A DNA stretch of 64,000 nt from Kangiella aquimarina DSM 16071 (GTDB lineage: Bacteria; Pseudomonadota; Gammaproteobacteria; Enterobacterales; Kangiellaceae). Both the position numbers and the translations under genes were made by a program. The notes under the pieces are model-generated. The model had not been told where the DNA came from. It saw nothing but the letters and a program-made list of their open reading frames with translations, and made no database searches. Location: contig NZ_KB893651.1 of assembly GCF_000374105.1 (NCBI RefSeq), positions 25,838 to 89,837 of the forward strand. The letters are read 5' to 3'. Below are positions 1 to 64,000 of this stretch, piece after piece. Numbering within the stretch: position 1 is the first letter of the stretch; each line of letters begins with the position of its first letter.

Positions 1-186
1 CGTACAACTGACGTTACTGGTGCTGTAGAGCTACCAGAAGGCGTAGAGATGGTAATGCCAGGCGATAACATCAAAATGAACGTAGAGTTGATCGCACCGA
101 TTGCGATGGACGAAGGTTTGCGCTTTGCGATCCGTGAAGGCGGTCGTACAGTAGGCGCGGGTGTTGTTGCTAAAATCATCGAGTAA
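1..186 (+). CDS. tuf: Elongation factor Tu, C-terminal fragment (5' end outside window)
   Basis: The last 61 codons of EF-Tu, the GTPase that delivers aminoacyl-tRNA to the ribosome. The reading frame is open from base 1 and ends at TAA 184-186. It contains the beta-barrel domain 3 signatures [10 protein letters not shown] and the terminal [15 protein letters not shown], which belong to the part that contacts tRNA. The gene stands directly before the S10 operon, as usual in gammaproteobacteria (str operon end), and is closed by its own terminator. The GTPase domain lies outside the window. Confidence 0.97.
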
Positions 187-202
187 TCGATAATCGGCAC
201 TC

Positions 203-231
203 AAAAAGCGAGTCTTCGGGCTCGCTTTTTT
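203..231 (+). terminator. Rho-independent terminator of tuf
   Basis: Ten-base-pair stem AAAAAGCGAG (203-212) with CTCGCTTTTT (221-230), extended inward by a C-G pair that closes a UUCG tetraloop (215-218), followed by T residues. It separates tuf transcription from the S10 operon. Confidence 0.9.
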
Positions 232-266
232 ATTCTTAAGAAAAAGTGAGTTATTTAGGAAAAGGC

Positions 267-295
267 TTGTTTTCCATTGGCTTTTACCCTATAAT
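267..295 (+). promoter_or_regulatory. Sigma-70 promoter of the S10 operon
   Basis: TTGTTT (267-272), 17-base spacer, perfect TATAAT (290-295), then a GC-rich stretch TCGCGTCCC typical of growth-rate and stringent-controlled promoters. Predicted start near 302 gives a leader of about 195 bases before rpsJ. Inferred from pattern and position. Confidence 0.75.
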
Positions 296-423
296 TCGCG
301 TCCCTTTGTAGGCGTAACGGCCACTATTAGGGTTGTTCTTGCGAAGCAATTTCAGACTTTTTTAAAAGTAAGTTATTGATTTTGCTAACAACAGGCTCGA
401 TTGGAGTCTGATTAAAGTTTGGT

Positions 424-462
424 AACCGCACCCCTCGATGTAGCAGGGTGGAGCGGTTTTTT
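424..462 (+). promoter_or_regulatory. S10 leader hairpin with T-run, candidate attenuator
   Basis: AACCG (424-428) pairs with CGGTT (454-458) and CACCC (429-433) pairs with GGGTG (446-450), leaving a three-base bulge. A run of six T (457-462) follows. It lies inside the transcribed leader, 35 bases before rpsJ. In E. coli the S10 leader carries a comparable hairpin where protein L4 causes premature termination; the same role here is inferred from structure and position, not from sequence identity. Confidence 0.6.
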
Positions 463-496
463 ATGTTCTTTAATTTTAAAAGTGGAGTTCTTTGCA

Positions 497-808
497 ATGG
501 CAAAGCAACGTATTCGAATCAGATTGAAAGCGTTTGATCACAAGTTGATTGACCAATCGACTTCAGAGATCGTAAATACCGCTAAACGTACAGGTGCTCA
601 GGTAAAAGGTCCTATCCCTTTACCAACTCGTAAAGAGCGTTTCACCATCCTGATTTCTCCGCACGTTAATAAAGATGCGCGTGATCAGTATGAAATTCGT
701 ACGCATAAGCGTTTGGTGGACATCATCGAGCCAACAGAAAAAACAGTTGATGCTTTGATGAAGTTGGATTTGGCTGCTGGTGTTGATGTTCAAATTAGCC
801 TTTCTTAA
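497..808 (+). CDS. rpsJ: 30S ribosomal protein S10 (uS10/NusE)
   Basis: Head protein of the 30S subunit; as NusE it also pairs with NusB in transcription antitermination (nusB is at 24,658 in this window). 103 residues, the usual family length, opening [16 protein letters not shown] and ending in the conserved DVQISL. ATG 497 is chosen over an in-frame TTG at 419 because the Shine-Dalgarno GGAG lies at 484-487 and the upstream extension would run through the leader hairpin. First gene of the S10 operon. Confidence 0.97.
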
Positions 809-857
809 GGCAACACTAGAAGCAAGGTAGATAACCATTTCGGTTGAGGTTTAAAAC

Positions 858-1490
858 ATGGCTATCGGAATAGTAGGTATAAAACGAGGTATGACTCGTG
901 TCTTCACTGAAGACGGCGTGTCTATCCCGGTTACCGTAGTAGAAGCCGATCCAAACCGCATCGCGCAGTTGAAAACAACTGACGTTGACGGTTATGAAGC
1001 GGTACAGATTACTACAGGAAGCCGTAAAGCAAACCGCATCACTAAGGCGGAAGCTGGTCATTATAAGAAAGCTGGCGTTGAAGCAGGTCGTGGTTTGTGG
1101 GAGTTCCGTGTGAATTCTCTTGACGGCTTTGAAGTTGGTGGCGAAGTTAAAGTTGATATTTTTGAAGCGGGCCAAAAAGTTGATGTAACCGGTACCTCTA
1201 AAGGTAAAGGTTATGCTGGCGCTATCAAGCGTTGGAACTTCCGCGGTCAAGATAGTACCCACGGTAACTCTTTGTCACACCGTGCTCCAGGCTCTATTGG
1301 TCAAAACCAAACTCCTGGTCGCGTATTCAAAGGCAAAAAGATGTCAGGTCACATGGGTGCTGAGCGTGTAACAGTACAAACTCTTGAAGTTGTACGTGTT
1401 GATGCTGAGCGCAATTTGTTGTTAATCAAAGGTGCCGTCCCAGGCGCTACCGGTGGTGACGTTATCGTACGTCCTGCTGAGAAAGCCTAG
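858..1490 (+). CDS. rplC: 50S ribosomal protein L3 (uL3)
   Basis: Early-assembly 50S protein whose loop approaches the peptidyl-transferase centre. 210 residues against 209 in E. coli, opening [16 protein letters not shown]. The loop [20 protein letters not shown] is present; it contains the glutamine that PrmB methylates in E. coli. Second gene of the S10 operon, 49 bases after rpsJ. Confidence 0.98.
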
Positions 1491-1507
1491 GCCAAGAGGA
1501 GTTGACT

Positions 1508-2110
1508 ATGGAACTTAGTTTAACATCTGGCGGCGCAATCAAGGTTTCTGAAGTGGCTTTTGGTCGTGAGTTTAACGAATCATTAGTTCACCAAGTGGTC
1601 GTTGCTTATCTAGCGGCTGCGCGTGCCGGTACTCGTGCACAAAAGAACCGTAGCGCTGTTAGCGGTGGTGGTAAAAAGCCATGGCGTCAAAAAGGTACAG
1701 GTCGTGCCCGTGCTGGTACAATCCGTAGCCCACTATGGCGCAAAGGTGGTGTAACTTTCGCTGCACAACCACAAGACTATACACAAAAAGTAAACCGCAA
1801 AATGTATCGCGGTGCTATCCAGAGCATTCTTTCTGAGTTAGTTCGTCAAGAGCGTTTGATCGTTGTTGAAGACTTCTCAGTATCAGCACCAAAAACTAAA
1901 GAATTGGCTGCTAAGTTGAAAGAACTGGATACTAAAGAAGCACTTATCATTACAGATTCTGTTGATGAGAATTTGTTCTTAGCTTCTCGCAACTTGCATA
2001 AAGTTGACGTTCGCGATGTGAATGCTCTTGATCCAGTTAGCCTAATTGGTTTTGACAAAGTGATCATGACTGTCCCTGCGGTTAAGAAAGTAGAGGAGAT
2101 GTTAGGATGA
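1508..2110 (+). CDS. rplD: 50S ribosomal protein L4 (uL4)
   Basis: Primary 23S rRNA binder lining the exit tunnel. 200 residues opening MELSLTSGG; the tunnel loop is visible as [15 protein letters not shown] around residues 57-71. ATG 1508 fits the family start and the AGAGGA Shine-Dalgarno at 1495-1500; an in-frame TTG lies six bases upstream. In E. coli L4 also represses its own operon through the S10 leader, which fits the hairpin at 424-462. Overlaps rplW by four bases (ATGA), indicating translational coupling. Confidence 0.97.
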
Positions 2111-2403
2111 ACCAAGAGCGTATCTTAAAAGTTCTTCTGGCCCCTCACGTTTCAGAGAAAGCGACGATTTTGGCTGAGCGCGATGGTCAGTTTGTATTTA
2201 AAGTGGCCAAAGATGCTAACAAGCGTGAAATCAAGAAAGCCGTTGAGACCTTATTTGAGGTTGAAGTGGAATCTGTTCGCACTTTGAACATGAAAGGTAA
2301 GCGTAAGCGTTTTGGTCTAGTTGAAGGTCGTCGTCCAAACTGGAAAAAAGCCTACGTATCATTGAAGCCTGGTCAAGACCTTGACTTTGCAGGCGGCGAG
2401 TAA
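2107..2403 (+). CDS. rplW: 50S ribosomal protein L23 (uL23)
   Basis: Protein at the tunnel exit, docking site for trigger factor, SRP and the translocon in the family. 98 residues, opening [18 protein letters not shown], with the conserved [17 protein letters not shown] and KRKRFG segments. Its ATG overlaps the TGA of rplD. Confidence 0.97.
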
Positions 2404-2418
2404 GAAGGAGACAAGTAA

Positions 2419-3246
2419 ATGGCAATTGTAAAAGCTAAACCAACTTCTCCTGGACGCCGCTTTGTCGTAAAAGTGGTCAACCCAGATTTGCACAAGGGTA
2501 AACCTGAAGCAAGTTTGTTGGAGAAGAAAACCAAAAATGGTGGTCGTAACAATAACGGTCGCATTACTGTGCGTCACGTTGGTGGTGGTCATAAGCAACA
2601 CTACCGTGTTATCGACTTTAAACGTAATAAAGATGGTATCCCAGCGAAAGTTGAGCGTCTTGAGTATGATCCAAACCGTAGTGCGCATATCGCATTGGTT
2701 TGTTACTCAGATGGTGAGCGTCGTTACATTATCGCTCCAAAAGGCTTACAAGCTGGTGATCAAATCATTTCTGGCGATGCTGCACCTATCAAAACAGGTA
2801 ATACATTGCCAATGCGTAACATTCCAGTAGGTTCTGTTGTTCACAACATCGAACTTAAACCTGGTAAAGGTGCGCAAATGGTTCGTAGCGCAGGTGCTTA
2901 TGCACAAATCGTTGCACGTGGCAGTGCATACGTAACTCTACGTTTGCGTTCGGGCGAAATGCGTAAAGTGCTTGCAGAATGTCGCGCCACCGTAGGTGAA
3001 GTTGGCAATTCTGAGCATATGTTACGTAGCTTGGGTAAAGCTGGTGCTAAGCGCTGGCGTGGTGTTCGCCCAACAGTTCGAGGCGTCGCGATGAACCCGG
3101 TAGACCACCCGCATGGTGGTGGTGAAGGTCGTACCTCTGGTGGTCGTCATCCTGTAACTCCATGGGGTGTTCCAACCAAAGGTAAGAAAACCCGTAGTAA
3201 TAAGCGCACTGACAAGTTGATTGTCCGTCGCCGCAACAAACGATAG
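2419..3246 (+). CDS. rplB: 50S ribosomal protein L2 (uL2)
   Basis: Universally conserved 23S rRNA binder required for subunit association and peptidyl-transferase assembly. 275 residues (E. coli 273). The C-terminal signature [20 protein letters not shown] is intact and includes the conserved functional histidine preceding GGGEGR. AAGGAG Shine-Dalgarno at 2404-2409. Confidence 0.98.
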
Positions 3247-3257
3247 AGGATAGCACT

Positions 3258-3539
3258 GTGGCACGTTCGTTAAAGAAAGGCCCATTCATTGACCTTCATT
3301 TATTGAAGAAGGTTGAAGAAGCTGCGGCCTCTGGTAACAAGAAACCGATTAAAACGTGGTCTCGTCGTTCAACTGTTTTCCCTGAAATGGTTGGTTTGAC
3401 GATTGCCGTTCACAATGGTCGTCAACACGTACCTGTTTTCGTAAATGAAGACATGGTAGGTCATAAGTTAGGTGAGTTTGTATTAACTCGTACTTACTAT
3501 GGCCACGATGTTGACAAAAAAGCCAAGAAAAAGAAGTAA
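3258..3539 (+). CDS. rpsS: 30S ribosomal protein S19 (uS19)
   Basis: 30S head protein that forms a complex with S13 and contacts the A-site side of the subunit. 93 residues beginning at GTG 3258 ([16 protein letters not shown]); no ATG fits the family start. Signatures [15 protein letters not shown] and [10 protein letters not shown] present; basic tail KKAKKKK. Confidence 0.97.
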
Positions 3540-3554
3540 GGCGAGGAGTGAAAG

Positions 3555-3887
3555 ATGGAAGTAGCAGCTAAATTGCGCAATGCTAGCATCTCGGCACAGA
3601 AAATGCGTCTCGTCGCCGATCAGATTCGTGGCTTGCCAGTAGAGAAAGCGTTGAACGTTCTTGAGTTTAGCCCAAAAAAGGCAGCTCGTTTAATTAAGAA
3701 AGTTCTTGAGTCTGCGATTGCTAACGCTGAGCACAATGAAGGCGCAGATATCGACGAGTTGAAAGTTTCAACTGTATTCGTTGATGAAGGCCCAACTGCC
3801 AAGCGTATGCGTCCGCGCGCTAAAGGTCGTGGCGACCGTATTTTAAAGCGTTCTAGCCACGTAACCGTTAAAGTATCGGATAACTAG
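3555..3887 (+). CDS. rplV: 50S ribosomal protein L22 (uL22)
   Basis: Exit-tunnel protein with a long beta hairpin. 110 residues, the exact E. coli length. The tunnel-tip segment [20 protein letters not shown] is intact (around residues 76-95), without the short deletions known from macrolide-resistant variants. GGAG Shine-Dalgarno just upstream. Confidence 0.97.
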
Positions 3888-3896
3888 GAGAAGGTA

Positions 3897-4598
3897 ATGG
3901 GTCAAAAAGTACATCCTACTGGTATCCGCTTAGGTATCGTAAAGAAGCATACTGCAACCTGGTATGCTGAGCGCGGCGATTTTGCGGATAACCTTGAAAG
4001 TGATATCAACATCCGTAAGTGGTTGTTCAAAGAATTGAAGAGCGCCTCTGTATCACGTGTTGATATCGAACGCCCTGCAAAAGCAATTCGTGTGACTATT
4101 CACACTGCGCGTCCAGGTATCGTCATTGGTAAGAAAGGTGAAGATATTGAGAAGTTGCGTGCCAAAATTGCTGATATGGCAGGCGTTTCAGCCCAAGTAT
4201 CTGTTGAGCAAGTACGTAAACCTGAGCTAGATGCACAGCTAGTTGGTGATAACGTAGCACAACAGCTTGAGCGTCGTGTAATGTTCCGTCGTGCAATGAA
4301 GCGCGCAGTTCAGAATGCAATGCGTCTTGGTGCTGAAGGTATCAAAATCGAAGTAAGTGGTCGTCTAGGTGGCGCCGAAATCGCTCGTACTGAGTGGTAT
4401 CGTGAAGGTCGTGTACCGTTGCATACATTGCGTGCGGACATCGACTACGCAACTTCAGAAGCTTTGACGACTTACGGAATCATCGGCATTAAAGTATGGA
4501 TTTTCAAAGGTGAAGTTCTTCCTGGCCAAGAAAAAGTTGAGCCAAAAGAAGATAAAAAACCTCGCCGCAGAAAACCTGCTCCTAAAGCTAAGAAGTAG
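3897..4598 (+). CDS. rpsC: 30S ribosomal protein S3 (uS3)
   Basis: mRNA-entry protein of the 30S subunit. 233 residues, opening [18 protein letters not shown]. The type-2 KH domain is visible with its GxxG loop in [13 protein letters not shown] (about residues 77-89), followed by the C-terminal S3 domain with [20 protein letters not shown]. Ends in a very basic tail rich in Lys, Arg and Pro. Confidence 0.98.
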
Positions 4599-4610
4599 GG
4601 GTGAGCAAGT

Positions 4611-5018
4611 ATGTTATTGCCAAAAAGAACTAAATATCGCAAGCAGCACAAGCTGCGTAACCGTGGCACAGTAGCTCATGATGTGAGCTTCGGTGAGTTC
4701 GGTTTGAAAGCGACAGGTCGCGGTCGTATGACAGCACGCCAAATTGAGGCTGCTCGTCGTGCAATGACCCGTCATATGAAACGTGCCGGTAAGGTATACA
4801 TTCGTGTATTCCCTGATAAGCCAATTACCAAAAAGCCACTTGAAGTGCGTATGGGTAAAGGTAAAGGTAGCGTTGAGTACTGGGTTGCACAAATTCAGCC
4901 AGGCCGTATGTTGTATGAAGTTGAGGGTGTTTCTGAGGATTTGGCACGCGAAGCATTTGCTTTAGCGGCTGCTAAACTTCCTTTCAAAACAACCTTTGTT
5001 AAACGGACGGTGATGTAA
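4611..5018 (+). CDS. rplP: 50S ribosomal protein L16 (uL16)
   Basis: A-site-proximal 50S protein that stabilises tRNA binding. 135 residues, opening [14 protein letters not shown]; the arginine-containing segment [14 protein letters not shown] is conserved. Its TAA stop shares one base with the ATG of rpmC (TAATG), so translation is probably coupled. Confidence 0.97.
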
Positions 5019-5209
5019 TGAAAGCGACAGAATTGAAAGACAAGAGCGTTGAAGAGCTCAACGTAACGTTGCACGAATTGTTACAAGATCAATTCAAGTT
5101 ACGTATGGAAAAGGCTACGGGCCAAATGACTGAAACGCACAAATTACGTGCCTTACGTCGTGACATTGCTCGTGTTAAAACCATCATCAACCAAAAGGCG
5201 GGTTCATAA
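5018..5209 (+). CDS. rpmC: 50S ribosomal protein L29 (uL29)
   Basis: Small helical protein near the tunnel exit. 63 residues, the E. coli length, with [14 protein letters not shown] and the conserved [11 protein letters not shown]. Starts in the stop codon of rplP and ends by overlapping the start of rpsQ (TAATG in both cases). Confidence 0.97.
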
Positions 5210-5466
5210 TGAGCACTGATACTATTCAACGCACATTACAGGGCAAAGTCATCAGCGACAAGATGGATAAATCTATCACTGTGTTGATTGAGCGCCAGGT
5301 AAAACACCCGCTATACGGTAAGTTCATCAAGCGTTCGACTAAAATCCACGCTCACGATGAATCTAACGAGTGTAAAGCAGGTGATGTAGTCCGAATCGTT
5401 GAGTGTCGTCCTATCTCTAAAACTAAGTCATTTAAGTTAGTTGAGATAGTTGAGCGCGCCAACTAA
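5209..5466 (+). CDS. rpsQ: 30S ribosomal protein S17 (uS17)
   Basis: Primary 16S rRNA binder of the OB-fold type. 85 residues; [20 protein letters not shown] and the motif [18 protein letters not shown] are the family signatures. Last gene of the S10 unit; a hairpin and a new promoter follow before rplN. Confidence 0.97.
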
Positions 5467-5481
5467 GTTAGGATAAGCCGG

Positions 5482-5507
5482 CCCCGAGCAATTAGTTTTC
5501 CTCGGGG
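5482..5507 (+). other. Inverted repeat between rpsQ and rplN
   Basis: CCCCGAG (5482-5488) and CTCGGGG (5501-5507) form a seven-pair GC-rich stem with a 12-base loop. No T-run follows, so it may be a weak or factor-assisted terminator, an mRNA-stabilising 3' end for the S10 transcript, or a processing site. Confidence 0.6.
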
Positions 5508-5537
5508 TTAGGAATTTAAGTAATTTAATGGTATACT
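5508..5537 (+). promoter_or_regulatory. Probable spc promoter
   Basis: TTAGGA (5508-5513), 18-base spacer and TATACT (5532-5537), followed by a GC-rich discriminator TCGCGCC. E. coli has its spc promoter at the same place, between rpsQ and rplN. The -35 is weak. A small hairpin CGCGC/GCGCG (5540-5544 with 5552-5556) lies in the predicted leader. Confidence 0.6.
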
Positions 5538-5575
5538 CTCGCGCCATTTTAGCGCGGGTTTAAGCGGAGAAAACC

Positions 5576-5944
5576 ATGATCCAGATGCAATCAATGCTAG
5601 ACGTAGCTGATAACTCAGGCGCTCGTCGAGTAATGTGTATTAAAGTACTGGGTGGTTCGCATCGCCGTTACGCCAACATTGGTGACGTAATCAAAGTGAG
5701 CGTAAAAGAAGCGATCCCACGCGGTAAGGTGAAAAAAGGTGACGTTCTAAACGCAGTAGTTGTACGTACCCGTAAGGGTGTACGTCGTCCAGACGGTTCT
5801 TTGATCCGTTTCGATGGCAATGCTGCTGTTATTTTGAACAATAACTTACAGCCGATTGGTACTCGTATCTTTGGACCTGTTACACGTGAACTACGTGGTG
5901 ACAAGTTTATGAAGATCGTGTCTTTGGCACCGGAAGTACTGTAG
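5576..5944 (+). CDS. rplN: 50S ribosomal protein L14 (uL14)
   Basis: 50S protein at the subunit interface, binding site of ribosome-silencing factor RsfS in the family. 122 residues (E. coli 123), [18 protein letters not shown] and [20 protein letters not shown] conserved. AGCGGAGA Shine-Dalgarno region before ATG 5576. First gene of the spc unit. Confidence 0.97.
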
Positions 5945-5957
5945 AGAGACGAGAATC

Positions 5958-6275
5958 ATGCAAAAGATTAAAAGTGGCGACGAAGTCATCGTAATCGCAG
6001 GCAAAGATAAAGGTAAACGCGGTAATGTTAAGCGTGTTTTATCAAATGGCCGTGTGATCGTAGATGGCATCAATTTGGTGAAGAAACACACCAAGCCAAG
6101 TCAAAATCCGGATGGTTCTATCAATGAAGGTGGAATTATCGATAAAGAAGCATCGTTGGATATTTCTAACGTGGCGATTTATAACCCTTCTACCGGTAAA
6201 GCTGACCGTGTTGGCTTTAAAGTAGAAGAAGGCAAAAAATCACGCTTCTTTAAGAAAACTGGCGAAGCAATTTAA
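5958..6275 (+). CDS. rplX: 50S ribosomal protein L24 (uL24)
   Basis: Assembly initiator of the 50S subunit, near the exit tunnel. 105 residues. The N-terminal KOW motif is clear in [19 protein letters not shown] (about residues 4-22), followed by [15 protein letters not shown]. The stop lies 25 bases before rplE. Confidence 0.97.
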
Positions 6276-6300
6276 TTTGTTAATATTCAGGTAATTAATG

Positions 6301-6840
6301 ATGGCGAAACTGCACAACTTTTACAAAGAGACTGTTGTACCTCAGCTTCTAGAGAAGTTTGAGTACAAATCAGTTATGCAAGTCCCACGCATTACCAAGA
6401 TCACATTAAACATGGGTCTGGGTGAAGCTATTGCGGACAAGAAAATTCTTGAGCACGCAGTCAACGACATGACAGCTATCTCAGGCCAAAAGCCGGTCAT
6501 CACTAAAGCTCGCAAATCAATCGCAGGCTTTAAGATTCGTGACGGTTATCCAATTGGCTGTAAAGTGACTCTGCGTGGCGAGCGTATGTGGGAATTCCTA
6601 GAGAGATTAATTTCTATCGCGGTTCCACGTATTCGTGACTTCCGTGGTTTGAATCCTAAGTCTTTCGACGGTCGCGGTAACTACTCAGTTGGTATCAAGG
6701 AACAAATTATTTTCCCTGAAATCGACTACGATAAAGTAGACAAAATCCGCGGTATGGATATTACCATTACCACCACGGCAACTACCAATGACGAAGGTCG
6801 CGCATTACTAGATGCGTTTAACTTCCCATTGAAATCATAA
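6301..6840 (+). CDS. rplE: 50S ribosomal protein L5 (uL5)
   Basis: Binds 5S rRNA and contacts P-site tRNA. With ATG 6301 the protein has 179 residues as in E. coli and opens MAKLHNFYK; an adjacent ATG at 6298 would add one Met and cannot be excluded. AGG of the Shine-Dalgarno is at 6289-6291, nine bases before 6301. Signatures [15 protein letters not shown] and [20 protein letters not shown]. In E. coli the S8 repressor acts near this junction; I could not confirm an S8 site by eye. Confidence 0.95.
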
Positions 6841-6850
6841 GGGGCACGCT

Positions 6851-7156
6851 ATGGCTAAAACATCAATGATTGAGCGTGAATTAAAGCGTGCAAAGACTGT
6901 AGAAAAGTACGCTGCAAAACGCGCTGAGCTTAAAGCAATCATCAAGAATCCTAACTCTTCTGAAGAAGAAGTTTGGGAAGCTCAGGTGAAGCTTCAGAAG
7001 CTACCACGTAATGCAAATCCTGTGCGTCAACGTAACCGTTGTCGTGTAACTGGACGTCCACATGCTTACCTACGCAAATTCGGCCTATGCCGTAATAAGC
7101 TTCGTGAGCATGCTATGAAAGGTGACGTTCCTGGTTTGGTTAAGGCTAGCTGGTAA
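6851..7156 (+). CDS. rpsN: 30S ribosomal protein S14 (uS14), zinc-independent long form
   Basis: 30S head protein. 101 residues, the long form lacking the CxxC...CxxC zinc ribbon (only two cysteines, in NRCRVTG and FGLCRNKL). [15 protein letters not shown] opening and [14 protein letters not shown] are conserved. In spc order between rplE and rpsH. Confidence 0.97.
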
Positions 7157-7173
7157 GGCTTGGGAGAATCACA

Positions 7174-7566
7174 ATGAGTATGCAAGATCCAATTGCAGAT
7201 ATGTTGACTCGTATTCGTAACGGCCAGACCGCTGCGAAGAAAACTGTCACTATTCCTGCATCTAAATTAAAGAAAGCTATTGCTCAAGTACTAGTAGATG
7301 AAGGTTTCATCGCTGGCTTCAGCGTAGAAGAAGGTTCAAAGCCGACAATGACTGTTGAGTTGAAATACTACCAAGGTCGTCCGGTTATCGAGGAATTGAA
7401 ACGTGTAAGTCGTCCAGGTCTACGTATTTATAAGAAAGTAGACGAATTGCCAAAAGTTATTGGTGGTTTGGGCGTTGCGATCATTTCTACTTCTAAAGGT
7501 GTTATGACTGACCGCGCGGCTCGTAAGAATGGCCACGGCGGTGAAGTTCTTTGCACTGTAGCGTAA
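7174..7566 (+). CDS. rpsH: 30S ribosomal protein S8 (uS8)
   Basis: 16S rRNA binder of the platform, and translational repressor of the spc operon in E. coli. 130 residues: [18 protein letters not shown], the rRNA-contact segment SRPGLRIYK and the closing [18 protein letters not shown] with GGEVLC are intact. Confidence 0.97.
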
Positions 7567-7579
7567 GGGGAGATTTAAG

Positions 7580-8110
7580 ATGTCACGTGTAGCAAAAAGC
7601 GCTGTATCTATCCCTTCAGGTGTTGAAGTAAACATCAAAGATGGCGTGATCAGTGTAAAAGGTTCAAAAGGTCAGCTAGAACAGGCTTTGCATTCTGACG
7701 TTGAATTAAAAGTTGAAGACGGTGAAATAACTTTCGCTCCTTCAGCTGGCGCAGAAAGCTGGGCAATGGCTGGTACATATCGTGCACTAGTTAACAATAT
7801 GATTACAGGCGTTACCAACGGTTTCGAAAAGAAACTACAGCTTGTAGGTGTTGGTTATCGTGCACAGGTTCAAGGTAAAAAATTGAACTTAAGCCTAGGT
7901 TTCTCTCACCCAGTAGAGTTTGAAGCACCAGAAGGTATCACTATTGAAGCGCCTTCTCAGACAGAATTACTTGTTAAAGGTGCTGACAAACAAGTCGTGG
8001 GTCAGGTTGCGGCAAACATTCGTGCCTATCGTCCACCAGAGCCTTACAAAGGTAAAGGTGTTCGCTATGCTGACGAGCGTATTGTTCGTAAAGAAGCCAA
8101 GAAGAAATAG
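7580..8110 (+). CDS. rplF: 50S ribosomal protein L6 (uL6)
   Basis: Two-domain protein near the factor-binding stalk base. 176 residues; signatures [20 protein letters not shown] and [20 protein letters not shown] at the C-terminus. GGGGAGA Shine-Dalgarno upstream of ATG 7580. Confidence 0.97.
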
Positions 8111-8122
8111 TAGGGCAGGGTT

Positions 8123-8476
8123 ATGAAGAAGAAAATTCAACGTTTGCGTCGTGCGGCTAAAAGCCGTGCAAAAATGCATGAACTAGGCGTTAATCGTCTA
8201 GTTATTAACAGAACCCCTCGCCACATTTACGCACAAGTAATCAGCGGTGAGAACGGTAATGTGATCGCTAGCGCTTCGACTGTTGAGAAGACAGTTCGCG
8301 GTGACGTTAAGTCAACGGGTAACGTAGATGCTGCAAAGCATGTCGGTACTTTAGTTGCTGAGCGTGCCTTAGAAGCGGGTGTAAAGCAGGTTGCTTTCGA
8401 CCGTAGTGGTTTTAAATATCATGGTCGCGTTCAGGCTTTAGCTGATGCGGCTCGTGAGAAAGGCTTACAATTCTAA
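8123..8476 (+). CDS. rplR: 50S ribosomal protein L18 (uL18)
   Basis: 5S rRNA-binding protein of the central protuberance. 117 residues, the E. coli length. Conserved features include [13 protein letters not shown]-like [15 protein letters not shown] and the C-terminal [20 protein letters not shown]. Arg/Lys-rich N-terminus. Confidence 0.97.
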
Positions 8477-8486
8477 GGTGTGAAGC

Positions 8487-8990
8487 ATGGCAAAAGATAT
8501 GAATAACCAAGAAGGTTTAGTTGAGAAATTGGTCAACGTAAACCGCGTTGCCAAGGTGGTTAAAGGTGGTCGTATTTTCGGCTTCACAGCTTTGACTGTT
8601 GTTGGTGATGGTAAAGGTAAAGTTGGCTTTGGTCGTGGTAAAGCAAAGGAAGTTCCTGTTGCGATTCAAAAAGCGATGGAACAGGCTCGTCGTAATATGA
8701 TTCAAGTTGAATTGAAAGACGGCCATACTTTGCAACATCCAATCAAGGCAGCGCACGGTGCATCTAAAGTTTATATGCAACCAGCTTCCGAAGGTACTGG
8801 TATTATCGCAGGTGGTGCGATGCGTGCGGTATTTGAAGTGCTAGGTATCCAAAATATCTTGGCAAAAAGCATTGGCTCTACAAACCCAATTAATATTGTT
8901 CGCGCAACTATTAACGGTTTGAAGCAAATGACTTCGCCAGAAGACATGGCTGCCAAGCGTGGTAAAACTGTAGAAGAGATTTTGGACTAA
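8487..8990 (+). CDS. rpsE: 30S ribosomal protein S5 (uS5)
   Basis: Protein of the mRNA entry channel and decoding fidelity. 167 residues. The double-stranded RNA-binding-like N-domain carries [20 protein letters not shown] and [16 protein letters not shown]; the C-domain carries [19 protein letters not shown]. Residues of the GGRIFGF loop, where spectinomycin-resistance changes occur, look wild type. Confidence 0.97.
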
Positions 8991-8994
8991 GACC

Positions 8995-9177
8995 ATGGCA
9001 AAGAAAATGATGAAAGTAACGCAGACGCGTTCAAGCATCGGTCGCTTGGACAGCCATAAGGCTTGCTTGCGTGGCCTGGGTTTGCGTCGTATCGGTCATA
9101 CTGTAGAAGTTGAAGATACTGCTTCAACTCGCGGTATGGTAAATAAAGTTTACTACATGGTTAGCGTAGAGGAGTAA
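8995..9177 (+). CDS. rpmD: 50S ribosomal protein L30 (uL30)
   Basis: Small 50S protein, 60 residues (E. coli 59). [20 protein letters not shown] and [15 protein letters not shown] are the family pattern. Starts four bases after the rpsE stop. Confidence 0.96.
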
Positions 9178-9181
9178 TATC

Positions 9182-9619
9182 ATGCGTTTAAATACATTGA
9201 TGCCAGCTCCTGGTAGTAAAAAAGATCGCAAACGTGTTGGTCGTGGTATCGGTTCTACTGATGGTAAAACTGCAGGCCGTGGTCATAAAGGTCAGAAGTC
9301 ACGTTCAGGTGGTTTCAACAAGATCGGTTTCGAAGGCGGTCAGATGCCATTGAAACAGCGTTTGCCAAAGTTTGGTTTTAAATCGCGTAAAGCTTTAGTA
9401 ACTTCAGAAGTTCGTCTTAGTGAGTTAGCTAAAGTTGAAGGTGAAGTTGTTGATATGTTGAGCTTGAAAAAAGCTGGATTAATCACAAACAACATCGAAA
9501 ACGTTAAAATCATGCTATCGGGCAACATCGAGCGCGCAGTAACAGTTACCGGCGGAGTTCGTGTTTCCAAAGGCGCAAAAGCTGCTATTGAAGCGGCTGG
9601 TGGAAAGGTTGAAGAATAA
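9182..9619 (+). CDS. rplO: 50S ribosomal protein L15 (uL15)
   Basis: Late-assembly 50S protein. 145 residues with the Gly-rich N-terminal extension [20 protein letters not shown] and [18 protein letters not shown]. Its TAA overlaps the ATG of secY by one base (TAATG), a coupling seen across proteobacteria. Confidence 0.97.
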
Positions 9620-10959
9620 TGGCATTATCACCACAGCAAATTGCTAAAGGCGGTGGTTTAAGTGAGCTCAAACAGCGTTTGCTGTTTGTGCTCATGGCTA
9701 TTATTGTTTTCCGGATTGGCTCTTTTATTCCAGTTCCGGGCGTTGACGGCTCTGTTTTGCAAGCTTTCTTGGAAAATCAGGGTGGAACTATCTTTACGAT
9801 GTTCAACGTATTCTCAGGAGGGGCGCTTGAGCGTGCTTCTGTTTTTGCTCTAGGTATCATGCCGTACATTTCGGCTTCGATTATCATGCAAATCTTGAGT
9901 TTTGTTGATCCGCGTCTGAAAGAGATCAAGAAGGAAGGCGAAAGCGGTCGCCGTAAAATCAATCAGTATACTCGTTACCTAACGGTTGCCTTGGCAACTG
10001 TACAAGCGGTTGGTATGTCTACTCAGTTACCTGGTATTATTCCTGGTCTAGTGGCAAACCCTGATTTTTCATTCTACTTTATCGCGGTAGTAACTTTGGT
10101 TACCGGTACCATGTTCTTAATGTGGTTGGGTGAGCAAATTACTGAACGTGGTATAGGTAATGGTATTTCTATCATTATCCTGGTAGGTATTGTTGCTGGT
10201 TTCCCTCAAGCCATTAGTCAGATTTTTGGACAGGCTTATGACGGGGACCGTAACATTCTTGGCGTACTTGTTTTTGGTATCTTCGCATTAGCGGTTGTGT
10301 ACTTCATCGTTTGGTTCGAAAGAGCTCAACGTAGAATTACCATTAACTATGCGAAACGCCAGCAAGGCAATAAGGTTTTTGCAGCCCAAAGTAGTTTCTT
10401 ACCTATGAAGCTTAATATGGCCGGTGTTATTCCAGCGATTTTTGCTTCTAGTATCGTTTTGTTCCCAGGCACTTTGTTGTCTTGGTTCGGTAGCGGTTCA
10501 GGTGAAGTTACCTGGTTAACCACCATGGCGCAAAACCTACAGCCAGGTAAACCTGTATACATTATGTTGTATGCCGTCGGTATTATCTTCTTTGCGTTTT
10601 TCTATACTGCATTAACGCAAAACCCAAGAGATACTGCCGATAACTTAAAGAAGTCAGGGGCATTTATTCCAGGTATTCGTCCTGGACAGCAAACAGCACA
10701 GTATCTTGATAAAGTCACAACACGTTTGACTTTCTGGGGTGCTCTTTACATGACCGCTGTATGTTTAATGCCAGAATTTCTGATCCTGATCTTTAATTAC
10801 CCGTTCTACTTCGGTGGAACTTCACTGCTGATCATCGTTGTTGTTGCCATTGATTTTATGGCTCAGGTGCAAGCTCACCTTATGTCGCAGCAATATGATT
10901 CAGTACTTAAGAAAGCGAATCTTAAGAAACAGGGCCCATCGGGTCGTGTTCGTCGCTAA
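9619..10959 (+). CDS. secY: Preprotein translocase subunit SecY
   Basis: Channel subunit of the SecYEG inner-membrane translocon. 446 residues with ten predicted membrane segments. Family motifs: plug-region [37 protein letters not shown], and the cytosolic loop containing [11 protein letters not shown]. The C-terminus ends [11 protein letters not shown]. Sits between rplO and rpmJ in the spc unit. Confidence 0.98.
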
Positions 10960-10977
10960 AGCATGTTGGAGTAGCAA

Positions 10978-11091
10978 ATGAAAGTTCGTGCTTCTGTAAA
11001 AAAAATGTGCCGTAACTGCAAAGTGATTCGTCGTCACGGCAGTGTTCGCGTTATCTGTACTGACCCACGCCATAAACAGCGTCAAGGTTAG
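10978..11091 (+). CDS. rpmJ: 50S ribosomal protein L36 (bL36), zinc-binding form
   Basis: A 37-residue protein, [14 protein letters not shown] at the N-terminus. Cys11, Cys14, Cys27 and His32 form the C-x2-C-x12-C-x4-H zinc site of the canonical form (not the zinc-free paralogue). TTGGAGTAGC ribosome-binding region upstream. Last gene of the spc unit; a new promoter follows. Confidence 0.95.
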
Positions 11092-11103
11092 TCATTTAAT
11101 TGG

Positions 11104-11132
11104 TTGATTTTTAGGCGTGATGTGGCTAGAAT
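11104..11132 (+). promoter_or_regulatory. Probable alpha-operon promoter
   Basis: TTGATT (11104-11109), 17-base spacer, TAGAAT (11127-11132), then ACGCGGCC. E. coli has its alpha promoter at the same junction, before rpsM. GGCGTGA (11114-11120) and TCACGCC (11143-11149) form a perfect inverted repeat around the -10. Predicted leader is only about 40 bases. Confidence 0.7.
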
Positions 11133-11178
11133 ACGCGGCCTTTCACGCCTGCTTATTAAATTTAGGAGAAATTGTTAA

Positions 11179-11535
11179 ATGGCTCGTATAGCTGGTATTA
11201 ACATTCCGGTACATAAGCATGCTGATGTCGCCTTGACCGCTATCTATGGTATCGGTCGTCCTCGTGCACAAAAAATTTGTGCTGCTGCAGGAATTGAAAC
11301 TACTGCAAAGATCAAAGATTTGAACGAAGACCAAATTGAGAATCTACGTAACGAGGTGAGCAAATTTACCGTTGAAGGTGATTTGCGTCGCGAAATCAAC
11401 ATGAATATTAAACGTTTGATGGACTTGGGTTGTTTCCGTGGTATCCGTCATCGTCGTAACCTGCCATTGCGCGGTCAACGTACGAAGACTAATGCCCGTA
11501 CCCGTAAAGGTCCTCGTAAACCAATCAAGAAATAA
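11179..11535 (+). CDS. rpsM: 30S ribosomal protein S13 (uS13)
   Basis: 30S head protein forming inter-subunit bridges. 118 residues (E. coli 118): [20 protein letters not shown], the central [14 protein letters not shown] and the basic tail [24 protein letters not shown] Shine-Dalgarno at 11164-11167. First gene of the alpha unit. Confidence 0.97.
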
Positions 11536-11556
11536 TGGTTATGGTGGAATTAACAC

Positions 11557-11946
11557 ATGGCTAAATCACCTCGTACTACCAAAAAGAAAGTTAAAAAGCA
11601 CGTTGTCGATGGTATGGCGCATATTCATGCGTCGTTTAACAATACCATCGTAACGATCACAGATCGTCAGGGTAATGCTCTTGCATGGGCAACTTCTGGT
11701 GGTTCTGGCTTCCGTGGTTCACGTAAATCGACTCCATTTGCTGCACAGGTAGCTGCTGATCGCGCTGCTCAAGTAGTTAAAGAAATGGGTATGAAGAACG
11801 TTGAAGTATTTGTTAAAGGTCCTGGACCAGGTCGTGAATCAGCAGTTCGTGCTTTGAATGCAGCTGGCTTCAAGATCACTAACATTACTGACGTGACGCC
11901 TATTCCTCATAATGGTTGTCGTCCGCCTAAAAAGCGTCGTGTATAA
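11557..11946 (+). CDS. rpsK: 30S ribosomal protein S11 (uS11)
   Basis: Platform protein contacting mRNA at the E site. 129 residues, E. coli length. [37 protein letters not shown] and [16 protein letters not shown] are diagnostic. The conserved Asn-Gly in PHNGCR, an isoaspartate site in E. coli, is present. Confidence 0.98.
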
Positions 11947-11966
11947 GAGATTAACGGGAGTTTGAA

Positions 11967-12587
11967 ATGGCTAGATATCTAGGTCCAAAACTCAAATTGT
12001 CGCGTCGTGAAGGTGTCGATTTAGGACACAAGTCTGGCGTTCGTGCAATTGAGACTAAATGTAAAATTGAAGTAGCCCCAGGTCAACATGGCGCGCGTCG
12101 TAGCCGTTTGTCTGACTATGGTCTACAGTTACGTGAAAAGCAAAAAGTTCGTCGTATTTATGGCGTACTTGAGCGTCAATTCCGCAACTACTACAAAGAA
12201 GCTGATCGTCTAAAAGGTGCAACAGGTGTTAACTTGTTACAACTTTTAGAATCTCGCTTGGATAATGTTGTTTATCGTATGGGTTATGCTGCTACTCGTG
12301 GCGAAGCGCGTCAATTAGTTAGCCACAAGGCTATCTTGGTAAACGGCGAAACAGTCAATATTCCTTCTTACACAGTAAAAGCCGAAGACGTTGTTTCTGT
12401 ACGTGAAAAATCACAGAAGCAAGCACGTATCGTTGCTGCACTGGAATTGGCTGCACAGCGTGACAAGCCAGAGTGGATTGAAGTTGATGGTAAGAAAATG
12501 GAAGGTCAGTTTAAGCGTGTTCCAGAGCGCTCTGAACTTGACGCCAGCATCAATGAAAACCTAATCGTAGAGTTGTACTCTAAGTAA
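11967..12587 (+). CDS. rpsD: 30S ribosomal protein S4 (uS4)
   Basis: 16S rRNA primary binder and mRNA-entry protein, also the repressor of the alpha operon in E. coli. 206 residues (E. coli 206). [20 protein letters not shown] and the S4 RNA-binding domain [20 protein letters not shown] with [14 protein letters not shown] are intact. No zinc-binding cysteine cluster. Confidence 0.98.
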
Positions 12588-12610
12588 TTTTAATCCTTGA
12601 GAGGGATAAT

Positions 12611-13591
12611 ATGTCAGCGACTGAATTTCTGACTCCGCGCCAAATTAAGGTTGAATCAAGCGAAGGCACCAAAGCCCGAGTGGTACTTGAACCTTTTGAA
12701 CGTGGATTTGGACACACTTTGGGTAACTCATTGCGTCGCATCTTGCTATCTTCTATGCCAGGTGCCGCAGTGACAGAAGTAGAAATCGACGGTGTTCTTC
12801 ATGAGTACTCAGCTATTGAGGGCGTTCAAGAAGACGTTATCGATATCCTTTTGAACTTAAAAGGGTTGGCTGTTCGCCTTGAAGATAAAGAAGTAGCTAC
12901 TTTAACTCTTCAAAAGAAAGGTGAAGGCGTCGTGACTGCTGCTGACATTGAAGAAGTATCAGGTGCTGAAGTGGTCAATAAAGATCACTACATCGCTACT
13001 TTGAATAAAGGTGGCGCTTTAAACATGCGCATCAAAGTTCGTTTAGGTCGTGGTTACGAGGCTTCTAATACTCGTAAACAACCTGAAGGCGAAGATAAAC
13101 CAATTGGTGTATTGCAAGTTGATGCTTCTTTCAGCCCAATGAAGAAAGTTTCTTACACGGTCGAGTCTGCTCGTGTAGAGCAGCGTACTGATTTGGATAA
13201 GCTAGTACTTGATCTTGAAACCAATGGCACCATTGACCCAGAAGAAGCTATTCGCCGCAGTGCGACTATTCTTCAGGAACAATTGGCGGCATTCGTTGAT
13301 TTGAAAGACGAGAAACAAGCTGAACCAGAGAAAGAAGAGCCAGAAATCGACCCAATTCTTTTGCGTCCGGTTGATGATCTTGAATTGACAGTACGTTCTG
13401 CCAACTGTCTTAAAACCGAGAATATCCATTACATTGGTGACTTGGTACAACGCACCGAAGTTGAGTTACTTAAAACTCCAAACCTAGGTAAGAAGTCATT
13501 AACTGAAATTAAAGACGTTCTTGCTTCACGTGGTTTGTCCTTAGGTATGCGTTTAGAGAATTGGCCACCATCAAGCATTATCGGTGACTAG
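12611..13591 (+). CDS. rpoA: RNA polymerase subunit alpha
   Basis: Scaffold subunit of RNA polymerase; the N-domain dimerises and binds beta/beta', the C-domain contacts UP elements and activators. 326 residues (E. coli 329). N-domain motifs [20 protein letters not shown]; acidic linker around residues 233-250; C-domain with [20 protein letters not shown], including the DNA-contacting Arg, and [14 protein letters not shown] terminator directly follows, so transcription probably ends before rplQ. Confidence 0.98.
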
Positions 13592-13610
13592 TTCTTAGTA
13601 GTAAGAATTA

Positions 13611-13637
13611 GGCGCAAGCATTGTCTTGCGCCTTTTT
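13611..13637 (+). terminator. Rho-independent terminator of the alpha operon
   Basis: GGCGCAAG (13611-13618) pairs with CTTGCGCC (13625-13632), six-base loop, then TTTTT (13633-13637). It lies after rpoA and before rplQ. Confidence 0.9.
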
Positions 13638-13704
13638 ATTCATAGCTTGCTATGAAACCCTTTGGTAATTTTTTGAATTTATTCAGACAGTTACCTGATT
13701 AATC

Positions 13705-13722
13705 GATTAGAACTTTCTAATC
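13705..13722. repeat. 18-bp palindrome upstream of rplQ
   Basis: GATTAGAA (13705-13712), two central bases, TTCTAATC (13715-13722). It lies in the 200-base AT-rich gap that must contain the rplQ promoter. It could be an operator or a leader hairpin; I found no convincing -35/-10 pair to place it against. Confidence 0.5.
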
Positions 13723-13837
13723 TTGTTTGTGTAAATGAAATAAACTTTTCTAACAAAGAAATCGTAAAGTTTAAATATTTACAGAAGTTTTTGTAGTACT
13801 ACCGCAGGCTACAATTAAATAGAGTGAGGAACTCAAT

Positions 13838-14242
13838 ATGCGTCATCAAAAATCAGGTCGTAAATTAAACCGTAACAGCTCACATCGTAAAGCTATGTTC
13901 CGTAATATGACTGCGTCATTAATCGAGCATGAGTTAATTCGTACTACTTTGCCAAAAGCAAAAGAATTACGTCGTGTTGCTGAGCCTTTAATTACTCTAT
14001 CGAAAACAGACTCCGTTGCTAATCGTCGTCTTGCTTTTGCACGTCTTCGTAATAATGCAGCAGTTGCTAAGCTATTTGCTGAGCTTGGTCCTCGTTATCA
14101 GGAGCGCCCAGGTGGTTACTTGCGTATCCTTAAGTGTGGTAATCGTCCAGGCGATAACGCACCTATGGCATACGTTGAATTAGTAGACCGTCCAGTGGTT
14201 GAAGACGATGTCGATTTAGACGAAGTAGTTACTGAAGAGTAA
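13838..14242 (+). CDS. rplQ: 50S ribosomal protein L17 (bL17)
   Basis: Bacterial-specific 50S protein near the exit tunnel. 134 residues; [20 protein letters not shown] and [20 protein letters not shown] are the family pattern; acidic tail ends VVTEE. GTGAGGA ribosome-binding sequence at 13824-13830. Unlike E. coli it is separated from rpoA by a terminator and 246 bases, so it appears to be its own transcription unit. Confidence 0.97.
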
Positions 14243-14260
14243 TTTCTATAGTGACTTTAA

Positions 14261-14286
14261 AAAACCCGCTTTATGCGGGTTTTTTA
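14261..14286 (+). terminator. Rho-independent terminator of rplQ
   Basis: AAAACCCGC (14261-14269) pairs with GCGGGTTTT (14275-14283) around a five-base loop and runs into T residues. It ends the ribosomal super-cluster. Confidence 0.9.
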
Positions 14287-14315
14287 TTAACTTGAGTAAG
14301 TGTCCGCTGATAGCA

Positions 14316-14705
14316 TTAATGCCAGCTTCCGAGTATTAATCCAAACAGAGTAAATATTACAAGATGATAACCGCCATCAATTAGTAAGTGTCTTAATGAC
14401 TTATTGCTAAATTGATACGTTATACCCAGGCCAAGAAATACAATAGCACCGACCATTGCACAAACTGTTACAGCATGTATGAGATCGGGATTGGGCCCAA
14501 GCAAGTCTGCAATGACAAAGACAGCGACCAGGGCAAATATAAAGCTCAGAATAAAGACACTAGGTTTTTGTTTAATATCTTCTGCTTCTATCTTCATTTC
14601 CTTTAGCCAAATTCTGCCGAATAACATAGGTGAGTACCATAAGCCTCCGACAGCAAACGATAAGATTGCTGCAACCAATACCGCATAATAATTTATATCA
14701 CTCAT
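14316..14705 (-). CDS. DUF1761-type small membrane protein
   Basis: 129 residues with four hydrophobic segments (about 7-25, 49-66, 75-95, 108-126). The first segment with GGLWYSPMLFGRIWL followed by a short charged loop matches my memory of the DUF1761 family of inner-membrane proteins of unknown function. ATG 14705. It lies downstream of the methyltransferase gene on the same strand, 69 bases apart, and may be co-transcribed. No catalytic motif is visible. Confidence 0.75.
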   Translation of the reverse strand: MSDINYYAVLVAAILSFAVGGLWYSPMLFGRIWLKEMKIEAEDIKQKPSVFILSFIFALVAVFVIADLLGPNPDLIHAVTVCAMVGAIVFLGLGITYQFSNKSLRHLLIDGGYHLVIFTLFGLILGSWH

Positions 14706-14774
14706 TCCCTTTCCCCAATGTTGTGTGATTGAACTAAGGCTAGCTTAGCATAAAGCCGATTGTGGTAACTCGAT

Positions 14775-15404
14775 TTACAGCTTCACATGCAGAATATAAC
14801 CCTCGAAGTACTCGGGCTCTGTGCAATACCAATCGAGTAGTTCAGCATCATGCTTAGTAAGAACTCGCTCGGCTAGATCAAAGAACGGTTGACGGCCAGG
14901 ATCTGCCAGTAAAACATGCTTTACACCTGCCTTTTTAGCCCGATTTATCAGATTGTAGTGAATCTTTGCCAGATCATCCCAGAAGCAAATATCGGTTCCA
15001 AAGACAATGTCATAGTCAGTGAGATGCTTTTTTGTGAGTTTTTCAAAGCTGATTGATTCGGTTGTAATTTCGACCTGATTAAGTGCTGCCTGAAGTTCCA
15101 GAAAAGGAAAAACTTCATCGTCTCTGTCAGTCCCGGTAACCTTACAGCCTGCATGGTGAGCACAGAAAATGCTAGTAGGTCCCCAGCCGCAACCAAGCTC
15201 TAATACTCTCTGCTTGTTGTTTAATAGTTGCTTGTGTAAAAAGTAGTCCATTAGCAGGAAGCTGCTGTTCCAGGTCTTATGACCATGAATAGAGGGGGTG
15301 TAATGCTTTTTGAGCTTTTTGACAAACCTGTGTTTATTTTCGAGCAATAATATGCCGTATGCTTGAAAAATATTGTCTTCTGGTAATTCTTGTAGTTCAG
15401 GCAT
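14775..15404 (-). CDS. Class I SAM-dependent methyltransferase, substrate unknown
   Basis: 209 residues. SAM-binding motif I reads LELGCGWGP (residues 68-76) and the acidic end of strand beta-2 lies in TGTDRD (about 90-95). A later segment FGTDICFWDDL stands where motif IV is expected and resembles the lysine/METTL-type methyltransferases. The N-terminal 60 residues show no recognised domain. Substrate cannot be read from the sequence or the neighbours (DUF1761 protein downstream, CDF exporter divergent). Confidence 0.8.
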   Translation of the reverse strand: MPELQELPEDNIFQAYGILLLENKHRFVKKLKKHYTPSIHGHKTWNSSFLLMDYFLHKQLLNNKQRVLELGCGWGPTSIFCAHHAGCKVTGTDRDDEVFPFLELQAALNQVEITTESISFEKLTKKHLTDYDIVFGTDICFWDDLAKIHYNLINRAKKAGVKHVLLADPGRQPFFDLAERVLTKHDAELLDWYCTEPEYFEGYILHVKL

Positions 15405-15558
15405 AACGATACCAAGTATTGAAGATAACTGCTAAGTGTAAGGACTTTAACGCCAATTGTTAAGGGCGACCTGTCTTCATTGTCATGAATAATAATTCTG
15501 TTTCGAATGCCTTAAAATCTTTGTTACACTCAAGGCAACATTCTGAAAGAAGGTTATT

Positions 15559-16485
15559 ATGGGCACACACCACAACCATAATCATTTAAATGATGATGAG
15601 TCACATGGCACACATGTAGCTAGTAAGAAAAATCTGCTTTGGGCATTGTCATTAACCGGAACTTTCATGGTCGTTGAGGTTATTGGCGGTCTTGTTTCTG
15701 GATCCCTTGCCCTTCTTGCAGATGCTGGACACATGCTGACAGATACTGCAGCGCTTTTACTGGCATATTCCGCTCTTTATTTTGCTGCTAAGCCCGCAGA
15801 TAGTAAACGGACTTTCGGCTACGGTCGGTTACAAGTTTTGGCCGCCTATACCAATGGTGTTTTTCTGATATTACTTACTGGTTGGATTCTCTGGGAAGCG
15901 ATTCATCGCTTTATTGAGCCTAACCCCATTCAAAGTGTCAGTATGTTTACCGTGGCGGTCATAGGACTGATTGTAAATTTACTCGTCTTCAAGATCCTGC
16001 ATAGTGCCGGTGACTCCAATATCAATATACGAAGCGCGTTATTGCATGTCCTGGGTGATTTACTCGGATCAGTTGGCGCAATTATCGCAGCAATTGTAAT
16101 ATGGATATGGGGGCTACTATGGGTCGACCCACTATTATCTATTTTCGTTGCAGTTCTGATCCTGAGAAGCGCATACCACGTTATTAAAGACGCATCCCAT
16201 ATATTGCTAGAGGGTACACCTATCGGCATCAGCATGAGTAATATTCGCTTAGACTTAATGTCTATCGAGGGGGTTAAAGACGTCCACCATATGCATGCCT
16301 GGAGTCTGAGTGAAGCGGAGCCGATGATGACATTTCATGCTCTGGTTGATCCCAATAAAAATAGTGACAATTTATTGGAAGAGATGCTGTTGTTATTGAA
16401 GAAAGAGCATGGCATTGGTCATGCCACTATTCAGGTAGAGGTAGAGAATTGTCAGGTAGTTGAAGATGCTTGTGAGGTTGGCTAA
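15559..16485 (+). CDS. Cation diffusion facilitator, probably Zn(II)/Cd(II) exporter
   Basis: Inner-membrane proton antiporter of the CzcD/ZitB subgroup, 308 residues. A histidine-rich N-terminus (seven His in the first 20 residues) precedes six membrane segments. The metal site is visible as HxxxD in TM2 (His58, Asp62 in AGHMLTD) and again as HVLGD in TM5, the zinc/cadmium signature. The C-terminal cytosolic domain carries HHMHAWSLSEAEP and a terminal Cys pair. Monocistronic; convergent with the gene at 16,500. Confidence 0.92.
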   Translation: MGTHHNHNHLNDDESHGTHVASKKNLLWALSLTGTFMVVEVIGGLVSGSLALLADAGHMLTDTAALLLAYSALYFAAKPADSKRTFGYGRLQVLAAYTNGVFLILLTGWILWEAIHRFIEPNPIQSVSMFTVAVIGLIVNLLVFKILHSAGDSNINIRSALLHVLGDLLGSVGAIIAAIVIWIWGLLWVDPLLSIFVAVLILRSAYHVIKDASHILLEGTPIGISMSNIRLDLMSIEGVKDVHHMHAWSLSEAEPMMTFHALVDPNKNSDNLLEEMLLLLKKEHGIGHATIQVEVENCQVVEDACEVG

Positions 16486-16499
16486 ATTGTGTGGTTAGC

Positions 16500-17057
16500 T
16501 CATTGCTTCTGGGCTTCCAGCAAGAAGCCTCGTTGATTTTCGATACCTTCAAGTCGTCTTGCCAATTTATGCTGTAACTCTTGCAGACTTTTAGACTGTG
16601 GGGCTGTTTCTTTAACCAGCTTGTCTGCCTCAGGAGTATACTTTGATAAGGTGCTGGTTAATTCCTTTAACTGCTGACTGGTAAAGAACATCCCTTTTTG
16701 GAACAGGCTACGCTTAATACGGTTAAAAAGGTCAATTTCCTGGCGGTTGTGTTCAAAATAGTGCTCAATTCCAAGTTTTTTAACCCAGCTGGCTATAGTC
16801 TGGTCTTTGTTGTCCGAATAGACAATAATGGTGGCGCGCTCCGACATTCCGCTTTTGATTTTACGCAATGAAGGATAACCAAGCGCATTATTGAGCGCGA
16901 CAACAACGATTCTGATTTGAGGTCGGTTAAGGCGAATGTAATTTAACGCTTCTTTGTAATCAGCGGCATAATGATAATCGTGACCGGCAGCCGTTAACTG
17001 TTGCGCAGTGTTCGCTAAAATTTCATGGCTGTCATCGACGAGTAGAATGGCGCTCAT
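16500..17057 (-). CDS. Response-regulator-like protein with degenerate receiver domain
   Basis: 185 residues from ATG 17057 (a TTG at 17072 would add five). The opening MSAILLVDDSHEILAN has the receiver fold's acidic pair, but the strand that should end in the phosphorylated Asp reads IVVVALNNALG, and the usual KP after the last strand reads IEHYFEHN. Phosphorylation therefore looks impossible, making this a pseudo-receiver. The C-terminal 70 residues are helical, Gln/Leu/Lys-rich and probably coiled coil, with no DNA-binding motif seen. Partner and role unknown. Confidence 0.7.
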   Translation of the reverse strand: MSAILLVDDSHEILANTAQQLTAAGHDYHYAADYKEALNYIRLNRPQIRIVVVALNNALGYPSLRKIKSGMSERATIIVYSDNKDQTIASWVKKLGIEHYFEHNRQEIDLFNRIKRSLFQKGMFFTSQQLKELTSTLSKYTPEADKLVKETAPQSKSLQELQHKLARRLEGIENQRGFLLEAQKQ

Positions 17058-17175
17058 AATTAATTGATGCAAGTTAGCGGAAGTTAATATAACTAGTTGA
17101 TTTATTTTATCATTGATTTTTGTAAGGTATATTAAAATTTACTAAAAAAAGAACAATTTGTGAGAGGAAACAGGT

Positions 17176-17784
17176 TTGCGTTCAAAATTGTTAATTTTAC
17201 TGACAAGTGGTTTTTTTCTGTTAATGGCACAGGGCTGCTCAACATTTAAGCCAAGTAATGTCAACGATGCTTGCAGTGTTCTGGAAGATGAGGATTGGTA
17301 CGAGGCCGCTTTGGATTCTCAGGAGCGCTGGGGCACGCCAATTCATGTGCAGTTGGCTATCATGCATCAGGAGTCCAAATTTCAGCATGATATTCGTCCC
17401 GCCAGAAAGTGGTACTTGGGTTTTATTCCGGGATTTAGACCATCTAACGCCTATGGCTATGCTCAGGCACTTGAGGGAACCTGGGATACTTACCGGACGT
17501 CAACCAATAACCATGGTGCAAGACGTGATAACTTTGATGATGCTATCGACTTCATTGGCTGGTATACATTCAATAGCCACAAACAACTGGGTATCTCAAA
17601 GTGGGATGCTCGTGCACAGTATCTTGCCTATCATGAAGGCTGGGGCGGCTATAAGAGAAAAACCTATAACTCCAAGGGCTGGCTGATTAAGGTGGCAGAC
17701 AAGGTTAAGGCGCAATCGCTGAAGTACGCAGCTCAGTATAAACAATGTCAGGCGGAATTGGAGTCGAATCGTGGCTGGTTCTAA
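17176..17784 (+). CDS. Transglycosylase-like (SLT-fold) lipoprotein
   Basis: 202 residues starting at TTG 17176 after the Shine-Dalgarno GAGAGG (17162-17167). Signal peptide ends at a lipobox MAQGC, so Cys21 should be lipidated. The domain has the SLT hallmarks: Glu66-Ser67 in AIMHQESKF (catalytic Glu candidate) and GYAQ (94-97) followed by GTW. This suggests a periplasm-facing peptidoglycan lytic transglycosylase or a binding relative; several SLT residues beyond these were not verifiable. Confidence 0.75.
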   Translation: MRSKLLILLTSGFFLLMAQGCSTFKPSNVNDACSVLEDEDWYEAALDSQERWGTPIHVQLAIMHQESKFQHDIRPARKWYLGFIPGFRPSNAYGYAQALEGTWDTYRTSTNNHGARRDNFDDAIDFIGWYTFNSHKQLGISKWDARAQYLAYHEGWGGYKRKTYNSKGWLIKVADKVKAQSLKYAAQYKQCQAELESNRGWF

Positions 17785-17922
17785 AGCTGTTATTTGAGTT
17801 CAGGGTTATAACCATTAATTATCTATTTTGTAGGACATTTCAGCCATGGATAGGTTAAAATAGCGCCACTTCTTAATGCTAAAAAAGCATTCTATTTGAT
17901 TAACGTAATTGAGGTTTAGCAC

Positions 17923-19176
17923 ATGTTGGGCAACACCACGCCATTAAAAGAGTTTGATCCTGAACTTTTCGCATCGATTGAAGCTGAAAAGAAGCGCCAA
18001 GAAGAGCATATTGAGCTGATTGCTTCAGAAAACTATACCAGTCAGCGCGTAATGGAAGCTCAAGGTTCTGTGTTAACCAATAAGTATGCGGAAGGTTATC
18101 CCGATAAGCGTTACTACGGTGGTTGTGAATATGTGGACATCGCTGAAAAACTGGCCATTGAGCGCATTAAAGAGCTCTTCGGCGCTGATTATGCCAATGT
18201 CCAGCCTCACTCTGGCTCACAAGCAAACGCTGCAGTATACATGGCGCTAGTTAAGCCAGGCGATACCATTTTAGGTATGAGTCTGTCTGACGGTGGTCAC
18301 CTGACTCATGGTTCGAAGGTTAACTTTTCAGGCAAAATCTATCATTCGATTGAATATGGCGTTGATGAAAACGGTTACATTGATTATGCGCAAGTTGAAG
18401 CCTTAGCACTTGAGCATAAGCCAAAAATGATCGTTGCCGGTTTCTCGGCTTATTCTCGTGTAGTTGACTGGGCCAAATTCAGAGAAATTGCCGACAAAGT
18501 TGGTGCTTACCTATTTGTGGATATGGCACACGTTGCAGGCTTGATTGCTGCAGGCGAATATCCTAACCCAGTTCCATATGCGGATGTGGTTACATCAACC
18601 ACTCATAAGACATTAGCCGGCCCTCGCGGCGGTATCATCATTGCCCGTTCTAACCCTGATCTTGAGAAAAAGCTCAACTCTGCGGTTTTCCCAGGCGGTC
18701 AGGGCGGTCCATTAATGCACGTAATCGCTGCTAAAGCGGTAGCTTTCAAAGAAGCCCTAAGTGACGAGTTCAAAGCCATGCAGAAGCAGGTTAAAATTAA
18801 TGCCCAAGCCATGACCAAAGTATTGATGGAGCGTGGCTATAAAATCGTTTCTGGCGGCACAGATAATCATCTTTTCCTGATCGATTTAATCGATAAAGAT
18901 ATTACTGGCAAAGATGCTGAAGCAGCACTTGGCCAGGCTAATATCACAGTAAACAAGAATACCGTACCCAATGAACCACGCTCACCTTTTGTAACCAGTG
19001 GCTTACGTATGGGTACTCCTGCCATCACAACTCGTGGTTTTAAAGAAGCTGAAGCCACTCAGCTTGCTGGCTGGATCTGTGATATTCTTGACGATATTAC
19101 AAACGAACAAACGATTGCGGATGTGAAAGCAAAGGCTCTGGAATTAACAGTCCGCTTTCCAGTCTATCGCAGTTAA
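17923..19176 (+). CDS. glyA: Serine hydroxymethyltransferase
   Basis: PLP enzyme converting serine and tetrahydrofolate to glycine and 5,10-methylene-THF; main one-carbon source. 417 residues, the same as E. coli. The PLP lysine is Lys229 in [15 protein letters not shown]-terminal [12 protein letters not shown] and [15 protein letters not shown] are conserved. A possible -10 TAAAAT lies at 17856-17861. nrdR follows 36 bases later, as in many gammaproteobacteria. No riboswitch seen upstream. Confidence 0.98.
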
Positions 19177-19212
19177 TTGATAAGCACGCTATTGGCAACA
19201 TAAGGAGCTGTT

Positions 19213-19671
19213 ATGCATTGCCCGTTTTGCGCTCACCCGGATACGAAGGTTATTGATTCACGTTTAGTGGCTGACGGCAGTCAGGTACGACGCCGCAGAG
19301 AATGCCTTGCCTGTGGCGAGCGTTATACGACTTTCGAAAGTGCTGAGCTGGTAATGCCTAAGATCATTAAAACTGACGGAACGCGTGAGCCCTTTAATGA
19401 GGCTAAGTTAAGAATGGGTTTAGCAAAGGCCGTTGAAAAACGTCCAGTCAGTGTTGAAGATCTGGAAGCCGCTATCAATAAAATCTTGTCACAAATTCGC
19501 GCTCTTGGTGAGCGCGAAGTGCCATCTACCGTTGTCGGTGAGCTGGTGATTGAGGCTCTTCGAGGCCTTGATGAAGTGGCATATGTGAGATTTGCCTCGG
19601 TTTATCGTCGCTTTAAAGATGTAAATGCTTTTCGCGAAGAAATCGATAAATTACAGAGCGACAGTAAGTAA
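19213..19671 (+). CDS. nrdR: Transcriptional repressor NrdR
   Basis: Zinc-ribbon/ATP-cone repressor of ribonucleotide reductase genes. 152 residues. Zinc cysteines Cys3, Cys6, Cys31, Cys34 with [17 protein letters not shown], then the ATP cone (about residues 49-139) with VEKRPVS and REVPS. AAGGAG Shine-Dalgarno at 19202-19207. Placed between glyA and ribD, its usual neighbours. Confidence 0.98.
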
Positions 19672-19714
19672 CCGCTGTCGCTTTTACACATCCCAAAGGT
19701 AACTCATACCTGAT

Positions 19715-20833
19715 ATGTCTTTTACAACACAAGACTCCAGCTACATGGCGCGAGCTATTCAGTTAGCACGCAAAGGCTGGTTCACCACAAGAACCAATCC
19801 CAGGGTGGGGTGTGTTCTGGTAAAAGACGAGCAAATTATTGGCGAGGGATGGCATGAAAAGCCAGGCTTTGCCCACGCTGAAATCAATGCCTTGAATCGT
19901 GCTGGTGACAATGCACGCGGGGCAACCGCCTATGTAACTCTTGAGCCTTGTGCTCATCATGGAAAAACGGGACCCTGTGCCGAGGCCTTGGTTGAAGCCG
20001 GCGTTGTAAAAGTGGTTTCCGCAATGCTCGATCCCAATCCATTGGTGTCGGGAAAAGGAATGCAGATCTTACAAAACGCCGGCATCGAAGTAGAACACGG
20101 ACTAATGCGGGAGCAAGCCGAACAGCTCAATCTTGGTTTTATTAAGCGTATGACAACCGGCCTACCCAGAGTAGTTGTCAAGATTGGCATGAGTCTGGAC
20201 GGCAGAACCGCAATGGCCAGTGGCGAAAGTCAGTGGATCACTGGAACTGATGCCCGCCGTGATGTTCAGCGTTTACGTGCAGAGTCAGGTGCCGTTATCA
20301 CGGGCTCTGGTACTGTGGTGATTGACGACCCATCCATGAACGTGCGTGAATCGGCCTATATTGCAAACCCTCATTTCGCTCAACCCATCAGAGTTATCAT
20401 TGATTCACAAAATATTGTCGAACCAAATGCCAAAATATTCAGCAATGAAGGACATTGCTGGTTGGTTAGCGGTCACTTATCAGAAAAAGATTACCCAGCA
20501 AATGTTGAACAGAAAACAGTCGCACTGTTGCCCGGTAAAGATAAGATTTCTCACCACAAAATCGACTTGAAAGCATTACTCATGTTGCTGGCAGAGACCG
20601 GAGTCAATGATGTTTTGATTGAGGCTGGCAGTGGTCTAGTGGGTGCTTTTATCGAGCAGGAAATGGTTGATGAGTTGGTTGTTTATATGGCCCCGAAGCT
20701 GATGGGTAGCGCGGCCAGGCCTATGGTTCAGTTACCGCTGGAAACTATGCAACAGAATATAGAGTTAACCCTCGGCAATATTCGGCAGATAGGTAATGAT
20801 CTGCGATTGAATTACTATTTTAAAAAGGCTTAG
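19715..20833 (+). CDS. ribD: Bifunctional riboflavin deaminase/reductase
   Basis: Two consecutive riboflavin steps: deamination of the pyrimidine and NADPH reduction of the ribosyl side chain. 372 residues. Deaminase domain: HAE at 54-56 (catalytic Glu), zinc ligands His54, Cys79 and Cys88 in PCAHHGKTGPC. Reductase domain from about residue 150: KIGMSLDGRTAMASGESQWI and GSGTVVIDDPSMNVR. Followed after two bases by ribE. Confidence 0.97.
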   Translation: MSFTTQDSSYMARAIQLARKGWFTTRTNPRVGCVLVKDEQIIGEGWHEKPGFAHAEINALNRAGDNARGATAYVTLEPCAHHGKTGPCAEALVEAGVVKVVSAMLDPNPLVSGKGMQILQNAGIEVEHGLMREQAEQLNLGFIKRMTTGLPRVVVKIGMSLDGRTAMASGESQWITGTDARRDVQRLRAESGAVITGSGTVVIDDPSMNVRESAYIANPHFAQPIRVIIDSQNIVEPNAKIFSNEGHCWLVSGHLSEKDYPANVEQKTVALLPGKDKISHHKIDLKALLMLLAETGVNDVLIEAGSGLVGAFIEQEMVDELVVYMAPKLMGSAARPMVQLPLETMQQNIELTLGNIRQIGNDLRLNYYFKKA

Positions 20834-20835
20834 TT

Positions 20836-21444
20836 ATGTTTACCGGAATTATAGAAGCAACAGGCTACATTGCTGCAATTGAGCCAAAAGGCGAAGATGC
20901 TCGCTACCGTTTTCAAACGGGCAAGCTGGATTTGTCTGATGTGGAACTTGGCGATAGCATTGCTTGTAACGGTGTCTGCCTGACTGTAATTGAAAAGTTT
21001 GAAGACGGCTTTTCAGCAGATGTCTCGGTCGAAACCATTAAGGTGACCTGCTTTAAACACTACCAGGCGCATCAGCCCGTTAATTTTGAAAAAGCCATGC
21101 TGCCAACGACACGCTTTGGCGGTCATATGGTCAGCGGCCATGTGGATGGTATTGGTGAAGTACTTGCGATTGAAGATGCCGGACGCTCTATCCAGTACAC
21201 CATTCGTGCTCCGAAAGACGTGTTACACTATATCGCCATCAAAGGCTCAATTACGGTTGACGGTACCAGTTTGACCGTTAATCAGCTTGATGAGGATTGT
21301 TTTTTCCTCAATCTGGTCCCACATACATTGCAAGAAACCATTGCTGATAGCTATCAGGTGGGAACCAAGGTCAATTTGGAAATTGATCTCATTGCTCGTT
21401 ATCTAGAGCGCTTGATGCAGACTGGAGCTGCTAAACCTCAATAA
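20836..21444 (+). CDS. ribE: Riboflavin synthase (alpha subunit)
   Basis: Dismutates two 6,7-dimethyl-8-ribityllumazine molecules to riboflavin. 202 residues with two lumazine-binding repeats, the first starting [10 protein letters not shown] and the second around residue 100 with [19 protein letters not shown]. Conserved CNGVCLTV and DGTSLTVN. Start is two bases after ribD. Confidence 0.96.
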
Positions 21445-21457
21445 ATGTGTGAGTGAT

Positions 21458-22576
21458 ATGCAATTAAATAGCATCGAAGAAATTATTGAAGATATCCGTC
21501 AGGGCAGAATGGTCATTCTGATGGATGACGAAGATCGTGAGAACGAAGGCGATTTGGTGATGGCGGCCACTCAGGTGCGTCCAGAAGATATTAATTTTAT
21601 GGCGCGTTATGGCCGAGGATTGATTTGTTTACCCATGACCCGTGAGCGTTGTGAGCAACTCAATTTGCCCTTGATGTCACAGCAGAATGGTGCCCGTTTC
21701 AGTACCAACTTTACGGTATCCATTGAAGCGGCCGAAGGTGTTTCTACCGGTATTTCTGCCGCTGATCGTGCTCGAACCGTGCAGATGGCGGTGGCTCCGA
21801 ATGCCAAGCCTACCGATATTGTTCAGCCGGGTCATATTTTTCCAATTATGGCTAAACCTGGTGGTGTTCTGAATCGTGCGGGTCACACTGAGGCAAGCTG
21901 TGATTTAGCGCGTTTAGCAGGCTTTGAGCCAGCTGCCGTAATCGTTGAGATCTTGAATGAAGATGGCACCATGGCTCGTCGCCCTGACTTGGAAACCTTT
22001 GCTCAGGAACACAACCTGAAAATTGGAACCATTGCGGATCTGATTGAATACCGCTCGACCAAAGAGAAAACGGTAGAAAAGGTCAGTGAGTGCCATTGGC
22101 CCACTGAGCATGGAGAATTTCGCCTTCACACCTACCGCGATACCATTGATGGTCAAGTACATTTCGCCTTGGTGAAGGGCAATCCTAAAAACGATACCTC
22201 AACGTTAGTACGTGTTCACTTAACGGATAGCCTCGGTGATTTGCTGGAAGCTCAACGTGGTAGAAAGCCTGGCTGGGGTTTAAGTAAAGCCATCGAGCGT
22301 ATCGCCAAAGAAGGTGAGGGTGTAGTGGTTGTGCTTGCCAATAAAGAATCCAGTGAGGAAGTGCTTAATCGGATTCGTCGCTTTGAACAGGAAGATAAAG
22401 GGGAACCTTTAACTCAGGAGCAAAAGCGTCAAAAGAAACGAACTGTCGGTATTGGCTCGCAAATTCTGGCTGATTTAGGCGTTCATAAGATGCGATTATT
22501 GAGTTCAGGAAGTCAGTACACCGGCCTGGCTGGTTATGGACTGGAAATTGTTGAAAACATAACTCCAGAGCAGTAA
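21458..22576 (+). CDS. ribB: DHBP synthase with degenerate RibA domain (RibBX-like)
   Basis: N-terminal half (residues about 1-200) is 3,4-dihydroxy-2-butanone-4-phosphate synthase: [11 protein letters not shown] and [15 protein letters not shown] are intact. The C-terminal half resembles GTP cyclohydrolase II, but the stretch that should hold the three zinc cysteines reads [17 protein letters not shown] with none, so I infer it has no cyclohydrolase activity. A separate ribA should exist elsewhere. 372 residues from ATG 21458; a GTG at 21449 is an alternative. Often annotated ribBA. Confidence 0.93.
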
Positions 22577-22595
22577 TTCCAGAGTTAGAACTTAT

Positions 22596-22624
22596 AAAAA
22601 TCCCGCCAGTTGGCGGGATTTTTG
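22596..22624. terminator. Bidirectional terminator between ribB and the SPFH gene
   Basis: ATCCCGCC (22600-22607) pairs with GGCGGGAT (22612-22619), loop AGTT, flanked by A-run on the left and T-run on the right, so it can terminate both convergent genes. Confidence 0.9.
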
Positions 22625-22646
22625 TTTTAAACTTATCTAACGAAGC

Positions 22647-24011
22647 TTATTTCTTTATATCTCTGTCATAGCTTAGTCTTTTGGCTGCATCCAAGGTTAA
22701 CATTTGCATGAAAGCCTTAGTTTCTGAGTCAGAACCGGTTGGAGTGTTGCCATTACTGCCAAAGACATTGGTTGGAACCTGACGCTTAGCAAACGCATCT
22801 GCCCATAGTTTTTGAATTTCGATCTCAGCCTCAAGCTTCTGTGCCAGGGCATTATCGGCTTCAAGAATCACTTTTTTCTGATAGGCTTCGGCATCAGCCA
22901 GAGTTCTTTTGGTTTCTGCTTCAATGCGCGCTTTTTCCAGTTGGATTTCAGCAGTGACCTTTTGGATTTCAGCCTGTTCCTTGAATTTCTGAGCTTCTGT
23001 TAAAGCTAATTGCTTTTCCGTTTCTGCATCTGTGGTTTTCTGAATCTGATTCACTTTTGCTTCTGCCTGACGTTCAGCGACTTCGCGCTCACCACGGGCA
23101 ATCGCAAGCAGCCGCTGCTCTTCTTCCTGAATACGCTGTTCGCGTGCAATAGCACGATCAGCAGAGGCTTTTTGCTTTAACTGCATACGGTCTATAAACC
23201 GAGAGTTAGGGCGCATATCAGTGACACGAGCATCAACCACCTGCACTCCAAAGCCAGTGAACTTTTGCTTTTTACGTAATGGGACACCATTCTCATCAAG
23301 ACGTTTTTTTACTTCAAACGAGATTTTGATTTCATCATCGTATTCTTTTTGCTCTTTGCCTAATGTGGCATTAGCAGAAGACAGGCGTTCTCTTTGTACG
23401 CTTTCACGGCGCTCTTCGCGACGAACGATATAGATACCATTGGCCATCTGGTTTTCGAATTCGGTATTAAACTCAGTACGACCACCAGAATAATAGTCTT
23501 CGGCGCTCATCAATGAGGCCGTTGCCTGCAGGGTTTCTTTGAATGCAGGTATTAGTGCTGTCCGCAGGAAATTGTCAGGAGTACGGTATTCATGTGCAAG
23601 GTTCAAGAAGCCTTCTTGATCAGTAGGTATCGAAAATCGCACGGTCGCCTGTGCATCAGCATCAACCTGATCTAGGAACATAATATTCAGCGGTGGAAGG
23701 CTGGCACTACCGCCCTGTTTTGACTCATTTTCTGCACTGACATTATTAGCATGACCACCAAGTACCGCCTGCACAGTCGTCGCGCGCTTCCATGAATTCC
23801 AGCGACCGAAAAAAAAGAACTGATACCCGACGTCACTGACAGCATGCTCATTACCGAGAATGGTTCGGACGTGATAGACGTACCCCGGTTCTGCGTAAAA
23901 CACAGAATTGCGCAAGATAATATAAAGAACAAAAACGACACCCGCACCAATCAGCAATTTGCTGTTTTTATAAAGACTGGCGAAGGAAAAGTTTGGTTTT
24001 GGAAGTTTCAT
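22647..24011 (-). CDS. SPFH/Band-7 (prohibitin/stomatin-like) membrane protein
   Basis: 454 residues with one N-terminal membrane anchor (about 19-35), an SPFH domain (about 37-260) containing YRTPDNFLRTALIPAFKETL, and a long Ala/Glu/Gln/Lys-rich coiled coil (about 270-410). Such proteins assemble into large membrane-associated scaffolds; the specific role is unknown. It lies antisense between ribB and ribH, an unusual insertion into a riboflavin cluster, with a shared terminator on one side and its promoter region (24,012-24,175) divergent to ribH. Confidence 0.85.
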   Translation of the reverse strand: MKLPKPNFSFASLYKNSKLLIGAGVVFVLYIILRNSVFYAEPGYVYHVRTILGNEHAVSDVGYQFFFFGRWNSWKRATTVQAVLGGHANNVSAENESKQGGSASLPPLNIMFLDQVDADAQATVRFSIPTDQEGFLNLAHEYRTPDNFLRTALIPAFKETLQATASLMSAEDYYSGGRTEFNTEFENQMANGIYIVRREERRESVQRERLSSANATLGKEQKEYDDEIKISFEVKKRLDENGVPLRKKQKFTGFGVQVVDARVTDMRPNSRFIDRMQLKQKASADRAIAREQRIQEEEQRLLAIARGEREVAERQAEAKVNQIQKTTDAETEKQLALTEAQKFKEQAEIQKVTAEIQLEKARIEAETKRTLADAEAYQKKVILEADNALAQKLEAEIEIQKLWADAFAKRQVPTNVFGSNGNTPTGSDSETKAFMQMLTLDAAKRLSYDRDIKK

Positions 24012-24175
24012 TATTAGTATTCCTTTTATTACTAAATGCTATATTTTTTATTGTGTCCTTGTTGCTATAAAAAGCCTAGAACGAACCGTAATATATAGGA
24101 TTCTTCAAGATAATCATACTCAAAAGGACCTATTCATATTACAATACGCGATAATTTTTCGTAATTCACAGTGTT

Positions 24176-24661
24176 ATGAGCGACTTCAAGTTAGACTTTT
24201 CTGCAACAGAATACACCGGCGGTCGAATCGCCATCGTCCACGCCCGCTTTAATCTCCCAATCATTAATAAAATGATTGCTGGTGCCAAACAGCGCCTGGA
24301 TGAACTTAAAGTTCCGAATGAGAATATTGAGCTGTTTGATGTGGCAGGGGCTTATGAATTACCCTATGCAGTTCAGCAGGTTGCCAAAACGGGGCAGTTT
24401 GACGCTGTCATTGCCATCGGTGTGGTTATTCGTGGCGATACTCCACATTTTGATTATGTCTGTGCTGAGTCGAGCTCTGGATTGATGCGCGCCTCCTTGG
24501 ACAATGATATTCCTGTCATCTTCGGCATTTTAACTGTAAATACCGAGGAGCAGGCCGAAGAACGCGCTAACCCAGCAAAAATGAACAAAGGTGGGGAAGC
24601 TGCAGCGACTGCTGTTGAAATGATTAATTTAACTCGCGCACTAAAAGAGAAACGCTCATGA
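24176..24661 (+). CDS. ribH: 6,7-dimethyl-8-ribityllumazine synthase
   Basis: Penultimate riboflavin step, forming the icosahedral or pentameric lumazine synthase. 161 residues. [16 protein letters not shown], the catalytic [10 protein letters not shown] with its His pair region, and [14 protein letters not shown] are conserved. Followed by nusB with a four-base ATGA overlap. No FMN riboswitch was recognised upstream. Confidence 0.97.
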
Positions 24662-25086
24662 GTACAACCTTCAAACCCGCTGCGCGTCGTCGTGCAAGAG
24701 AATATGCAATCCAGGCAATTTATCAGTGGCAAATGTCAGCCAATCCTTTGAATGAGATTGAGGCGCAATACCTGACCACCATGAATGCTAAAAAAGTAGA
24801 TACGGTTTATTTTCAGGAGCTTTTTTCTGGCGTGTTGACCAACCTTGACGAAATTGATGCGGCTCTTGCTCCTGCATTGGAAAGAGATATCGATGATATC
24901 GATCCGATTGAGCGCGCGATTATTCGGTTATCAGCATTTGAATTGAAAAAGCGCATTGATGTGCCTAAGAAGGTTGTGATTAACGAAGGTATTGAACTGG
25001 CCAAAACTTTTGGTGCTACCGATGGACATAAATTCGTTAATGGTGTGCTTGATAAGATCAGTAAAGACTTACGCCCCCACGAATAA
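24658..25086 (+). CDS. nusB: Transcription antitermination protein NusB
   Basis: All-helical RNA-binding protein that pairs with S10/NusE on boxA RNA in rRNA antitermination. 142 residues; [19 protein letters not shown] at the N-terminus and [16 protein letters not shown] at the C-terminus are diagnostic. Overlaps ribH by four bases; ribH-nusB is a widespread pair. Confidence 0.97.
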
Positions 25087-25106
25087 TTAACTGACCAAGT
25101 CATATC

Positions 25107-26072
25107 ATGAAAGAGTTTGAACTGATCAAGGAGTATTTCAGTTTTAGCCAATCGCATTCTGACACAGTGATAGAAGGGGTGGGTGATGACTGTGCTGTTC
25201 TCTCCGTCCCTGATAAGCGCCAACTGGTCACTTCCGTTGATACACTGGTGGATGGCGTTCATTTTTTTTCAGATATTGATCCTGCCGATATTGCCTATAA
25301 ATCGTTAGCCGTGAATGTCAGTGATTTAGCGGCAATGGGCGCCAAACCTCTAGGCTTTACCTTGGCCATTGCCTTACCAAAAGTTGATACACAATGGCTC
25401 GAAGCTTTCAGTTATGGTTTAAAGCAAGCCAGCGAAACTTTTAATATTCCACTGATTGGTGGTGATACCACACAGGGGCCACTGACGATTTCGGTTACCG
25501 TATTTGGAACGGTTAAAACAGGCAAAGCTCTGCTAAGAAAGTCAGCACAGCTGGATGATGATATCTGGGTTACGGGATATCTCGGCGATGCCGCCGCCGC
25601 ATTGGGTTTGCACTCTAAATTGAACCAACTCAATGACGCTGAAACTTATCTATGGCAGCGATTATTACGCCCCGAACCACCTTTAGCTTTTGCAAGAAAG
25701 CTATCCAAGATAGCCCATGCCGCTATCGATGTTTCTGATGGCTTGATGGCTGATTTAGGGCATATCCTTGAAAAGAGCAATTGTTCGGCAAAAATCAAAG
25801 TCGCCTCATTGCCTTTATCTGAGCAGTTAACTGAATTTGTAGGATTGGAAGGTGCGCGTGAGTTTGCACTGAATGGCGGGGATGACTATGAATTATGCTT
25901 TACCGCCAAATCCAGCATGCGCAACAAGATCCTCAATCTTGCCGAAGACTTTAAGGTCAATGTCCATAGAATCGGTTCAATAACAGCTGGAGAAGAAACT
26001 GATATTCAATTGTTACTGGATGGAAAGCCCTTTCAGCCGAAGCGACAGGGCTGGCAGCATTTTTCCGAATAA
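25107..26072 (+). CDS. thiL: Thiamine-monophosphate kinase
   Basis: Phosphorylates thiamine monophosphate to the active diphosphate. 321 residues of the PurM/ThiL fold. GVGDDCAVL, SVDTLVDGVHF, SDLAAMGAKP and DVSDGLMADLGHI give the ATP/Mg-binding aspartates. C-terminal ALNGGDDYELCFT is the family signature. Part of ribH-nusB-thiL-pgpA. Confidence 0.97.
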   Translation: MKEFELIKEYFSFSQSHSDTVIEGVGDDCAVLSVPDKRQLVTSVDTLVDGVHFFSDIDPADIAYKSLAVNVSDLAAMGAKPLGFTLAIALPKVDTQWLEAFSYGLKQASETFNIPLIGGDTTQGPLTISVTVFGTVKTGKALLRKSAQLDDDIWVTGYLGDAAAALGLHSKLNQLNDAETYLWQRLLRPEPPLAFARKLSKIAHAAIDVSDGLMADLGHILEKSNCSAKIKVASLPLSEQLTEFVGLEGAREFALNGGDDYELCFTAKSSMRNKILNLAEDFKVNVHRIGSITAGEETDIQLLLDGKPFQPKRQGWQHFSE

Positions 26073-26092
26073 ATTATTAAAGCGAACCAAAC

Positions 26093-26566
26093 ATGTCATT
26101 AAGCCAAACCGTATTTAAGAATCCTATTCACTTCCTTGCCTTTGGTTTTGGCTCCGGATTATTGCCTAAAGCTCCCGGCACTTGGGGTACACTAGTTGCT
26201 ATTCCACTTTGGTATGGCTTGTCCTCATTAAGTGTTCACTGGTATATCGCAGCAACCATACTTTTGAGTATCCTCGGCATCGGCATTTGTCATTACAGCG
26301 CAAAAAAGCTTGGTGTTCATGATCACCCCGGCATCGTCTGGGATGAATTCTGTGGCTATTTTGTCACCATGATCGCAGCACCGGCAGGTTGGATTTGGCC
26401 CATTATTGGCTTCATTCTGTTTCGCATTTTCGACATCATGAAACCCTGGCCGATCAAATGGCTCGATAAAAAAGTCCACGGCGGCTTTGGCATTATGATT
26501 GATGATTTACTGGCTGGTGTTTTTGCTTGGCTGATATTGCAGGTGTTAGTTTTAATTGTAATGTGA
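26093..26566 (+). CDS. pgpA: Phosphatidylglycerophosphatase A
   Basis: Inner-membrane phosphatase that makes phosphatidylglycerol from PGP. 157 residues with several membrane segments. Signatures FGSGLLPKAPGTWGTL and HDHPGIVWDEFCGYF contain the conserved acidic residues; FRIFDIMKPWPIKW closes the family pattern. Immediately after thiL, as in E. coli. Confidence 0.96.
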   Translation: MSLSQTVFKNPIHFLAFGFGSGLLPKAPGTWGTLVAIPLWYGLSSLSVHWYIAATILLSILGIGICHYSAKKLGVHDHPGIVWDEFCGYFVTMIAAPAGWIWPIIGFILFRIFDIMKPWPIKWLDKKVHGGFGIMIDDLLAGVFAWLILQVLVLIVM

Positions 26567-26581
26567 TATGTAGAGGGAGCT

Positions 26582-26607
26582 GTAGGGTGCTCCTCGACGC
26601 ACCCTAC
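26582..26607. repeat. REP-like palindrome between pgpA and dxs
   Basis: GTAGGGTGC (26582-26590) and GCACCCTAC (26599-26607), nine perfect pairs around TCCTCGAC. The sequence is of the GTAGGGTG...CACCCTAC class of dispersed intergenic palindromes. It sits between convergent genes, so may also terminate both. Only one copy was noticed in this window. Confidence 0.65.
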
Positions 26608-26622
26608 GAAAGAGCGAGCAAA

Positions 26623-28461
26623 CTACAGGCTCTTAATAATATCTTCTGCAGTCAATCCAATTCTTTTAAACAACTCTTTAGTGTCGCCATGCTCTACGAA
26701 TCTATCGGGAATCCCTAAGTTTTTGACTTTAATTTGAATGTCGTTATTCAAAAGGAATTCATTGATGGCGGAGCCGGCACCGCCCATGATGGCGTTTTCC
26801 TCGATGGTAATGAATTGCTCGTGGGTTTCCGCTAACTGTCTGATTAACTCTTCATCCAATGGTTTTACGAAGCGCATATCGGCAACCGTTGCGTGGATTT
26901 GTTCTGCCGCTTCCATGGCAGTTTGAACCATTGAACCAAAGGCCAGGATGGCGACTTTCTCACCACGACGTTTGATGCTGCCCTTGCCAATTGGGAATGG
27001 GGTAAACGTTTGCTCTGGCTCTATGCCGCTACCCATACCGCGCGGGTAGCGAACTGCTACAGGGCCTTCATACAAATAACCTGTATATAAGCACTGGCGA
27101 CATTCGTTTTCATCACTTGGCGTCATGATAACCATGTTCGGAATGCAGCGCAGGTAGCTCAGATCAAAAGCACCATTATGGGTGGCACCGTCGCCACCGA
27201 CTAATCCGCCGCGGTCAATGGCAAATAGCACATCGAGGTTTTGCAAAGCGACATCATGAATCAGCTGATCATAACCGCGTTGCAGGAAGGTCGAATAAAT
27301 TGCGCAAACTGGCTTTAAACCTTCGCAAGCCAAACCAGCAGAGACTGTCACTGCGTGTTGTTCCGCAATACCTACATCATAATAACGCTCGGGAAATTCG
27401 CGCGAGAAGCGAATCAGATCGGAGCCCTCACGCATAGCAGGTGTGATGCCAACTACGCGTTCATCTTTTGTAGCGATATCACACAGGAAATCACCAAAAA
27501 TATTGGAATAGGTTTTAGGCTTTTTACCTTTGGGCAGGCTGGTATCTTTAGGATCAAAAATCGGTACGCCGTGGTAGGCAATCGGATCATTTTCCGCCGG
27601 CTCATAGCCTTTGCCCTTGCGCGTAACAATGTGCAGGAACTGAGGACCTTTCAGCTCTTTAATATTATTGAGAGTATTTAATAATGTCGGTAAGTCATGA
27701 CCATCAATGGGTCCATTATAATTGAAGCCTAACTCTTCGAACAAAGTGCCCGGAAGAACCATACCCTTCATGTGCTCTTCAGCACGACTAACGAAATCTG
27801 ATAGTGGTTTGATATTATGTAGCGCTTTTTTGCCTGTTTCACGGACACGCTGATAAAAGCGGCCAGCCAATAATTTGGCTAAATATTTGTTTAGACCACC
27901 GACGTTTTCTGAGATCGACATTTCATTGTCATTCAGAATGACCAGAATATTTGCATCAGTATCAGCAGCATGATTCATGGCTTCAAAAGCCATGCCGCCC
28001 GTTAGAGCACCATCACCAATAACTGCAACACAATGGCGATCCAGGCCTTGTTGTTTGGCTGCCAGTGCCATACCCAGGGCTGCACTGATTGAGGTACTGG
28101 AGTGCCCCACCGCAAAGGTATCGTATTCGGACTCAGTGCGAACCGGGAACGGGTGTAGACCGTCTGTTTGTCGAATGGTTTGTAACTGATCGCGACGCCC
28201 AGTTAGCACTTTATGAGGATAGGCCTGATGGCCTACATCCCAGACAATGCGATCATCCGGGGTGTTAAACATGTAGTGCAGGGCAACGGTGAGCTCAACC
28301 GTACCTAAACCTGCTGCAAAGTGGCCGCCACATTGGCTGATGGTATCTATGAGGTACTGACGTAGTTCGTCGGCAACTTCGCTCAGTTGCGACTTTTCCA
28401 ACTGCCTGAGGTAAACAGGCGAGTCAATGTGCATTAATAATGGGTATTTTTCAGAGCTCAT
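26623..28461 (-). CDS. dxs: 1-deoxy-D-xylulose-5-phosphate synthase
   Basis: First enzyme of the MEP isoprenoid pathway, condensing pyruvate and glyceraldehyde 3-phosphate with thiamine diphosphate. 612 residues from ATG 28461 (TTG 28476, next to the ispA stop, is a weaker alternative). TPP motif [17 protein letters not shown] and transketolase segment [17 protein letters not shown] with [13 protein letters not shown]-like [13 protein letters not shown]. Last gene of xseB-ispA-dxs; thiL nearby supplies the cofactor. Confidence 0.97.
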
Positions 28462-28476
28462 AGGGTTTTGCGGCAA

Positions 28477-29367
28477 TTAAGCGTTACGATTGACTATATA
28501 GTTCGCCAACTCGGCGAGGGACTCGGTATTGTACGGCAACTTAGCCAGTGCTTGTAGGGATAAATCCAATAAATCCTCTAATTTCTGCTTAGAACCGTCA
28601 AGCCCCAGCAGGGCGGGGTAAGTATTCTTATCCTTGGCCAAATCAGAGCCCTGCGGCTTACCAAGTGTGGTGGTGTCTGACTCGATATCCAGAATGTCGT
28701 CTTTGACCTGGAAAGCAAGTCCAATGGCGTCCGCATATAGCTCCAAAGCGTTTTGCTCTTGCTGATCGAGCTTTCCGGCACACAAAGCACCCAATAACAC
28801 ACTGGCTTTGATCAAGGCACCGGTTTTCATTCGGTGCATTTGTTCAAGTGTTGCTAAGTCTATCATTTTCGATGTCGATTCCAGGTCAATGGCCTGACCG
28901 CCACCCATACCAAGAGAGCCACTGGCCTGAGCAAGTAGCTGAATCATTTGAAGTTGTTGGGGCTGGGCTTTTGCTGAAAACGGATGGCTTGCCAGCTCTT
29001 CAAAAGCCTGAGTATGCAGCGCATCCCCGGCTAGAATCGCTGTTGCCTCATCAAATTTAATGTGGCAGGTCGGTTTGCCGCGACGTAAATCATCATCATC
29101 CATCGCCGGCAGGTCGTCATGAACCAGTGAGTAGCAGTGGATCAGCTCTACGGCTAATGCTGGGCTGTCCAAATCGGAAAGTTCTGCCCCTAGCGCCTGA
29201 CCGGTTATATACACCAATGTCGGCCGAATACGTTTGCCACCATTAAGCGCACCGTAGCGCATGGCCTGATGTAAGCTTTGTGGGCTGGTGCCGTCACTGG
29301 GCAGGCTCTCAGTTAATAGCTTGCTGATCCGGTCCTGCCAGTGTTCTAGTTGCTGCTGAATCGTCAT
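28477..29367 (-). CDS. ispA: (2E,6E)-farnesyl diphosphate synthase
   Basis: Chain-elongating prenyltransferase producing FPP for ubiquinone and bactoprenol. 296 residues. First Asp-rich motif DDLPAMDDDDLRRGKPT (around residues 84-100), second motif FQVKDDILDIESD near 230. The two small residues before the first motif set the short product length. Between xseB and dxs, the common proteobacterial order. Confidence 0.96.
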   Translation of the reverse strand: MTIQQQLEHWQDRISKLLTESLPSDGTSPQSLHQAMRYGALNGGKRIRPTLVYITGQALGAELSDLDSPALAVELIHCYSLVHDDLPAMDDDDLRRGKPTCHIKFDEATAILAGDALHTQAFEELASHPFSAKAQPQQLQMIQLLAQASGSLGMGGGQAIDLESTSKMIDLATLEQMHRMKTGALIKASVLLGALCAGKLDQQEQNALELYADAIGLAFQVKDDILDIESDTTTLGKPQGSDLAKDKNTYPALLGLDGSKQKLEDLLDLSLQALAKLPYNTESLAELANYIVNRNA

Positions 29368-29379
29368 GAAGGGTAGAGC

Positions 29380-29625
29380 TTATGGTTCGTCGACTTCGAA
29401 GGCCTGTTCCTGATTATCCATCAGTACAGTAACTTTATGCTCGGCATCGGCGAGCAGCTGTTGGCACTGACGGGACAATTTAACCCCTTTTTCAAACACT
29501 TTCAGGGCTTCATCCAGCGGCAGTTCGCCACTTTCAAGCTGCTCAACAATAGTTTCCAGCTCTTGCAGCTGGCTCTCAAAATTGACGTTGGCGGCTTTTT
29601 TGGTGGGAGCTTTCTTTTCTGGCAT
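29380..29625 (-). CDS. xseB: Exodeoxyribonuclease VII small subunit
   Basis: 81 residues from ATG 29625, the family length; the open frame extends further upstream (to 29775) but that part has no family resemblance. FESQLQELETIVEQLESGEL and LDEALKVFEKGVKLSRQCQQ form the helical hairpin that binds the large subunit XseA, which is not in the window. Lys-rich N-terminus. First gene of the xseB-ispA-dxs unit. Confidence 0.95.
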   Translation of the reverse strand: MPEKKAPTKKAANVNFESQLQELETIVEQLESGELPLDEALKVFEKGVKLSRQCQQLLADAEHKVTVLMDNQEQAFEVDEP

Positions 29626-29876
29626 AGCGAGTGATCGAAGTTTGGATGTGTTAATTGGGCTTATTGTCCTATATTGGTCTTGAAAAGAAAAGGATGCTGA
29701 AAAGGAAAGCGTGAGAGCTTGTTGTTTTGGCAAAGTTGTCCTAGAAAGCGATATTCCGCGAAAAAGTTGAAGCATCCCAGGTTCAAGTGTCGCATTAGCT
29801 TGTAAATATCGCTAAAATCCCCACCTATCCTAGACATTTACTTAATTTGCGCATTCTTGCGCCTAATGGCAGATTC

Positions 29877-31589
29877 ATGAGTTCAGCAACTGATAAAACT
29901 ACCGATAATGTTACGAGCGGCGGAGAAAAGGTGACACCGACGAACTTCATTCGTAACAAGATAAACGAAGATATCGCCAACAATAAAAATGACGGGCGTG
30001 TGCATACCCGTTTTCCTCCTGAGCCTAATGGCTATCTGCATGTCGGGCATGCGAAGTCCATTTGTCTGAATTTTGGCATTGCGCGTGATTATGACGCGCC
30101 CTGTAATTTGCGTTTTGACGATACCAACCCTGAGAAAGAAAGCGAAGAGTTTGCCAAAGCGATTCAGGAAGATGTGCACTGGCTGGGCTTCGAGTGGGAA
30201 GGGGAGGTTCGTCATGCTTCGGATTATTTCGACCAGCTGTATGCATTTGCAGAAGAGTTGATTCGTAATGGCAAAGCTTATGTTGATGAGCAGCCGGCTG
30301 ACAAGATCGCTGAAAATCGTGGCAACTTCCAGACTCCTGGTAAAGAAAGTCCTTATCGCGACCGCCCGGTTGAAGAGAGCTTGGACAAGTTCCATCGCAT
30401 GAAGGCGGGTGAGTTTGCCGATGGAGAAATGGTGTTGCGCGCCAAGATCGATATGTCACATCCGAACATGTTGATGCGCGATCCTGTGTTGTATCGCATT
30501 AAGCGATTCCATCACATTCGCACCGGCGATAAGTGGTGCATTTATCCGATGTATGATTTTACCCATTGTATTTCTGATGCGTTGGAAGGCATTACTCATT
30601 CCCTGTGTACGCTTGAATTTGAAGTTAACCGTCCATTGTATGATTGGGTGCTGGATAACATCACCATTGATTGCCATCCACAGCAAATTGAGTTTTCGCG
30701 CCTAAATCTGGCTTACACCATTACTTCGAAGCGTAAATTGACTCAATTAGTCACTGAAAAGCGTGTCGATGGCTGGGATGATCCGCGTATGCCGACGATT
30801 TCTGGTATGCGTCGTCGCGGCTACACGCCTGCATCGATCCGTAATTTCTGCGATGCGATTGGGATCAGTAAGGTTAACAGTGTCACTGACATGACTTTGC
30901 TGGAAGACAATGTGCGTGATGATTTGGATAAGAGCACTAAGCGCCGCATGGCAGTGCTCGATCCAATCAAGGTTATCATCACCAACTACCCAGAAGACAA
31001 AGAAGAAATTCTTACGGGTAACAACCATCCAAAATTCGAGGACATGGGTACTCGTGAGTTACCGTTCAGTCGGGAAGTTTATATTGACCGTTCTGACTAT
31101 CGCGAGTCTGCCAACAAAAAGTACAAGCGTTTGGTTAAAGACGGAGAAGTCCGCCTGCGTAATGCTTATGTCATAAAAGCCAATGAAGCTATTCTTGATG
31201 AGAATGGCGAGATTAAGGAGCTTCATTGTACTTACGACCCTGATACTTTGGGTAAAAACCCGGAAGGGCGTAAAGTTCGCGGCGTGATTCACTGGGTTTC
31301 AGCCAAGCATGCGAAAAAAGCAACGATTCGCCTGTATGACCGCTTGTTCAATGTGCCAAACCCAGGTGCTATGGACAATTTCCTTGAGGCATTGAATCCA
31401 GAGTCGCTTGAAGTGATCACTGCCATGGTTGAGCCTAGTCTGGCAGAGGCTAATCCGGAAGACCGCTTCCAGTTTGAGCGTGAGGGTTATTTCACTGCAG
31501 ACCGTTATGAGTTCTCAGCAGATAATCTGGTCTTTAACCGGACTGTCACTTTGCGTGACTCCTGGTCTGACAAAGAAGCTAACTCTTAA
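29877..31589 (+). CDS. glnS: Glutaminyl-tRNA synthetase
   Basis: Class I synthetase charging tRNA-Gln. 570 residues from ATG 29877 (an earlier in-frame start at 29847 lacks homology); E. coli has 554. HIGH motif is HVGH in [14 protein letters not shown]; the KMSKS equivalent is TSKRKL. Anticodon-binding beta-barrel domains occupy the last 230 residues. A -10-like TAAAAT is at 29813-29818. Confidence 0.98.
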
Positions 31590-31590
31590 A

Positions 31591-31617
31591 TATTTGCAAC
31601 TTAATTCCTTGCAAATA
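31591..31617. repeat. Inverted repeat just after glnS
   Basis: TATTTGCAA (31591-31599) and TTGCAAATA (31609-31617), nine perfect pairs with a nine-base loop, starting two bases after the glnS stop. AT-rich, no T-run. It precedes the second hairpin at 31,642 and may protect the 3' end of the mRNA. Confidence 0.6.
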
Positions 31618-31641
31618 GACACCTACAGTCCACAAAATAAA

Positions 31642-31665
31642 AAGGCCAATCTTTCGATTGGCCTT
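31642..31665 (+). terminator. Probable terminator of glnS
   Basis: AAGGCCAATC (31642-31651) and GATTGGCCTT (31656-31665), ten pairs with a TTTC loop; the following AACTCTTTTA is only partly T-rich, so efficiency is uncertain. The remaining gap to 31,889 is AT-rich and holds no gene that I can see. Confidence 0.7.
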
Positions 31666-31889
31666 AACTCTTTTAGGGGGACTAGTTCTGAGGGTTCTGA
31701 AGTCTGAGAGCTAGGTCTAAAAGCTTGTCTAAAAAAGTAACATTTCCATGAACTAACAATGACAACTTATCTGTAAGTTTTGTCACTCATATTTCAAAAA
31801 AGTTCAAAGTTTTTGCCAAAAGATCCATGGAACTATCATAAATAACTGTTAATCTAATGATAACCGTTTGATTTCTACAGGATTTAGTG

Positions 31890-33737
31890 ATGAAAACCTT
31901 ATTTAAATGGAGTCTTAGACTAATCATTGCGATCGTCGCACTTTTCATCGTTGCGGCTGTTGCTCTGATCATTTTCTTTAATAGCGACCAGTTAAAAACA
32001 ACCCTCACCAACCAAGTTAAAGAAAAAACCGGTGCTGAGCTGGTTATCGAACAAGATTTAAGCCTGTCGTTTTTCCCGTGGTTGGCGATAGAAACCGGTG
32101 GTATCACTTTAAGCCAACCTCCTGGCTTTACTCAGGATAAACCTGCTCTGGAAATTGGTGCCGTTTCGGCTAGCATCAAATTGTTGCCACTCATCAGCGG
32201 TGACATAGAGGTAGGTGCCGTGTCACTTACAGATGCCACTTTAAATATGACTAAGGGACCACAGGGTAAATCAAACCTGCAGGCTTTTACTGAAGCGTTG
32301 CAGAAAAAAAGTGAAGCAGATACTGCTCAGGGTACCTCAACGACTAAAGAAGCTTTAGAGCTGAGCTTGCAGAAGTTGGAATTGACTAACTTCACGGTTA
32401 ACCAGTTTGATGCAAAAAATACCTTGAGCCAGAGTTTTACTCTGGAGCAACTGATGGTTGAAGATTTTAACCCAGGTGAATTTAGACCTGTTTTGGCTAG
32501 CGGCAGGATCGCAGGAGAGGCTAATAAACCCGATATGAAATGGGCTCTGGCTGGTGATCTAAAAGTCAGCAAGGATTTCAAGCAGATTGATTTACAAAAG
32601 ATGGATGCCAGCGTCGATAATGTTTCTGCCACCATACAATCAATTGCACTAACCGGTGTTTTATCTGTCGCCCAAGGTGATTCAACTTTGATTGAACATA
32701 AAGGGACTGCGGCTCTGGATGGTCAGAAAATACAACTGAATGCTTCCGCCGGATTAGGTAAGGTCAACGATATTAAAGTCAGTTTGTCTGCAGACAGTCT
32801 GACTCTTGATCAGTTTATGGCTACCAGCAGTAAGAAAGAGGTAGAGGCTAAACCTACCGCTGATCTGTCACCCATTGCTGATTTCCTAAAGCAATCCCGC
32901 ATTCAAGGTGACCTGACTATCGGTAGCCTGAACCTGAAAAACAGCAAGTTTACTGATGTTACTGCCAAACTGTTCAATAAAGGTGCAACCTTACACCTCG
33001 ATCCCTTCAAGGCAAAAGCTTTCCAGGGAGAGCTGGCAACCACGGCCAGTGTCGATTTTGCCAGCAAACCGTTGGCTTTAGCTGTACAACCTGATCTGAA
33101 CAATATTCAAATTGGTGATCTGCTTGCGGCGTTCTTTGATTTCGAGCGCCTTTCTGGATTGGGAGCACTTGATCTTGATATGAAAACCAAAGGTTCGGAT
33201 GCCAAACAGATGCTGCAAAACCTTAATGGTACCGGACATATCAATTTATCTGATGGTGCCTTAATGGGGATTGATATTGAAAAGCTGATTGCCTCGGGTT
33301 TGAGCTTACAGAGCCTAAATCAGGAAGCATACAGTGGGAAGACAGTTTTTGCTGGAATGAAGGGCGATCTAAAAGCTAATAATGGTGTTATTGACTTATC
33401 GAACTTTGCTATCAATTCTCCGGTATTTGATCTGGTCGGTAAAGCGACAACCGATGCCAATAAAGAAAGTATCGGTGGTAGTTTCCAGCTGGTCTTGAAA
33501 GGCGCTCTGAAAGAGCAGGTCGAAGCTAAATATCCTAAATTAAAGGATAAGAAGCTACCTTTTGAACTGAAAGGAACTTGGGCAGAGCCGAAAGCCAATA
33601 TTGATTATGAAGCAATAATCAAGGCAGAGTATCAGGGCAAAATAGATGAGAAGAAAGAGGAGCTGGAAGATAAGGTCAAAGACGAGCTTGAGGATAAGCT
33701 TGGAGATTTTCTAAAAAAGAAAAAGAAGGATAACTAA
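31890..33737 (+). CDS. AsmA family protein
   Basis: 615 residues from ATG 31890 (CAGGA Shine-Dalgarno 31877-31881; GTG 31887 immediately precedes). One N-terminal membrane segment (about 9-32) anchors a large periplasmic beta-rich region. The first 120 residues match AsmA N-domain style (GAELVIEQDLSLSFFPWLA, then KLLPLISGDIEVG), and a C-terminal AsmA-like repeat with GALDLDMKTKGSDAKQMLQN is visible. The tail is a highly charged Lys/Glu coiled segment. The family is linked to phospholipid transport between membranes. Confidence 0.85.
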   Translation: MKTLFKWSLRLIIAIVALFIVAAVALIIFFNSDQLKTTLTNQVKEKTGAELVIEQDLSLSFFPWLAIETGGITLSQPPGFTQDKPALEIGAVSASIKLLPLISGDIEVGAVSLTDATLNMTKGPQGKSNLQAFTEALQKKSEADTAQGTSTTKEALELSLQKLELTNFTVNQFDAKNTLSQSFTLEQLMVEDFNPGEFRPVLASGRIAGEANKPDMKWALAGDLKVSKDFKQIDLQKMDASVDNVSATIQSIALTGVLSVAQGDSTLIEHKGTAALDGQKIQLNASAGLGKVNDIKVSLSADSLTLDQFMATSSKKEVEAKPTADLSPIADFLKQSRIQGDLTIGSLNLKNSKFTDVTAKLFNKGATLHLDPFKAKAFQGELATTASVDFASKPLALAVQPDLNNIQIGDLLAAFFDFERLSGLGALDLDMKTKGSDAKQMLQNLNGTGHINLSDGALMGIDIEKLIASGLSLQSLNQEAYSGKTVFAGMKGDLKANNGVIDLSNFAINSPVFDLVGKATTDANKESIGGSFQLVLKGALKEQVEAKYPKLKDKKLPFELKGTWAEPKANIDYEAIIKAEYQGKIDEKKEELEDKVKDELEDKLGDFLKKKKKDN

Positions 33738-33747
33738 CTCCTACTAC

Positions 33748-33776
33748 AAAAAGCCCTCAATTGAGGGCTTTTTTTC
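33748..33776 (+). terminator. Rho-independent terminator after the AsmA-like gene
   Basis: AAAAAGCCCTC pairs with GAGGGCTTTTT around AATT, ending in a run of seven T. Confidence 0.92.
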
Positions 33777-33854
33777 AAATATTCAATGAGTAACTAAACC
33801 CTTTGCCAGAAATCGACATCCAATAGGTGTATTAACAAATAAAGAGGGTTAACA

Positions 33855-34613
33855 ATGAAGACATTAATTTATACAGGTGCTTTAGTGGCTTTTTCGGTAA
33901 TGGGGACAGTCTCTCATGCGGACGAAACCAAGAGCTTTTCACAAACCTATGACTTTAGTGCGACCGGTTCAATCTCTGTCGAAAATATTAATGGCAGCAT
34001 CGATGTTGCTGGCTGGGATAAGGATGAGATTGCTCTTGAGTATGTGATTACTGCTGATAATGAGAAAGACCTTGAGCGTATTGAGGTTATCATTGAGCAT
34101 AGCGATAAAGACTTTGATGTCGAAGTCGACTTTAAAAGCAGAGGCATGTTTAGCTGGGGTAGTGGCTCTGGTGAGGTTGATTTTGTCTTAAAAGTACCGA
34201 ACAAGGCAAAGTTGAATTCAATTGATTCAGTTAATGGTGCTATTACCATTAAAGATATGCGTAGTGACGTTCAGGCTGATGCAGTTAATGGCCAGATTAC
34301 CATTGAAGGCTCTTCTGGTGATGTCTCTGCTGATACAGTTAACGGAAAAATTGTCATTAGAATGGACCGCTTAGGCTCTTCACAAAGAGTTAAGGCCGAT
34401 AGTGTCAATGGGGATATCACGTTATATGCACCAGCTGATGCTTCTTTCAAACTATCTTCTGAAACCTTAAATGGCGATTTAAGCAACGAATTTGGTATCG
34501 AAGTGGATGAAAGTGAGTATGTTGGAGCCGATATGAACGGTACATATAACGGTGGTGGCGCTAACTTGTCATTCGACACCGTCAATGGTGATATTGAACT
34601 TCGTAAGAAGTAA
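33855..34613 (+). CDS. Exported DUF4097-type beta-repeat protein
   Basis: 252 residues. Sec signal peptide (about 1-22, ending VSHA). The mature part consists of short beta repeats marked by the recurring triplet VNG: SVNGAITIKDM, AVNGQITIEG, TVNGKIVIRM, SVNGDITLYA, TLNGDL and TVNGDIELRK, the pattern of the DUF4097/adhesin-like beta-helix group. AGAGGG ribosome-binding sequence precedes ATG 33855. Predicted periplasmic or surface solenoid; function unknown. Confidence 0.85.
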   Translation: MKTLIYTGALVAFSVMGTVSHADETKSFSQTYDFSATGSISVENINGSIDVAGWDKDEIALEYVITADNEKDLERIEVIIEHSDKDFDVEVDFKSRGMFSWGSGSGEVDFVLKVPNKAKLNSIDSVNGAITIKDMRSDVQADAVNGQITIEGSSGDVSADTVNGKIVIRMDRLGSSQRVKADSVNGDITLYAPADASFKLSSETLNGDLSNEFGIEVDESEYVGADMNGTYNGGGANLSFDTVNGDIELRKK

Positions 34614-34667
34614 TCGATAGGTTTCAAAGAATAGAACACCCCTTAGTCATCACTTGAAGACTAGCCT

Positions 34668-34698
34668 GGCGGATTCAATCAGTGAGTCCGCCTTTTTT
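34668..34698 (+). terminator. Rho-independent terminator of the DUF4097 gene
   Basis: GGCGGATTC (34668-34676) pairs with GAGTCCGCC (34684-34692, one G-T pair), then six T. It lies between convergent genes. Confidence 0.88.
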
Positions 34699-34706
34699 AT
34701 ATAAGG

Positions 34707-35339
34707 TTAACGCTTGATAAGAAATAATGTATCGGCAGAAATTATTTCTACGGCTAGCTGCCATTCTGCTGCAATCCATTCAAAGGTTCGATCCGAATAG
34801 AAGCAGACATGGGTAGGATCATTTTTATAATGCCACCGACTGAATGCGTCTTTATCAATCCAGCGTTTGGTCATGATACCAAGAGTACCACCAGGTTTGA
34901 GTATATTAATTAATAAAGGAAGAACTTCAGATGGTTGGTGAAGATGTTCAAAGACTTCGGTGCTGGTAATAAAGTCATAATTACGCTTCAGTAACTCAGG
35001 GTGGTTCGCGTAAAAAGGATCATAGTTGACCATTGAAATGCCTGCTTCTGACATCATTATGGATATTGTCGGGCCTGGCCCGCAGCCAAAATCGAGTCCC
35101 TGCGCTGTGGCTGAAAGCCTTTCTTTAAGAGGTTCCACCAGGCGGCTTAGAAATTGACGGTAACCTGTGTCCGCTGGTGAGTTTTGGTGCAGGTCATATT
35201 GCGACTTTTCCTCTTCGGCAGTTAATAACTGCTGTTTGGGAACAAAAACCAGATCACAGACCTGACATTGTAAGTAATCCCTTTGCTTATCCGTGTGAAA
35301 ATGCAAAGTTTGATGGTTGAGACAAAGAGGACAGGTCAT
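34707..35339 (-). CDS. Zinc-ribbon class I methyltransferase
   Basis: 210 residues from ATG 35339. An N-terminal zinc ribbon is visible as CPLC and CQVC (separated by about 20 residues), followed by a Methyltransf_23-like domain with motif I LDFGCGPGP and the later TEVFEHLHQP and LKPGGTLGIMTKRW. The layout matches bacterial proteins with a ribbon followed by a SAM domain, often in glycan or RNA modification, but the substrate is unknown. Divergent from uup. Confidence 0.85.
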   Translation of the reverse strand: MTCPLCLNHQTLHFHTDKQRDYLQCQVCDLVFVPKQQLLTAEEEKSQYDLHQNSPADTGYRQFLSRLVEPLKERLSATAQGLDFGCGPGPTISIMMSEAGISMVNYDPFYANHPELLKRNYDFITSTEVFEHLHQPSEVLPLLINILKPGGTLGIMTKRWIDKDAFSRWHYKNDPTHVCFYSDRTFEWIAAEWQLAVEIISADTLFLIKR

Positions 35340-35388
35340 TGGCAATCTTTTACGTTAAAATAGCGAAAACACGAAAAGTATCATTTTA

Positions 35389-37299
35389 ATGGCATTAGTA
35401 GCACTACAACAAGTTGAAGTCAGTTATGGCGGTCCAGCCCTGCTCAACAAAGTCGATTTTACTATCGAACCAGGCGAAAGAGTCTGTCTTATTGGCCGTA
35501 ATGGTGTCGGCAAGTCCACTCTCTTGAAAGTTATCAACCGTGAAATTGTACCGGATGATGGCGATATTCGATTTAACCAAGGGATAAAGATCGCGAAGCT
35601 AACCCAGGAAGTGCCATCAGGCACCAGTGGCAGTGTCTTTGATGTAGTCGCCGAAGGGCTTGGCGAGGCTGGTGCATTAATCCGTGAATTCCATCATTTA
35701 ACCCAGTCTGCTGACGAAGCATCAATGCAGAAGCTGGCCAGAGTACAGGAAAAAATCGAGGAAATAGATGGCTGGGCGATGGACCAGAAAGTCGAAACCG
35801 TCATTAACCGTTTGAGCCTGGATGCTGATAAAGCATTTGATGAACTGTCTGGTGGTATGAAAAGACGAGTCCTGTTGGCTAAGGCACTGGTTGAGCAACC
35901 TGATATTCTGCTGTTGGATGAGCCAACCAACCATTTAGACGTTGAGTCTATTGAATGGCTGGAAAACTTTCTTAAAGCCTATGAAGGCAGTCTGTTATTT
36001 ATTACGCATGATCGTCGCTTCCTGAGAAATCTGGCGACTCGGATTGTTGAAGTTGATCGAGGACGACTGACGTCCTGGCCGGGTGATTATGATAATTATC
36101 TGCGCAGAAAAGCTGAGCAGCTTGCAGCTGAAGAAAAGCAGAATCAGGATTTTGATAAAAAACTGGCCCAGGAAGAAGTTTGGATCCGCCAGGGCATTAA
36201 AGCGCGACGTACCCGTAACGAGGGGAGAGTGAGACGGTTAGAAGCAGCTCGTAAAGAGCGGGCAGAAAGACGTAACCTTATCGGTAATGTCAAAATGCAG
36301 GCGCAAGATGTCGAGCTATCAGGCAAGAAGGTCATTGAGGCTAAGAATATTCATCACGGTTTTGAAGGTCGAACGTTAGTCGATGACTTTTCAACTTTGA
36401 TTATGCGAGGCGACAGGATCGGTATTATCGGTCCTAACGGTGTGGGTAAGACCACTTTGATCAATATCTTACTGGGTGAATTAAAACCCGATAGTGGTGA
36501 GGTCAAACTTGGTACCAAATTAGAAATTGCCTATTTCGATCAGCACCGTGCTCAGCTCGATGAGAAGCAGTCAGCAATGGACAATGTGTCTGGCGGTAAG
36601 GATATGATGACTATCAATGGACAGCCGCGACATGTGATCAGCTATATGCAGGATTTTTTGTTTACCCCGGAGCGGGCAAGAGCACCCATTACCGCTTTGT
36701 CGGGTGGCGAACGCAATAGGTTGTTGTTGGCAAAAATTCTGGCAAAGCCATCAAACCTGCTCATCCTGGATGAACCTACCAATGATTTGGATATCGAAAC
36801 TCTGGAGTTGCTCGAGGAGATGCTGGATAACTACCCAGGAACGTTAATGCTGGTTTCGCATGATCGAGACTTTCTAAATAATGTGGTGACCAGCACAATT
36901 GCATTCGAAGGCAATGGTATAGTCAAGGAGTATGTTGGTGGTTATGACGACTGGCTACGACAAAAACCTGAGTCAGAAAAGCAGACTAACACTAATAAGC
37001 TTGCTCAGGAAAAACAGAAAGATTCTGACTCTGTAACTAAAGTGAGCTCCAAAAATCAGAAAAAAACGAAGAAATTAAGTTATAAAGACCAATTGGAATT
37101 GGATAAGCTGCCTGAACGGCTTGCTGAACTTGAACAAAAAATTGAGGCCATTCATGCTCAAATGAGTGAGCCTGAATTTTATCAGCAGGATGGTGAAAAG
37201 ATTGCTCAAACTAAACAGCAACTAGAGCAACTTGAAGCAGAGCTGGAGCATAAGTTCGAGCGCTGGGAAGCATTGGAAGAGATGAAAAATAGTATTTAA
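35389..37299 (+). CDS. uup: ABC-F ATPase Uup
   Basis: Soluble tandem ATPase of the ABC-F class, acting on the ribosome (and linked to transposon excision in E. coli). 636 residues (E. coli 635). First domain: Walker A GRNGVGKST, signature LSGGMKRR, Walker B LLLDEPTNHLD. Second: GPNGVGKTT, LSGGERNR, LILDEPTNDLD. Linker region rich in Arg/Glu (about 235-305). C-terminal coiled coil of about 80 residues, typical for Uup and DNA/RNA binding. Confidence 0.95.
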   Translation: MALVALQQVEVSYGGPALLNKVDFTIEPGERVCLIGRNGVGKSTLLKVINREIVPDDGDIRFNQGIKIAKLTQEVPSGTSGSVFDVVAEGLGEAGALIREFHHLTQSADEASMQKLARVQEKIEEIDGWAMDQKVETVINRLSLDADKAFDELSGGMKRRVLLAKALVEQPDILLLDEPTNHLDVESIEWLENFLKAYEGSLLFITHDRRFLRNLATRIVEVDRGRLTSWPGDYDNYLRRKAEQLAAEEKQNQDFDKKLAQEEVWIRQGIKARRTRNEGRVRRLEAARKERAERRNLIGNVKMQAQDVELSGKKVIEAKNIHHGFEGRTLVDDFSTLIMRGDRIGIIGPNGVGKTTLINILLGELKPDSGEVKLGTKLEIAYFDQHRAQLDEKQSAMDNVSGGKDMMTINGQPRHVISYMQDFLFTPERARAPITALSGGERNRLLLAKILAKPSNLLILDEPTNDLDIETLELLEEMLDNYPGTLMLVSHDRDFLNNVVTSTIAFEGNGIVKEYVGGYDDWLRQKPESEKQTNTNKLAQEKQKDSDSVTKVSSKNQKKTKKLSYKDQLELDKLPERLAELEQKIEAIHAQMSEPEFYQQDGEKIAQTKQQLEQLEAELEHKFERWEALEEMKNSI

Positions 37300-37317
37300 C
37301 GGTAATTGAGGTGTTTT

Positions 37318-37911
37318 ATGTCACAAGATGATTTTGAGCTTTTTAAAAAAGAGCTATCTGATGTTCAGCGCCTTAAAAATGATCGCGTCAATTTGCACCA
37401 ATCAAAGGAAGGACCAAGCATAGCTCAACAGGCAAGACGTGAAGCCGCTTTAGGTCGTAAACCTAATGTTGATCCCAATTATTTAAGTACTGATTTTGTT
37501 GAGCCAGTTTTGCCCAATGATTGGCTTGAGTATAAAAAAGATGGTGTTCAGGAAGGTGTTTATAAAAAGCTCCGTCTTGGTAAGTATCCAATTGATGCTC
37601 ACATTGATTTACACCGCAGGAGCGTTAAAGAAGCCAGAGATGATGTGTTTTATTTTATTAATGGAAGTTTAAAGCGAGGCAAGCGGACGGTTCTGATTAC
37701 TCATGGAAAGGGCGAACGAAGCCACCCGCAGGCTGTGTTAAAAAGTCATGTTAATCATTGGTTGATACAACATGAAGCTGTTTTGGCATTTCATTCGGCT
37801 CAGAAGCACCATGGAGGTCTTGGCTCGGTATATGTTTTGCTGAAGAAAAACGATGAAGAAAAACAGATTAATCGAGAGTTGTTTAATAAAGGGCTTGGCA
37901 AGAAGCTGTGA
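37318..37911 (+). CDS. Smr-domain endonuclease-like protein (SmrA/YdaL type)
   Basis: 197 residues from ATG 37318. The N-terminal half carries the DUF1771-like helical leader with ARREAALGRKPNVDPNYLST; the C-terminal Smr domain (about 100-185) holds the motifs IDLHRRSVKEAR, LITHGKGERS and HHGGLGSVYVLL, matching the LDxH and HGxG signatures of Smr nucleases. Follows uup by 18 bases, so probably co-transcribed. Substrate not determinable. Confidence 0.88.
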   Translation: MSQDDFELFKKELSDVQRLKNDRVNLHQSKEGPSIAQQARREAALGRKPNVDPNYLSTDFVEPVLPNDWLEYKKDGVQEGVYKKLRLGKYPIDAHIDLHRRSVKEARDDVFYFINGSLKRGKRTVLITHGKGERSHPQAVLKSHVNHWLIQHEAVLAFHSAQKHHGGLGSVYVLLKKNDEEKQINRELFNKGLGKKL

Positions 37912-37944
37912 TCATTAATATTACAGTATGGTTAGGAGTAGAAG

Positions 37945-38376
37945 ATGGAAAATCAAAATGATAAACAGGAATTGATAGAGCTTGATGATGAGGATCAGGC
38001 CGAGCAATCAAGCGAACAAAAGGACACCTGGGACAGAACCAGAGAGTTAATTTTATTGCAAGTCAAATTAGGCATAGACGCTATTCGTGATTTCATATTA
38101 ATGCCGGTAGCACTCTTCTGTTATATTTTGGACTTTGGTGAGCGTGATAAGTCAAAGCCATCTTATTGGGAGCGTCTAATGCTTTGGGGGAGACGTAGCG
38201 ACCATCATATTAATCTATTTAAACATAGACGATCGTACAAAAAGGGTTATATGACTATTGATGATGCTGTAAACATCGTCGAAGAAACAATACGCAAGGA
38301 AGTGAAAAATGGGGAATATTCTGAGCAGGTGGTTAACAAGGTTAAAGATAGGTTCAAAAACCGCGATAACCACTAA
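37945..38376 (+). CDS. Conserved-looking small protein of unknown function
   Basis: 143 residues, not recognised. The first 28 are strongly acidic (many Asp, Glu, Gln). One hydrophobic stretch, FILMPVALFCYILDF (about 50-64), could be a membrane or membrane-associated helix. The C-terminal half is basic, with RRSDHHINLFKHRRSYKKGY, and ends in a Lys-rich helix. TAGGAG ribosome-binding site precedes ATG 37945. It lies between the Smr gene and lpxR on the same strand, 33 and 29 bases apart. Real gene likely from spacing and codon use. Confidence 0.7.
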   Translation: MENQNDKQELIELDDEDQAEQSSEQKDTWDRTRELILLQVKLGIDAIRDFILMPVALFCYILDFGERDKSKPSYWERLMLWGRRSDHHINLFKHRRSYKKGYMTIDDAVNIVEETIRKEVKNGEYSEQVVNKVKDRFKNRDNH

Positions 38377-38405
38377 AATTCGTAATCCCAACAGAAGGAC
38401 AAGGT

Positions 38406-39440
38406 ATGTTTGTTAAAAAGCGAGAAGCAGTTATAGGCTGTCTCGTGCTTTGCTTTAGTCACCTGTCAGTTGCAGCAAGTGATCTCCCTTTCGCAGAACA
38501 GGAACTGGAAGATCCGGATACTTTTGTCACCATTACCGTAGAAAATGATTTGTTTGCTGGTCGAGATGGTGGCTACACCAATGGTATTGGCTATAGTTGG
38601 GGGCGTGGCCCTTATCAGACAATGTCCGAGACTGATAGTCCAGAGTGGTTACAGTCTATGGCGCATGCTTTTGGTGTACACGATGACCCTCAGCATTTTA
38701 ATGCAGCAACCTACAGTATTTTTCAGGGTATTCAGACACCTTCCGATATTACCAACCCTGACTTTGTACCTGATGACCTACCCTATGCTGGGATACTGGG
38801 CTGGAGAGGAACCATCCACTCATGGACTAAAACACGAGCCGATCAGTTTAATCTTGTCTTAGGTATCGTTGGCCCTGCTTCGTTAGCGGAACAATCACAA
38901 AAAGTAGTGCATAAAATCACCGGCTCGGATGAGCCTATGGGCTGGGACTATCAGTTGCACAATGAGCCAGTATTTGCGCTACAGGCTCGTCGTAGCTGGC
39001 GTTATGAAATCGAAAATGGTGATGGGCATGGCGTTGACTTCATCGGAATCCTGGAAGCCAGTGGCGGCAACTATACCTCTTATATGGCAGGGACCTATAT
39101 GATTCGCTGGGGATTAAACCTTGAGCGCAGTCATGCGGCCATTAGTGTGTTGCCAGGGCGTGGCGTCAATCCTCTTGCAGGTACAAATTCTGAAGAGTAT
39201 TACGTTTTTTTTGGCGTTCAACCTCGTTATGTGTTTAATGACATTATGGTTAATGGCAATACGTTCAGAGATAGCCCATCGGTAACCTTGAAAAATGAGC
39301 AGCTCATTTATTCGACAGGCTTTGTCTGGAACTGGAAAGATTGGGGGTTGTTATTTTCATTAGCAGAAACTACAACCACTTTCGAAGAACGAAAGGGTAA
39401 TGCCAGATTTGGTTCACTGAGTATTAGTTATCGACTTTAA
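38406..39440 (+). CDS. lpxR: Lipid A 3'-O-deacylase family outer-membrane protein (LpxR-like)
   Basis: 344 residues with signal peptide (about 1-24). The LpxR/DUF2219 signature begins FVTITVENDLFAGRDGGYTN, with the catalytic Asn47-Asp48 pair and Thr58, and continues with DDLPYAGILGW and GWDYQLHNEPVF, whose His fits the active-site histidine. A 12-stranded beta-barrel ending in an aromatic-rich strand SLSISYRL is expected. In characterised members the enzyme removes the 3'-acyloxyacyl group of lipid A; activity here is inferred. Confidence 0.88.
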   Translation: MFVKKREAVIGCLVLCFSHLSVAASDLPFAEQELEDPDTFVTITVENDLFAGRDGGYTNGIGYSWGRGPYQTMSETDSPEWLQSMAHAFGVHDDPQHFNAATYSIFQGIQTPSDITNPDFVPDDLPYAGILGWRGTIHSWTKTRADQFNLVLGIVGPASLAEQSQKVVHKITGSDEPMGWDYQLHNEPVFALQARRSWRYEIENGDGHGVDFIGILEASGGNYTSYMAGTYMIRWGLNLERSHAAISVLPGRGVNPLAGTNSEEYYVFFGVQPRYVFNDIMVNGNTFRDSPSVTLKNEQLIYSTGFVWNWKDWGLLFSLAETTTTFEERKGNARFGSLSISYRL

Positions 39441-39447
39441 GCGATCC

Positions 39448-39472
39448 AAAAGGACTCTTCAGAGTCCTTTTT
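39448..39472. terminator. Bidirectional terminator between lpxR and greB
   Basis: AAAAGGACTC (39448-39457) pairs with GAGTCCTTTT (39462-39471), loop TTCA, with A and T flanks; it serves the two convergent genes. Confidence 0.9.
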
Positions 39473-39959
39473 AATCTTCATGCGGTGATGGGTAGTCAAT
39501 GTTTACTATCCAGAACAGCTTGTCACCATCCGGCAGCCTTAAACTAACTTCATCATCTATTTGTTTTTTTAACAGGGCGCGAGCCATGGGTGAATCAATG
39601 CTGATGTAATGAGGTTTATGATCAAATTCATCAGAACCCACCAGGCGATAAGTTAGCTCGTTGCCTTGCTCATCTTCAAGGATAACTTGAGCACCAAAAA
39701 ACACTTTGTCTTTTTCATGTGGAGTATGTTCAATTACTCGAATTTCAGCAGTGCGTTTTTGTAAATATCGAACTCTACGATCAATCTCGCGTAACTGTTT
39801 CTTTCGATAGATATATTCAGCATTTTCGCTTCTGTCGCCTTCAGCTGCCGCTGCATTGATAGCGCGAGTTACTTCGGGACGAAGTGTTTTCCATAAGTAA
39901 GCAAGTTCATTACGAAGGCGTACCGCGCCAGCAGCAGTTATTAAATTAGAGCGTTGCAT
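39471..39959 (-). CDS. greB: Transcription elongation factor GreB
   Basis: Binds the RNA polymerase secondary channel and stimulates transcript cleavage. 162 residues: N-terminal coiled coil with [20 protein letters not shown], where the acidic tip residues (Asp, Glu) are present, and the C-terminal FKBP-like domain with [20 protein letters not shown] and the PDG near the end. The [17 protein letters not shown] segment marks GreB rather than GreA. ATG 39959. Confidence 0.96.
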
Positions 39960-39993
39960 AATTTGTTAGAGTAAGCCTAATCATTAGTGAACC

Positions 39994-40206
39994 TTAAAAT
40001 GGTTGGTCGTCTTCTTTATTTTCAGTAGCTTCTTGTAATTGTTGATCAAGGTTATCAACACGCTTCTGCATTTCCTGCTCGACCTGTTTGGCTTTATCGA
40101 GTTGCTTTTGTTTATATTCCGATAGCATTTTGTCGGACTCTTTATCCTCATTTGAGCAGGCGGTAAATGATAGCGTGATAATAATTAACAGTAACCACTT
40201 TTGCAT
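39994..40206 (-). CDS. Small predicted lipoprotein
   Basis: 70 residues. Signal peptide with lipobox FTAC, Cys17 the predicted lipidation site; the mature 53 residues are charged and Lys/Gln/Glu-rich, probably one long helix or coiled coil. AGGAGATC ribosome-binding site precedes the ATG. Ser at +2 suggests outer-membrane sorting. 34 bases upstream of greB on the same strand. Function unknown. Confidence 0.8.
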   Translation of the reverse strand: MQKWLLLIIITLSFTACSNEDKESDKMLSEYKQKQLDKAKQVEQEMQKRVDNLDQQLQEATENKEDDQPF

Positions 40207-40315
40207 AACAGATCTCCTTAATCATCAGACGAGCTTAATAATAACTTAGTTAGCGAATATAAGTCTTGTAGCTGTATGGAATTATTCTTAATTAGGGTTT
40301 TCTGAGCGCTTCTAT

Positions 40316-40321
40316 TATAAT
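40316..40321 (+). promoter_or_regulatory. Candidate -10 of the regBA-like operon
   Basis: Perfect TATAAT at 40316-40321, 28 bases before the sensor kinase ATG. The best -35, TTAGGG (40292-40297) at an 18-base spacing, is poor, so an activator may be needed. Confidence 0.4.
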
Positions 40322-40349
40322 TCACTAATATATGCTTTAAGAGAAGTCT

Positions 40350-41585
40350 ATGGCCACTTCAAGTTTTAACCAACCGATCCTGATACCGCTTAGTTGGGCA
40401 AGAGGGGTTGCCCTATTTCTGCAGGTACTCTATCTATTTTGGCTACAACAGCTGCCATCACCTGTTATCTGGGTCATTCTGTCCGCTCAGGCAGCAATCC
40501 TTTTGCATACTCTGGTAGTCAGCCGTACCAGTGTGAGTGAGCAGGCTATCTTTATTGCTCTAATATTCGATGCACTGTTGTTGATTGCTTATGTCTATCT
40601 TACCGGAGGCATCGCTAATCCACTGATTTCACTATTGTTGTTACCGGTGGCGACAGCTTCCTTAATGCTTAGACCTCGCTATGCGCTGAGCCTACTATTG
40701 ATTGCAATTGCGGGCTATAGCTTACTTATGAGCCTGGTTTCCGAGCATCAGGCTCACCAAAGCTTTAACTCACACCTTGTTGGTATGTGGTTGGTGTTTA
40801 TCGCCAGCGCTGTGTTGCTTTATTACCTGGTTGTGCGTCTGGTAGCTGCTACTCGTGCCCAGCAGCAGGAGTTGGAGCATCAGAAACAGCGGCAGCTCAG
40901 AGACGATTACTTATTAGCTCTGGGGGTATCTGCAGCAGATGCCGCACATCAGCTGAATACCCCTTTATCAAGTATGGCGGTTCTGCTCGATGATATGCCT
41001 GACAGCAGTGATAAAAAGATGATTGAGCAGCAGATTAGCCGTTGCCAGGACATTACCCGTAATATTCAGCAGCAGTTCGAACAGTTAAAGCAGCGCCAGT
41101 ATCAAACGCTTTCGGTAGGCGACCTGTTCTGTCAAGTTACTTCCAGTTTCCGGCTACTCCATCCTGAGGTCAGCCTGGAACTGGATACTCAAGCTGACAG
41201 TAGTAGCCAGTATCAGTTAAACAGCCACCTCGGCTTTATCAGTGCCTTGCTCAATATTATGGATAATGCGGCTAAGGCATCGCAGCTTAATCAACAGTCA
41301 CGTATCAGGTTGAGCTGCGAGATTGATAAGGAACATACTGGCCAGCCATCGCTTATTTTACGAGTTTTTGACTTTGGTGATGGCCTCGCTGAGCAGCAGT
41401 TAGAGAGCTATGGTTATGTGCCCAACTTTAATTCACAGCAGGGGATGGGTACAGGCAGCCTGATCTCCAGTGCCAGTATTGAATTGATGAATGGCACCAT
41501 TGAGATAGCTAATCATGCCAAAGGCGCTGTGGTAACAGTAAGCTTACCTATTCAGCTGCAGGCATCAGCGGGAAACGGGCAATAG
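40350..41585 (+). CDS. regB: RegB/PrrB-type redox sensor histidine kinase
   Basis: 411 residues with six hydrophobic segments in the first 165. The family's quinone-site motif GGxxNP is present as GGIANP (86-91). Phospho-acceptor His200 lies in the diagnostic AADAAHQLNTPLSSMAV, not in a standard PAS-HAMP context. ATP-binding boxes: MDNAAKAS (N), FDFGDGL (G1), GMGTGSL (G2). A cysteine at 232, downstream of His200 in the dimerisation helices, might match the redox Cys of Rhodobacter RegB but the spacing differs. Pairs with the next gene, three bases away. Confidence 0.9.
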   Translation: MATSSFNQPILIPLSWARGVALFLQVLYLFWLQQLPSPVIWVILSAQAAILLHTLVVSRTSVSEQAIFIALIFDALLLIAYVYLTGGIANPLISLLLLPVATASLMLRPRYALSLLLIAIAGYSLLMSLVSEHQAHQSFNSHLVGMWLVFIASAVLLYYLVVRLVAATRAQQQELEHQKQRQLRDDYLLALGVSAADAAHQLNTPLSSMAVLLDDMPDSSDKKMIEQQISRCQDITRNIQQQFEQLKQRQYQTLSVGDLFCQVTSSFRLLHPEVSLELDTQADSSSQYQLNSHLGFISALLNIMDNAAKASQLNQQSRIRLSCEIDKEHTGQPSLILRVFDFGDGLAEQQLESYGYVPNFNSQQGMGTGSLISSASIELMNGTIEIANHAKGAVVTVSLPIQLQASAGNGQ

Positions 41586-41588
41586 ATT

Positions 41589-42164
41589 ATGACTAGTCAT
41601 CTGCTATTGATTGAGGACGATGCTGTGTTTGCCCAAGTGTTGCAAAACTCTCTGCAAAAGCGAGGCATAAACTGCACGCATGTCAGTACCCTTGAGCAGG
41701 CATCAGCAGCAGAACTTCCTGGTGATTTTGATGCCATAGTGCTCGATTTGTACCTCGACGGCGAGTCAGGCCTAAGCATTTTGCCACAACTTAGGCAGCG
41801 CTATCCTAAAGCCAGTATTCTGGTGCTAACCGGCTACGCGAGCATAGCAACTACAGTACAGGCGATGAAACTGGGTGCAGATAATTACCTGCCAAAGCCT
41901 GCCAATGCCACCCAGATCCTCAGTGCTCTGCATCAAGACCATGCCATTGCCGAATCCTCCCTTAACTCTAATGAACCATTATCAAAAGATTCTAACGAGA
42001 CAGAAACTGAACAGGATGTGTTGTCCGTAGAACGGTTACAGTGGGAACATATTCAGTCAGTTCTCGCTCACCATCAGGGTAATATTTCAGCAACTGCCAG
42101 AGCATTAGGTATGCACAGAAGGACACTACAGAGGAAATTATCAAAAAAACCCAAAAATAAATAG
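41589..42164 (+). CDS. regA: RegA/PrrA/ActR-type response regulator
   Basis: 191 residues. Receiver domain with Asp10, Asp11, phospho-acceptor Asp53 in AIVLDLYLDGESG, and Lys in NYLPKPAN. A Ser/Asn/Glu linker follows (about 118-145), then the small Fis-type helix-turn-helix GNISATARALGMHRRTLQRK that defines the RegA group. Members control respiration and redox genes; which genes it controls here cannot be read. Confidence 0.92.
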   Translation: MTSHLLLIEDDAVFAQVLQNSLQKRGINCTHVSTLEQASAAELPGDFDAIVLDLYLDGESGLSILPQLRQRYPKASILVLTGYASIATTVQAMKLGADNYLPKPANATQILSALHQDHAIAESSLNSNEPLSKDSNETETEQDVLSVERLQWEHIQSVLAHHQGNISATARALGMHRRTLQRKLSKKPKNK

Positions 42165-42172
42165 GAATGCTG

Positions 42173-42202
42173 TTGATAACCATTCTCATTTAGATTTATA
42201 AT
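42173..42202 (+). promoter_or_regulatory. Promoter of the TonB-dependent receptor
   Basis: TTGATA (42173-42178), 18-base spacer, perfect TATAAT (42197-42202). A Fur-box-like 19-mer (42175-42193) overlaps the -35 and spacer. Confidence 0.75.
42175..42193. promoter_or_regulatory. Candidate Fur box
   Basis: GATAACCATTCTCATTTAG matches 12 of 19 positions of the classical GATAATGATAATCATTATC. Position over the promoter fits repression by Fur with iron and derepression under iron limitation. Confidence 0.65.
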
Positions 42203-42243
42203 GCCCGGGTTGTTCACTTACAAACACAATACAGGGTATGACA

Positions 42244-44466
42244 ATGCGACCTCGTTTCACAATTTGCGCGCTAGCAGTCGCCATGACTGCAGCACTTTCA
42301 GCTCCACAATCCGCCTTGGCTGATGACGTTAAGAAAGGCGACGAAGTTCAAACAATCAAAATTATTGGTGATAACAATGCAGCTCAGAAGGTACCGGGCT
42401 CTGCACATGTTGTTTCTGAGACTGAACTGGAAGAGTTCAAATACACTGACGTTAATCGTGCACTACAGCAGATCCCAGGTGTTTACATTCAACTGGAAGA
42501 CGGCTTAGGCTTACGTCCAAACATCGGCATTCGTGGAACGGGTACAGGTCGCTCAGGCCGCATTACTCTAATGGAAGATGGTGTTTTGATTGCACCAGCC
42601 CCATATTCAGCTTCTTCAGCATATTATTTCCCAACCTTTGACCGCATCACAGGCATTGAAGTACTTAAAGGCCCAGCCGCCATTAAATACGGCCCATTCA
42701 CTGTGGGTGGTGCCGTTAACCTGATTTCACGTCAGATTCCAGTTGATGCCCAGGGGCAGTTAAAACTGGAGCTTGGTGAAAATAATGAGCGTCGTGCTTA
42801 CGCATATTATGGTGATAGTAGCGATAACTTTGGTTACCTGATAGAAGCCAACAAGCATGTCACAGACGGCTTTAAAATGATTGACCGTCATGGCGATGAA
42901 ACTGGCTTCGATAAAGATGATTACGTCGCTAAATTTCGCTTCAACTCAGATTATTCAGCCGATGTTTACCAACAACTTGATATTAAAATCCAACATTCAA
43001 CGGAAGATTCAGATCAATCATACCTTGGCCTGACTGATGCTGACTTTGCGGCTGATCCATACCGCATGTATGGCGTTTCAGCGCTGGATACCTTCGCAGG
43101 TGAGCATGATCAGTATGTTCTAAGTTATTATGCTGATTTAACCGATAGCTTTGACTTGCGTGTGACTGCTTATCGTAATGAAACAGCTCGTAACTGGTAC
43201 AAGACTGGTGCTTTCATTATGGAAGACCCATTAAATCCTGGCACGACAACTCGTTATAGCTGGTCAAGCATTATCAATACCATAAATTCTGGCGGTACTA
43301 ATGCAGCTTACTTCCAGTCGATTCTTGATGGTGTAGATGCGCCTAATGATCGAATTGAAATCACTGACAACAATCGTAATTACCTGAGTGAAGGTATTCA
43401 GGCAAGCTTCGAGTGGGATTTCACGGTCGGCGAAGCTCAGCATGATCTACAGTTAGGCTTGCGTGTTCATGAAGATGAAGAAGATCGTTTCCAGCGTAAC
43501 AGTTACTTCATTCAGCAGGGTGGCACTTTGGTTTTTGATCAGGCTGATGCCTGGGGAACTGCTGGAAACCGTGTATCTTCAGCGGAAGCCAACTCTTACT
43601 ACCTGGTAGACACCATTACTTATGGTGACTGGATCTTTACACCGGGTGTGCGTTATGAAGATGTTGATTTAAAGCGTGAAGACTGGGCAAATGCAACCGA
43701 TCGCAGTGCTGCACCAAGTGTTCGCACAAACAGTGCTTCAGAAGTTCTACCTGGCTTTGGTGCCTTGTGGTTATTAAGCGATAACACCAGTTTATTGTTT
43801 GGTGTGAATAAAGGTTTCGCACCTCCTGGAAACAGCTCAACTGACAAGCCAGAAGAAAGCTGGAATTATGAAATGGGTGTGCGTTTTGCTGGTGAAAGCT
43901 ATAACAGTGAATTAATTGCTTTCTATAGTGATTATGACAACCTGTTGGGCGAATGTACCTTATCAAATAGTGGTTGTAGCATTGATGAAATTGGTGATCG
44001 ATTCAATGGTGGTGCTGCCGAAGTTAAAGGTATTGAACTGCGTGTTGTCGGCGAGTTTACAGAAAACTGGCTGGGTAGCTTCAGCTATACTTATACTGAC
44101 ACAGAATTTGCTTCAAACTTTGACAGTAATGTCTGGGGTCCCGTAGAAACTGGTCAGCCTATTCCATACATCCCTGAAAATCAGATGCAATTGTCTGTGG
44201 GATATGACAATTCAGTGTGGAATATTTTCACAAACCTGAACTATGTGGATGGAACATGTACCAAGCCAGCATGTGGCGCTTTCCAGCAAACGGAAGATCG
44301 CTTAATTGTGGATTTAGCATCTGAGTTTGATATCAACGAAAGTACCAGCATTTATGCAACGATTGATAATCTGTTTGATGACGATTCAATCGTTGCTCGC
44401 GAGCCATATGGTGCCCGTCCGGATAAACCAAGAACGGCACGAGTTGGTGTGAAATTTAACTTCTAG
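42244..44466 (+). CDS. TonB-dependent outer-membrane receptor (FecA/siderophore type)
   Basis: 740 residues from ATG 42244, which suits the AGGGT ribosome-binding site; ATG 42238 lies too close to it. Signal peptide ends SALA. TonB-box candidate EVQTIKII, then plug domain (ETELEEFKYTDVNRALQQIP, NIGIRGTGTGRSGRITLMED, and KGPAAIKYGPFTVGGAVNLI) and a 22-strand barrel ending RTARVGVKFNF with terminal Phe. Iron-siderophore or iron-citrate uptake is likely from the Fur-type promoter; the ligand is unknown. No TonB/ExbBD or FecIR genes adjacent. Confidence 0.9.
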   Translation: MRPRFTICALAVAMTAALSAPQSALADDVKKGDEVQTIKIIGDNNAAQKVPGSAHVVSETELEEFKYTDVNRALQQIPGVYIQLEDGLGLRPNIGIRGTGTGRSGRITLMEDGVLIAPAPYSASSAYYFPTFDRITGIEVLKGPAAIKYGPFTVGGAVNLISRQIPVDAQGQLKLELGENNERRAYAYYGDSSDNFGYLIEANKHVTDGFKMIDRHGDETGFDKDDYVAKFRFNSDYSADVYQQLDIKIQHSTEDSDQSYLGLTDADFAADPYRMYGVSALDTFAGEHDQYVLSYYADLTDSFDLRVTAYRNETARNWYKTGAFIMEDPLNPGTTTRYSWSSIINTINSGGTNAAYFQSILDGVDAPNDRIEITDNNRNYLSEGIQASFEWDFTVGEAQHDLQLGLRVHEDEEDRFQRNSYFIQQGGTLVFDQADAWGTAGNRVSSAEANSYYLVDTITYGDWIFTPGVRYEDVDLKREDWANATDRSAAPSVRTNSASEVLPGFGALWLLSDNTSLLFGVNKGFAPPGNSSTDKPEESWNYEMGVRFAGESYNSELIAFYSDYDNLLGECTLSNSGCSIDEIGDRFNGGAAEVKGIELRVVGEFTENWLGSFSYTYTDTEFASNFDSNVWGPVETGQPIPYIPENQMQLSVGYDNSVWNIFTNLNYVDGTCTKPACGAFQQTEDRLIVDLASEFDINESTSIYATIDNLFDDDSIVAREPYGARPDKPRTARVGVKFNF

Positions 44467-44530
44467 GCGCTCACTGCTTTAGCTATAGGAAGTTGAAGTT
44501 AATAATAACAATGATGTTAGTCTCTCCCTG

Positions 44531-44566
44531 GGCTCACACTTAACTTGAGAGTGGTTAAATTGAGCC
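44531..44566 (+). other. Stem-loop between receptor gene and its terminator
   Basis: GGCTCA (44531-44536) with TGAGCC (44561-44566), and inside it TTAAC (44540-44544) with GTTAA (54-58 of the 445xx block). It has no T-run and precedes the proper terminator; possibly an mRNA 3'-end structure. Confidence 0.5.
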
Positions 44567-44575
44567 AAATGATAC

Positions 44576-44600
44576 AAGCCCGCTTCGGCGGGCTTTTTTT
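44576..44600 (+). terminator. Rho-independent terminator of the receptor gene
   Basis: AAGCCCGC (44576-44583), TTCG loop, GCGGGCTT, then a T-run to 44600. Confidence 0.93.
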
Positions 44601-44675
44601 ATGCCCCGGCTTTTTATGAAAAGAATAAACTGGGTTATGATAGTTTGTAGATGAAAACATTAAATGGCATCTATT

Positions 44676-45251
44676 ATGGCTCTATCGAAACCAAACAAGC
44701 GTAAACCGATTCATTACCGGAATATTCAATGCAACGGCTATCTTAGAGAAGATGGTTTATGGGATATTGAGGCCCATCTGACCGATGATAAAGGTTATCC
44801 ATTTCCAACTCTGCAAAGAGGCGTTCTTCAGCCCGGCGAACTGGTGCACGAATTATGGCTGCGATTGACGCTTGATAATCATTTAGTGATTCAGGATGTT
44901 GAGGCGTCTATGCCGATTACACCATTCAGTATTTGCTCACAGATTGAAGATAACTATAAGCGTCTAATAGGTTTGCAGATTGGACGCGGCTGGATGCAGA
45001 AAGCTAAGGATTTGGTGGGAGGTGTTGAAGGGTGCTCTCACCTGATAGAATTACTAAGACCCATGGCGACCACTGCAATTCAGACGATTTATCCATATCT
45101 TAACTTTTCGGATGATGGTCGTTTTCCAATCAGCAATAACGTATTGAATTCCTGTCATAGTTTTTCAGACACGAATGAAATAATTCAGCAGTTCTGGCCA
45201 GAAAAATATCGTGGGCAAGCAGTTGAAGTAAAAGAGGTAACAGATGAGTAG
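44676..45251 (+). CDS. DUF2889 family protein
   Basis: 191 residues from ATG 44676; the family usually starts with a short basic leader as in MALSKPNKRKPIHYRN. An in-frame ATG at 44664 is an alternative. GYLREDGLWDIEAHLTDDKG and the later GLQIGRGWMQKAKDLVGG, GCSHLIELLRPMATTA are the DUF2889 pattern. Function unknown. The last bases overlap the next gene by eight. Confidence 0.85.
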   Translation: MALSKPNKRKPIHYRNIQCNGYLREDGLWDIEAHLTDDKGYPFPTLQRGVLQPGELVHELWLRLTLDNHLVIQDVEASMPITPFSICSQIEDNYKRLIGLQIGRGWMQKAKDLVGGVEGCSHLIELLRPMATTAIQTIYPYLNFSDDGRFPISNNVLNSCHSFSDTNEIIQQFWPEKYRGQAVEVKEVTDE

Positions 45252-45582
45252 TATTAACTGGCTAGCAAAGTACATCGAAATCTTTGATCGAATTGAAGAA
45301 CATATGGTCGAACTGGAGTTATGGTCAGAATCACATCCAGGCCACCATAAATTGCAAAGCAGCATGCCATTCTGCGTTGATACTTTGCAATTGGAAGAGT
45401 GGATACAGTTTGTGTTTCTACCAAAAATGCGTGAGTATGTAGAGGAAGATCGGCTGCCGCCGGGGCCAGCACAAATCACTCCCATGGCTGAGGAAGTTTA
45501 TAAAAATCAACCTGAGCTGAAGTCACTGATTGAATTACTCAGAAAGTTTGACGAAATTTCCCACTTGAGCCATCTGCATTAA
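45244..45582 (+). CDS. yqcC: YqcC family protein
   Basis: 112 residues, helical. The pattern ELELWSESHPGHHKLQSSMP followed by FCVDTLQLEEWIQFVFLPKM matches the YqcC/DUF446 family of small cytosolic proteins of unknown function. ATG 45244 overlaps the preceding gene's end by eight bases, so co-translated with the DUF2889 protein. Confidence 0.9.
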   Translation: MSSINWLAKYIEIFDRIEEHMVELELWSESHPGHHKLQSSMPFCVDTLQLEEWIQFVFLPKMREYVEEDRLPPGPAQITPMAEEVYKNQPELKSLIELLRKFDEISHLSHLH

Positions 45583-45595
45583 CAGAAGGTATATC

Positions 45596-45967
45596 ATGAT
45601 CAGCGACAAAAAAATTGCACACTTTAAAAGTGAGTTGTTACAGATCGAACAGGAACTGATGGATGTTCTTGGCTTAGCTGAAGAGGTCAATGAAAAAGTT
45701 GAACTCGATCAGGCGCGCTTTGGCCGAGTATCGCGAGGTACAGCCTTGATGGATCAGGCGATGTCTGAAGCTGGTGTGGAGCGTGATAAGCAACGACTGG
45801 TTGCGGTAAGAAAAGCACTTAAGAGAATCAAAGACCAGCAATATGGATTCTGTCTTGAGTGTGATGAACCTATTAGCGAAAAACGACTTGAAGTGGCTCC
45901 TGAAACAGAGCTTTGCCTTGATTGTCAGTCATTCAAAGAAGAGCAACTGCGTCACTCTGAATCATAA
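45596..45967 (+). CDS. DksA/TraR-type C4 zinc-finger protein
   Basis: 123 residues. A coiled coil (about 6-78) with a tip containing LDQARFGRVSRG precedes a C4 zinc finger: Cys86, Cys89, Cys107, Cys110 in FCLECDEPIS...LCLDC. The family inserts into the RNA polymerase secondary channel; the tip lacks an obvious DxxDxA motif of DksA, so a DksA-like ppGpp role should not be assumed. Probably co-transcribed with the preceding yqcC-like gene. Confidence 0.88.
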   Translation: MISDKKIAHFKSELLQIEQELMDVLGLAEEVNEKVELDQARFGRVSRGTALMDQAMSEAGVERDKQRLVAVRKALKRIKDQQYGFCLECDEPISEKRLEVAPETELCLDCQSFKEEQLRHSES

Positions 45968-45991
45968 CACCATTAAGTCATTGATATTCCA

Positions 45992-46399
45992 CTAGCGAAA
46001 AAACTCTTCAGCAGATATGTCTCCAGCAGCAGAAGAAGGGGGAGACCAGATACACTTTGCATCCACTTTACCCTTAATAAATCGTACCCCTTCTTTTTTT
46101 AATCGCTGCTGTTGTTCTGCATAATAAGGGCTATCAGCATTAAACGCGATGCGACCATCAGAACCAATCACTCTATACCAGGGAAGCTTTAGATCGCTAT
46201 GAGCGAGGCCCAAAGCTTTGCTCACATGGCGTGCATGGCGAGGAAAGCCAGCAAGTTTGGCAATTCGACCGTAACTGCTGACTTTGCCATAAGGTATCTG
46301 TTTTACCCAGTAGTACACCTGTTGTCTAAAGTGTTGCATTCTGTCGAGAGAAGCCGAAGCTTTGCTCTGATCACTGTTCCGATTGGAATTGTCAGACAT
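45992..46399 (-). CDS. atl: Alkyltransferase-like protein (Atl/YbaZ)
   Basis: 135 residues from ATG 46399; Met21 (46339) is a possible shorter start giving the common family length of about 115. The MGMT DNA-binding fold is visible in YGKVSSYGRIAKLAGFPRHA. Where MGMT has PCHRV, this protein has PWYRVI with Trp74 in place of the reactive cysteine, so it binds O6-alkylguanine without transferring the alkyl group and directs it to nucleotide-excision repair (established for Atl proteins). Confidence 0.92.
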   Translation of the reverse strand: MSDNSNRNSDQSKASASLDRMQHFRQQVYYWVKQIPYGKVSSYGRIAKLAGFPRHARHVSKALGLAHSDLKLPWYRVIGSDGRIAFNADSPYYAEQQQRLKKEGVRFIKGKVDAKCIWSPPSSAAGDISAEEFFR

Positions 46400-46450
46400 T
46401 TCAATACCTTGATCCTGGTCAGGAGATGAGTGTAATCCGCTAAAAGTGGT

Positions 46451-46479
46451 TTGATTATATCGATTTACCGGAATATAGT
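46451..46479 (+). promoter_or_regulatory. Sigma-70 promoter of the DUF937 gene
   Basis: TTGATT (46451-46456), 17-base spacer, TATAGT (46474-46479); good match upstream of an ideal ribosome-binding site (AAGGAGG, 46515-46521). Confidence 0.65.
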
Positions 46480-46526
46480 GGAAATTATTGGGTACAGATG
46501 TCTCAAAGTAAATGAAGGAGGCGGCA

Positions 46527-47072
46527 ATGGTTACATTGATGGATTTAATTTTTGGTAATGATGAAAAGCCTATGGATCAAAGGCCATTGCAGGAAATCGG
46601 TGTGCAATATAGTCTGCACCAGGATCAATTGCACCGCGTGATGGAGTTATATTTGGATGCCATGCTGCAAGGTTTACAGGAAAATGTTCGCTATGGTGGT
46701 CTCGATGCTTTAATGGATGCTCTGGCTCGCAATAAGAGCGAAGAATTCCTGAAGTACCCACATCAAATCATAGAATCAAAAGCTATCGATAACGGCAACT
46801 ATATTCTGGGACATATTCTTAAAGAAAAAGATGTTAGCCGGGATCTGGCTACCAGTGTTTCCAGAAGAACCGGTATTGAGCAGGACACTCTGGAAATTGT
46901 TTTACCGATAACGGCAACCTTACTTATGGGACGTTTAGGTTTGTATATTGATGATGTCGAAAGTAGCCAGCAGCACGATACCTTGCTCGACATATTGCAA
47001 ATTGAGGAAGGCACCAGCTTGCGAGAAATGATTCTGCAAAAGCAAAAAGAATTGTACGAAGCCGGGCACTAG
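46527..47072 (+). CDS. DUF937-type cytosolic protein
   Basis: 181 residues from ATG 46527, five bases after a perfect AAGGAGG. Helical, with QLHRVMELYLDAMLQGLQEN and ILPITATLLMGRLG-like VLPITATLLMGRLG, in the style of DUF937. A glutamine-rich N-terminus and no signal peptide. Function unknown. It is monocistronic, followed by a 380-base intergenic region. Confidence 0.65.
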   Translation: MVTLMDLIFGNDEKPMDQRPLQEIGVQYSLHQDQLHRVMELYLDAMLQGLQENVRYGGLDALMDALARNKSEEFLKYPHQIIESKAIDNGNYILGHILKEKDVSRDLATSVSRRTGIEQDTLEIVLPITATLLMGRLGLYIDDVESSQQHDTLLDILQIEEGTSLREMILQKQKELYEAGH

Positions 47073-47099
47073 CTAAGTAGTATAATTCTTACTTTGAAA

Positions 47100-47115
47100 T
47101 TCCCAAATTTGGGAA
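47100..47115. repeat. 16-bp perfect palindrome
   Basis: TTCCCAAATTTGGGAA. No loop or T-run, so a protein-binding site is more plausible than a terminator. It is 28 bases after the DUF937 gene and about 240 bases before the sigma-54 promoter. Confidence 0.7.
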
Positions 47116-47184
47116 ATACTAACCTCTTGTCTGTATTGGTTTTTTTCTATAAAAGTAACACTATTTGTTTATTGTCAGTAAAAA

Positions 47185-47204
47185 CTGTATCACAATCGGA
47201 ACAG
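47185..47204. promoter_or_regulatory. Candidate upstream activating site 1
   Basis: CTGTATCACAATCGGAACAG: imperfect dyad CTGTNNC-N6-GNAACAG. Same architecture as the second site at 47,260. About 160 bp upstream of the -24 element. Confidence 0.6.
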
Positions 47205-47259
47205 CTCAAATTCTTTCAACTCACTGATAAATAATAGGTTTCATAATTTGTACAGAATG

Positions 47260-47279
47260 CTGTTCCATGTTTGAAACAG
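47260..47279. promoter_or_regulatory. Candidate upstream activating site 2
   Basis: CTGTTCCATGTTTGAAACAG: CTGTNNC-N6-GNAACAG dyad, arms pair with one mismatch. Centre is 75 bp from that of site 1, near seven helical turns, and about 85 bp upstream of the -24 GG. Position is typical of enhancer-binding-protein sites. Confidence 0.65.
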
Positions 47280-47353
47280 ATACCCTCAATAAGTCATCTT
47301 CAATCTCCCGATAAAACCACTCTTTTCTTTAGTTAATAAGCAGTTATCTGACT

Positions 47354-47370
47354 TGGCACGCTCCTTGCTT
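47354..47370 (+). promoter_or_regulatory. Sigma-54 promoter (-24/-12)
   Basis: TGGCACGCTCCTTGCTT: the -24 GG at 47355-47356 and -12 GC at 47367-47368, an essentially consensus match to TGGCACG-N4-TTGCW. Predicted start near 47380, 73 bases before the ATG of the secreted-protein gene. Confidence 0.85.
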
Positions 47371-47385
47371 GTATTACTAGTGTCT

Positions 47386-47420
47386 GACCTGGAATCGACA
47401 GTGTCGACTACTGGAAGGTC
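47386..47420 (+). other. 5'-leader hairpin of the sigma-54 transcript
   Basis: GACCT (47386-47390) pairs with AGGTC (47416-47420); inside, TCGAC (47395-47399) with GTCGA (47403-47407) forms a second short stem. GGAA occurs in both arms, and the ribosome-binding site AAGGAGGA (47439-47446) lies outside. May modulate translation or mRNA stability. Confidence 0.5.
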
Positions 47421-47452
47421 GGTATTCATAGAATCAAAAAGGAGGATTTACT

Positions 47453-49180
47453 ATGAACATTAAACGATGGACGCTTGCCTGTTCGATGGCGTTATTTACT
47501 GCAACCAGTGCCTTTGCATTGGACCCGGCTGATAGCGTGGAATTGGACGGTAACGCGATAAAAGACACAGCTCTGGATGATTGGCAAAATATCAATTTAG
47601 GTGTGAGTTCTGCCGCGGTTGCCACTGGTGTGGTTAGCGATTTACCACCTGCAACTATATTTTGGAAAGGTGGCTCGAAGGATACGGAAGATGTCACTCA
47701 GTGGTGGTACAAAGATGGTGCCGTCCCTGATAAAGATGATTTAAGAAATGGTTATGCAGCTGCTTATTTTCTTCCAAAAATGGGTGGCGGTAATGACCTG
47801 GTCTTTTACTTCGGTGCGGAACGTTACGCAAATAATGGTGATGCGATTATGGGCTTCTGGTTCTTCCAGGACGTGGTAGGTCCTGATGGAAACAACCGCT
47901 TCACCGGAGAGCACAAAGAGAATGATTTATTTATTGTGATGGAATACCCTCAGGGCACTAATGCTCAGCCATTCGTACAAGTGATGCGCTGGGTCAATGG
48001 TGGCGGCGACGTCGATGATAATTTACAACTGTTATATTCTTCAGGCGACGCAGGTTCCAAATGTAATACGGCTACTGACTCAGGTGTAGCCTGTGCGATT
48101 ACCAATGACAACCAAGAGTTGGCAGGAGTGGCGAACGGTTTGTGGCCTTATGAGAACAAATCGGGAATCCCTGATGCCTATCCTCATGAATCACTGTTTG
48201 AAGGACGGTTAAATGTGACTCAGGCACTGCTGAATGCAGGGATAAGTGAAGTTCCTTGCTTCAGTAGTTTCCTGATCGAAACTCGTTCTTCACGCTCTGA
48301 GACTGCACAGTTGAAAGACTTCCTTGGAGGTCAGTTCCCTTTGTGTAGTATTGAGGTAGCGAAAACCTGTAGCGCTTCTGCCTTAACCGCCGATAACAAG
48401 TTCACCATTGATTACACCATTAGCCTGACCAATTCAGGTGTTGGTAGCATTGGTGCAGGTGAAATCATCACCATTGATGACCAGCCAAGTGACGGTGCGG
48501 CATTCCAATTAACTCCTGCAGTTAGCAGCTTAACCGGTGGTGCTGATGGTTGGGCACCCAATGAAGTACTGCAAGTTTCAGGGCAATATGTCTCTGATGT
48601 TAACGGTGGCATGAATACCGTTGACGCTTCGGTAACCTTCGGTAGTTCGAGTATTACAGCAGATCAATACACAACAGGTTGTGATTCGCTATCACTCTCT
48701 CCTGCGATCTCAATCGTCAAACAGTGTGATCTGTCGTTAACTCAAACCGGTAACCTGGTAGCAGTGCAAAAAGACTATTCAGTTGATGTCTGCAACACCG
48801 GTGATACACCACTTGATGTGATCTTAACTGATAATAAGGATTTAGCCTTGAATGAAAGCTTCTCGCTCGATTTCCCTAAAACCTGTCTGATTGATGTTGA
48901 TTGTGGTGCAGGTTATACCTGTAATGCTGGTGGCTTCTGTGAAGATGGAGACGGATTCCTAGAAGGTAACTTCGGTGGAAATGTCTGTGAAACTCGAACA
49001 GGAACCTACCTACCATCAGAACTACCTGTTGGTACTGATGGTAACCTTACTAACCAGGCTTCGGTTTCTGCAACATCACCTGTTGCGGCCCCTGGTGATA
49101 TCGGCTCTGCATCGAATCCGATTCAGGATTCTGATTCAGCAACCTGTGACTTGTGCCCTCTACCTCAACCAGAGGAGTAA
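47453..49180 (+). CDS. Secreted protein of unknown function under sigma-54 control
   Basis: 575 residues. Sec signal peptide (1-22, ending AFA). The mature protein starts acidic (LDPADSVELDGNAIKD) and has an N-terminal domain of about 270 residues with aromatic strands (VTQWWYKDGA, FYFGAERYANNGD). Two similar immunoglobulin-like segments follow, the first with VAKTCSASALTADNKFTIDY and the second with IVKQCDLSLTQTGNLVAVQK, resembling DUF11-type repeats. Then a Cys-rich knot (C478...CEDGDG) and a CDLC end. No LPxTG, lipobox or PEP-CTERM anchor, so probably released or matrix-bound. Strong AAGGAGGA ribosome-binding site. Confidence 0.85.
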   Translation: MNIKRWTLACSMALFTATSAFALDPADSVELDGNAIKDTALDDWQNINLGVSSAAVATGVVSDLPPATIFWKGGSKDTEDVTQWWYKDGAVPDKDDLRNGYAAAYFLPKMGGGNDLVFYFGAERYANNGDAIMGFWFFQDVVGPDGNNRFTGEHKENDLFIVMEYPQGTNAQPFVQVMRWVNGGGDVDDNLQLLYSSGDAGSKCNTATDSGVACAITNDNQELAGVANGLWPYENKSGIPDAYPHESLFEGRLNVTQALLNAGISEVPCFSSFLIETRSSRSETAQLKDFLGGQFPLCSIEVAKTCSASALTADNKFTIDYTISLTNSGVGSIGAGEIITIDDQPSDGAAFQLTPAVSSLTGGADGWAPNEVLQVSGQYVSDVNGGMNTVDASVTFGSSSITADQYTTGCDSLSLSPAISIVKQCDLSLTQTGNLVAVQKDYSVDVCNTGDTPLDVILTDNKDLALNESFSLDFPKTCLIDVDCGAGYTCNAGGFCEDGDGFLEGNFGGNVCETRTGTYLPSELPVGTDGNLTNQASVSATSPVAAPGDIGSASNPIQDSDSATCDLCPLPQPEE

Positions 49181-49197
49181 GATTCCAGGCGCAGCAC

Positions 49198-49222
49198 AAC
49201 GGGGGCTTCGGCCCCCGTTTCC
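49198..49222. terminator. Terminator between the secreted protein and the metalloprotease
   Basis: AACGGGGGC (49198-49206), UUCG loop, GCCCCCGTT (49211-49219), with a short T-rich flank TTTCCTT on the + side. Very stable; convergent genes on both sides. Confidence 0.85.
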
Positions 49223-49252
49223 TTGCTACATTCCTTGTTAAAAAGGTTAGCT

Positions 49253-51259
49253 TTATTTATTTCTACCGCCACCTTTGTTTCCGCCTTTACCCCCTCCAGT
49301 TGTGGAGTCCGAATTGTCACCAGTTCCGCTATCAAGACTGACTTGAACAGTTGCACTAGTGGTTAGCTTTCCATCACTGATGGTATAGCTGAAACTATCA
49401 GTGTCCTTAAAAGGTTTACCGGGAATGTAAGTTAAACTGTTGTCAGAATTTAAAATAACATCGCCTTTAGAACCTTGTTCAACACCGACAATGGTCAGGT
49501 TATCGCCATCTGGATCGTAGTCATTGGTTAATGGGGCAAAGGTGATACTGTTTTTGCTGGGTAATATCACCGTATCGTTTACAGCAACCGGAGCACTGTT
49601 ACTGACAGCTGTCTGCGCTTCAACAATTACTGAAGCATTATGCTGATCGAACTGCGATGTCTGACCATGAGACACTTTACTGGTAACAGCATAGTCGCCT
49701 GATGGAGCACTAGCATCAACTGCAAGTGATAAGCTGATTTCCTGACTTGCGCCCGGTGCCAGACTGATATTCGAATAATTAAAACTACCGTTGATATAGC
49801 TATCTGTGCTTGAAGATAGATTAAAGGTTGAAGAGCTACACTCAGCACTATCACGATTGGTGACTGTGTAAACAATTTCTAAGTTACTGCCAGCTGTGGT
49901 TGCTACAGATGTACTACTGACTGGTTCAATAGATGGAGCCTGATTCTGACAAATCGCAGGAGCCTGTCCGTAATTTACCTGAACTACAGCACTGCCCGCA
50001 TCGCTGGCAGCCAGAGTTATGCTGACGTCATTAACTGAGTCATGATAAGTCTGCCCAGGCTGCAAAGTGATATCCGTCCAGCTCAAGGTTTCTGGCGTGG
50101 TATCCAAAAGATAACTATCGTTAGGAGCATTGTCGGTTCCTTCGCGCAAACGAACACCCGTTAGAAACTGTGGGTAATTGTCTGCAAGGTGTGCATCAAA
50201 ACCAATCGCCTGACGATATTCAACGTAGTACCACTCGTTCTGGCCGGTGCTTTTAGTCTGCTTAAAAATTTTCGCAACCTTGGTATTGCTATCATTGGTT
50301 TCAAGTGGTGATAAAACTACTTCTGTGCTTTGCGTGATAGTTGTAACTTTGTTATTCATCCAGCCTAACTGTTCTTTCTGGAAAGCATTAAAATGATTCG
50401 TTTCACGAGCGTTACCCATGCCACTGATGTAGTCACCGTAATCACCTACTGCACAACCAGAGTCTGCCGTAACTTGAGTACCACAGTCTTTGCTGTGTGC
50501 ATGATAAAGACCAAGGTTATGCCCCAGCTCATGGTGGACAACATCCGACTCAAATCTTTTGATCCATGAAAGCGGACCTTGCACATTGGCCTTGCCTGAC
50601 CAGGTGCAGTTTGGGTGCGTTGGGATCACATACATCACATGATCATAATTTGTTGGCTCATAGCCCCTTTGACGAATGACTGCATCAGCTGCATTACTGA
50701 TCGCATAGGTATCACAGGTACTGACATCAACATCAACAGTAATTGGTTCCAAAGCCTGTCCGGTTAAACCAAACTGCTGATAGGAACTTTCCATAAAATA
50801 CTGGTGTGCAGTATTAAATAACGTGTCGTAAAGTTGAGCCGAAGTAAAACGCACAATGGGGTTGATGGCAAAGTTGATTTCGGCCACCAGTAATTGATGA
50901 GTACCTGAAACTGTACTCGCCTGAGTCGTAGCCTGTGTTGTTGAGCTTGAAGACTCATCAAGTAATAAACTCACTGAGTCAGGAGAAGCTTTTAGCTTAC
51001 CCTTGTCAAACTGACCGTGAATTCTGACTTTCTGATTGGAGGCTAACCAATGTGGAACTTTATCAAATACCACCTCGGTAGCTTTTCCCTGACTGTTAAC
51101 CAGTCGATAAGACAGTTCACTTCGCTTATTCGCGAAGTCATCTTCAATGTTGATTGTAATGGTTCCTTCCACGACATTATCCTTTGCAAAGCTCCCTGCA
51201 CTAAATAAAGACACAAAGATGCCCGCAGACGCTAACGCGCCTTTTAAAAGATAATTCAT
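49253..51259 (-). CDS. Secreted gametolysin-like (M11-type) zinc metalloprotease
   Basis: 668 residues. Signal peptide about 1-25. The catalytic zinc motif is HELGHNLGLYH, giving His243, Glu244, His247, Gly250, His253, followed by a Met-turn candidate SGMGNA (Met281), the metzincin pattern and the gametolysin/M11 spacing. Downstream: a domain with conserved Tyr/Trp (WYYVEYR), an alpha-galactosidase-NEW3-like Ig region (residues about 450-550), and a cadherin-like Ig domain with NDTVILPSKNSITF and NDYDPDGDNLTIV. Ser/Thr-rich stretch after residue 100; basic Gly/Lys tail. Cells may use it to cut matrix or surface proteins. Confidence 0.88.
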   Translation of the reverse strand: MNYLLKGALASAGIFVSLFSAGSFAKDNVVEGTITINIEDDFANKRSELSYRLVNSQGKATEVVFDKVPHWLASNQKVRIHGQFDKGKLKASPDSVSLLLDESSSSTTQATTQASTVSGTHQLLVAEINFAINPIVRFTSAQLYDTLFNTAHQYFMESSYQQFGLTGQALEPITVDVDVSTCDTYAISNAADAVIRQRGYEPTNYDHVMYVIPTHPNCTWSGKANVQGPLSWIKRFESDVVHHELGHNLGLYHAHSKDCGTQVTADSGCAVGDYGDYISGMGNARETNHFNAFQKEQLGWMNNKVTTITQSTEVVLSPLETNDSNTKVAKIFKQTKSTGQNEWYYVEYRQAIGFDAHLADNYPQFLTGVRLREGTDNAPNDSYLLDTTPETLSWTDITLQPGQTYHDSVNDVSITLAASDAGSAVVQVNYGQAPAICQNQAPSIEPVSSTSVATTAGSNLEIVYTVTNRDSAECSSSTFNLSSSTDSYINGSFNYSNISLAPGASQEISLSLAVDASAPSGDYAVTSKVSHGQTSQFDQHNASVIVEAQTAVSNSAPVAVNDTVILPSKNSITFAPLTNDYDPDGDNLTIVGVEQGSKGDVILNSDNSLTYIPGKPFKDTDSFSYTISDGKLTTSATVQVSLDSGTGDNSDSTTGGGKGGNKGGGRNK

Positions 51260-51423
51260 GATTGACCTCTTAAGGTAGTTGGATAGGATGATTCACGGAG
51301 CCAATCATAGGAAAGTCAGTTGTAAAAATAAATGACAGAATCGAACAATTGATTAAATTTTATACAAAATGAGAGGTGGCCTGAAAGAGCCATGTGATGG
51401 TTAATACACTTTTCCCAAAATTG

Positions 51424-52770
51424 TTACATAGGGATGTTATGTTTATTTAACAGCCGATAGAGGCTGGTTCTTGAGATACCCAGATTTTTAGCGGCTAAAG
51501 TGTGATTGTAGCCGGATTTCTCAATAGAAAGAATCAGAGTTTCTTTCTCTGCTTTGTCTTTAGCCTCTTTTAGACTGACAATATTCTGGTGGTTGCTGAA
51601 AGACAGATCCATGTGCTTTTCGGTAATTAAATTGCCTTCTGATAAAATGACAGCCCGTCGAATTCGGTTCATTAATTCCCGCACATTGCCAGGCCAGCGG
51701 TATTGATTCATAGCATTCAAACAACGCTGTGTGAAAGTTTTATGCATATGCCCTTCGCAGAACTGGCTTAAGAAATGATTAGCAAGTTCAGGAATATCCT
51801 GACGACGATGACGAAGAGCTGGCATGTGCAATGTCAGTACATTAATACGATGATATAAATCTTCGCGAAACAATCCATCTTCAACTGCTTTCTCAAGGTT
51901 AACGTTGGTTGCAACGATAATGCGGCAATCAACGGTAATACTTTTGACGCTGCCTAACCGTTCGATTTGGTTTAACTCAAGAAAGCGTAATAAATTAACT
52001 TGAAGGTTAAGCGGGAGATCGCCAATTTCATCCAGAAAGACAGTACCGCCATCAGCTGCTTCAATCCGTCCAATTTTTTTGCTGTCGGCGTTGGTAAAAG
52101 CGCCTTTCTCATTACCAAACAATTCTGAGTAAAACAAAGTCTCGGGTATGGCTGCGCAATTAATAGCAATAAATGGCCCTTGGTTGCGTTTAGAGCGCTG
52201 ATGAATTTTTCTGGCAGCCAGTTCTTTGCCAGTACCGCTTTCACCAGTGATAAGTACAGTCGCATCTTCCATCGCAATTTTATTAATGTTGCGTTTGATT
52301 AGAGCCGTTGCTGGGGAGCGACCAATAATATCATCACTGTCCTGAGGCACCTGAAGCTGATTAAGCTGTTTGTTTTGTAACTCAGCCATGCCAAAAGCAT
52401 GGCCAACGGTTGCTAGAAAATAATCGTAACGCAGAGGCTCACGATGGTAATCATAAAACAGGTGTGAAAAGAGAAAGTTTGGATGGTCTTCCAGCCAGTT
52501 TTCATGAGGAATAATGGCTATCCATTTTGTCGCCATATTTAGTGAAGCTAACTCTTCATATTCAGTAATAATAGGCTCAGGTTCTGCAGATAAAAAAATG
52601 ACAACGACTTCAAAAAGATGGTGCTGAAAGAGTTTCTTAAACTGACTTTTTTCCTGAGTGAAAAAAATTTGCCAGCCATTATCTTTGAGCTGCTCACTGA
52701 GTTCCTGGGCGGAGTCGCCTTTACCGAAAATGAGGATCGAGCGACTTTCATGTGGAGAGTGGTCAAGCAT
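51424..52770 (-). CDS. VpsR-like AAA+ enhancer-binding transcriptional regulator
   Basis: 448 residues. N-terminal pseudo-receiver (about 10-130) without phosphorylatable Asp (strand reads FEVVVIFLSAE), with the family-style FYDYHREPLRYDYFLATVGH. AAA+ domain: Walker A GESGTGKE (176-183), the L1 loop GAFTNA (223-228, canonical GAFTGA), Walker B TVFLDEIG (243-250), arginine finger around FREDLYHR. Fis-type HTH at 421-446 (TLAAKNLGISRTSLYRLLNK). Close to Vibrio VpsR, which regulates exopolysaccharide with c-di-GMP. GGGAGGCAAGG ribosome-binding region precedes the ATG at 52768-52770. Adjacent, same-strand metalloprotease lies 164 bases downstream. Confidence 0.88.
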   Translation of the reverse strand: MLDHSPHESRSILIFGKGDSAQELSEQLKDNGWQIFFTQEKSQFKKLFQHHLFEVVVIFLSAEPEPIITEYEELASLNMATKWIAIIPHENWLEDHPNFLFSHLFYDYHREPLRYDYFLATVGHAFGMAELQNKQLNQLQVPQDSDDIIGRSPATALIKRNINKIAMEDATVLITGESGTGKELAARKIHQRSKRNQGPFIAINCAAIPETLFYSELFGNEKGAFTNADSKKIGRIEAADGGTVFLDEIGDLPLNLQVNLLRFLELNQIERLGSVKSITVDCRIIVATNVNLEKAVEDGLFREDLYHRINVLTLHMPALRHRRQDIPELANHFLSQFCEGHMHKTFTQRCLNAMNQYRWPGNVRELMNRIRRAVILSEGNLITEKHMDLSFSNHQNIVSLKEAKDKAEKETLILSIEKSGYNHTLAAKNLGISRTSLYRLLNKHNIPM

Positions 52771-52855
52771 TCCTTGCCTCCCAATCTAAAAAGTAAAAAG
52801 AACAAAAAAATATGTAAAACAATTGATAAAAATTATTTCACAGTTTTAAGTTTCA

Positions 52856-52864
52856 ATTATATCA
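52856..52864 (-). promoter_or_regulatory. Extended -10 promoter of the VpsR-like regulator
   Basis: On the minus strand TGATATAAT: TG-N-TATAAT, extended -10 with a perfect hexamer and no good -35. Predicted leader about 80 bases. Confidence 0.55.
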
Positions 52865-53028
52865 AACCTCGATTAAAGAGACCTAGAAATAGATCCACAA
52901 AACTGATTTTTAAGAAGGTTTTTTTGGTTATGTAAAGTGTCAAATTGTTTTACTTAAATTCACTTTTTAGTTGGAAATCTTTACATGAAATTCGGCGCTG
53001 CAATGAGCTAGAGCTAGCTATGGATAAT
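52865..53028. other. AT-rich intergenic region, no gene seen
   Basis: Between the regulator promoter and the b561 terminator. Short T- and A-runs, stop codons in all frames, and a near-direct repeat of GAGCTAGAGCTAGC at 53007-53020 are all I could see. Confidence 0.5.
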
Positions 53029-53056
53029 GAAAAGGCTTCTAGATTAAGTAGAAGCC
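53029..53056 (-). terminator. Terminator of the cytochrome b561 gene
   Basis: Read on the minus strand: GGCTTCTA, seven-base loop, TAGAAGCC, then TTTTC. Plus-strand arms 53034-53041 and 53049-53056. Confidence 0.8.
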
Positions 53057-53091
53057 CTTAAAAAATATATCTGCCTTATGATTTTTACTAA

Positions 53092-53622
53092 TTATAGCAT
53101 CCGTCTTAAAACATCAGTGTCAGATCCTTTATCAAACCAGCGATGTTTAATTGTTCCTGCCAAGTGTAAAATAATCAGTAATAAAAGCGAATAAGCCAGT
53201 ATTTCATGCAGCTCGTGCATTAAGTGAGCTGTATCCTCATTATCAGCAACCAGGCCTGGAATTGGCACTCCAAACCATTCAACATCAAAACCCTGATAGT
53301 CTGATGAAAGGTAGCCAACAACAGGAATTGCCACCATTAACACATAGAACAGGAAGTGGGTAATTTTTGTTAGCCATCTTTCCCAAGTTGCCAGGCCGGA
53401 TGGTAATGGTGGATTCTTTGAAAAGAGTCTCACGATAATTCTTATAATTACCAACCCTAGCACTGTGATACCAAAAGATTTATGGACAGGATAAATTTCA
53501 TATTTAAGTTCGCTTTCCATCGGTAACCCAGCCATATACCAGCCAACGCCAATCATAACGATCAGCATGAGTGCTATCAGCCAATGCAGTATCCGCAGAG
53601 TCAATGAGTATTTTTCTTGCAT
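53092..53622 (-). CDS. Cytochrome b561 family protein
   Basis: 176 residues, four membrane segments, a membrane di-heme electron carrier of the YodB/CybB type. Heme-ligand candidates: His13 in ILHWLIA and His47 in PVHKSFG, with His139 (LHEILAY) and His153 (ILHLAG) in the later helices. Likely takes electrons from quinol or superoxide. ATG 53622. Separate unit. Confidence 0.88.
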   Translation of the reverse strand: MQEKYSLTLRILHWLIALMLIVMIGVGWYMAGLPMESELKYEIYPVHKSFGITVLGLVIIRIIVRLFSKNPPLPSGLATWERWLTKITHFLFYVLMVAIPVVGYLSSDYQGFDVEWFGVPIPGLVADNEDTAHLMHELHEILAYSLLLLIILHLAGTIKHRWFDKGSDTDVLRRML

Positions 53623-53714
53623 AACGTTTTCCCCATTTGGTTATGAAGCATCAATATAAAATGCTTTATGGGAGGATGGCAAGTAAAGAGGAAGGGGCGC
53701 TGCTATATGTCAGC

Positions 53715-53744
53715 TAAGGCTGGGTCAGGTAAGGCTGGGTCAGG
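53715..53744. repeat. Two 15-bp tandem repeats
   Basis: TAAGGCTGGGTCAGG occurs twice back to back (53715-53729, 53730-53744). The complement ACCCAGCC recurs at 53759-53766, so a GGCTGGGT/ACCCAGCC hairpin can form downstream of psd. Confidence 0.75.
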
Positions 53745-53778
53745 TAATGACGTCGCTAACCCAGCCAGAAGATTGAAA

Positions 53779-54630
53779 CTATTTTTTATAAGCTATCGGT
53801 TGGCCCATAACCGTTGGCGCATAGGCCTTCATGTTTTTGTGCCAATCTAGCGTATCTTTTGGAAATAGTAGTACGATTGTAGAGCCTAGTTTAAAGCGAC
53901 CCATTTCTTCGCCTTTTTTTAAGCTAACTTCTCCTGGCTCATAATCCCAGCTACGAACTTCCTTACGAGTAGGAGGGGTTACCGTGCCATGCCAGACAGT
54001 TTCAATACTGCCTACAATGGTTGCGCCCACTAATACCATCGCCATTGGACCTAGTTCAGTATCAAACATGGCAACCGCGCGTTCATTACGGGCAAAAAGG
54101 TTTGGAACTTTGCGAGCAGTCAATGGATTAACGCTAAAAAGTTTGCCCGGCACATGTAGCATTTTGGTCAACTGGCCATCGATTGGCATGTGCAGTCGAT
54201 GGTAGTCTTTTGGTGCTAGATAGACAGTTGCGAATTCTCCGTCCTGAAAAGGGGCTGCTAATTCTGCATCGCCACCCAGTAACGTTTTTGCTGAGTAGGT
54301 GTGACCTTTAGCCTGAAAAATATAGCCGTTATCAATTTTACCTAGCTGACTTATCGCACCATCGGCAGGGTGAACGATTGAGTTTTCATCTGAATCAATG
54401 GGTCTAACATCAGCTTTTAATGAACGAGTAAAAAAATCATTGAAGGTTTTGTAGTCTTCAGGATTTTCGCGTTCAGCAATACTCATATCAATGCCGTATT
54501 TTTTGATAAACCATTTGATGAAGGCGTTCTTTATTTTGATGTTTTCGCTGTCAGCAATTTTTCCCATAAGCAGCGAAATGCCGTGTTGGGGAATCAGGTA
54601 TTGTGATAATACTTTTAATGTGTCGGACAT
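53779..54630 (-). CDS. psd: Phosphatidylserine decarboxylase proenzyme
   Basis: Makes phosphatidylethanolamine in the inner membrane. 283 residues. The self-cleavage motif LGST is at 248-251, so Ser250 becomes the pyruvoyl prosthetic group; Asp90 and His147 (KDYHRLHMP) complete the catalytic set, at the same numbers as in E. coli. Neighbour rsgA upstream on the same strand, as in E. coli. Confidence 0.97.
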   Translation of the reverse strand: MSDTLKVLSQYLIPQHGISLLMGKIADSENIKIKNAFIKWFIKKYGIDMSIAERENPEDYKTFNDFFTRSLKADVRPIDSDENSIVHPADGAISQLGKIDNGYIFQAKGHTYSAKTLLGGDAELAAPFQDGEFATVYLAPKDYHRLHMPIDGQLTKMLHVPGKLFSVNPLTARKVPNLFARNERAVAMFDTELGPMAMVLVGATIVGSIETVWHGTVTPPTRKEVRSWDYEPGEVSLKKGEEMGRFKLGSTIVLLFPKDTLDWHKNMKAYAPTVMGQPIAYKK

Positions 54631-54724
54631 GGGTATTCAGAATTCCAATAAATAGTTGACGATATTGTAGCTTAAATAATAGGCTCAGACTATTAGCCTC
54701 TGCATAGCAAGGGGTGGTGCTCTG

Positions 54725-55732
54725 TCAGGCAAAAGGTTGGTCGAAGTGCTGGATCAGGTGTTGGTAGTTCTTTAAACGACTGGCTGCAATAATGCCTGCT
54801 TTGGCGGCCGCCAACACAGCACAACCTGGCTCATTAAGGTGCTTGCAATCGCGGAATTTACACTGCTCACCAATTTGTGAAATCTCGATAAAGCCCTGCT
54901 TGATATCCTCATCCTCCAGATGCCACAGACCAAACTCTCTGACTCCTGGTGAGTCGACCAGGTAAGTGTCTTCATCGAGTCTGTAAAGTCTTGATGCGGT
55001 AGTGGTGTGGGTGCCAAGCCCAGAGGTTTCAGAAACTTCGCCGGTTGCAATTTGCATATCTGGAAACAGGTAACTTATCAATGTGGATTTTCCTACCCCT
55101 GACTGACCTGCCAGCAAAAGCTGTTTACCTACTAAGCTCTTAACCAGCTCTTTAACTCCTTCGCCAGTTTTGGAGCTAATGTAGTAAATTGGATAGCCTA
55201 GAGCCTTATACAGCTTTAATCGGTCTTTGATAGCGTCTTTTTCGCTTTGTGCAACGGTGTCCCACTTATTCATGATAATCCACACAGGAAGCTCGCTGGA
55301 TTGAGCGGCGACTAGGTAGCGATCTAATAAGACTTCTGAGAAAGCTGGTTCCGGTGCCAATAGTAATGCAATCAGATCAATGTTAGCGGCTACCGGTTTG
55401 ACGCCATGGTGCGGGGTGGGGCGCTTGAGCAAGGAGCGTCGTGGCTCTAGTTCAACCAGAATGCCGGTTGGCAGATCTTTCTGGCGTTTAAACCAGACTC
55501 GATCGCCAACAACCGGCACCTCATTTGATTTACGCAAAAAACAGCGGATAGTGCTGAAAGATTCATCGGCAATATCAACCTGCTGACCAAAGCGACTGAT
55601 CACGATCCCTTGCTCTGGATCGAGCAGGCTATCTTCGTCAATATTTCTATCAACCGTCTGCTTTGTATAGTTAACCTGCTTATTGGGTTTTTTGCGCCAA
55701 CGTTTAGAGGATTTTTTTTCGGGTTTAGCCAA
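54725..55732 (-). CDS. rsgA: Ribosome small-subunit GTPase RsgA
   Basis: Circularly permuted GTPase in late 30S maturation. 335 residues: OB-fold N-domain (about 30-100), permuted G motifs in the order NKWD (G4), GQSGVGKST (G1), DSPGVREFG (G3), and a C-terminal zinc site CKFRDCKHLNEPGC. Very basic N-terminus KSSKRWRKKPNK. Adjacent to psd and, across phhB, to orn. Confidence 0.97.
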   Translation of the reverse strand: MAKPEKKSSKRWRKKPNKQVNYTKQTVDRNIDEDSLLDPEQGIVISRFGQQVDIADESFSTIRCFLRKSNEVPVVGDRVWFKRQKDLPTGILVELEPRRSLLKRPTPHHGVKPVAANIDLIALLLAPEPAFSEVLLDRYLVAAQSSELPVWIIMNKWDTVAQSEKDAIKDRLKLYKALGYPIYYISSKTGEGVKELVKSLVGKQLLLAGQSGVGKSTLISYLFPDMQIATGEVSETSGLGTHTTTASRLYRLDEDTYLVDSPGVREFGLWHLEDEDIKQGFIEISQIGEQCKFRDCKHLNEPGCAVLAAAKAGIIAASRLKNYQHLIQHFDQPFA

Positions 55733-55766
55733 AGCAAGTTACCTGTTTTAGGTTTCAATGAAGAAA

Positions 55767-56135
55767 TTAATCTTCCTGAAAGTTAGGACCAAAATTGCCA
55801 CTGTTTTCCAATGCATCAATATGGGCCGCACAAATTAGATCGTTCAGACAAACACTGTTGCCTGCATCGTGAGTGGTGTAGCGAACCAGACAGTGACCAT
55901 AACTGACTTCAAGATCAGGATGGTGTGCCTGCTTGTTGGCAATCCAGGCCACTGCATTAACAAATGCCATGGTGTGGTAATAATTCTTGAATTTAAACTT
56001 GCGAAAAATAGCGCCAGTTTCAGAATCAAATTGCCAGTGACTTAATTGATCACTCATTAACTGTTCGCGTTTGGACTCATCAAGTGGGCTTCTTGCGTCA
56101 TCATTATGTACACATTGTTGCTGTGCCAGTTGCAT
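55767..56135 (-). CDS. phhB: Pterin-4a-carbinolamine dehydratase
   Basis: 122 residues from ATG 56135, preceded by AGGAGA; the open frame upstream to 56204 lacks similarity. HPD-type active-site region KQAHHPDLEVSYGHCLVRYT is intact. Converts carbinolamine formed by aromatic amino acid hydroxylases; also a general pterin dehydratase. No phenylalanine hydroxylase gene in the window. Confidence 0.92.
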   Translation of the reverse strand: MQLAQQQCVHNDDARSPLDESKREQLMSDQLSHWQFDSETGAIFRKFKFKNYYHTMAFVNAVAWIANKQAHHPDLEVSYGHCLVRYTTHDAGNSVCLNDLICAAHIDALENSGNFGPNFQED

Positions 56136-56301
56136 AGTATCTCCTGTTAATCTTAATGCTGTTATTTGTGAACAGGTTTCAGTTACCTGCTCAGGCGCTT
56201 CCATACGGGCGCAAAAACTGCGACTATAATAGCTGAAAACTTCAGTAGTATGGAGCTTAGCTGAGTATAATGACGCACATTGTAACGATTAGGAGCTGGT
56301 T

Positions 56302-56850
56302 TTGACAAAAAATGACGATAATTTGATCTGGGTTGATCTGGAAATGACGGGATTGGACCCAGAAACTGATGTAGTTATTGAGATTGCAACTATTGTCACA
56401 GATAAGGATCTAAATATATTAGCGGAAGGTCCTGTCATCGCAATTCATCAGCCAGATGATGTGCTCGACAATATGAATGAATGGTGTGTCGTTCAGCATG
56501 GAAAGTCAGGATTAACTGAGCGTGTGCGTCAAAGCACCATTAATGAAAATGAAGCAAGTGAACTGACCTTGGAATTTTTGAAGCAGTGGGTAGATGAAGG
56601 CAAGTCGCCAATGTGCGGCAATAGTATCTGTCAGGATCGCCGCTTTATGGTCAAACACATGCCAAAGCTAGAGTCCTATTTCCACTATCGTCATATTGAC
56701 GTCAGTACTCTTAAAGAACTGGCGCGACGCTGGAAACCATCAATATTAAGCGGGCTGACCAAGGCAGCGACACACTTGGCGCTGGATGACATTCGAGAAT
56801 CGATTGAGGAGTGTCGTTATTACCGTGAGCATTTTATTGATCTGACATAG
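56302..56850 (+). CDS. orn: Oligoribonuclease
   Basis: 3'-5' exonuclease degrading di- to short oligoribonucleotides, essential in many gammaproteobacteria. 182 residues from TTG 56302 with AGGAG at 56291-56295; no in-frame ATG is near. DEDDh motifs: [19 protein letters not shown] and the His/Asp of [12 protein letters not shown]. Divergent from phhB. Confidence 0.95.
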
Positions 56851-56887
56851 CGAGCCGCAGAGAACCAACATGCCCTAAGGAAAGTGT

Positions 56888-58396
56888 ATGCATCCGATAT
56901 TTACAGCAGACAGTATAAAAGTCATTGAGCAGGAAGCTGCCAAAGCGCAGGGTTTTGCCCTGTTTGAACTGATGGAGCGGGCTGGGCGAGCAGCATTTGA
57001 CTGTATGGAGCGGGAATGGCCGTTGGCACATCGGGTGGTGATAGTCACTGGCTCTGGTAACAATGCTGGCGATGGCCTGATAGTCGCTGGTCTTGCCCAG
57101 CGTGTGGGCATGCAGGTGACACTGGTACCGATAAAACCGCTGGATGAGCTTTCTGGCGATGCGGCAAGGGCGTGGCAACAAATCAAAGACAAGAACATCA
57201 ATATTAAAGAGCCGAGCCAGGCCATATTTGAGCAAGCTGATGTCATCGTTGATGCCTTGCTGGGAACGGGCTTTAAGGATCACTTGCGCGATGAGTATGC
57301 ACAAGTGATTGAGCAGATTAATCAATCGGGCATGCCAGTTCTGGCTTTAGATTTGCCAAGTGGCGTATATGCCGATACCGGTTTATGTGCTGAACCTCAT
57401 ATCAGAGCTGACCATACGGTCAGTTTTATTTTTTATAAAGTCTGTCAGGTAATGAATGAAGGACTCGCTGCCCAGGGCGAACTGCATCTGGCAACGCTGG
57501 GAGTCGGGCAGTCGCAGTTTTATCAGCAACGTCCCGTTGCGTGGAAGCAGTCCTATGCGGATGTTATTGATGAAATGCCAGAGCGTAGCGCGACAACCTA
57601 CAAGCAGGCGTGCGGACACTTGATGTGTATTGGCGGTGACTTCACTATGGGTGGTGCCATTATGCTGGCGACTGAAGCTGCGCTCCGAAGCGGCGCGGGA
57701 CTGGTAACGACATTCCTGCACCCAGACAATCGTAGTGCGGCTTTAGGCTTTTGCCCAGAAGCAATGTGGCATGGTGTAGCTTTTGAAGAGTTGAGTTTTA
57801 ACAGCTTAATTGAAATAAACCCCAAACAGTTTGATGCGATAGTGCTCGGTCCTGGGCTGGGTAGAAGTGAGTGGGCCCGACAGGTTTTTGAGCAAGCTTT
57901 CAGCTATGCAGTACAGCAGAAGCTACCTTGTCTCATAGATGGCGATGGACTTTTCTGGTTACAGAAGAGCATTGAGGAAAATGATAGTGTGACTTTGCCG
58001 CAGCCATTGATTTTGACTCCCCATATCGGTGAAGCAGCTCGACTGTTAAGCTGCGATACAGGCAAAGTCAGTAATGATAGAATCGCTGCTGCTAAAAACA
58101 TCGCCGTAAAATATCACTGTATTTGTTTATTAAAAGGTGCAGGAACGATCTTGGCTGATGGTCAACAGGTCGTCATAGCCGGTGGTGCTCATCCTGCCAT
58201 GGCAACAGCCGGGCTTGGTGATGTACTCAGTGGTCTGATTGGCTCTTTGGTGGTGCAGGGTATGTCAGGCTGGGATGCCGCAAGACTGGCTACCTCTATT
58301 CATTTTGCAGCTGGCGTTGAAGCGGCGGGCGATAGAACTCGAGGCATGTTGGCTTCCGAGTTGATTGAAACGATAAATTTTTTGGTTAACCGGTAA
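56888..58396 (+). CDS. nnr: Bifunctional NAD(P)H-hydrate repair enzyme
   Basis: 502 residues. N-terminal epimerase domain (YjeF_N) with GSGNNAGDGLIVAGLAQ, C-terminal ADP-dependent dehydratase (from about 235) with GGDFTMGGAIMLA, LTPHIGEAARLL and AGLGDVLSGLIG, the phosphate and ADP loops. Repairs hydrated NADH/NADPH. Overall order nnr-tsaE-amiC as in E. coli. Confidence 0.96.
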   Translation: MHPIFTADSIKVIEQEAAKAQGFALFELMERAGRAAFDCMEREWPLAHRVVIVTGSGNNAGDGLIVAGLAQRVGMQVTLVPIKPLDELSGDAARAWQQIKDKNINIKEPSQAIFEQADVIVDALLGTGFKDHLRDEYAQVIEQINQSGMPVLALDLPSGVYADTGLCAEPHIRADHTVSFIFYKVCQVMNEGLAAQGELHLATLGVGQSQFYQQRPVAWKQSYADVIDEMPERSATTYKQACGHLMCIGGDFTMGGAIMLATEAALRSGAGLVTTFLHPDNRSAALGFCPEAMWHGVAFEELSFNSLIEINPKQFDAIVLGPGLGRSEWARQVFEQAFSYAVQQKLPCLIDGDGLFWLQKSIEENDSVTLPQPLILTPHIGEAARLLSCDTGKVSNDRIAAAKNIAVKYHCICLLKGAGTILADGQQVVIAGGAHPAMATAGLGDVLSGLIGSLVVQGMSGWDAARLATSIHFAAGVEAAGDRTRGMLASELIETINFLVNR

Positions 58397-58426
58397 CTGG
58401 TTAACCTCTGTTTCGGATTTAAGTTG

Positions 58427-58906
58427 ATGCAGAATATTACAGTTGAATTAGTAGATGAGTCGCAAACCGTGCGTATGGGACAAAAACTGGCTGCCTGTAT
58501 CAAGGCACCAATGACGATTTACTTTGAGGGTGACCTTGGAGCCGGTAAAACCACACTAATTCGCGGTATTTTACGTGGCTTTGGCTACCAGGGAGCTACA
58601 AAAAGCCCTACTTACACCTTGGTAGAGCCTTATGAGCTAGTAGGTGTGTCCATTTACCACTTTGATCTTTATCGGTTAGCTGATCCTGAAGAACTGGAAT
58701 TTATCGGTATTCGGGAATATCAACAACCTGATTCCATTATGCTGATCGAGTGGCCAGAAAAGGGGCTGGGAATGATTCCACAGGCCGATTTAATGATAGA
58801 GTTGGATTATAATAATGATGGGCGAGTGGTAACCTTGTCTTCCGCTAATAGCCAGATTATGCAAAAACTGGAAAAAAGCTGTGATTTTATGCCAAAATCA
58901 AGCTAA
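58427..58906 (+). CDS. tsaE: tRNA threonylcarbamoyladenosine (t6A) biosynthesis ATPase TsaE
   Basis: 159 residues from ATG 58427 (TTG 58424 precedes it in frame). Walker A GDLGAGKTTLIRGILRG and the YHFDLYRLADPEEL segment are diagnostic. Regulates TsaD/TsaB in t6A modification of tRNAs reading ANN codons. Follows nnr by 30 bases. Confidence 0.95.
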   Translation: MQNITVELVDESQTVRMGQKLAACIKAPMTIYFEGDLGAGKTTLIRGILRGFGYQGATKSPTYTLVEPYELVGVSIYHFDLYRLADPEELEFIGIREYQQPDSIMLIEWPEKGLGMIPQADLMIELDYNNDGRVVTLSSANSQIMQKLEKSCDFMPKSS

Positions 58907-58938
58907 AGCACTGGGAATAAGTGACTAAATATAACGAT

Positions 58939-60261
58939 ATGATGAGAAAGTGGCTGACAATTACATTGAGCATATTAATGCTCACGCTTGGTATCTCCAT
59001 TGCACAAGCATCGGTGATCCAAAGCATGCGTTTCTGGCAATCGCCGGAATCGACTCGTGTTGTCCTTGATTTATCCTCACCCGTCACTCATGAAATCAGC
59101 ATCCTTGAAAACCCACACCGAATAGTCGTCGACATTCCTGGCGCAAACGTTAATGTTGATCTTAACCGTCTTGAAATTCAAAGCGATCTGGTCAAGCGGG
59201 TACGTAAAAGCAGCCCCCCTCGTGATGGTGTTCTGCGCCTGGTTCTTGATTTGAATAAAGCGGCCAAACCGAAGAGTTTCTCTCTTAAACCTTATCAAGA
59301 ATACGGCGATCGACTGGTGATTGATCTGTTTGATGAAAGTCGCGAGGAAGTTCAGCCTCCAGTTGCAGCTCAAGGAAGTGATCGCGATATCGTGGTTGCT
59401 GTTGATGCTGGACATGGTGGTGAAGACCCTGGTGCTATAGGCGGTCGCGGCACCAAGGAAAAAGATATTGTGCTGGCACTTTCTAAAGAGTTGGTTAAAG
59501 AACTCAATAAAGTAGAAGGTATTAAAGCTTTTCTGACCCGAACTGGCGATTATTATTTACCACACCGAAAAAGAACAGATTTAGCAAGATTGCAGCGAGC
59601 CGATCTGTTTGTATCAGTACACGCTGATGGCTTTAAGAGCCCTCGAGCAAAAGGTGCATCGGTTTGGGTTCTTAATTTGCACGGTGCCAAGTCTGAAGTA
59701 GCGCGCTGGATGCAGATGCAGGAAGAAAAGTCAGAACTGCTGGGTGGTGTTGACAGCTCTGTGGTTCTCTCAAATTACGATAACTCCGTTAAGTCTGTGC
59801 TGCTTGATTTGCAGATGGAGAATTCTATTACTGAAAGTACTAAGGTGGCTAACATTGTGCATGGTGCCATGAGTAAAGTGGTTCCTAAAATGCACAAAAA
59901 GCATGTCGAAGAAAACTCTTTGCTGGTACTTAAAAATCCAGACATTCCATCAATATTGGTTGAGCTAGGCTTCATTACCAACCCAGAAGAAGAAGCTTTA
60001 ATGAAGACATCGTCTTATCGACAAAAGTTAGCTCGTGGCGTTGGTGATGGCATTGTGGACTATTTTAAACAACACGCACCTGATGGAACTCTGTTTGCCG
60101 CGCGTTATCGTCAGAATATCTATCATGTGCAGCGAGGAGACAGCCTGATCAAGGTCGCTCGCCGATTTAATGTTTCAGTTAGAGATTTAAAGAGTGCCAA
60201 TCAGCTTTCTACCAATGTCGTTAAAATTGGCCAAAAACTGGTTATTCCAACTGCCGAATAA
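58939..60261 (+). CDS. amiC: N-acetylmuramoyl-L-alanine amidase (AmiB/AmiC type)
   Basis: 440 residues from ATG 58939; ATG 58942 and GTG 58921 are alternatives. Signal peptide ends AQA. AMIN domain (about 28-130) targets it to septal peptidoglycan; Amidase_3 domain with VAVDAGHGGEDPGAIG (zinc His), SVHADGF and SILVELGFITNPEEE; C-terminal LysM YHVQRGDSLIKVARRFNVS. LysM in this position suits AmiB. Needed for daughter-cell separation. Confidence 0.94.
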   Translation: MMRKWLTITLSILMLTLGISIAQASVIQSMRFWQSPESTRVVLDLSSPVTHEISILENPHRIVVDIPGANVNVDLNRLEIQSDLVKRVRKSSPPRDGVLRLVLDLNKAAKPKSFSLKPYQEYGDRLVIDLFDESREEVQPPVAAQGSDRDIVVAVDAGHGGEDPGAIGGRGTKEKDIVLALSKELVKELNKVEGIKAFLTRTGDYYLPHRKRTDLARLQRADLFVSVHADGFKSPRAKGASVWVLNLHGAKSEVARWMQMQEEKSELLGGVDSSVVLSNYDNSVKSVLLDLQMENSITESTKVANIVHGAMSKVVPKMHKKHVEENSLLVLKNPDIPSILVELGFITNPEEEALMKTSSYRQKLARGVGDGIVDYFKQHAPDGTLFAARYRQNIYHVQRGDSLIKVARRFNVSVRDLKSANQLSTNVVKIGQKLVIPTAE

Positions 60262-60303
60262 AATTTATTCGGTTTTTCTCTTTTTTATAAGTAAATTACT
60301 TTA

Positions 60304-62064
60304 ATGCCAATTCATAAGCTTTCTCCCTTAGTTGCCAACCAGATTGCTGCCGGCGAGGTCGTAGAGCGACCAGCATCAGTAGTGAAAGAATTACTGGAAA
60401 ATGCCATTGATGCCAAGGCAGATAGAATTCAAATTGATATTGAGCGTGGCGGGACTCGACTGATTCGAGTGACGGATAATGGTGAGGGGATCAGTCGTGA
60501 TGAATTGGAGCTTGCTTTGGCTCGTCATGCAACCAGTAAAATTGAGCACTCTGATGATCTGAAAGCCATCTATACACTAGGATTCCGTGGCGAGGCTTTG
60601 GCCAGTATCAGTTCTGTGGCAAAGCTCAAATTAAGTTCAAGGCCACAGGCGCAGGATATGGGGTGGTCGGCAATTGCTGAGGGCCTGGATATGCAGGTTA
60701 AACTGCAACCTCAGTCACTTCCAGCAGGAACCATCGTCGAAGTTCGAGATTTATTTTTTAACACTCCTGCGCGACAAAAATTTCTGCGAGCAGAACGTAC
60801 CGAATTTGTCCATATTGAAGAAACGGTTAAACGAATTGCCCTTGGCTCTCCTCACGTGGCCATTACATTGAGGCACAACAGCAAGGTCATCAAACGTGTG
60901 CCTGCGGCTCATAATCATGAACAGCATCAGCAGCGAATTGGTTCAATTCTTGGCGCTTCTTTTTTAAGAGAAGCCATTAAGTTAGACAGCTCAATTGAGT
61001 CTACGCGACTATATGGTTGGTTATCTCCAGTAGACTGGCATCAAAGTTCGAGTCTGGGACAATATGTGTTTGTGAATGGCCGTGCGGTACGTGACCGGAC
61101 GCTAAATCACGCTATTCGCCAGGCCTATCATGATCGGCTACCAGCAGGACGTATGCCTGCATATGTACTCTACTTGGAGCTGGAGGCCACTCAGGTTGAC
61201 GTTAATGTTCATCCGACTAAACATGAAGTACGTTTCTCCAATGGTCGTCAAGTTCATGATTTTATGAGCCGGGTGGTTGAAGAGGCTTTACTGGAGCAAA
61301 GCGACATTCTTGAGAATAGTCATGACGGCGGTAACAACCGCGAAACGCTTGTCTATATGAAGCCATCGCTGTCAGTAGTTCAGTCTCAAACTAAGGATGA
61401 CCCTTATTTCACACCACGCCAACAGGCAGGTGCTTTTGCAAAGCCGACAATTGATGAAGTCAATGAAAGAAGCCCGGCTGGATATGTACCACAACAGAAA
61501 AATCACTGGCCTCAGAAACCTAAATCTGATTTGAAACTTGCCAAAGGTGATTTCTGGCTATTGCATGACCGTTTGTTACTGCAACAGACAGAGCAAGGAA
61601 TAAATGCCTTAGACCTTAAAGCTTTTTTCTGCCAGTACATAAGTGACTGTTTGCAACAGGAATGGCAAGCTGGAGAGGTAAAACAGCGCCTGATGCTGTT
61701 TCCAATAAGACTGGGAATTCCAGTTGATAGTGTAAACGAAGACTTTATTGCCGATTGGCAGGCCGCAGGTTTTGATTTGACTCTGACAGGGCCCAAAACA
61801 CTGGTGGTCAGAAAAGTTCCAAGCTGCATTTCGCACCTAGACTTGCAGCAATGGCTACAGCAAGTTGTTTATGAGTCAGTCAGTAAAAGTTTAACCGTGG
61901 AAGACTTGCAGCGGGAACTCATTGAAACCCTGCCCGACAATTGGGCGCCACAAAGTCAAACTCATTGGCTAGAAGAGTTGGCTCATTTGCCATGGAGTGA
62001 ATCAAAGTTCTGTAAGCGCTATACTTCTGAACAGTTGCTGGAACTATTGATGAGTTCCCAGTAA
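60304..62064 (+). CDS. mutL: DNA mismatch repair protein MutL
   Basis: 586 residues (E. coli 615). GHKL ATPase motifs: LENAIDAKAD, DNGEGIS, GFRGEALASISSVAKL. C-terminal dimer domain from about 400. The DQHAxxE endonuclease motif is absent, so strand nicking should depend on MutH. Between amiC and miaA, the common order. Confidence 0.96.
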   Translation: MPIHKLSPLVANQIAAGEVVERPASVVKELLENAIDAKADRIQIDIERGGTRLIRVTDNGEGISRDELELALARHATSKIEHSDDLKAIYTLGFRGEALASISSVAKLKLSSRPQAQDMGWSAIAEGLDMQVKLQPQSLPAGTIVEVRDLFFNTPARQKFLRAERTEFVHIEETVKRIALGSPHVAITLRHNSKVIKRVPAAHNHEQHQQRIGSILGASFLREAIKLDSSIESTRLYGWLSPVDWHQSSSLGQYVFVNGRAVRDRTLNHAIRQAYHDRLPAGRMPAYVLYLELEATQVDVNVHPTKHEVRFSNGRQVHDFMSRVVEEALLEQSDILENSHDGGNNRETLVYMKPSLSVVQSQTKDDPYFTPRQQAGAFAKPTIDEVNERSPAGYVPQQKNHWPQKPKSDLKLAKGDFWLLHDRLLLQQTEQGINALDLKAFFCQYISDCLQQEWQAGEVKQRLMLFPIRLGIPVDSVNEDFIADWQAAGFDLTLTGPKTLVVRKVPSCISHLDLQQWLQQVVYESVSKSLTVEDLQRELIETLPDNWAPQSQTHWLEELAHLPWSESKFCKRYTSEQLLELLMSSQ

Positions 62065-62096
62065 TTTTTGTTATTTGAAGTTACAACCCTCTCAAT

Positions 62097-63065
62097 ATGC
62101 CAGGCCAATCAATGCACTCATCCAATAACACTCAAACAAAACCACTAGCCATTTTTATTATGGGGCCAACTGCTTCAGGCAAAACCGATTTGGCTATTGA
62201 ACTTGTGGAGCGTCTTAATGCTGAGATCATCAGTGTAGATTCGGCCATGGTTTATAAAGGAATGGATATTGGCTCTGCTAAACCGTCAGCAGAAGAGTTG
62301 GCCCGAGCTCCTCACCGATTGATAGATATTTGCGATCCTGCCGATCCCTATTCTGCTGCGCGCTTTCGTGATGATGCCTTGCGTGAAATGGAGGATATTG
62401 TAAGCCAGGGCAAGACTCCGTTGTTAGTTGGCGGAACCATGTTGTATTACAAGGCGCTATTGGAAGGGATGCACAACCTGCCGGACTCAAATCCGGAAGT
62501 GCGTGCTAACTTACAGCAACGACTGGAAAGCGAAGGTTTAGCCAGTTTGCATCAGGAGTTAGCCAAAATCGATCCTGAGTCGGCCAGCCGTATCCATGAA
62601 AATGATCCGCAACGGACTCTTCGAGCGTTGGAAGTTTATGAAATTACCGGCAAGCCTTTGAGTCAATTGCATGCTGAACAGGAACAGAATGATTTCCCAT
62701 ATCAAACCCTGCAGATTGCGCTGGCCCCTGACGATAGAAGCTATTTACACCAAAGAATTGAAAAGCGCTTTCACCAGATGATGGAGCAGGGATTCTTGCA
62801 GGAAGTTGAGTCGCTTTATGAGCGTGGCGATTTGCATCCTGACTTACCCTCTATTAAATCAGTAGGCTATCGGCAGATGTGGCAATACCTGGAAGGTGAG
62901 CTGCCCCTTGAAGAAGCTATTGAGCGCGGCATTATTGCGACCCGTCAGTTGGCCAAGCGTCAGTTTACCTGGCTCAGAAGTTGGAAAAACCTGAATTGGA
63001 TAGAGTCCAGGCAACCTATAGAGAGCCTATATAAAGAAACTGTCCAATTGTTAAATTCTATGTAA
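62097..63065 (+). CDS. miaA: tRNA dimethylallyltransferase
   Basis: Adds the isopentenyl group to A37 of UNN-reading tRNAs; substrate DMAPP comes from the pathway fed by dxs. 322 residues. P-loop [29 protein letters not shown] and [12 protein letters not shown] are conserved; ATG 62112 is a later alternative start. Followed by hfq after 184 bases. Confidence 0.97.
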
Positions 63066-63249
63066 TGTGATGCTATCCTATTGATATACCTCGATCTGGG
63101 TGTTTAATTCGTGTACACTTTTAGCGAGCTTGAGCTTCAATGAGCTCGACTAAGATTTGATTTGTAGATATATAAATGAATTATTGATAAAGGCCTGAGT
63201 TAGAAGTGGCCCCAATAATGAAAATACATAAAACACACAGGAGAGAGCT

Positions 63250-63597
63250 ATGTCAAAAGGGCAATCACTACAAGACCCTTTCTTGAACGCATTACGTCGT
63301 GAGAAAGTGCCTGTCTCAATTTACCTCGTTAACGGCATTAAACTTCAAGGCCAGATTGAATCTTTCGATCAATTTGTCATTTTATTGAAAAATACTGTTA
63401 GCCAGATGGTTTACAAGCACGCAGTTTCAACGGTTGTTCCGATTCGCAATGTTCGTGGTCATTATGGCCAGAATGGCGATAACGGCAACGGTGGTCCAGG
63501 TAACGATCACAACATGGGTCCTCAGGGTGGCGGTATGGGCCCCGGTCCTATGACTGGTGGTGGCGGCTACGGTAGTGGACCAATGGGCGGAATGTAG
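63250..63597 (+). CDS. hfq: RNA chaperone Hfq
   Basis: Hexameric Sm-fold chaperone for sRNA-mRNA pairing. 115 residues. Core [38 protein letters not shown] and [14 protein letters not shown] are intact. The C-terminal tail of about 47 residues is Gly/Asn/Pro/Met-rich with repeats of GNGGPG and GGGMGPG, longer and more glycine-rich than E. coli's. AGGAGAGAG ribosome-binding site. Confidence 0.97.
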
Positions 63598-63632
63598 TTC
63601 TTAATTCCTACCAAAGCTAGCTGTTCTATATA

Positions 63633-63668
63633 AAAGCCATCTGCCGATTAATATCGGCCGGTGGCTTT
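63633..63668 (+). terminator. Hairpin after hfq, probable terminator
   Basis: AAAGCCA (63633-63639) with TGGCTTT (63662-63668) and inner GCCGAT (63643-63648) with ATCGGC (63653-63658). Strong stem; the T-run is poor (GTTGTGTT), so it may be leaky to hflX. Confidence 0.6.
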
Positions 63669-63756
63669 GTTGTGTTAAATTCTTTATGATTTATTCATCA
63701 ATTCCTTTCTTTACTTTGTATTCACAGCGAACAGGTTCGCATGTTGAGGTGATTTC

Positions 63757-64000
63757 TTGTTTGACCGACACAGTGGTGGCGAATCCGCCATTTTGGTACA
63801 TATTGATTTTCAGCAGTCTCTAAGCCAGGAGAAAAACCAGGAAGATTTACAGGAGTTTGTGGAGCTGGTTCGCTCCGCTGGTCTGGAAGTCATGGATATT
63901 ATCACTGCTAAACGTTCCAGCCCTGATCCCAAATTCTTTATTGGTAGCGGCAAAATTGATGAAATCAAAAGTGCCAAGCAGGCAACCAATGCCAATGTCA
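63757..64000 (+). CDS. hflX: Ribosome-splitting GTPase HflX (N-terminal part, runs off the window)
   Basis: First 81 codons and one base. TTG start at 63757 with TGAGGTG at 63744-63750, giving MFDRHSGGESAILVHIDF, matching the HflX N-terminal family start. DLQEFVELVRSAGLEVMDII and FFIGSGKIDEIKSAKQATNA are the N-domain conserved features; the GTPase domain lies outside. Order miaA-hfq-hflX is conserved. Confidence 0.93.
   Translation, partial: MFDRHSGGESAILVHIDFQQSLSQEKNQEDLQEFVELVRSAGLEVMDIITAKRSSPDPKFFIGSGKIDEIKSAKQATNANV

Follow-up and report, generated by a model that had tools for sequence, protein, structure and literature searches.

Paired conserved dyads upstream of a sigma-54 promoter in Kangiella as probable enhancer sites of a VpsR-domain activator

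Introduction

A stretch of 64,000 nucleotides from Kangiella aquimarina DSM 16071 (64 kb, hereafter the window) carries two similar 20-bp dyads in front of a -24/-12 promoter. This raises the question of which protein binds the dyads and which gene is controlled through them. The original prediction read them as paired enhancer sites and named an adjacent VpsR-like regulator as the obvious, though unproven, binder. Based on comparative sequence analysis, we consider it likely (probability about 0.8) that the dyads are paired enhancer sites for the VpsR-domain activator encoded at 51424..52770, which would switch on a secreted DUF7507 protein. A motif noticed by eye would thereby yield a prediction of the DNA sites that sigma-54 activators with a VpsR domain bind. 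The best-known member of this family reportedly works without sigma-54. In the open-licence literature, searched by title and the start of the abstract, we found no description of such a module of dyad, activator and secreted target.

Two dyads precede a consensus sigma-54 promoter

The distal putative enhancer site, CTGTATCACAATCGGAACAG, is located at 47185..47204 and the proximal one, CTGTTCCATGTTTGAAACAG, at 47260..47279, both as exact matches on the plus strand. Downstream of them, a sigma-54 promoter, TGGCACGCTCCTTGC, matches the -24/-12 consensus exactly at 47354..47368 (plus strand). As originally described, the dyad centres are 75 bp apart and lie about 85 and about 160 bp from the -24 element. 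By arithmetic with 10.5 bp per helical turn, the spacing of 75 bp corresponds to about 7.1 turns and the 94 bp from the second dyad to TGGC to about 9.0 turns, which is consistent with binding on the same face of the helix. The promoter is one of four exact copies of TGGCAC-N5-TTGC in the genome; up to one mismatch, this pattern gives 254 matches versus 100 for the reversed control. The genome encodes sigma-54, with one match to PF04552.

The pattern first proposed for the dyads, CTGTNNC-N6-GNAACAG, was searched genome-wide. In its exact form it occurs at only these two places in the whole 2.68-Mb genome (reported in three rows, because the second site is readable on both strands), but allowing up to one mismatch brings it close to background, with 50 matches versus 40 for the reversed control. 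The pattern alone is therefore weak evidence, and it is clustering and conservation that carry the case. A leave-out matrix was built from six sites of the Kangiella genomes G002, G010 and G009, without G000 and G004. In the 64-kb window its best match was the proximal dyad (47260, score 23.7) and its second-best the distal dyad (47185, 16.6). The third-best match (12.4) is a tentative weak third site between both dyads, AGGTTTCATAATTTGTACAG, at 47236..47255 on the plus strand, whose conservation, judged by eye in the alignment of five Kangiella genomes, is only partial. Elsewhere in the window the score was at most 11.6.

A perfect 16-bp palindrome, TTCCCAAATTTGGGAA, was also observed at 47100-47115, 27 bp past a DUF937 gene and followed by no T-run. 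G004 has it too, and G002 and G010 have part of it.

The dyads are conserved at fixed spacing within Kangiella

Of 20 Kangiella genomes, 5 contain an orthologue of the gene behind the promoter, hereafter the target. Upstream of the orthologues in G004, G002, G010 and G009 the dyads are kept at fixed spacing, in degenerate form in G009. The distance from site to site is 75 bp in four Kangiella genomes and 74 bp in G009, and that from the second site to TGGC is 94 bp and 93 bp, respectively. The promoter itself (TGGCA...TTGC) is aligned in all five genomes. The half-sites of the other four genomes share 69-81% identity with the window, against 44-63% for the remaining upstream columns. When a two-site comb was slid over the upstream part of the five-genome alignment, as many invariant columns were reached in 12 of 19,306 placements, and its mean conservation was equalled in 2 of 19,306.

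The dyad symmetry is imperfect. Among the ten sites, 3 to 7 of 8 arm positions are complementary, and several Kangiella copies are poorly symmetric. G004, G002 and G009 do not retain the exact form of the first pattern. A refined consensus of about CTGTTYCA-N4-TGRAACAG, that of a matrix derived from Kangiella sites only, describes the sites better.

The target gene faces a convergent metalloprotease gene

The target open reading frame (47453..49180, plus strand), characterized by Pfam and its homologues, starts 84 bp past the promoter. It encodes a secreted protein of 575 aa with a signal-peptide-like N-terminus, a DUF7507 domain and a C-terminal CxxCP tail, and the secreted product is probably located at the surface or in the matrix. 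Assigning its function by fold was not successful: the structural model was moderate (mean pLDDT 64.3), and Foldseek returned multi-domain matches with low TM-score. The only sequence matches among solved structures were two short inhibitors, with E-values of 0.65 and 0.85. The fold evidence was used only for the description as a beta-rich secreted protein.

Convergent to the target, a gene at 49253..51259 (minus strand) encodes a secreted metalloprotease with a Peptidase_M11 match and the motif HELGHNLGLYH. The CxxCP tail ends 20 of the 26 target homologues inspected, and HExxHxxGxxH together with a glycine-rich, basic C-terminus was seen in all 14 proteases inspected. These tails and the convergent gene order suggest, as a hypothesis, that target and protease work together, possibly as a matched processing pair.

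Control of the protease or of the regulator by the same kind of sites was considered and rejected, since in the window the 400 bp upstream of them contain no dyad with a score of at least 8 and no -24/-12 candidate. Weak dyad matches occur in some relatives, upstream of the protease gene of L174 (score 10.3) and the regulator gene of L175 (9.4).

The motif recurs at homologous loci in other genera

Of 295 genomes of the order, 21 (including 4 from Kangiella) contained a target homologue. At class level, 2 of 369 genomes had one at E<=1e-20, one being the window's own. The homologues named among 14 loci belong to Shewanella, Vibrio, Pseudomonas and one Anaerolineales MAG. For the neighbour survey we used 26 non-Kangiella loci, 24 of them distinct (L190 was counted once with L137, and L193 with L134, as the contigs of each pair are equally long). 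Perhaps, by our own estimate, these 24 represent six or seven lineages.

A matrix derived from Kangiella sites only recovered the motif in front of the homologues from Shewanella, Pseudomonas and further families. Against dinucleotide shuffles, 15 of 24 upstream regions reached p<=0.01, in a test for which some -24 positions were assigned by us from weak candidates and two loci (L111 and L121) had none. Compared with 761 real 400-bp tiles of the same loci, 16 of 24 loci reached an empirical p<0.05, and the upstream regions as a group gave a one-sided Mann-Whitney value of 3e-10, to be read with the loci not being independent. Among the matching non-Kangiella loci the dyad lies 71 to 297 bp from the -24 candidate.

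The tile comparison gave no match at this level in 8 of 24 loci (L134, L135, L137, L139, L182, L188, L189 and L192). Four of them are Vibrio-type loci (L135, L137, L139 and L189) with target and activator present and the Kangiella motif absent. By eye, a TGTCT-N5-AGACA-like palindrome was noted upstream of the target in the Vibrio loci L135, L136, L137 and L139, and it may be a diverged site.

Of the 24 distinct loci, 19 carry a gene for a sigma-54 activator close to the target, as judged by a BLAST comparison that would match any sigma-54 activator; in the other five (L141, L184, L187, L188 and L192) there was none in the examined stretch. A metalloprotease gene is found near the target in 13 of 24, convergent with the target homologue every time. 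The VpsR domain scored over the cut-off in 6 of 8 non-Kangiella regulators scanned, and in both Kangiella proteins scanned alongside. The remaining two were the L135 regulator, with a match below the cut-off, and the L138 regulator, cut by the end of its locus, with none. Taken together, the conserved dyads, the cross-genus motif and the activator near most targets support the layout of an enhancer pair.

The regulator loses its sigma-54 loop where the target is absent

The proposed binder is encoded at 51424..52770 on the minus strand and combines Pfam matches to Sigma54_activat, VpsR and HTH_8, the last a Fis-type HTH. Its VpsR domain (PF20161) scores 39.5 bits against a curated cut-off of 23.7. 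For VpsR itself, a response to c-di-GMP has been reported. The gene is not directly adjacent to the dyads, but about 4 kb downstream, past the target and the protease. The ATPase motifs are intact (Walker A GESGTGKE, Walker B GGTVFLDE), and the sigma-54-contacting loop reads GAFTNA. Two more specific identities were rejected: as PrsR (TIGR02915) it scores 374.1 bits, below the family cut-off of 502.6 and over residues 105-446 only, and as NorR (NF003451) 305 bits, below the cut-off of 476.

In all five Kangiella genomes with the target, the regulator beside it keeps Walker A, GAFTNA and Walker B. Four further genomes (G016, G017, G018 and G007) have retained the regulator at its syntenic place, while the target is absent from the genome and the protease from the locus. 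In all four the GAFTGA-type loop is lost, and the HTH is still similar. No dyad pair was found at these four loci; at a score of at least 12, G017 and G007 had no site, G018 had one and G016 one weak one. G016 lost the loop in another way than G017, G018 and G007, whose Walker B is altered as well. In the regulator tree the loop-less proteins fall on two branches, the trio with a support of 1.0 and G016 joined to the target-bearing clade with 0.876. Together with the intact modules outside Kangiella, two loop losses are the simplest reading. Kangiella offers a natural experiment, in which the loop has decayed where target, protease and dyad pair are missing and the DNA-binding helix is still similar. 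Since an activator accompanies the target at most loci and the loop is lost in every one of these Kangiella regulators where the target is absent, a VpsR-like binder is supported.

At the fifth position of the GAFTGA motif the Kangiella proteins have N, and D is found in Shewanella mangrovi, in ANA-3 and in two genomes of one further family (G129 and G264). In NorR, 19 substitutions of this glycine have been reported; full constitutive activity was seen with N and D alone, and either variant could still drive open complex formation (PMC2941729). In a survey, D at this loop position is given as the natural residue of FlgR, and N as a putative one (PMC3162934). With GAFTNA and GAFTDA loops occurring naturally in modules that look intact, the constitutive phenotype of NorR can be tested in wild proteins.

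Proposed mechanism and alternative explanations

In the mechanism that we propose, regulator dimers would bind the CTGTTYCA-N4-TGRAACAG sites, 75 bp apart, through the Fis-type HTH. The bound dimers would assemble the AAA+ oligomer and loop the intervening DNA, and the activator would spend ATP to open sigma-54 RNA polymerase at 47354-47368. The opened promoter would then switch on the secreted DUF7507 protein at 47453.

The dyads might be enhancers that are bound by another sigma-54 activator, for example the PrsR-like protein at C1:532477. The genome does contain other activators, with a second match at E<=1e-60 (PrsR-like, L083), and dyads of the same type are present in G015 even though a close orthologue of the regulator is lacking there. 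PrsR-like proteins, however, are present in target-less Kangiella too, whereas the VpsR-like regulator with an intact loop is found only with the target. The recognition helix of PrsR differs as well, and 19 of 24 other loci have an activator beside the target, so we regard another activator as unlikely. A repressor or other non-activator protein sharing the promoter region is a quite improbable binder. The consensus is an ordinary dimer-binding palindrome, and in some Kangiella genomes dyads upstream of collagen-like and small secreted-protein genes come without a convincing -24/-12 element; yet paired sites at a fixed distance upstream of a consensus -24/-12 promoter, recurring 71 to 297 bp upstream of the -24 candidates of homologues, fit enhancers better than operators.

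That two similar inverted repeats were simply picked by eye is very improbable. The near-background count of the first pattern with one mismatch (50 versus 40) would allow for chance, but conservation of half-sites and spacing, recovery by the leave-out matrix and recurrence across genera strongly oppose it.

Tentatively, and with doubt, the activator, the CxxCP-tailed protein and the metalloprotease could form one inherited gammaproteobacterial surface-protein system, with the target matured or released extracellularly by the protease. VpsR-domain regulators might then be ancestrally sigma-54-dependent. The N and D loops might have arisen several times and be constitutive, and loss of the target might have been followed by repeated degeneration into sigma-54-independent regulators, as in VpsR.

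Comparison with known systems

In its architecture the module belongs with known sigma-54 enhancer systems, and conceptually it comes closest to the PEP-CTERM/PrsR cis-regulatory site (Haft et al. 2006, PMC1569441). There, as here, secreted-protein genes follow a predicted activator site and a sigma-54 site, and an NtrC-class activator has a matching phylogenetic profile (PMC1569441). Unlike the window regulator, PrsR is described with a receiver domain, a kinase partner and many PEP-CTERM genes served (PMC1569441), whereas the site of the window regulator appears to mark essentially one promoter.

The regulator resembles VpsR of Vibrio cholerae and BrpR of V. vulnificus as a VpsR-type protein (PMC3162934, PMC8268162). 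BrpR is reported to bind a palindrome, with footprints of 18-21 bp (PMC8268162). VpsR reportedly carries a deletion within GAFTGA and works independently of sigma-54 (PMC3162934), in contrast to the complete loop and consensus -24/-12 promoter in the window. BerB of Burkholderia cenocepacia, beside which VpsR is discussed as a regulator of related type, is also a sigma-54 activator at a biofilm-related promoter; it reportedly has no N-terminal input domain and activates berA, and the excerpted text of PMC5552954 describes no secreted target or protease partner for it (PMC5552954). In the NorR-norVW system, several enhancer sites likewise lie upstream of one sigma-54 promoter and the same loop position matters, but wild-type NorR is described with GAFTGA and a GAF sensor (PMC2941729), whereas the window regulator has a natural N and a VpsR-like input domain.

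Other motif sites in Kangiella

In the five target-bearing Kangiella genomes the refined motif, with up to two mismatches, gave 35 sites versus 6 for the reversed control, an excess that lies mostly in coding sequence; the other fifteen genomes show none (43 versus 43). We examined 28 of the 30 non-module sites in the five genomes and found 25 of these inside open reading frames of at least 90 aa. One more (L159) lies inside an 88-aa open reading frame; two (L156 and L165) lie between genes, where any -24/-12 candidate has two or more mismatches. With 25 of the 28 inside open reading frames, a large Kangiella regulon was rejected. On these counts, the motif seems to mark essentially one promoter, not a dispersed regulon, and the regulator seems to be dedicated to it.

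Dyads of the same type were also observed upstream of a possible second target, a collagen-like DUF7467 gene, in G016 (L194), G009 (L196) and G015 (L195), each followed by TGACA-N5-TGTCA. The dyad is strong in G009 and G016 and weaker in G015, where it occurs despite the missing close regulator orthologue; it is absent upstream of the other 10 of 13 collagen-like homologues examined. Furthermore, G017 (L105) and G018 (L106) carry a one-mismatch dyad at corresponding places upstream of tandem genes for 112-aa secreted proteins. Both of these dyads stand beside a TGACA...TGTCA repeat, in genomes whose regulator is without the sigma-54 loop.
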